This document shows, in pieces, positions 1 through 21,617 of a stretch of 21,617 nt of DNA; the stretch's first letter is position 1, and every line of letters begins with the position of its first letter. This DNA is from Tannerellaceae bacterium (GTDB taxonomy: Bacteria; Bacteroidota; Bacteroidia; Bacteroidales; Tannerellaceae). The notes beneath the pieces were generated by a model. That model did not search any database. It was not told where the DNA came from and worked only from the letters and a program-made list of their open reading frames with translations. The position numbers were made by a program, and so were the translations under genes. The stretch is taken from assembly GCA_031279915.1 (NCBI GenBank), contig JAITHO010000146.1, positions 1 through 21,617 on the forward strand, read 5' to 3'.

Positions 1-405
1 TGGAGCTCCTATGCATCCCGCATCGTCGAGCTTGGACAGATCGCAAACAACGCAGATATCCGGCTGCACCACCGAGTATATCTTATCGTTAGCCTTCTCT
101 CCGCTCTTGCTTGGCAGGCGGACGTCGAAGGGCGCGTGATATACCTCGCATTTCCTTTTACGTTTGCTGATGAACTTATCTATCCACACCGATATCCTAA
201 ATGATATCTTCGCATGCCAGCGAGTAGGTGCGCCGAACATATCGTATATCAGCCCGCGGATCAGCTCTATGCGCGTGTCGTCGGGCCAACTTAAGTAGTC
301 GGCATAAGTGTAGAGGCGAGATTCCGTGCCGTAAGCGAGGGTTGGTTCCTTTACGCTGACAGGCTCTACCTGATCGTTGTTATATGTGATTTTTTCTTTT
401 TCCAT
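1..405 (-). CDS. Uma2-family (DUF820) putative endonuclease, C-terminal part cut by the window edge
   Basis: The minus strand is open from an ATG at 405 to the left edge, giving 135 residues with no stop. The segment YTYADYLSWPDD (residues 32-43), then RIELIRGLIYDM (45-56), a lone His at 65, APFDVRLP (91-98) and VVQPDICVVCDLSKL (112-126) follow the usual order of Uma2/DUF820 proteins, which have a PD-(D/E)xK nuclease-like fold and unclear biological roles. Family members are usually about 190 residues, so roughly the last 50, probably including the final conserved region, lie outside the window. A TATATTTG box at 425-432 on the same strand places transcription start just upstream of this ATG and supports it. 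No partner gene is visible. Family assignment is from memory of motifs; substrate and function are unknown. Confidence 0.75.
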   Translation of the reverse strand, partial: MEKEKITYNNDQVEPVSVKEPTLAYGTESRLYTYADYLSWPDDTRIELIRGLIYDMFGAPTRWHAKISFRISVWIDKFISKRKRKCEVYHAPFDVRLPSKSGEKANDKIYSVVQPDICVVCDLSKLDDAGCIGAP

Positions 406-424
406 GTCGAAAATCTTATAAGCG

Positions 425-432
425 CAAATATA
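425..432 (-). promoter_or_regulatory. Bacteroidetes -7 box for the Uma2 gene
   Basis: Reads TATATTTG on the minus strand and matches TAnnTTTG. It lies 19 bases before the ATG at 405. No TTTG is seen at the expected -33 distance, so only the -7 half is supported. Confidence 0.5.
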
Positions 433-888
433 TGCTAAAGCTCCGTATTTTCTGCTATTCCTAAGGCTTGGTCGAAGGGCAAGCACATTTAAATTTGAGC
501 TCGATGATAAGAAGATATTTTATGTGCCGCCAATTTTTTATCCTGCGATTGATAAAAATCCGTTGACATGGAAGTCTCTCAAAAGTTCATTTGCTTGCGA
601 AAATCAGATTCGGCATAACTAAACTTGAGGAAGGCTTCAGCCGGGAAAAATGCGGATTTGCAATCTTGCATAGCCTTGCAAAAAAACGGAGCAGAGATTC
701 ATTACGGATATAGGCTATGAATTTTAAATGCGCTTGCATATACTTGGTCATAAGACGGGCGCTTATAATTCTCCGCTCGCTCCAATTTGCAATCGGCCTG
801 GCATTAAATAAGCTAAAGATTATAACACAGCGATTACAAATCGGCACGAGCGGAGCTTTCTATATTCATGTGAAAAATGTTGAAGGGC
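433..888. other. Intergenic stretch without a supported gene
   Basis: About 450 bases between the Uma2 promoter and the symporter terminator. Short open frames exist on both strands (for example 587-847 on the minus strand), but none resembles a known family or has a convincing promoter. No 22-base repeat array, tRNA or long inverted repeat was found here. It may be decayed coding DNA, but nothing in it shows that. Confidence 0.5.
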
Positions 889-919
889 AAAAAAACTCTT
901 GCTTTTTGGGAGAGTTTTT
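889..919 (-). terminator. Intrinsic terminator of the symporter gene
   Basis: A perfect 9-base inverted repeat, AAAAACTCT (891-899) and AGAGTTTTT (911-919), with an 11-base loop. Read on the minus strand it ends in seven T, starting 8 bases beyond the stop codon of the symporter gene. The stem is AT-rich, so strength is uncertain. Confidence 0.7.
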
Positions 920-926
920 GCGGGGC

Positions 927-2210
927 CTAATAATTCTTTTCGGTTTTCTTATGAACCATGCAGGCCACGACGGCGTCGCCCGTTACATTCACGGCCGTGC
1001 GAAGCATGTCGAGCGGTCTGTCGAGACCAATTATCAACGCAAGCCCTTCTGCAGGAATCCCTACCGATGTCAGCACCATGGCGAGGATAACATAGCTGCC
1101 GCCCGGAATGCCCGGCGTGCCGATGGATGACAGGATGGTCATAAGCAAGATCGTAATGATTTGCAACCATCCGAGCTCAACTCCCAGAGCCTGGGCAATG
1201 AAGAGGGTGGCTATGGCTTGATAGCAGGAGGTGCCGTCCATGTTGACCGTCACGCCAACGGGGAGCACGAAGGATGTTACCTCTTTCGAAACGCCCAGCT
1301 TGTTTTCAACGGCATCCATCGTTATGGGCAACGTCACCGCGCTGCTGCTGGTTGTGAAGGCAAAGAGCTGCACGGGATACATGGCCTTCACGAAGTCTTT
1401 GCTTCGGAGAGGCGACATCAAGCGAATAACTAAGGGATAAAATACAAACATCATTATCAGCAATGCAATAGCCACCGTCACTGCATAAAGCGCCAGCGCC
1501 GCGAATATGCTGCCGTTGCCTCCAAAGCTTGCCGCAAGCTCTGCCATTAACGCGGCGACTCCCACCGGTGCCAGGGCTATTATCCACTTCACCATCCGAA
1601 GGATTATCTCGTTAAGAGAATCGAATAATTCCGTAACCGAATGTATCCTCTCCCGCGGAATCATCAAGGCGGCGCTGGCGAAGAAGACGGCAAAGAAGAT
1701 CACCTGGAGCGTCTTGGAGTTATCCGTAAACGACAGAGCGATATTGGCCGGCGCTATATCTTCGAGGAATCGCAGCGGGCCTGCGTCTTGCATCTCGGCA
1801 GCCTGGAGAGCTTCTGCTGCTATTGCGCTTTGATATTTCTCGCTAATCCGTGCGGTAGCTGCGGCATCGACCAGCGAGCCTGGCTTCACCGTTGCTCCTA
1901 TTCCTATCCCGAAAGCTACTGCTGCCGAGCTAAAGATGAGATAAAGAAAGAGCGTGCGCCCGCCCAAACGGGAGAAGCGCCTCATGTCTTGCAATCCAGT
2001 CACTCCCTTCACCAGCGTTACGAATATGAGCGGCACGGCAATGAGCTGAAGTAGCCTGATAAAGAGTTTCCCCCAGGGAGCGATCCAGTCGTGGATGAGC
2101 TGTTCGCCTCCGAGCTGAATTGCGACCATCCCGATAAGGATACCGGCGATCATGCCGATGAGGATTTGTAAATAGAGTGGGATACGGATTCTAATGCGCT
2201 GTGTTTTCAT
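927..2210 (-). CDS. Dicarboxylate/amino acid:cation symporter (DAACS/SLC1 family; GltP/DctA-like)
   Basis: Predicted inner-membrane symporter of 427 residues that takes up an acidic amino acid or C4-dicarboxylate with H+ or Na+. The SLC1 signatures appear in order: the serine-rich hairpin 1 motif TTSSSAVTLP (286-295), NMDGT in TM7 (323-327), hairpin 2 GTPGIPGGS (364-372), and TM8 with D397, D401, R404, T405, N408 and D412. The TM8 set matches the aspartate-binding pattern of the archaeal homologue GltPh; an Arg at that site favours acidic substrates, so glutamate/aspartate is my first guess, with dicarboxylates possible. The frame is open up to an ATG at 2288, but the -7 box at 2235-2242 lies inside that extension and residues 1 onward fit the family from 2210, so the shorter start is used. 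It is divergent from mscS and seems monocistronic. Confidence 0.9.
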   Translation of the reverse strand: MKTQRIRIRIPLYLQILIGMIAGILIGMVAIQLGGEQLIHDWIAPWGKLFIRLLQLIAVPLIFVTLVKGVTGLQDMRRFSRLGGRTLFLYLIFSSAAVAFGIGIGATVKPGSLVDAAATARISEKYQSAIAAEALQAAEMQDAGPLRFLEDIAPANIALSFTDNSKTLQVIFFAVFFASAALMIPRERIHSVTELFDSLNEIILRMVKWIIALAPVGVAALMAELAASFGGNGSIFAALALYAVTVAIALLIMMFVFYPLVIRLMSPLRSKDFVKAMYPVQLFAFTTSSSAVTLPITMDAVENKLGVSKEVTSFVLPVGVTVNMDGTSCYQAIATLFIAQALGVELGWLQIITILLMTILSSIGTPGIPGGSYVILAMVLTSVGIPAEGLALIIGLDRPLDMLRTAVNVTGDAVVACMVHKKTEKNY

Positions 2211-2234
2211 ATTATATTGATTATCGTTGACGAG

Positions 2235-2242
2235 CAAAGTTA
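2235..2242 (-). promoter_or_regulatory. -7 box for the symporter gene
   Basis: TAACTTTG on the minus strand matches TAnnTTTG, 24 bases before the ATG at 2210. No well-spaced TTTG is seen upstream (nearest is 29 bases away). It lies back to back with the mscS box at 2255-2262. Confidence 0.55.
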
Positions 2243-2254
2243 TTGTTTTTTGAC

Positions 2255-2262
2255 TACTTTTG
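2255..2262 (+). promoter_or_regulatory. -7 box for mscS
   Basis: TACTTTTG on the plus strand matches TAnnTTTG, 48 bases before the mscS ATG. A -33 TTTG at normal spacing is not evident. Only 12 bases separate it from the divergent symporter box. Confidence 0.55.
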
Positions 2263-2310
2263 CCGCCATCACAAATCTTATATACCACACTTTAAACAAA
2301 AAAATAAGCC

Positions 2311-3144
2311 ATGAAATTATCAGATGTAGAATCCTTTTTCAACGTTAGCGGTCTAACGAACAGCCTCATTAATCAGGGAGTTTATTTCGGACTTATCATC
2401 CTCAAAGCAGCGGCCATATTCTTCGTAGGGCGGCTGGTTATTAACCTCGTCAACAAGCTCGTGAAGCGATTGCTCAATAAGCGAAACATTGATCCTTCTA
2501 TCAAGACCTTCCTCTCAAGCATGATTAACGTACTGCTGGTTGTACTGCTTCTCATATCGATTATCGGAGCTCTGGGAGTTGAAACAACCTCTTTTGCCGC
2601 TCTGCTTGCCTCGGCTGGTATTGCCATCGGTATGGCTTTAAGCGGAAATCTGTCAAACTTCGCCGGCGGACTGCTCATCCTACTCTTCAAGCCTTTCCGC
2701 GTTCACGACTATATCGTAGCCCAGGGAACGGAAGGCTCCGTGCAAGAGATCCAGATCTTCCACACAGTGCTGCGAACCATCGACAATAAGCTGGTATATG
2801 TTCCTAACGGAGCGCTGAGCAGCGGGGTAGTAACGAACTTCAATGTTGACCGTCGGCGGATAGAATGGATCTTCGGCGTTGACTATGGAACGAATTACGA
2901 GCAGGCAAAAGGCATAGTCAATAGCTTACTGAAAAGCGACTCCCGCGTACTGGCCGATCCCGAACCATTCGTCGCCCTGCATGCGCTTGCCGACAGCAGC
3001 GTCAATATCGTCGTCAGAGTGTGGGTGAAGGCGCCTGACTATTGGGGGGTTTACTTCGACTTTAATCGACAGCTATACGAAAACTTCAACGCCGCCGGCA
3101 TCAGCTTCCCCTTCCCCCAGCTCACTGTGCATAGCGCCAAGTGA
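2311..3144 (+). CDS. mscS: Small-conductance mechanosensitive channel (MscS family)
   Basis: Predicted membrane channel that opens under membrane tension and releases solutes after hypo-osmotic shock. The 277 residues are close to the length of E. coli MscS (286). Two N-terminal membrane segments (about 22-45 and 70-88) precede the pore helix TM3 (about 93-127), which carries the family Gly/Ala pattern ASAGIAIGMALSGNLSNFAG and then KPFRVHDYI (127-135), the hinge into the cytoplasmic domain. VYVPNGALSSGVVTNF (162-177) is the conserved strand of the beta domain, and the rest fits the alpha/beta vestibule. No extra sensor domain is attached, so this is the minimal type. The ATG follows an A-rich leader without a Shine-Dalgarno. 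It is transcribed alone, divergent from the symporter and convergent with merR. Confidence 0.95.
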   Translation: MKLSDVESFFNVSGLTNSLINQGVYFGLIILKAAAIFFVGRLVINLVNKLVKRLLNKRNIDPSIKTFLSSMINVLLVVLLLISIIGALGVETTSFAALLASAGIAIGMALSGNLSNFAGGLLILLFKPFRVHDYIVAQGTEGSVQEIQIFHTVLRTIDNKLVYVPNGALSSGVVTNFNVDRRRIEWIFGVDYGTNYEQAKGIVNSLLKSDSRVLADPEPFVALHALADSSVNIVVRVWVKAPDYWGVYFDFNRQLYENFNAAGISFPFPQLTVHSAK

Positions 3145-3154
3145 GAGCGAACGG

Positions 3155-3222
3155 CTAAGTTCGGACTTAGAAGCTGAAGGAGAACTATTCAAGACAAACC
3201 TTCAAAGGCCTCCTTCAGCTTC
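3155..3222. repeat. Inverted repeats at the mscS/merR convergent junction
   Basis: Two structures lie end to end. A short hairpin at 3155-3170 has stem CTAAGT and loop TCGG. A perfect 13-base inverted repeat pairs GAAGCTGAAGGAG (3170-3182) with its complement at 3210-3222, and the right arm lies inside the merR coding end (residues KLKEAF). Neither is followed by a T-run, so these are not classic terminators. They may still mark the ends of the convergent transcripts. Confidence 0.5.
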
Positions 3223-3533
3223 AGCAAGTCGTCTCTGATTTCTCGAAGCCTACTGACCGCCTCTGCCTGACGGCTTACATCTTTGGGCTTTACCTTAAGC
3301 TTTGTTCTTGCGCCGTCGAGCGTCATTTTTTGCTCCTTTACTAAGAAACGTATGTCACGAAGGATCTTCACGTCTTCGTTAGTGAATTTGCGGCGTTTGC
3401 TATCGGTTTTGGGGCTAAGAACATCAAACTCGCCATCCCAAAACCTGATGGTCGATTCGGGAAGCTCCAGCATGGCGGCAACTTCGCCAATCGAGAAAAA
3501 TCTTTTTAGATCCTTATCCTTACGTAGAGGCAT
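3189..3533 (-). CDS. MerR-family transcriptional regulator
   Basis: Small DNA-binding protein of 114 residues. FFSIGEVAAMLELPESTIRFWDGEF (12-36, written here across HTH and linker) is the MerR winged helix-turn-helix, where the usual Tyr of 'IRYWE' is Phe. KRRKFTNEDVKILRDIRFLV follows as wing and second helix pair. Residues about 88-112 are predicted to form the dimerising helix. There is no C-terminal effector domain and no Cys-rich metal site, so it is the short Bacteroidetes type and its signal is unknown. It starts 9 bases after the M23 peptidase stop and is very probably cotranscribed with it, so a role in envelope or growth control is possible but not shown. The last codons form one arm of a 13-base inverted repeat. 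Confidence 0.88.
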   Translation of the reverse strand: MPLRKDKDLKRFFSIGEVAAMLELPESTIRFWDGEFDVLSPKTDSKRRKFTNEDVKILRDIRFLVKEQKMTLDGARTKLKVKPKDVSRQAEAVSRLREIRDDLLKLKEAFEGLS

Positions 3534-3542
3534 AACGAATGC

Positions 3543-4526
3543 TTAGTCCAGCTGATTGGCTTTGATAACTGCCAGCCTTATCATCTCGGTATACTGCTCG
3601 GGAGTTAGATCCATGAAATAATATTTCGCAGGATTATCGTGTTTGCCGTGGAGTATTACCTCGTAATGCAGGTGCGGACCTGTGGATTTGCCTGTATTGC
3701 CAACTGCCCCTATTACCTCCCCGCGTATCACTTGATTTCCTATCCGCACCTTAAATGTGCTGAGATGTGCATACAAGGTTCGGAAGCCGAAGCCATGATC
3801 TATTTCGATACAGTTTCCATAATTACCGCGATATCCTTGATAAATAACCTTGCCGTTGCCGGTTGCATATATTTCGGTACCCTCTCTGGCAGTGAAATCC
3901 ATGCCGGCATGGAAGCGTGTGTCTCTGTAAATGGGGTCAATGCGGAAGCCATAGCCTGAGGCCAGTCGCTTTAGATCTTTGTTGGAAACAGGCTGTATGG
4001 CGGGGATGCACTGCAGACGCTCTTCTTGCCGTTTTCCCAAATTGACCAGCTCGTCGAGCGAGTTTGATTGCACATAAATTTGCTTCTCCAGCATATCTAT
4101 TTTTCGCGTCGTGGCGGTAGCTAGCTCTGAGTTTGGCAGGCGCGCGATATTCTCGTAGCGATTGGCGCCGCCAAAGCCTGATTTGCGGATATCCTCCGGT
4201 ATGGATTCGGCCTGGAATATGGCGCGGTACAGGCTCTCATCTCTTTGCTGCAGGCTTTCAAGCAGGTCGAACGCTTGCGTAAGGCGGCTGTCCAAGAGTT
4301 CGTATTGCTCTTGAAGCATGGCATTGTCTTTACGCAACAGGGCTTCCATAGGCGAATCAAAGAATTGCGCATAGAGGTAGATTATTGCGGCTGATATGAG
4401 AATACTTGTGCTCATGTATTCAATGAAAGCGAAAACCCTGTCTCTGAAAGTTGGGTTATACTTTTCATAGCTTAATGACTCCGGATCGTATAGATATACA
4501 GCGCTGCGTTTTCTAAATAGTCCCAT
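3543..4526 (-). CDS. M23-family (LytM-like) membrane-anchored metallopeptidase
   Basis: Predicted peptidoglycan endopeptidase of 327 residues, anchored in the inner membrane with its catalytic part in the periplasm. A cytoplasmic N-terminus with LYDPESLSYEKY (12-23) precedes one membrane helix (about 38-56). A coiled coil (about 58-100) follows, and the LytM domain begins near 188. Zinc ligands appear intact: H206 and D210 in FHAGMD, and H287 in PHLHYE, with H254 and H285 as the further conserved His. It therefore looks enzymatically active and not a degenerate activator. The frame opens at 4556, but the promoter -7 box (4554-4561) overlaps that codon, and MGLFRKR at 4526 matches the usual start of such proteins. 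It leads an operon with merR and is divergent from alaS across a 571-base spacer holding repeat array C. Confidence 0.9.
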   Translation of the reverse strand: MGLFRKRSAVYLYDPESLSYEKYNPTFRDRVFAFIEYMSTSILISAAIIYLYAQFFDSPMEALLRKDNAMLQEQYELLDSRLTQAFDLLESLQQRDESLYRAIFQAESIPEDIRKSGFGGANRYENIARLPNSELATATTRKIDMLEKQIYVQSNSLDELVNLGKRQEERLQCIPAIQPVSNKDLKRLASGYGFRIDPIYRDTRFHAGMDFTAREGTEIYATGNGKVIYQGYRGNYGNCIEIDHGFGFRTLYAHLSTFKVRIGNQVIRGEVIGAVGNTGKSTGPHLHYEVILHGKHDNPAKYYFMDLTPEQYTEMIRLAVIKANQLD

Positions 4527-4553
4527 GTTTTCTGTGTCTTTTTTGTTCTGCCG

Positions 4554-4584
4554 CAAATATAAGGATTAATCATTGTTGAGCAAA
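4554..4584 (-). promoter_or_regulatory. Consensus Bacteroidetes promoter for the M23-merR operon
   Basis: On the minus strand TTTG (4584-4581), 19 bases, then TATATTTG (4561-4554). Both boxes and the spacing match the consensus exactly. Start of transcription should fall near 4547, about 20 bases before the ATG at 4526. Confidence 0.8.
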
Positions 4585-4664
4585 ATTACAAGCTATCGAA
4601 GTCGATGCGAGCCCTTTGCTGCCCCAACATACCCTTATGCCTACCTCTGTGATGCAGGCCCGTT

Positions 4665-4796
4665 GCAAGAATCTGCGTACTTATGTAGATAAATCTCCAT
4701 AGTTAGGCAAATAAATCTACGTACTTACGCAAATAAATGTGGATACTTACGCGAAAAAATGCAACAGCTTACTTGCATTTATGTGCGTAAGCTGTT
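4665..4796 (-). repeat. 22-base tandem repeat array C with hairpin head
   Basis: Six consecutive 22-base units (plus-strand blocks start at 4665, 4687, 4709, 4731, 4753 and 4775). Read on the minus strand, the units after the head fit GCGTAAGTA, five variable bases, then ATTTATTT; the two most regular are 4731-4752 and 4709-4730. The last unit (4665-4686) is degenerate. The first unit and a half form a perfect 10-base inverted repeat, AACAGCTTAC against GTAAGCTGTT, at 4763-4796. The array reads toward the M23 promoter, ending 81 bases from its -33 box. No ORF or CRISPR spacer pattern is present. Confidence 0.8.
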
Positions 4797-5002
4797 AGAT
4801 GAATTTTATGTGCTTTGTGGAGAGGGCGGCGAGCGTTGCCGCATGTTTTCGGGTACAAATGTACAAATTGTATTTTATCGGTGAAAAAATATTGCTCAAA
4901 ATTGTGGGGAAAATCTTGATATGTTGGCTGCCTATGCTGGCTGCTGCTTTGGCTTGCCGCGCTTCGGTATTAAGATTTTTGCCGACGGGTATGCATGCGT
5001 AG
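4797..5002. other. Rest of the M23/alaS spacer, no supported gene
   Basis: Between array C and the alaS promoter there is a 67-codon open frame (4799-5002, plus strand), but it has no promoter, no family resemblance and begins right at the repeat. I see no terminator, riboswitch or T-box-like element ahead of alaS. Confidence 0.4.
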
Positions 5003-5033
5003 TTTGAAAAGCGGCGAATTTGCCCTACTTTTG
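5003..5033 (+). promoter_or_regulatory. Consensus promoter for alaS-aroB
   Basis: TTTG (5003-5006), 19 bases, TACTTTTG (5026-5033). Transcription should begin near 5040, leaving an AT-rich leader of about 58 bases before the ATG at 5098. Confidence 0.8.
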
Positions 5034-5097
5034 CGAACCTTTTTTTGTGTTTTATCTATCGAAAAAAATAAATTACTTATACATTATATATTTATAT

Positions 5098-7722
5098 ATG
5101 TTGACATCAAAAGAACTACGCGTGTCGTTTACTGATTTCTTCGCTTCGAAGAATCATCAAATAGTGGCTTCGGCGCCGATGGTAATAAAGGGAGATCCGA
5201 CTCTTATGTTTACTAACGCGGGCATGAACCAGTTTAAGGATATTATACTTGGTAACGTACCGGCAAAGTACATTAGGGTGGCAGATTCGCAAAAATGCTT
5301 GCGAGTTAGCGGGAAACATAATGACCTGGAAGAGGTAGGCCATGACACGTATCATCACACTATGTTCGAGATGCTTGGGAACTGGTCGTTTGGTGATTAT
5401 TTCAAGAGTGAGGCGATTGCTTGGGCATGGGAGTACCTGACAACGAGGCTGCATCTGGATCCGGATAGGCTGTATGCCACCGTTTTCGAAGGAAGCGTGC
5501 TTGATTGTTTAGGACAAGACGCCGAGGCGGCCGAATACTGGGCGAGGCATCTCCCCCAAAGCCGTATTCTGAACGGATGTAAGAAGGATAATTTTTGGGA
5601 GATGGGCGACACCGGACCCTGCGGCCCTTGCTCCGAAATTCACATCGACTTGCGGCCTGATGACGAACGAGCATCCGTAAGCGGAGCCGAACTTGTTAAC
5701 AAAGATCACCCACAAGTCATTGAAATATGGAACCTTGTATTCATGCAATTCAACCGAAAGGCCGACGGATCGCTCGAACCGCTTCCGGCACGAGGTATCG
5801 ACACTGGCATGGGATTCGAACGACTTTGCATGGCAATTCAGGGTAAGACTTCAAATTATGATACCGATATTTTCCAACCAATCATACAACGCATCGCAGC
5901 CCTCACCGGCATAGCCTACGGAGACGACGACAAAGCCGACATCGCCATGCGAGTAGTTGCCGACCATATTCGCACCATCGCCTTCTCAATCACCGACGGC
6001 CAGCTCCCATCCAACGCAAAAGCCGGATACGTAATACGGCGAATACTGCGAAGAGCCGTTCGATACGCATACACATTCCTCAACATACGCGAGGCATTCA
6101 TGTACCGACTGCTCCCAGCGCTCATCGAATCAATGGGCAGCGCTTATCCGGAGCTCGACGAACAAAAATCTCTAATTGCCCGCGTAATCAAAGAAGAAGA
6201 AGAAGCATTCCTTCGAACCCTTGACACCGGCATACGACTGCTCGACAAAAAAACCGAAGAAGCCATCGCAGCCGGCCTAACAAGTTTGTCGGGGAAAGAC
6301 GCCTTTGCGCTCTACGACAGTTACGGCTTTCCGCTCGATCTCACCGAACTCATCCTGCGCGAACGCGGCATAGCCGTCGACATCAACTCATTCAACATCG
6401 AAATGCAGAAGCAAAAGGAGCGAGCCCGCAATGCCGCCGCAGTAGAAACAGGCGACTGGCTTGTCGTACGCGAAGGAGAAAGCCGCTTCGTAGGCTACGA
6501 CTGCTTGGAATCAGACGCCGAAATACTACGCTACCGAAAAGTAAAACAGAAGAACAAAGAATTTTATCAGATAGTACTCGACCAAACCCCCTTTTACGCA
6601 GAAAAAGGAGGACAGGTTGGAGATTCAGGGCAACTCGTCGCAGCAAACGACACCATAGCCATCGTCGATACCAAAAGCGAGAACAACCTGGCCGTGCATC
6701 TCGTTGAAAAACTACCTGCCGACATTGCCGCAACCTTCACAGCCCGCGTTGACATCGCCAAGCGACTGCAGTGCGAATGCAATCACAGCGGAACCCATCT
6801 GCTTCACCAAGCCCTGCGCGAAGTGCTCGGAACGCACGTAGAGCAGCGCGGATCATACGTCGCACCCGAATCCCTACGCTTCGACTTCTCTCACTTTCAG
6901 AAGCTAACAGAAGCCGAACTACGAGAAGTAGAACGACGCGTAGGCGAGAAAATCCGCGCCGATTACCCATTAGACGAACATCGATCCATACCCATCGCAC
7001 AAGCAAAAGCAATGGGAGCAATAGCCCTATTCGGCGAAAAATACGGCGACGACGTACGCGTAATTCGTTACGGAAGCTCCGTAGAACTTTGCGGCGGTAC
7101 GCACATTCCCTCCACAGGACGTATCGGAAGCCTGCGGATAATAGCCGAAAGCTCCATAGCAGCAGGCGTGAGGCGCATCGAAGCCGTAACCGCCGAAGGA
7201 GCCGAAAGCTATTACTTTCAGCTACAAGATACCTTGCGAGAAATCAGAAACCTAACCAACAACATGCCCGACCTTATCCAAACAATCAAGAAAAACATCA
7301 ACGAAAATGCCGAACTACGTCGACAAATCGACGCCTACGATAAGGAAAAAATTACCAGTATAAAGCACACAATTCTCGCAAACATCATCAGCCGCAACGG
7401 CCTCCGCATCGCACAATACATAGGCCCAGGCAGCCCCGAACTCATCAAAGACGTCGCATTCCAAATCAAAAGCGAGCTCAAAAACGCATTCATCTTCGTA
7501 GCCGGAATCGAACAAGCCGCCAAGCCCACCCTCATGCTTATGCTCAGCGACGAGCTCGTAAGCGCAGGAAAAGATGCCGCCCGCCTGATAAAATCAGCCG
7601 CCGCACTCATACAAGGCGGAGGAGGAGGGCAGCCGCACTTCGCAACAGCAGGCGGAAAAAATCCCACCCGACTCAAAGAAGCCGTCGAAAGCATCCTCAA
7701 AGAACTCAAGCTCGAAGGATAA
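5098..7722 (+). CDS. alaS: Alanine--tRNA ligase
   Basis: Class II synthetase that charges tRNA-Ala and edits mischarged Ser/Gly; 874 residues, normal length. The catalytic domain shows TNAGMNQF (39-46), [14 protein letters not shown] (89-102), [12 protein letters not shown] (170-181) and motif 3 GMGFER (237-242). The editing domain has both halves of the zinc site: HSGTH (H563, H567) and CGGTH (C665, H669), so editing should be intact. The C-Ala domain ends with the glycine-rich [15 protein letters not shown] (839-853). The frame is open from 5020, but the promoter's -7 box lies at 5026-5033 and MLTSKELR at 5098 is the normal family start. Base use changes inside the gene: before about 5650 the plus strand is G/T-richer, afterwards C/A-richer. 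The next gene, aroB, starts 38 bases on with no terminator between, so the two are probably cotranscribed. Confidence 0.98.
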
Positions 7723-7760
7723 AAACACCAAAACATTCAGGAAAAAAAATCAATACTATT

Positions 7761-8819
7761 ATGAAAACCACCATCACCGCAAGCATCCAAAAAGACCTCG
7801 GCGCATACCTATCCACCACAACATTCGACCAAATATTCATCCTTGCAGACAGCAACACCCGCCAGCATTGTTTGCCCCTCGTGATAAATGTTCCACAAAT
7901 AGCCGAAGCCAAACTCATAACCATAGACGCAGGCGATCTCAACAAATCACTCACGCAGCTAAGCAATATTTGGACAATACTCTCAAACCAACGCGCCACG
8001 CGCCACACATTGCTCATTAACCTCGGAGGCGGAATGGTCAGCGACATCGGAGGATTTGCAGCCGCTACCTTCAAGCGCGGCCTTCGAACCCTAAACATTC
8101 CTACCACACTTATGGCCGCCGTCGACGCCGCTATCGGAGGAAAAACAGGCATAAACTTCAATGGATTGAAAAACGAAGTCGGAGCCTTTCACACGCCCAT
8201 CGCCGTCTTTATCAGCAGCTTGTTCCTCCGCACCCTCGACCGAGGCAACATCCTCTCAGGATATGCCGAAATGATCAAACACGCTCTGTTAGAAGGATCT
8301 GACACCCTTGCCGACACACTCTCCTTCGAGCCCGATGCAGATTTGCACGATTACGCAAGGCTCAATCGCATGATGGCCGAATCAATAAGCGTAAAGGAAA
8401 AAATAGTTGCAGCCGACCCCCTGGAAAAATCCGCACGCAAAGCCCTAAATCTGGGACATACCATCGGACACGCCCTCGAAAGCATCTCGTTTGCCGATCA
8501 ACGCCCATTGCTGCACGGCTGCGCAGTAGCCCACGGATTAGTATGCGAGCTTTACATTTCCTACAAAAACTGCGGCTTCCCCAGCTCCACACTTATGAAC
8601 GTAGCCCGCTTCATAAAGTCGCATTACCCTCCATACCCCATCGACTGCAGCCGCTACGATGCTCTGTATGAGCTGATGACGCACGACAAAAAAAACCAAA
8701 GCAATGCCCCATCCTTCGCCCTACTTGCCCAAGTAGGCCAGCCAAAGATCGACCAAACCGTTGAACGCGCACTCGTCGAAGAATCCCTCGATTTTTATCA
8801 GGATTTCTTTGGAATCTAA
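7761..8819 (+). CDS. aroB: 3-dehydroquinate synthase
   Basis: Cytoplasmic second enzyme of the shikimate pathway, converting DAHP to 3-dehydroquinate with NAD+ and a divalent metal. The 352 residues are a normal length. The NAD-binding signature GGGMVSDIGGFAAATFKRG is at 89-107, followed by PTTLMAAVDAAIGGKTGIN (114-132) and the lysine-bearing GYAEMIKHAL (167-176). Metal ligands are visible as E170, H233 in GHTIGHALE (232-240) and H252 in LHGCAVAHG (251-259). All active-site groups look intact. It follows alaS by 38 bases, an association that probably reflects cotranscription and not shared function. The tRNA-Pro promoter begins inside its last codons, so the aroB transcript may run on through the tRNA to its terminator. 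Confidence 0.97.
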   Translation: MKTTITASIQKDLGAYLSTTTFDQIFILADSNTRQHCLPLVINVPQIAEAKLITIDAGDLNKSLTQLSNIWTILSNQRATRHTLLINLGGGMVSDIGGFAAATFKRGLRTLNIPTTLMAAVDAAIGGKTGINFNGLKNEVGAFHTPIAVFISSLFLRTLDRGNILSGYAEMIKHALLEGSDTLADTLSFEPDADLHDYARLNRMMAESISVKEKIVAADPLEKSARKALNLGHTIGHALESISFADQRPLLHGCAVAHGLVCELYISYKNCGFPSSTLMNVARFIKSHYPPYPIDCSRYDALYELMTHDKKNQSNAPSFALLAQVGQPKIDQTVERALVEESLDFYQDFFGI

Positions 8820-8838
8820 AATCAATCACGTATATTTG
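8808..8838 (+). promoter_or_regulatory. Consensus promoter for tRNA-Pro, overlapping the end of aroB
   Basis: TTTG (8808-8811) inside the last aroB codons, 19 bases, TATATTTG (8831-8838). Transcription would begin only a few bases before the tRNA 5' end at 8850. Confidence 0.8.
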
Positions 8839-8849
8839 TCGCCCCAAAG

Positions 8850-8924
8850 CGGGGTGTAGCTCAGCCAGGTTAGAGTACGCGTCTGGGGGGCGTGTGGTCG
8901 CTAGTTCGAATCTAGTCACCCCGA
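8850..8924 (+). tRNA. tRNA-Pro (anticodon GGG)
   Basis: A 75-base cloverleaf. The acceptor stem CGGGGTG (8850-8856) pairs fully with CACCCCG (8917-8923), with discriminator A8924. The D arm is GCTC/GAGT, closing with a G-U pair. The anticodon stem CGCGT/GCGTG carries the loop CTGGGGG, giving anticodon GGG after T33 and G at position 37, both expected for proline. The T arm GCTAG, loop TTCGAAT, CTAGT is canonical. The CCA end is not encoded. It reads the CCC and CCU codons. It has its own promoter and terminator, so it is a single-tRNA unit. Confidence 0.95.
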
Positions 8925-8933
8925 CTTTGAAAA

Positions 8934-8972
8934 AAGAAGGTCAGGTTTGTAGCCGGGCCTTCTTCTGTTTTT
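8934..8972 (+). terminator. Intrinsic terminator of tRNA-Pro (and possibly alaS-aroB)
   Basis: AAGAAGGTC (8934-8942) pairs with GGCCTTCTT (8956-8964) through nine pairs including one G-U, followed three bases later by five T. Confidence 0.8.
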
Positions 8973-9008
8973 AGACCCCCTCAAGCCCCTTGTCACATAT
9001 TTATAATA

Positions 9009-9030
9009 TATATGTACGCGCGTACATATA
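9009..9030. repeat. Perfect 22-base palindrome
   Basis: TATATGTACGC followed directly by its exact complement, no central gap. It lies 85 bases past tRNA-Pro and about 90 bases before the next promoter-like sequence. It could be an operator for a dimeric protein, a cruciform or a recombination site; no neighbour indicates which. Confidence 0.6.
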
Positions 9031-9120
9031 ATAAGGCTATCGAAATCTGTACCCTTACCCGTGCATTTCTCAGTCGTTATGAAAATAAATTTGCCGTATT
9101 AAGAATTTTTAGCTAAAAAC

Positions 9121-9152
9121 TTGTGAGGATATATTTTTATTCGTTATCTTTG
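9121..9152 (+). promoter_or_regulatory. Probable promoter upstream of repeat array A
   Basis: TTG (9121-9123), 21 bases, TATCTTTG (9145-9152). The -7 box is a full match; spacing is slightly long. It would make a transcript covering the small open frame at 9185, array A and possibly the HU gene, 350 bases downstream. Confidence 0.5.
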
Positions 9153-9184
9153 CGGCATAAACAATCATTTAAAGTTTTTCACCA

Positions 9185-9436
9185 ATGCAGGCTAAAATTT
9201 CCAAATATATTGAATCAAATATTCGCAAAGCGATCAGCATCTCTATCGCAAGGCATGCAGAACTTTGCGGCAACTTATGCGCATTTATTCGACAACTTAC
9301 GCGCATTTATTTGGCTACTTATGTAGATTTGTTTGGCAACTTACGGAGATTTCCCTATCAAGCTATCGGGATATTTATGACAAACTATTCAGCTTTTTTT
9401 TATAAATCATGCAATCGTTTTTGTGACAGCAAATAA
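9185..9436 (+). CDS. Possible small protein (83 residues) running through repeat array A
   Basis: An ATG lies 32 bases after the -7 box at 9145-9152 and opens an 83-codon frame ending in TAA at 9436. I recognise no family. Residues 1-28 (MQAKISKYIESNIRKAISIS and so on) look like an amphipathic helix with ordinary codon use. From about residue 28 the frame crosses the four 22-base repeat units, which, not being a multiple of three, are read in changing frames. The tail has many Phe/Tyr and Cys residues, untypical of a folded domain. It could be a real small protein, the stub of a gene interrupted by the repeat, or chance. The promoter is the only positive evidence. Confidence 0.2.
   Translation: MQAKISKYIESNIRKAISISIARHAELCGNLCAFIRQLTRIYLATYVDLFGNLRRFPYQAIGIFMTNYSAFFYKSCNRFCDSK
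9224..9269 (+). repeat. Nested inverted repeats just ahead of array A
   Basis: An outer pair CGCAAAG (9224-9230) and CTTTGCG (9263-9269) encloses GCGAT (9230-9234) and ATCGC (9245-9249). The right outer arm ends on the first base of array A, the place where arrays B and C carry their hairpin heads. The sequence is unrelated to those heads. Confidence 0.4.
9269..9356 (+). repeat. 22-base tandem repeat array A
   Basis: Four units of exactly 22 bases start at 9269, 9291, 9313 and 9335. Each reads GGCAACTTA (units 2 and 3 differ by one base), five variable bases (TGCGC, CGCGC, TGTAG, CGGAG), then ATTTATTT or a variant. The last tail is ATTTCCCT. The register matches arrays B and C. It reads toward the HU-like gene, ending 146 bases before its ATG. 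Confidence 0.8.
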
Positions 9437-9502
9437 TATTTGTTTTTGAGAACTGTATTTTTTATGTATTAATTAAGTATTAACATTTACACCTTTTGAA
9501 TC

Positions 9503-10279
9503 ATGAAGTTCAAGCTAGACAAAAAGATCAATCCAAGTGCACCCAATGAGCCGGCCAAATGGCATGCAGCTCCAGTGTATGCGGAGAAAGTGACAACAGA
9601 AGAAGTTGCGAATGAAATTTCAGAACGTTCAACAATAAGCTCGGCCGATACCGAGGGCATACTTGAATCGTTTTCGAAAATTCTACCAGAACACTTGGCC
9701 AAAGGCGAGCCAGTGTATTTGCGCGGCGTCGGAACATTTCGCCTCGGAATTAGCAGCGAAGGCGTTGAAAATCCGAACGATTTCAACGTTTCACTTATCA
9801 GGTCGAAGAAAATTATTTACACGCCTGATGTGAAAATCCAAAACCTGCTTAATCAGTATATTCACTATGAAGACAGCGGACAGCGCGGCACTACCTCAAC
9901 AAATATCTCATGGCTGACAGACTTGCTTTCAGGCACGTCGAATGAGAAGATAACCTATGGCGGTTCCGTGCGACTATCAGGGCAAAAACTGAAGCTCAAG
10001 GGGTCAGATAATACCGTAGGCTTAAAGCTATTGCGAGTAGCAACGCAGCAAGATATAGCAATTCCGATGTCGGCAATACCCGTGAACAAGGCCAAAGAAA
10101 TCGTATTCGTTGTGCCCATGGATTTGCCAGCCGGACTGTATCAAATTCGCATCGTTACACAATATAACGGCAGCTTGGCCCGCGAAGCTAAGGCACCGCA
10201 TGTGTATACATACGAGCCTAAACTTGAAGTAGTTCAGCCAGAGCCCGACGATCATAATCCACCGTCGGCAGGCGAATAA
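9503..10279 (+). CDS. HU-family DNA-binding protein with C-terminal Ig-like domain (Bacteroidetes HU-HIG type)
   Basis: Predicted nucleoid-type protein of 258 residues. Residues about 1-122 form an HU/IHF-like domain: VTTEEVANEISERSTISSADTEG (30-52, given here as the two opening helices) and the HU-type segment EPVYLRGVGTFRLGISSEGV (69-88), then YTPDVKIQNLLNQ (106-118). Residues about 145-240 match the Ig-like domain (DUF4469 type) often attached in this phylum, with KITYGGSVRLSGQKLKLKG and ending MDLPAGLYQIRIVTQYNGS. Many Bacteroidales carry several such genes; DNA targets are unknown. The tail is acidic and Pro-rich (EPKLEVVQPEPDDHNPPSAGE). It stands alone, with terminators before and after. 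No good promoter lies directly in front; the nearest -7 box is at 9145-9152, before array A, so the repeats may be in its 5' leader. Confidence 0.85.
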   Translation: MKFKLDKKINPSAPNEPAKWHAAPVYAEKVTTEEVANEISERSTISSADTEGILESFSKILPEHLAKGEPVYLRGVGTFRLGISSEGVENPNDFNVSLIRSKKIIYTPDVKIQNLLNQYIHYEDSGQRGTTSTNISWLTDLLSGTSNEKITYGGSVRLSGQKLKLKGSDNTVGLKLLRVATQQDIAIPMSAIPVNKAKEIVFVVPMDLPAGLYQIRIVTQYNGSLAREAKAPHVYTYEPKLEVVQPEPDDHNPPSAGE

Positions 10280-10294
10280 TATTAACTTAAAACT

Positions 10295-10324
10295 GGGGGC
10301 TGCAAACGTAGCCCCCTTTCTTTT
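10295..10324 (+). terminator. Intrinsic terminator of the HU-like gene
   Basis: GGGGGCT (10295-10301) pairs perfectly with AGCCCCC (10310-10316), loop of eight bases, followed by TTTCTTTT. Confidence 0.9.
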
Positions 10325-10392
10325 GCACTGCAGGAGAAAAAAAATCGTAGCCCTATACATTATATATATGTATGCAGTCGGAAACTTTGAAG

Positions 10393-10400
10393 TATATTTG
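10393..10400 (+). promoter_or_regulatory. -7 box for the rpoN operon
   Basis: TATATTTG, 31 bases before the rpoN ATG. The -33 position has only a partial match (TATG at 18 bases). Confidence 0.6.
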
Positions 10401-10431
10401 CGCATAAATCTTCTAAAATCACGCAGATAAG

Positions 10432-11886
10432 ATGCTTAAGCAACAGTTGCAACAAAAGCTACAGCAAAAACTTTCTCCACACCAGATCCAATTAATTAAA
10501 CTATTGGAGGTGCCTTCCATTGAGCTTGAGGAGAGAATTAAGCAAGAATTGCAGGAAAATCCAGCGCTTGAGGAGGGCGATGAAACTCCACAAGTTGACG
10601 AAAATCCGGCAACCAATGACGAACAAGACGCGGATGAAGCTGCAGATGAGCGCGACGATGATATTGCGCTTGGCGACTACCTTACGGAAGACGATATACC
10701 AGATTACAAACTCCGTGAGATCAGCGAACGCATGGAAAAGCGCGAAGAGATTCCCTTCGCCGGCAGTCAGACGATGTATGAATTTTTGCACAGACAGCTC
10801 GGATTGCGCACAATGTCGGAGCGCGAAATGCAAATAGCCGAATACATTATCGGCAACTTAGATAGCGACGGATACCTTCGCCGCAATGTCGACGCGATAG
10901 CCGACGATCTTATATTTCAAACCAATAGCGAAGTTCATGAGCACGAGATCGAAGCCATTATCCGCATAGTTCAGGATATGGATCCTCCAGGGATCGGCGC
11001 TCGCAACCTGCGCGAGTGCTTGCTTTTGCAGCTTGAGCGAAAAGAACATACGCCCGCATCCGAGGATGCTTACAAAATTTTGAGCGATTTTTTCGAAGAC
11101 TTTTCGCATAAACGTTACGACAAGATCATGAAACTCTGCGACATCGACGAAGACGCCCTGAAAGCAGCCGTAGCCGAAATTACCGCCCTTGATCCCAAGC
11201 CCGGCGGCCTTTGGGACGAAAGCATGGAAACGGCCATGCGCATAACTCCCGACTTTATTGTCGAATCTCACAACGGCGAGCTGGTTTTGAGCATGAATAG
11301 CCGAGAAATACCCCCGCTCCGAGTCAGTCGCGAGTACATCGGTATGCTTGAGCAGTACGATAAGCATGGGTCGGCGCCTTCCGACCTTCGCGACGCCGCG
11401 CTATTTGTTAAGCAAAAAATTGAGTCAGCGCGCTGGTTTATCGACGCCGTACGTCAGCGCCAAGAAACCCTCCGCAGGACGATGAGCGCGATAATGGAGT
11501 TCCAAAAAAAATTCTTCATTACCGGCGACGAGTCAATGCTAAGGCCAATGATTCTGAAAGATATATCGGCTAGCGCCGGATATGATAAATCAACGATTTC
11601 GCGCGTCAGCAACAGCAAGTACGTACAGACGAATTTTGGCATCTATCCGCTGAAATATTTTTTTTCAGACTATCTGCAAACAACAGAAGGCGAGGAGGTG
11701 ACAACTCGCGAAGTAAAGAAAATTTTATTGGAATGCATTGAGAATGAAGACAAGCGCCATCCCTACAACGATGAGGAACTTGCGGCATATATGCAGGAGC
11801 GCGGTTTCGTAATTGCTCGACGCACTATTGCAAAATACCGTGAGCAGCTTGACGTTCCTGTTGCACGACTGCGGAAAGAAATTTAA
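10432..11886 (+). CDS. rpoN: RNA polymerase sigma-54 factor
   Basis: Alternative sigma factor that recognises -24/-12 promoters and needs AAA+ activators to open them; 484 residues. Region I is the Gln/Leu-rich start (LKQQLQQKLQQKLSPHQIQL, then LLEVPSIELEERIKQELQENPAL to residue 46, shown in two parts). Region II is strongly acidic (about 48-85). The core-binding region follows, with the helix-turn-helix near 375-396 (ISASAGYDKSTISRVSNSKY) and the RpoN box ARRTIAKYRE at 462-471, essentially the universal signature. All parts needed for function are present. No sigma-54 activator gene lies in the window and I found no -24/-12 promoter in its spacers, so targets are elsewhere. It leads a plus-strand operon; the next gene starts 26 bases on. 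Confidence 0.97.
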   Translation: MLKQQLQQKLQQKLSPHQIQLIKLLEVPSIELEERIKQELQENPALEEGDETPQVDENPATNDEQDADEAADERDDDIALGDYLTEDDIPDYKLREISERMEKREEIPFAGSQTMYEFLHRQLGLRTMSEREMQIAEYIIGNLDSDGYLRRNVDAIADDLIFQTNSEVHEHEIEAIIRIVQDMDPPGIGARNLRECLLLQLERKEHTPASEDAYKILSDFFEDFSHKRYDKIMKLCDIDEDALKAAVAEITALDPKPGGLWDESMETAMRITPDFIVESHNGELVLSMNSREIPPLRVSREYIGMLEQYDKHGSAPSDLRDAALFVKQKIESARWFIDAVRQRQETLRRTMSAIMEFQKKFFITGDESMLRPMILKDISASAGYDKSTISRVSNSKYVQTNFGIYPLKYFFSDYLQTTEGEEVTTREVKKILLECIENEDKRHPYNDEELAAYMQERGFVIARRTIAKYREQLDVPVARLRKEI

Positions 11887-11912
11887 ATTTGTAGGCAAAA
11901 GGAATATACACG

Positions 11913-12524
11913 ATGAAGAACTTTGCCAATTTGGTTTCTATAATTTGTCACCCTCTGCTTATGATGACTTACGGCGTATTGCTTGCGCTGTCTTACACGT
12001 ATTTGGCCTTGTTTCCGCTTCCGGCTAAAATATATATGGTAGTGGCTGTTTTAGTTTTTACAGCAGTATTGCCAAGTATTGTGGTAGTAATGCTAGTTCG
12101 TAGCGGAGGAGCAGGAGATTTAGAGCTAAGCCGTAAGGGCGAACGTGTTATTCCTTATTTATCGTTTATGGCAGGCAATATCGCCTGCTTTTTCTTTTAT
12201 TCCAAGCTAGGGATGCCGCCTTGGTTTCTGTCGATGTTCACGGGAGTAAGCATAGCCTTGTTATTTGCGCTTTGTATCAACTTCGTTTGGAAAATAAGTG
12301 CGCATGCGATGGGGATAGGCGGTTTGCTGGGCGCAATAATGGGTGCGTCTTATGTGCAGATGATCAATCCATATAGGCTGTTTATTGGGGTAATATTGTT
12401 GGCCGGCTTGACGTGTATGTCGAGAATAATTTTGGGCAAGCATACGCTGATGCAGCTTCTGTGCGGGTTTTTGCTTGGATTTGCGAGTACGTTTATCACA
12501 TTAGTATTAAATATTTCTTATTAA
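11913..12524 (+). CDS. PAP2-like integral membrane protein with degenerate active site
   Basis: Hydrophobic protein of 203 residues with about six membrane segments. The arrangement resembles the phosphatidic acid phosphatase type 2 superfamily: RKGERVIP (74-81) stands where KX6RP is expected, SAH (129-131) where PSGH is expected, and SR with H177 after five residues (170-177) matches SRX5H. The Asp that should follow three residues after that His is Gln181, and the first motif is altered, so normal lipid-phosphate hydrolysis is doubtful; it could be a divergent enzyme or a non-catalytic relative. It lies 26 bases after rpoN and 29 before gcvH, evidently in the same operon, but no functional link is obvious. 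Family placement is moderate; function unknown. Confidence 0.7.
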   Translation: MKNFANLVSIICHPLLMMTYGVLLALSYTYLALFPLPAKIYMVVAVLVFTAVLPSIVVVMLVRSGGAGDLELSRKGERVIPYLSFMAGNIACFFFYSKLGMPPWFLSMFTGVSIALLFALCINFVWKISAHAMGIGGLLGAIMGASYVQMINPYRLFIGVILLAGLTCMSRIILGKHTLMQLLCGFLLGFASTFITLVLNISY

Positions 12525-12553
12525 TTTATTCCCAAAAAACTTATCAAACGATT

Positions 12554-12928
12554 ATGAAATTTCCAGATAACTTGAAGTATACTAAGGATCACGAATGGAT
12601 CCGAGTGGAGGCAAACGAGGCGTATGTTGGTATCACTGATTACGCCCAGAGCGAATTAGGCGAGATCGTTTTTGTGGAAATAACCACAGAAGGCGAAACT
12701 CTTGAACGCGAAGACACGTTCGGCACTATCGAAGCCGTTAAAACAGTGTCTGATCTTTTCATGCCCGTTGGCGGCAGAGTTATTTCCGCCAATAAGGCGC
12801 TGGAAAGCAATCCGGAGCTGATTAATGCCGATGCCTACGGAGATGGCTGGATCGTAAAGATCGAAATATCTAATCCGGCAGAGCTAAATGATTTAATGAC
12901 CGCTGCCGAATATCAGGCCATGCTATGA
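12554..12928 (+). CDS. gcvH: Glycine cleavage system H protein
   Basis: Lipoyl carrier of the glycine cleavage complex: it accepts the aminomethyl group from the P protein, passes it to the T protein, and is reoxidised by the L protein. The 124 residues are a normal length. HEWIRVE (13-19) and VGITDYAQSELGEIVFVE (25-42) start the domain, and GTIEAVKTVSDL (57-68) carries the lipoylated Lys63. NPELINADAYGDGWIVKI (86-103) completes the family pattern. The frame is open upstream, but MKFPDNLKYTKDHEW at 12554 is the normal start. It overlaps purE by four bases (ATGA), so translation is probably coupled. The P, T and L genes are not in the window. Both gcvH and purE belong to one-carbon/purine metabolism, a plausible reason for the pairing. 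Confidence 0.97.
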   Translation: MKFPDNLKYTKDHEWIRVEANEAYVGITDYAQSELGEIVFVEITTEGETLEREDTFGTIEAVKTVSDLFMPVGGRVISANKALESNPELINADAYGDGWIVKIEISNPAELNDLMTAAEYQAML

Positions 12929-13446
12929 CGACGCCTCTGTCACCTGTTGTAAGCATTATTATGGGAAGCGCGTCAGATCTTTCGGTTATGGAGAAAGCTG
13001 CCGCGTTTCTTGATGAAATGGAGATTCCATTTGAGATGCAAGCCCTCTCCGCCCACCGTACTCCGGAGGCGGTTGAGCTTTTCGCCAAGGGCGCTAAAGG
13101 TCGTGGAATCAAGGTCATAATAGCTGCGGCGGGGATGTCAGCGCATTTGGCTGGAGTTGTTGCCGCGATGACAACTTTGCCCGTGCTTGGCGTGCCTATT
13201 GATGCATCGTCGCTGAGCGGGGTCGACGCCTTGCTCTCGATTGTGCAGATGCCTCCCGGAATCCCTGTCGGAACGCTGGGAATCAACGCTTCGCTCAATG
13301 CTGCAATACTTTCTGCACAGATACTTGCAACCTCTGATAAGGATCTGGAGAAAAAGATAGAAGCGTATAAGGAAAATCTCAAGCGGAAGATAGTGAAGGC
13401 TAATAGCGAGTTGTCGGACGTTCGCTATAAGTACAAAACCAACTAA
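12925..13446 (+). CDS. purE: 5-(carboxyamino)imidazole ribonucleotide mutase, class I PurE
   Basis: Converts N5-CAIR to CAIR in de novo purine synthesis, after PurK makes N5-CAIR; cytoplasmic, octameric in known members. The 173 residues show GSASD (14-18), SAHR (42-45), AAAGMSAHLAG (67-77, with Met-Ser where Ala-Ala is usual) and GVDALLSIVQMPPGIPV (99-115). The SAHR His and the first Ser/Asp pair, the catalytic and substrate groups, are present. The pattern is that of class I (mutase), not the animal-type class II. purK is not nearby. The ATG overlaps the gcvH stop, and ispG follows after six bases. Confidence 0.96.
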   Translation: MTTPLSPVVSIIMGSASDLSVMEKAAAFLDEMEIPFEMQALSAHRTPEAVELFAKGAKGRGIKVIIAAAGMSAHLAGVVAAMTTLPVLGVPIDASSLSGVDALLSIVQMPPGIPVGTLGINASLNAAILSAQILATSDKDLEKKIEAYKENLKRKIVKANSELSDVRYKYKTN

Positions 13447-13452
13447 GCCCTG

Positions 13453-15057
13453 GTGCAGCTTTTCAATTATAAGCGTCGGCAATCCTCCGTTGTATTTATC
13501 GGCCAAACTCCCCTCGGAGGCGACCATCCCATTCGCATACAGTCGATGGCAAACGTATCGACTATGAACACTGACGCCGCCCTTGCCCAAGCCTTGCAGA
13601 TGGCTGAGGCAGGGGCGGACTACATTCGTTTCACGGCCCAGGGCGAACGCGAGGCGAAAAATCTGGGGCTCATCCGAAAAAAAATGCACGAGCTCGGATG
13701 CATGGTTCCTATCGTTGCCGATATACATTTCAACGCTAAGGCTGCAATTGCGGCTGCGGGCGCGGTTGATAAAGTACGCATTAACCCAGGAAATTTCGCC
13801 CCGTCGGAACAGCTCTTGCGCAGTAGATTTGTAAATTTCCTTAGAGTTTGCAAAGCGCATAAGGCCGCTGTCAGAATAGGCGTGAACCATGGTTCGCTTT
13901 CAGATCGAATAATGCGAGAGTATGGCGACACCGCCGAAGGAATGGTCGCCTCCTGCATGGAATTTCTCGAAATATGCCGCTCAGAACGATTCGACAACGT
14001 TGTCGTATCCCTCAAAGCTTCGAACACGATGCTGATGATCAAGGCTGTACGATTGCTTGCAGCCCGCATGGATGAAAACGGCATGCATTTCCCGATCCAT
14101 CTCGGAGTAACCGAAGCGGGCGACGCAGAAGATGGCAGAATAAAGAGCGCACTTGGCATCGGAGCTCTGCTGGCCGACGGAATTGGCGATACCATACGGG
14201 TCTCACTTAGCGAAGCCCCTGAGAACGAACTGCCCGTTACCTTTAAACTTTCCGATTACATATCTTGCCGAAAAAACCACGAGCTTATACACGCAAATCT
14301 CGCACCTGGATACAATCATCTCGCAATGGAACGGCGACAGAGCCGCCCCACAGGGCATATAGGCGGCGGACAAGCGCCAGTGATTCTGCCAATTGATGGC
14401 ACGGGCAACGCTCAACTTATGCCGATAACTGCGACAGATTTGTTGACAGATGGCTTCATACCTTCGCTATCAGATAAGCCTGAGGCGGTAATTTTGTTAT
14501 CATCCGTGCACAAAAATCCGGTAGGCGAGATGCGGGCGGCCATGCATAAGCTCGTGAGCGAAAATTGCAAAGTTCCGGTAATATTTCGATTCGATTATCA
14601 GGAAAATGATGCCGAGACGCTAATAGTTAAGGCAGCAGCCGACGCCGGAGCTCTCCTTGCCGACGGATTTGTTGACGGCCTGATGCTTACAAACTTCGGA
14701 CAGCCCATAGACACAGCCGGCAGCCTGCCCTTCAGAATCCTCCAAGCAGCGCGCCTACGCATCTCACACACAGAATATATCGCCTGCCCAGGATGCGGAC
14801 GAACGCTCTACGATTTGCAAGCAAGCCTCGCAAGAGTGAAAGCCGCCACCGCTGACTTTGTCGGACTTAAAATCGCCGTTATGGGATGTATTGTAAACGG
14901 CCCGGGCGAAATGGCCGACGCTGATTACGGATACGTTGGCGCCGGACGCGGGCGCGTCAGCCTCTATAAGGGAAAAGATTGCATGGCAAAGAACGTTCCT
15001 GAAGACCAGGCAGTTGAATTACTTCTGCAACTTATTCGCAGTGATGTCCGCACCTAG
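13453..15057 (+). CDS. ispG: 4-hydroxy-3-methylbut-2-enyl diphosphate synthase (flavodoxin/ferredoxin), long form
   Basis: Next-to-last MEP-pathway enzyme; reduces MEcPP to HMBPP with a [4Fe-4S] cluster, for isoprenoid (quinone, undecaprenyl) synthesis. The TIM-barrel part opens with GGDHPIRIQSMAN and shows ADIHFN and KVRINPGN. The C-terminal part holds the cluster ligands C445 and C448 (ACPGCGRTL) and C479 (GCIVNGPGE). At 534 residues it exceeds the E. coli enzyme (about 370), because of the central insert seen in Bacteroidetes, Chlamydia and plants; it seems a little shorter than other Bacteroidales versions I recall. The start chosen is GTG at 13453, six bases after purE; no in-frame ATG is near enough to replace it. 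Its end overlaps the next gene by 14 bases. Confidence 0.95.
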   Translation: MQLFNYKRRQSSVVFIGQTPLGGDHPIRIQSMANVSTMNTDAALAQALQMAEAGADYIRFTAQGEREAKNLGLIRKKMHELGCMVPIVADIHFNAKAAIAAAGAVDKVRINPGNFAPSEQLLRSRFVNFLRVCKAHKAAVRIGVNHGSLSDRIMREYGDTAEGMVASCMEFLEICRSERFDNVVVSLKASNTMLMIKAVRLLAARMDENGMHFPIHLGVTEAGDAEDGRIKSALGIGALLADGIGDTIRVSLSEAPENELPVTFKLSDYISCRKNHELIHANLAPGYNHLAMERRQSRPTGHIGGGQAPVILPIDGTGNAQLMPITATDLLTDGFIPSLSDKPEAVILLSSVHKNPVGEMRAAMHKLVSENCKVPVIFRFDYQENDAETLIVKAAADAGALLADGFVDGLMLTNFGQPIDTAGSLPFRILQAARLRISHTEYIACPGCGRTLYDLQASLARVKAATADFVGLKIAVMGCIVNGPGEMADADYGYVGAGRGRVSLYKGKDCMAKNVPEDQAVELLLQLIRSDVRT

Positions 15058-15871
15058 CGTCGAACTCATAGAAACAGGCCGATTTTATGCCGACGGCGGC
15101 GCCATGTTCGGCTGCATACCGAAGGCCTCATGGACGCGTCGATACCCATGCAAAGCCGACAACGCATGCGTGTTGGCAATGCGCTCAATGTTGATTAACG
15201 ACGGCAACGGGCGCATAATTCTCGTAGATAATGGTGTAGGAAACAAGCAATTGCGCAAACTCCGATCCTACAACTTTTTCGATCTTGTCGACATAAATAG
15301 CGAACTGCAACGCCGCGGTATTGCGCCAACCGACGTGACCGATGTCGTCCTCACGCATCTACATTTCGACCATTGCGGCTATACTACGCAGCGCGACGAC
15401 GATGGCCGCCTGAAGCTTAGCTTCCCACATGCGCGACATTGGATAACACGCTCACAGTGGGATATTTGCAACAATCCCAGCCCCCTCGAACAAAGTTCGT
15501 ATCTGAAGGAGAACATAGAGCCGCTTGCCGATGCCACGGGGCTCCGCCTTATCGACAGCCCTGTTGACATAAGTCCCGCAGTCGCTCTAAAAATAGCTGG
15601 AGGCCATGCCGACGGACAGATCGTAGTATACGCTACTGATGCGGATCGTACGTACGTTTTTGCCGGCGACGTTATCCCGCTTGCCGCACACATTTCTCTC
15701 GCCTGGATATCAGCTTACGACCTTTTTCCTCTGAACTCATACAACGCAAAGCGCCTCATTTTGGACGAGGCCGCCCGCCTGCATCAAAGCCTGGTTTACT
15801 GCCATGACGCATATCTCCCCTGCTCTACGATCAAAAAACTGCGCAAAGACGTATATTCCATTCTTAAATAA
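15044..15871 (+). CDS. MBL-fold (metallo-beta-lactamase superfamily) metal-dependent hydrolase
   Basis: Predicted soluble hydrolase of 275 residues with a two-metal site. The hallmark HLHFDH is at 105-110, with further likely ligands H188 (GGHADG), D209 (FAGDV) and H254 (YCHDAY), so both metal sites look complete. The layout, with a long N-terminal strand region and VDNGVG before the HxHxDH motif, resembles the lactonase/quorum-quenching-like branch more than glyoxalase II or RNase Z, but the substrate cannot be told. No signal peptide. ATG at 15044 overlaps the end of ispG by 14 bases; a longer open frame from 14936 lies inside ispG and is unlikely. It is the last gene of the rpoN operon and is followed at once by a strong terminator. 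Confidence 0.88.
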   Translation: MSAPSVELIETGRFYADGGAMFGCIPKASWTRRYPCKADNACVLAMRSMLINDGNGRIILVDNGVGNKQLRKLRSYNFFDLVDINSELQRRGIAPTDVTDVVLTHLHFDHCGYTTQRDDDGRLKLSFPHARHWITRSQWDICNNPSPLEQSSYLKENIEPLADATGLRLIDSPVDISPAVALKIAGGHADGQIVVYATDADRTYVFAGDVIPLAAHISLAWISAYDLFPLNSYNAKRLILDEAARLHQSLVYCHDAYLPCSTIKKLRKDVYSILK

Positions 15872-15874
15872 TAC

Positions 15875-15906
15875 AAAATAGCCTCTCAATATGGGGCTAT
15901 TTTTTT
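15875..15906 (+). terminator. Intrinsic terminator of the rpoN-MBL operon
   Basis: AAAATAGCC (15875-15883) pairs perfectly with GGCTATTTT (15895-15903), followed by more T. It lies three bases after the MBL stop codon. Confidence 0.9.
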
Positions 15907-15994
15907 GCTTCTTTAAAATAGGTTTTGTAAATTTGCTGCCGAATTCATGTAGCAAGCTTAATCATTTCATAAACCAGCTCAGTTGAATTATTTC

Positions 15995-16082
15995 GGCAAC
16001 TTACTCGCATTTTTGCGCATAAGTTGCCGAATTTATTTGCGTAACTATCTAAGTTTATTTGCCTAAGTAGCCAAATTTCCGT
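15995..16082 (+). repeat. 22-base tandem repeat array B with hairpin head
   Basis: Four 22-base units start at 15995, 16017, 16039 and 16061. The first unit and a half form a hairpin: GGCAACTTA (15995-16003) with TAAGTTGCC (16020-16028), plus an inner stem CGCA/TGCG closing a TTTT loop. The following units read GCGTAACTA and GCCTAAGTA, five variable bases, then TTTATTT-like tails; the final tail is ATTTCCGT. It reads toward feoAB, ending 237 bases before its ATG. Confidence 0.8.
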
Positions 16083-16260
16083 AAAACAGGGCGGAAAAAT
16101 CAGCGACAACCGTATGATAGAAAACTGCGCATAAGCGCATGGAGGCTTGTGTAATTATCGCAAAAAAAATAACTATATACAGATATCGTTTCAACAGCGT
16201 ATGAATCTATATTTTTCGGCAAAACGAGATGTGCCTGTGGCCAAAGCTTGAAAGACCTGG
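16083..16260. other. Rest of the MBL/feoAB spacer
   Basis: Contains one short hairpin (TGCGC, loop ATAA, GCGCA at 16126-16139) without a T-run. No open frame is credible and I see no clear Fur-type operator or riboswitch before feoAB. Confidence 0.4.
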
Positions 16261-16293
16261 TTTGGAATCTAAGGAAATCTTCGCGTATTTTTG
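16261..16293 (+). promoter_or_regulatory. Promoter for feoAB
   Basis: TTTG (16261-16264), 21 bases, TATTTTTG (16286-16293), 26 bases before the ATG at 16320. Spacing is two bases longer than the other good promoters here. Confidence 0.6.
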
Positions 16294-16319
16294 CGAATAG
16301 ATTAATACATGACGGAAAG

Positions 16320-18638
16320 ATGAAATTATCAGAACTAAATACGGGCGAAAAAGGCGTCATTGTGAAAGTCACAGGAAGGGGAGTTTTTCGCAAACGTATC
16401 ATGGAAATGGGCTTCATTGGTGGCGAAGAAGTTTTGTCGGTTAGGAACGCCCCGCTGAACGACCCTGTGCATTATCAGGTAATGGGATACAACGTTTCGC
16501 TTCGCCGTAGCGAGGCGGAATTGATTGAGGTTTTACCTTTTTCGGACAATGCGGCGACGGATGCCGGCAACGGTAAGGCTCCAAATACTCAACCGCTTAC
16601 ACTCTCATCTGATGAGGTTCAAACAATGGCTCGAGAGCATGGGCATACGATTAATGTAGCTTTAGTGGGAAATCCTAACAGCGGCAAGACAACTCTGTTC
16701 AACCTTGTTACCGGGGCGCACGAACATGTGGGAAATTATAGTGGCGTAACTGTTGAAATTCGCTCTGGTCTTTTCCGCCAAAGTGATTATACATTTCGGA
16801 TTTTTGATTTGCCTGGAACCTACTCGCTTTCCTCCTATTCGCCGGAAGAGCGCTACGTGCGTTCGCATTTAGAGGACAAGCATCCCGACGTTATTGTAAA
16901 TATTGTTGACGCCTCGAATCCTGAGCGTAACTTTTATCTTACGTCGCAACTCATTGATATGGACATGCCTATGGTGGTGGCTTTAAACATGTACGACAGT
17001 GTTCAGCGCAACGGTGGAAGCATTGACTACGAATCGCTTTCGCATTTGATAGGCACGCCGGCGATTCCGGTTTCAGGCCGTAGCGGTTTGGGTATGAAGG
17101 ATTTGTTCGAGGCGGTGATAAGGGTGTACGAGGGCAGCGAGCCCACTCTCCGTCATATTCACATTAATTACGGCGATGAATTGGAGGAGGGCATATCGCA
17201 TATTCGCAAGGCGCTGAAAAGTATGGAGCATATTGACAGTCATATTTCGAAACGCCTGATAGCTATTCGTTTACTGGAGAAAGATTCTGATACGGAGCTT
17301 TTCATCAAGTCTTTGCCGGGCGGCGAAAAGGTGTTGGAAGAGCGCGACGAACATTCGGCTTACGTTGAGAGCATTATCCGCGAAGATGTGGAAACAGCCG
17401 TGGCTGATGCGCGATACGGATTTGTGTCTGGAGCGCTACGTGAGACGTTCAGGATGGGCGAAATGGGGAAAATGGAGTATTCAAAAGCCGTCGACTTTTT
17501 TGTTACTCATCGGCTGCTTGGCTTTCCAATTTTCCTTTTGCTTATGTGGATTATGTTTGAAGCTACCTTCAGATTTGGCGCCCTTCCGATGCAATGGATT
17601 GAAACGGGCGTAGCTTGGCTTGGGAGTTTTGTTGAGCGCGTGATGCCCCTTGGTCCGCTGCGCGATCTGGCGGTCGACGGTATTATTGGCGGGGTTGGCG
17701 GGGTCTTGGTTTTCTTGCCTAATATTTTGATACTCTACTTGTTTATCTCATTTATGGAAGATTCCGGATATATGGCGCGCGCGGCTTTCATTATGGATAA
17801 AATAATGCACAAAATGGGGCTGCACGGTAAGTCATTTATTCCGCTGCTTATGGGATTTGGCTGCAATGTGCCTGCAATTATGGCTTCGCGCACTATCGAA
17901 AGTCCTAGCAGCCGTATGGTGACAATGTTGATTAATCCGTTGATGAGCTGTTCGGCCAGGCTGCCGGTTTATTTGCTGCTTGTTGGGACTTTTTTTCCTG
18001 GTCGTGAGGGAATTGTTTTGTTTTCGCTCTATGCTTCCGGGATAGGTTTGGCGGTATTGATGGCCAGGTTGTTCAAGAGATTTTTGTTTAAGGGCGAAGA
18101 TTTGCCATTCGTTATGGAGCTGCCGCCGTATAGGTTGCCAACGCTTCGTTCTGTGCTTGTGCATGTTTGGGAAAAAGGTAAGCAGTATTTGCGGAAAATG
18201 GGTGGAGTGATATTGGTTGCCTCAATCGTGATTTGGTTCCTCGGCTATTTTCCGTTGCCTCCTGAGGGAGTGAGCGATGCGGTCAGAGAGGAAAATTCTT
18301 ATATAGGACGGCTGGGAAAATTTATAGAACCGACGCTGGCTCCTCTTGGATTTGATTGGAAGATGAGCGTGTGCCTGTTGGGAGGAATGGCGGCTAAGGA
18401 GGTGGTTGTTAGTACGCTTGGAGTGCTTGGGATGCCGGAATTTAGTGCGATAGGCGCGCTTAGCTTCATGTTTTTTGTTTTGATATATTTCCCGTGTATT
18501 GCAACAATTACGGCGATATCTTCGGAGTCGGGCTCTTGGAAATGGGGCGCCTTTGCGGTGCTTTATACGTGCTTGTTGGCGTGGATTGTGTCGGCCTTAG
18601 TGTATAATGTCGGATCGTTACTATGTGTCAGTGGATAA
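16320..18638 (+). CDS. feoB: Ferrous iron transporter, FeoA-FeoB fusion
   Basis: Inner-membrane Fe2+ uptake protein of 772 residues that joins two usually separate parts. Residues 1-73 are an FeoA SH3-like domain (MKLSELNTGEKG, then RIMEMGFIGGEEV). After a linker the FeoB G domain shows G1 GNPNSGKTT (117-125), G2 T144, G3 DLPG (163-166) and G4 NMYD (223-226). A helical GDI-like region follows, and from about residue 390 the membrane part with its Gate repeats, including the conserved LMGFGCNVPA and NPLMSCSARLPVY. All functional parts look intact. The frame opens at 16248, but the -7 box sits at 16286-16293, so 16320 is the start. The fusion guarantees 1:1 FeoA:FeoB. A small Cys-rich protein overlaps the end and rubrerythrin follows. 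Codon use is G/T-rich compared with alaS and aroB. Confidence 0.97.
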   Translation: MKLSELNTGEKGVIVKVTGRGVFRKRIMEMGFIGGEEVLSVRNAPLNDPVHYQVMGYNVSLRRSEAELIEVLPFSDNAATDAGNGKAPNTQPLTLSSDEVQTMAREHGHTINVALVGNPNSGKTTLFNLVTGAHEHVGNYSGVTVEIRSGLFRQSDYTFRIFDLPGTYSLSSYSPEERYVRSHLEDKHPDVIVNIVDASNPERNFYLTSQLIDMDMPMVVALNMYDSVQRNGGSIDYESLSHLIGTPAIPVSGRSGLGMKDLFEAVIRVYEGSEPTLRHIHINYGDELEEGISHIRKALKSMEHIDSHISKRLIAIRLLEKDSDTELFIKSLPGGEKVLEERDEHSAYVESIIREDVETAVADARYGFVSGALRETFRMGEMGKMEYSKAVDFFVTHRLLGFPIFLLLMWIMFEATFRFGALPMQWIETGVAWLGSFVERVMPLGPLRDLAVDGIIGGVGGVLVFLPNILILYLFISFMEDSGYMARAAFIMDKIMHKMGLHGKSFIPLLMGFGCNVPAIMASRTIESPSSRMVTMLINPLMSCSARLPVYLLLVGTFFPGREGIVLFSLYASGIGLAVLMARLFKRFLFKGEDLPFVMELPPYRLPTLRSVLVHVWEKGKQYLRKMGGVILVASIVIWFLGYFPLPPEGVSDAVREENSYIGRLGKFIEPTLAPLGFDWKMSVCLLGGMAAKEVVVSTLGVLGMPEFSAIGALSFMFFVLIYFPCIATITAISSESGSWKWGAFAVLYTCLLAWIVSALVYNVGSLLCVSG

Positions 18639-18760
18639 TTGTTGGAATAATTGTTGGTTTAGCCTTAGTGTGGTTGTTGCGCAGGTTGTTTATTTTGTTC
18701 GGTAATAAGCAGAAATGTTCCGGCAAATCCTGCGGTGGTTGCGATGGCTGCAGGCAGTAA
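18623..18760 (+). CDS. FeoB-associated Cys-rich membrane protein
   Basis: A 45-residue protein starting at an ATG inside the last codons of feoAB (16-base overlap, different frame) and ending in TAA at 18760. One membrane helix (residues about 4-25, WIIVGIIVGLALVWLLRRLF) is followed by a short basic segment and a Cys cluster CSGKSCGGCDGC (32-43), four Cys here plus Cys2. This is the layout of the small proteins (FeoC-like in position but unrelated to enterobacterial FeoC) regularly found behind feoB in Bacteroidetes and Firmicutes. The Cys cluster may bind Fe2+ or sense redox state next to the transporter; that is inference. Overlap implies coupled translation. Confidence 0.88.
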   Translation: MCQWIIVGIIVGLALVWLLRRLFILFGNKQKCSGKSCGGCDGCRQ

Positions 18761-18806
18761 TCTGTAATGCTCAATAGAGAATCGACTTTTTCAATTGGTA
18801 AAACTA

Positions 18807-18837
18807 TTGTGTTAGTCGGTAGTAGTTCTTACTTTTG
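18807..18837 (+). promoter_or_regulatory. Promoter for rubrerythrin
   Basis: TTG (18807-18809), 20 bases, TACTTTTG (18830-18837), 37 bases before the ATG at 18875. It shows that rubrerythrin can be expressed apart from feoAB. Confidence 0.7.
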
Positions 18838-18874
18838 GGCATCAATCATTAATCATTTTATATATATAAGTTTT

Positions 18875-19453
18875 ATGGAAAAGAGTATTAAAGGTACCCG
18901 TACCGAACAAAATTTGTTGAAGTCATTTGCAGGCGAATCTCAGGCACGCAGTCGCTATGTTTTCTTTGCAAGCGTGGCTAAGAAGGAAGGCTATGAGCAG
19001 ATTGCTGGCGTATTTGCCGAAACAGCCGAGCAAGAGAAGGAACATGCCGAACGCTTCTTTAAGTTCCTTGAGGGAGGCATGTTGGAAATAACCGCTGCCT
19101 ATCCTGCCGGCAAAATCGGAACAACGGCCGAAAACCTTGCGGCTGCCGCTGATGGCGAGCACGAAGAGTGGGTCGACCTTTATCCGGTATTTGCCGACAT
19201 AGCCGAGGAAGAGGGCTTTAAGGCGATTGCCGTTGCATGGAGGATGATCTCCAAAGTGGAGGCCGAACATGAGAGACGTTATCGCAAGCTGCTCGACAAT
19301 GTTGAAAAGGGCCAGGTATTTAGCAAGCCCGAAGAGATTGTATGGCAGTGTCGCAACTGCGGATTTGTGCACACAGGCAAGTCGGCTCCGGGCAAATGTC
19401 CGGCATGCGAGCATGCTCAGGCCTACTTCGAGCCTAAAAAAGAGAATTATTAA
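18875..19453 (+). CDS. rbr: Rubrerythrin
   Basis: Cytoplasmic non-haem diiron peroxidase that reduces H2O2 in anaerobes; 192 residues. The ferritin-like four-helix domain carries the ligands E21 (FAGESQARSRY), E54 and H57 (EQEKEHAE), E97 area (EHEEW), and E130/H132 (KVEAEHERRY). The C-terminal rubredoxin-like domain binds one iron through C159, C162 (CRNCG) and C175, C178 (CPAC). Both metal centres look complete. The frame is open from 18767, but the promoter lies inside that extension and MEKSIKGTRTEQNLL at 18875 is the family start. It follows the iron-uptake genes, sensible because free Fe2+ and peroxide together are harmful. A bidirectional terminator ends the gene. Confidence 0.97.
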   Translation: MEKSIKGTRTEQNLLKSFAGESQARSRYVFFASVAKKEGYEQIAGVFAETAEQEKEHAERFFKFLEGGMLEITAAYPAGKIGTTAENLAAAADGEHEEWVDLYPVFADIAEEEGFKAIAVAWRMISKVEAEHERRYRKLLDNVEKGQVFSKPEEIVWQCRNCGFVHTGKSAPGKCPACEHAQAYFEPKKENY

Positions 19454-19477
19454 TCAGCCGCAGATTTAGGCTTTATA

Positions 19478-19527
19478 CAAAAAAATAGCCCCATGAGAAT
19501 TAGAGAATCTCATGGGGCATTTGTTTT
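19478..19527. terminator. Bidirectional terminator between rbr and prs
   Basis: GCCCCATGAGA (19488-19498) pairs perfectly with TCTCATGGGGC (19508-19518), nine-base loop. An A-run precedes it (19479-19485) and a T-rich run follows (19520-19527), so it can act on both strands. Confidence 0.93.
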
Positions 19528-19551
19528 TATTAAACTATCCTTGCTGCGCTC

Positions 19552-20496
19552 TTACTTTATTACGTAAAGGTCGCTGATTGATTCGTCGCAGCATACTCGA
19601 CGGATTGCTTCGGCAAACATTCCGGCGATGGAGATGATTTTCACTTTCTCGCACTTTTTGGCGTAGGGAATAGAGTCGGTGAATATGATTTCTTTGAGCC
19701 CCGAGGACATGATGCACTCTGTTGCTGGATCAGACATTACGGCGTGGCTGGCGATGGCGCTAACCGAGCGTGCTCCGCCTTCGATCATCAGATCAACGGC
19801 CTTTGTGATGGTGCCGGCGGTATCAACAATATCGTCGACAAGCAGCACATCTTTCCCTTCTACATCGCCGATAATACGCATTTCGTGCACTTCGTTTGCC
19901 TGTATGCGCGACTTGTGGCAAATCACCATCGGTATCTCAAAAAACTTCGAATAGCTGCTGGCTCGTTTCGTGCCTCCAACGTCGGGAGTGGCTATCACAA
20001 GGTTCTCTAGCGAAAGAGTGTCTTGTATGTGCTTAATAAAAACTGTGGAGGCAAACAAATGGTCGACAGGTACGTTGAAGAATGCCTGTATCTGGTCGGC
20101 ATGCAGATCCATTGTTATCAGCCTGTTGATGCCGGCTGCGCTCATCATGTCGGCTATAAGCTTGGCGGCAATCGACACTCGCGGTTTGTCTTTTCGGTCT
20201 TGCCTGGCCCATCCGAAGTAGGGAATTACGGCGATGATACTGTGCGCCGAGGCTCTCTTTGCTGCGTCGACCATTAGGAGGAGCTCCATGAGGTTGTCGG
20301 CATTAGGAAAGGTTGATTGCACAAGGAAGACGTCGCGTCCGCGTATTGATTCTTCGTAGGATACGGAAAACTCGCCGTCGGCGTAATGCTGTATGTTCAT
20401 TTGTCCGAGTGGGCATTGCAGCTCCAGGCATATTTTCTCGGCAAGATAATGAGAGTTGGTTCCTGAGAAAACCAGAAAGGGATGGTGTTTGCTCAT
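19552..20496 (-). CDS. prs: Ribose-phosphate pyrophosphokinase (PRPP synthetase)
   Basis: Makes PRPP from ribose 5-phosphate and ATP, feeding purine, pyrimidine, His, Trp and NAD synthesis; cytoplasmic, class I type. The 314 residues show the start FSGTNSHYLAEKI (10-22), the flexible ATP loop YFGWARQDRKDKPR (93-106, with Trp where Tyr is usual), the Mg/ATP strand ITMDLHADQIQAFF (127-140) and the PRPP loop VDDIVDTAGT (220-229). All catalytic groups are present. The C-terminus (DESISDLY) is typical. It begins 9 bases after the M48 gene stop and is probably cotranscribed with it; no separate promoter is seen. It is functionally linked to purE elsewhere in the window, but not adjacent. Confidence 0.97.
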   Translation of the reverse strand: MSKHHPFLVFSGTNSHYLAEKICLELQCPLGQMNIQHYADGEFSVSYEESIRGRDVFLVQSTFPNADNLMELLLMVDAAKRASAHSIIAVIPYFGWARQDRKDKPRVSIAAKLIADMMSAAGINRLITMDLHADQIQAFFNVPVDHLFASTVFIKHIQDTLSLENLVIATPDVGGTKRASSYSKFFEIPMVICHKSRIQANEVHEMRIIGDVEGKDVLLVDDIVDTAGTITKAVDLMIEGGARSVSAIASHAVMSDPATECIMSSGLKEIIFTDSIPYAKKCEKVKIISIAGMFAEAIRRVCCDESISDLYVIK

Positions 20497-20505
20497 TGTT
20501 TCTGT

Positions 20506-21285
20506 CTATTTATGCTTGTCGGCTTTCTCCTTCATGTGTGCGGCCCGTTTTTCGCTGTCGGGATGTGATGAGAACATTTTCTGTACGGTCGAGGCTTTTT
20601 CGCCTTTGGATAGTTCAACCAGCTTGGTCAGCGCATTGGCCATTCCGTAGGGGCTAAAGCCGTTCTCCACGCAGGTTTTGAAGCCATACTCGTCGGCTGC
20701 GTATTCTTGTTTCTGAGAGAACTGTGCTTCGGAAAACGACTTCACTATCTCTCCAAGTTCAGTATCCGACAGCGAGCCTACGGTTTTGCTGGCCGCTCCT
20801 GCCGCATTGATTGCAGCCGAAGTCAGGTAAGCGCTTTTGATAGCATCCTTAACGTCATTTCCTGCAATATGCCCCACTTCGTGGCCTATAACAGCCATCA
20901 GTTCATCATCGTCCATCAAATCCATCAGCGAGCTGAACACTCTCACGCTTCCGTCGCCACAGGCAAATGCATTGATATCTATAACATGATAAACCTTAAA
21001 GTTCAGCGGAAGGCCGTTCACGCTGCTGAGGTTCTTGGTAAGCCGGGCAAGCCGAGCTCCGTAGTCGGTTGATTCGTCGGCAATAGGATTGTGCGCATCC
21101 ATCCATTCGACGGCTTCGCGGCAAAGTTCAGCCACGTCGGCGTCGCTAAGAGTAACCGCAGTGGCTACATCCTTGGCCGACTGCACAGCCTTTTTTGTAT
21201 CAATCGACCTTCCGCCGATCTTCACCTGAGCCTGAACCGTAGCAATGCCGGCCACAAGCGCAAACAGTAAGAATAACTTTTTCAT
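20506..21285 (-). CDS. Secreted M48-family zinc metallopeptidase
   Basis: Predicted periplasmic or outer-envelope peptidase of 259 residues. A signal peptide is clear (MKKLFLLFALVAGIATVQA, cleavage near 19-20) and lacks a lipobox Cys at the cut. The zinc site is HEVGH (135-139) with E194 in QKQEYAADEYG as the third ligand, and SSHPDSEKRAAHM (239-251) is the usual C-terminal conserved segment. It lacks the membrane helices of HtpX and the TPR domain of BepA, so it resembles the small LoiP/YcaL-type proteins thought to act in outer-membrane protein quality control; that role here is inference. It is first in a two-gene unit with prs. Its -7 box is at 21322-21329. Confidence 0.92.
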   Translation of the reverse strand: MKKLFLLFALVAGIATVQAQVKIGGRSIDTKKAVQSAKDVATAVTLSDADVAELCREAVEWMDAHNPIADESTDYGARLARLTKNLSSVNGLPLNFKVYHVIDINAFACGDGSVRVFSSLMDLMDDDELMAVIGHEVGHIAGNDVKDAIKSAYLTSAAINAAGAASKTVGSLSDTELGEIVKSFSEAQFSQKQEYAADEYGFKTCVENGFSPYGMANALTKLVELSKGEKASTVQKMFSSHPDSEKRAAHMKEKADKHK

Positions 21286-21321
21286 GACTTAATTTTTTGT
21301 TGAATTAATAGATTATGGCTG

Positions 21322-21329
21322 CAAATATA
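21322..21329 (-). promoter_or_regulatory. -7 box for the M48-prs unit
   Basis: TATATTTG on the minus strand, 36 bases before the ATG at 21285. No TTTG at normal -33 spacing. Confidence 0.6.
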
Positions 21330-21443
21330 AACAAATACATAGCGAGACGCATGTCAACGATTCGCGGCATCTCGGAGGGCAAACCATTTATATCGGGTCA
21401 AGAAGGGGGAATGATACCCAGGCTCACTCCGCTTTGTAATCGG

Positions 21444-21488
21444 CGCGCTATTCGTTTAGGTACATAACGCACCGAACAAATAGTCGCG
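21444..21488. repeat. Imperfect inverted repeat in the right-end spacer
   Basis: CGCGCTATTCGTT (21444-21456) pairs with AACAAATAGTCGCG (21475-21488) through 12 pairs, with one bulged T and one mismatch. It has no T-run and no known match. Confidence 0.35.
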
Positions 21489-21544
21489 AGCTTAGTTGCC
21501 CGTAGATACTATGATAATTTCCAAATTAATTTTCAAAAAAGTTA

Positions 21545-21552
21545 TATCTTTG
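21545..21552 (+). promoter_or_regulatory. -7 box near the right edge
   Basis: TATCTTTG on the plus strand, matching TAnnTTTG, 10 bases before an ATG at 21563. No clear -33 box. Confidence 0.45.
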
Positions 21553-21562
21553 CAACAACCAA

Positions 21563-21617
21563 ATGAAGGCTGAAGTCAATTCATTGTACGGAAGTCTATC
21601 ACGCGTGGGGCATAAAT
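21563..21617 (+). CDS. Possible start of a gene cut by the right edge
   Basis: An ATG ten bases after a good -7 box opens a frame of 18 codons (MKAEVNSLYGSLSRVGHK) with no stop before the window ends. Too short to assign a family. The leader would be only a few bases, so the true start could also be further downstream. Confidence 0.3.
   Translation, partial: MKAEVNSLYGSLSRVGHK

What the first reader, a model, noticed from the sequence alone, without database searches (positions are those of the whole stretch)
4665..16082. Dispersed family of 22-base-period arrays in three intergenic spaces
Arrays at 4665-4796 (minus), 9269-9356 (plus) and 15995-16082 (plus) have exact 22-base periods and, once oriented, share one register: a 9-base arm (GGCAACTTA or GCGTAAGTA), five highly variable bases, and a tail near ATTTATTT. 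Period and tail are kept while the middle varies, which suggests selection or homogenisation of some positions only. They have no CRISPR-like spacers and no neighbouring transposase. I recall a Porphyromonas gingivalis MITE family (BrickBuilt) built from about 23-base tandem repeats; these could be relatives or an independent equivalent, which cannot be judged here.
Basis: partly seen in the sequence, partly recalled or inferred. Interest (0 to 1): 0.75.

Follow-up and report, generated by a model that had tools for sequence, protein, structure and literature searches.

The report
22-base arrays tied to HU-like genes
Short 22-base palindromic repeats scattered between genes in an uncultured Bacteroidales bacterium match the repeats sitting beside genes for histone-like DNA-binding proteins, suggesting that each such protein has its own repeated landing site, a pairing also seen in related bacteria.

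Summary
The three arrays are real: exact 22-bp period (0 of 5000 shuffles each), and nine more in the same draft genome. The unit is a 16-bp imperfect dyad plus a 6-bp ATTTAT-like spacer. They are not BrickBuilt (22 not 23 bp; none of its terminal repeats nearby).

Array B lies upstream of the window's HU-HIG/DUF4469 gene (9503-10279). Both full-length HU-HIG genes found in this genome have an array upstream. Over Bacteroidales, 43 of 81 HU-HIG upstream regions examined hold a 22-bp array, against 0 of 20 ordinary-HU genes and 6 of 835 genes from loci not chosen for arrays. Words differ by gene; 30 of 34 dispersed arrays best match an HU-HIG gene of their own genome (2.4 expected), by narrow margins here. 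Sister genome G017 keeps arrays at 7 of 8 testable orthologous places with rewritten cores.

Best explanation: HU-HIG dimers bind these dyads as phased operator arrays, regulating themselves and other loci. The association is shown; binding and regulation are inferred. My paper searches found no description.

The parts
4665..4796 (-). Array A: six 22-bp units (two mutually inverted at its start, then four GCGTAAGTA-type), between the divergent M23 peptidase and alaS genes
   Evidence: no array in the orthologous space of the 16 other genus genomes examined
9262..9356 (+). Array B: four clear GGCAACTTA-type units, upstream of the HU-HIG/DUF4469 gene
   Evidence: orthologous G017 array with core CTGCCATGCTTGGCAG
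9503..10279 (+). HU-HIG/DUF4469 (TIGR01201 HU_rel) gene, 258 aa: proposed DNA-binding partner of the arrays
   Evidence: PF18291 1.4e-22, PF14734 1.6e-20; TIGR01201 80.7 bits, cut-off 68.6; relative of solved 4fmr
15988..16082 (+). Array C: four units, the first two mutually inverted, between a metallo-beta-lactamase-fold gene and feoB, same direction
   Evidence: orthologous G017 array with rewritten cores

Best explanation
The arrays are tandem operator sites (iterons) for HU-HIG proteins, HU-related DNA-binding proteins (TIGR01201/PF18291). A homodimer would bind each 16-bp dyad; the 22-bp pitch, two helical turns, would put successive dimers on one face of the DNA so that they pack side by side over the array. 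Beside its own gene the array would be an autoregulatory operator; dispersed arrays (A, C and others here) would be further targets where the protein covers DNA upstream of unrelated genes. Each HU-HIG paralog has its own half-site word, and words drift with the protein, so lattice and position persist while cores are rewritten between species. SHOWN: the lattice; genome-specific half-sites alike in both arms (four of five genomes); association of 22-bp arrays with HU-HIG genes; match of dispersed arrays to an HU-HIG gene's array in the same genome. INFERRED: binding, cooperativity, autoregulation, effect on neighbouring genes.
For: (1) In the 400 bp upstream of HU-HIG genes the best lag of 15-30 is 22 (>=0.60 over 66 bp) in 26 of 47 genus regions, another lag in 3 of 47; in 8 more, 22 in 4 and another in 0; in 26 usable regions of other Bacteroidales genera, 22 in 13 and another in 1 (one N-masked region and one gene without upstream DNA dropped there, one gene without upstream DNA dropped). 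Total 43 of 81. Controls: short HU genes 0 of 20; genes in 80 Bacteroidota loci 6 of 835, or 6 of 380 with >=150 bp free upstream. Fisher 4e-6, 1e-44, 2e-31; other genera alone against the 380, 2e-13. (2) Both full-length HU-HIG genes found in G000 (C35, C46) have an array upstream; so do all three in G017, two of them orthologous with a rewritten word and the third with another word. (3) 30 of 34 dispersed arrays score best on an HU-HIG upstream region of their own genome among 50 regions, 2.4 expected: G002 8 of 8, G007 3 of 3, G011 5 of 6, G017 5 of 6, G000 9 of 10, G010 0 of 1; the G002, G007 and five G011 hits score 15.8-23.1 against at most 11.6 elsewhere. (4) Left-half and reverse-complemented right-half profiles agree within a genome (r 0.94, 0.90, 0.91, 0.99; G014 0.45) and less between genomes (-0.18 to 0.58). 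(5) 30 of 32 distances between exact ATTTAT/ATAAAT in the 12 arrays are 0 mod 22 (control outside arrays 0 of 8), although cores within a G000 array are only 46% identical. (6) Mismatched symmetric pairs are G-T 149, A-C 159: no sign of an RNA strand. (7) HU-HIG protein identity correlates with word similarity over 43 genes, Mantel r 0.50, p 0.0002. (8) Mean dyad strength of those 43 words is 0.702 against 0.561 shuffled, best of 200 shuffle sets 0.590.
Against: No binding or expression data. 38 of 81 HU-HIG upstream regions show no 22-bp array by this measure; G000's own C46 array scores 0.57, below the threshold, and G011 L131 passes at 0.61 on a doubtful stretch, its clear array lying about 400 bp up. 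In G000 the word match is weak: own best 9.9-13.3, other genomes 8.8-11.7. G017 L156 has no match, L120 next to none (7.7 against 7.5), G010 none; G014 has arrays and no full-length HU-HIG in its 66%-complete assembly. In 21 genus loci, most fetched because they hold arrays or are syntenic with the window, 12 of 119 genes also have a lag-22 upstream. DUF4469 genes outside the 81 mostly have the array downstream with period 23, and only 11 of 31 such words are dyadic at p<=0.05. The Mantel result also follows from linked inheritance. DUF4469 occurs in genomes without the ATTTAT lattice, e.g. G001 and G009. Arms match within units beyond within-array permutation in G000, G011 and G014 (p 0.002, 0.013, 0.010), a hint of unit-level symmetry; in an earlier unit set of G000 it was p 0.027 and vanished without the GCGGCAGTACTGCCGC class (p 0.85). 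The array threshold was set after the first cases were seen.
Confidence: 0.62

Rival explanations
1. A selfish palindromic minisatellite or MITE-like element: arrays spread, lengthen by slippage and are homogenised by conversion; HU-HIG genes are only a frequent home, perhaps because the element arose from their upstream DNA.
For: In G002 nine loci carry the lattice and, by eye, eight share flanks on at least one side. Within-array homogeneity in G017 (0.75 within, 0.42 between) and G011 (0.63, 0.47). Array A gained in this lineage.
Against: Arrays at 7 of 8 orthologous places in G017 with rewritten cores; exact phasing over diverged cores; no transposase among 18 window ORFs; the HU-HIG association holds in other Bacteroidales genera with different words. 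Target duplications were not looked for systematically.
Confidence: 0.22
2. Transcribed hairpin arrays acting as RNA (attenuator, stabiliser).
For: Folded as single-stranded DNA, A and C (z -3.1, -5.4), G017 L158 (-6.4) and G011 L130 (-3.2) beat shuffles; G002 elements end in a T-run.
Against: Array B folds no better than shuffles (z -0.32). G-T and A-C mismatches are equally common overall, and by array only L137 of G014 is biased at p<=0.05, towards A-C; orientation was set by the spacer, not by transcription, so the test is limited. Only an ordinary tRNA matches Rfam at its cut-offs.
Confidence: 0.06
3. Crossover lattice for a tyrosine recombinase: 8-bp arms flanking a 6-bp AT-rich overlap, giving inversions and unit exchange.
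For: Spacer is the most constant element over five genomes (pooled information 0.8-1.5 bits against 0.1-0.7 in the core, though units were picked by spacer); inverted units in A and C.
Against: No recombinase among 18 window ORFs scanned; the ATTTAT spacer is not shared by HU-HIG arrays in general (words).
Confidence: 0.04
4. REP/RAYT elements.
For: Short dispersed palindromes between genes; G007 and G014, which have arrays, do carry Y1 transposase genes.
Against: Y1 transposase (PF01797) not found in G000, G017, G011, G002 and G005, the genomes with the clearest lattice excess, all drafts; tandem 22-bp pitch.
Confidence: 0.02

Closest known systems
BrickBuilt MITE/minisatellite of Porphyromonas gingivalis (PMC4596501)
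   Same: Dispersed, intergenic, imperfect tandem units of about two helical turns, partly conserved positions, predicted stem-loops
   Different: 23-nt unit, leader/tail with IS5-type TIRs, reported from P. gingivalis only; no HU link in the parts I saw
HU_rel / HU-HIG proteins (TIGR01201, PF18291; solved member 4fmr, BVU_2165)
   Same: The window gene 9503-10279 is a member
   Different: I found no cognate DNA site named for them; here a paralog-specific array is proposed
Operator or centromere arrays such as ParR-parC, MetJ and ArgR boxes (recalled, from no call)
   Same: Tandem sites at helical pitch, own-gene regulation, cooperative binding
   Different: HU-fold partner; words rewritten between sister species and between paralogs
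REP/RAYT and BIME repeats (recalled)
   Same: Dispersed intergenic palindromes
   Different: No RAYT found in the five clearest array-bearing genomes; strict 22-bp tandem pitch

Membership tests
BrickBuilt | 23-nt tandem unit | tested here: not met
   22 bp in A, B and C
BrickBuilt | Terminal inverted repeats GAGACC.../...GGTCTC | tested here: not met
   none of four exact TIR words within 400 bp of A, B, C
BrickBuilt | Shared leader and tail | not tested
   G000 flanks look unrelated by eye; not aligned formally
BrickBuilt | P. gingivalis host | tested here: not met
   closest named relative is a Tannerellaceae MAG, Pc512_bin25
HU_rel/HU-HIG (the gene) | Score over NCBIfam and Pfam cut-offs | tested here: met
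HU_rel/HU-HIG (the gene) | Related to a solved member | tested here: met
   4fmr by profile 3.6e-17 and Foldseek 1.1e-14, TM 0.42-0.47; model pLDDT 71, domain packing uncertain
Autoregulated operator array | Array beside the binder's own gene | tested here: met
   43 of 81 against 0 of 20 and 6 of 835
Autoregulated operator array | Same word at remote targets | tested here: met
   30 of 34; narrow margins in G000
Autoregulated operator array | Protein binds the array | not testable with these tools
   needs biochemistry
REP/RAYT | Y1 transposase gene | tested here: not met
   none in G000 (60.75% complete), G017, G011, G002, G005; present in G007 and G014
CRISPR | Constant repeats with unique spacers | tested here: not met
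   contiguous 22-bp units; the most constant part is 6 bp
Minisatellite | Copy number varies among strains | not testable with these tools
   no second strain at hand; unit numbers differ between G000 and G017 orthologs

The most novel reading that the evidence does not exclude
HU-HIG proteins are a large, unrecognised class of sequence-specific HU relatives, each with its own 22-23-bp palindromic array; protein and dispersed target arrays co-evolve fast enough that sister species keep the sites but rewrite the words, a bacterial chromatin code with paralog-specific addresses.
Probability: 0.42. Interest if true: 0.9.

Novelty: new variant of a known kind. Interest (0 to 1): 0.77.

Why it matters
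HU_rel/HU-HIG proteins are numerous in some Bacteroidales (up to 18 PF18291 matches per genus genome, short HU included), and I found no DNA site assigned to them. If each has a readable cognate array beside its gene, their targets can be predicted from sequence alone, and a fast-evolving protein-site pair in bacteria can be studied by comparing sister species.

Tried and rejected
Hairpin kept by compensatory change within units: weak at best, and G-T equals A-C. RAYT/REP. ATTTAT lattice elsewhere in the order: of 295 genomes G000 is the clearest (14 hits, control 0); the others have at most 7, a few with 4-6 over 0-1 in the control (e.g. G278, G221, G204, G073), which I did not examine. So I saw no comparable excess outside the genus, but cannot exclude small families; the 22-bp HU-HIG arrays are not genus-bound. 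Plasmid collection: only the tRNA stretch matches. DUF4469 as the obligate partner: rejected, it is missing from G007, G010 and G014, which have arrays, and present in G001 and G009 without the lattice. Promoter motif TAnnTTTG between array and HU domain in 7 of 43 (1.6 expected), so promoter overlap is not established. Orthologous arrays share no more core identity than non-orthologous ones (0.42 against 0.41, p 0.20). Tandem arrays of 21-23 bp near M23 genes in other Bacteroidota were listed and not pursued.

Papers: ten searches. DUF4469: 0 papers. TIGR01201/PF18291/HU-HIG/PF14734: 5 papers hold at least one term; judged from the listing, none is about these repeats. PMC4596501: opening part, passages and one section seen. 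PMC5771137: passages. All others: listings only. The library holds open-licence papers only. A 2017 comparative study of new HU/IHF clades (recalled; its title words turn up in papers listed) is not in the listing and was not read; it may treat the HIG family.
Full report
OBSERVATION. Arrays A (4796->4665, minus), B (9269-9356) and C (15995-16082) are as described. Lag-22 self-identity is 0.61, 0.76 and 0.59, and 0 of 5000 shuffles reach it for any array. The window is contig C35 of a 2.085-Mb draft genome, 60.75% complete, with core genes (SDF symporter, mscS, alaS, aroB, HU-HIG, rpoN, gcvH, purE, gcpE, a FeoA-FeoB fusion, rubrerythrin, prs). The nearest relative seen, G017, is Tannerellaceae bacterium Pc512_bin25 (its contig length equals JAITGS010000070.1).

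MORE COPIES. A two-unit sequence model gives 36 matches at E<=1 in this genome, in or beside 12 arrays including A, B and C. Of 11 with a gene on both sides, 5 lie between divergent genes, 6 between genes of one direction and 0 between convergent genes; the twelfth is at a contig end (ORFs under 100 aa that overlap an array ignored).

ANATOMY. The unit is a 16-bp core with a dyad at its centre plus a 6-bp ATTTAT-like spacer. Over 210 units of five genomes the dyad stands out only at that centre (0.59 against 0.21-0.32). Phasing is strict: 30 of 32 distances between exact spacer words in the 12 arrays are multiples of 22, although cores inside a G000 array are only 46% identical. Within a genome the left half-site profile resembles the reverse complement of the right one (r 0.94, 0.90, 0.91, 0.99; 0.45 in G014), less so between genomes (-0.18 to 0.58). 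A left half pairs with its own right half at 4.64 of 8 positions and with another genome's at 2.45. Units were chosen by their spacer, so spacer conservation is inflated; the choice did not use the core. Mismatches are G-T 149, A-C 159, so nothing points to RNA, with the limit that orientation was set by the spacer.

EVOLUTION. Relatives in the genus have the lattice with other words: over 18 genus genomes, pattern hits exceed the reversed-pattern control clearly in G000 (28 to 1), G011 (31 to 10), G002 (17 to 1), G005 (18 to 2) and G017 (15 to 5), weakly in G014 (10 to 3); G007 has arrays but a higher control (19 to 29); the other 11 have 1-10 hits against 0-7. Arrays were read in G017, G002, G011, G007, G014 and G010; those of G005 were not read from that search. 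In G017, arrays sit at 7 of the 8 G000 loci whose two flanking genes are both conserved (B, C, C50, C62b, C172, C46, C202; not A), with different cores. Of the remaining four loci, C97, C62a and C21 showed no lattice beside the one or two conserved genes, and for C195 only a distant paralog was found. Core identity at orthologous places is no higher than elsewhere (0.42, 0.41, p 0.20). Array A has no counterpart in the 16 other genus genomes examined; G002's match was partial and was left out. In G002 nine loci carry the lattice and, by eye, eight share flanks on at least one side; three (L125, L249, L251), and L250 in part, have CCGTACGG where the others have CAGTACTG, a concerted change that keeps the palindrome.

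PARTNER. Array B stands before the window's HU-HIG/DUF4469 gene. A search for HU-HIG (PF18291) found just two full-length genes in this genome, C35:9506 and C46:2761, and both have an array upstream. That prompted a wider test. In 47 HU-HIG genes of the genus with enough upstream DNA the best repeat lag among 15-30 is 22 in 26, another lag in 3 and none in 18 (the C46 gene falls among the 'none' at 0.57). In 8 more it is 22 in 4. In 26 usable regions from other Bacteroidales genera it is 22 in 13, another in 1; and 6 of 28 loci there have a lag-22 array downstream. Those genera are few: 15 of 119 order genomes, G000 included, have HU-HIG at E<=1e-20. Total 43 of 81. Short HU genes: 0 of 20; genes of 80 Bacteroidota loci: 6 of 835. 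In 21 genus loci, mostly fetched for their arrays or synteny, 12 of 119 genes have it; this is no fair control but is told. A wider-flank count agrees: 26 of 44 HU-HIG loci without DUF4469 have a lag-22/23 array at >=0.62 against 1 of 20 short-HU loci and 3 of 39 assorted loci, one of them a known array. DUF4469 genes of the genus: 35 of 42 fetched, of 44 matches, have one, but 31 of these lie downstream, 25 with period 23, and only 11 of the 31 are dyadic at p<=0.05. Whether these are the same kind I do not know.

WORD MATCH. Profiles of 34 dispersed arrays (of 42 read; left out were five beside an HU-HIG gene, one with two units and two of G014, which has no region to match) were scanned on 50 HU-HIG upstream regions; the best region is of the same genome in 30, 2.4 expected. 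Margins are wide in G002, G007, five G011 arrays and four G017 arrays, narrow in G000. L286 and L131 of G011 were scanned with up to 700 bp upstream instead of 400; L286 was added after its word was recognised. Before that, with 55 regions, the five G011 arrays found no own-genome match. Four of six dispersed G017 arrays match one of its two HU-HIG/DUF4469 genes on C26 and C80. Protein identity and word similarity correlate over 43 genes (r 0.50, p 0.0002), which could also come from linked inheritance.

PROTEIN. 258 aa; TIGR01201 HU_rel over cut-off; PF18291 and PF14734; solved relative 4fmr, a putative DNA-binding protein. The model has mean pLDDT 71 and pTM 0.45, so only the domain match is used. 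16 homologs besides itself were found in the large protein database.

MECHANISM. I read the arrays as phased operator sites for HU-HIG homodimers: one dimer per 16-bp dyad, successive dimers on one face because the pitch is two helical turns, own-gene arrays for autoregulation and dispersed arrays for other loci. Drift in protein specificity would force words to change at all sites, which fits what G000 and G017 show. Binding, cooperativity and regulation are inference. Against it stand the 38 of 81 genes without an array, the weak word match in G000, the unmatched arrays of G017, G010 and G014, and the mobile look of the G002 element, which keeps the selfish-minisatellite rival alive.

KNOWN OR NEW. 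BrickBuilt membership fails on unit length and terminal repeats. Ten paper searches in an open-licence library showed nothing on 22-bp arrays at HU-HIG genes. The kind (DNA-binding protein with operator arrays) is known; the HU-fold partner, the paralog-specific words and their rewriting between sister species are the new variant.

CHECK. 

Noticed in passing
L283-L324 (42 DUF4469 loci, 10 genomes): 31 have a 22- or 23-bp tandem array 30-591 bp downstream of the DUF4469 domain, 25 of them with period 23, the BrickBuilt period.
   Followed up: partly
L375 (G000:C47) and L325 (G017:C56): An AATTCCTATAAGAATT-like 22-bp array in G000 resembles the word upstream of G017's third HU-HIG gene; no such gene was found in the incomplete G000 assembly.
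   Followed up: no
G000:C196:16227-16276: Possible thirteenth array with another palindrome (TTCCATGCGCATGGAA), seen only as a pattern hit.
   Followed up: no
L123-L127, L248-L251 (G002): Dispersed element of roughly 285 bp by eye: possible 5' hairpins, lattice units, T-run; concerted CAGTACTG/CCGTACGG change.
   Followed up: partly
L140 (G017:C26): Further near-perfect 21-bp and 23-bp repeats on the syntenic contig (lag scores 0.96 and 1.0).
   Followed up: no
L166, L179, L180, L212, L218, L222: 21-23-bp tandem arrays in other Bacteroidota loci, dyad p 0.02-0.25.
   Followed up: no
six of 12 G000 arrays (C50, C195, C46, C21, C97, C202): Each holds one near-perfect GCGGCAGTACTGCCGC unit in register among degenerate units.
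   Followed up: partly
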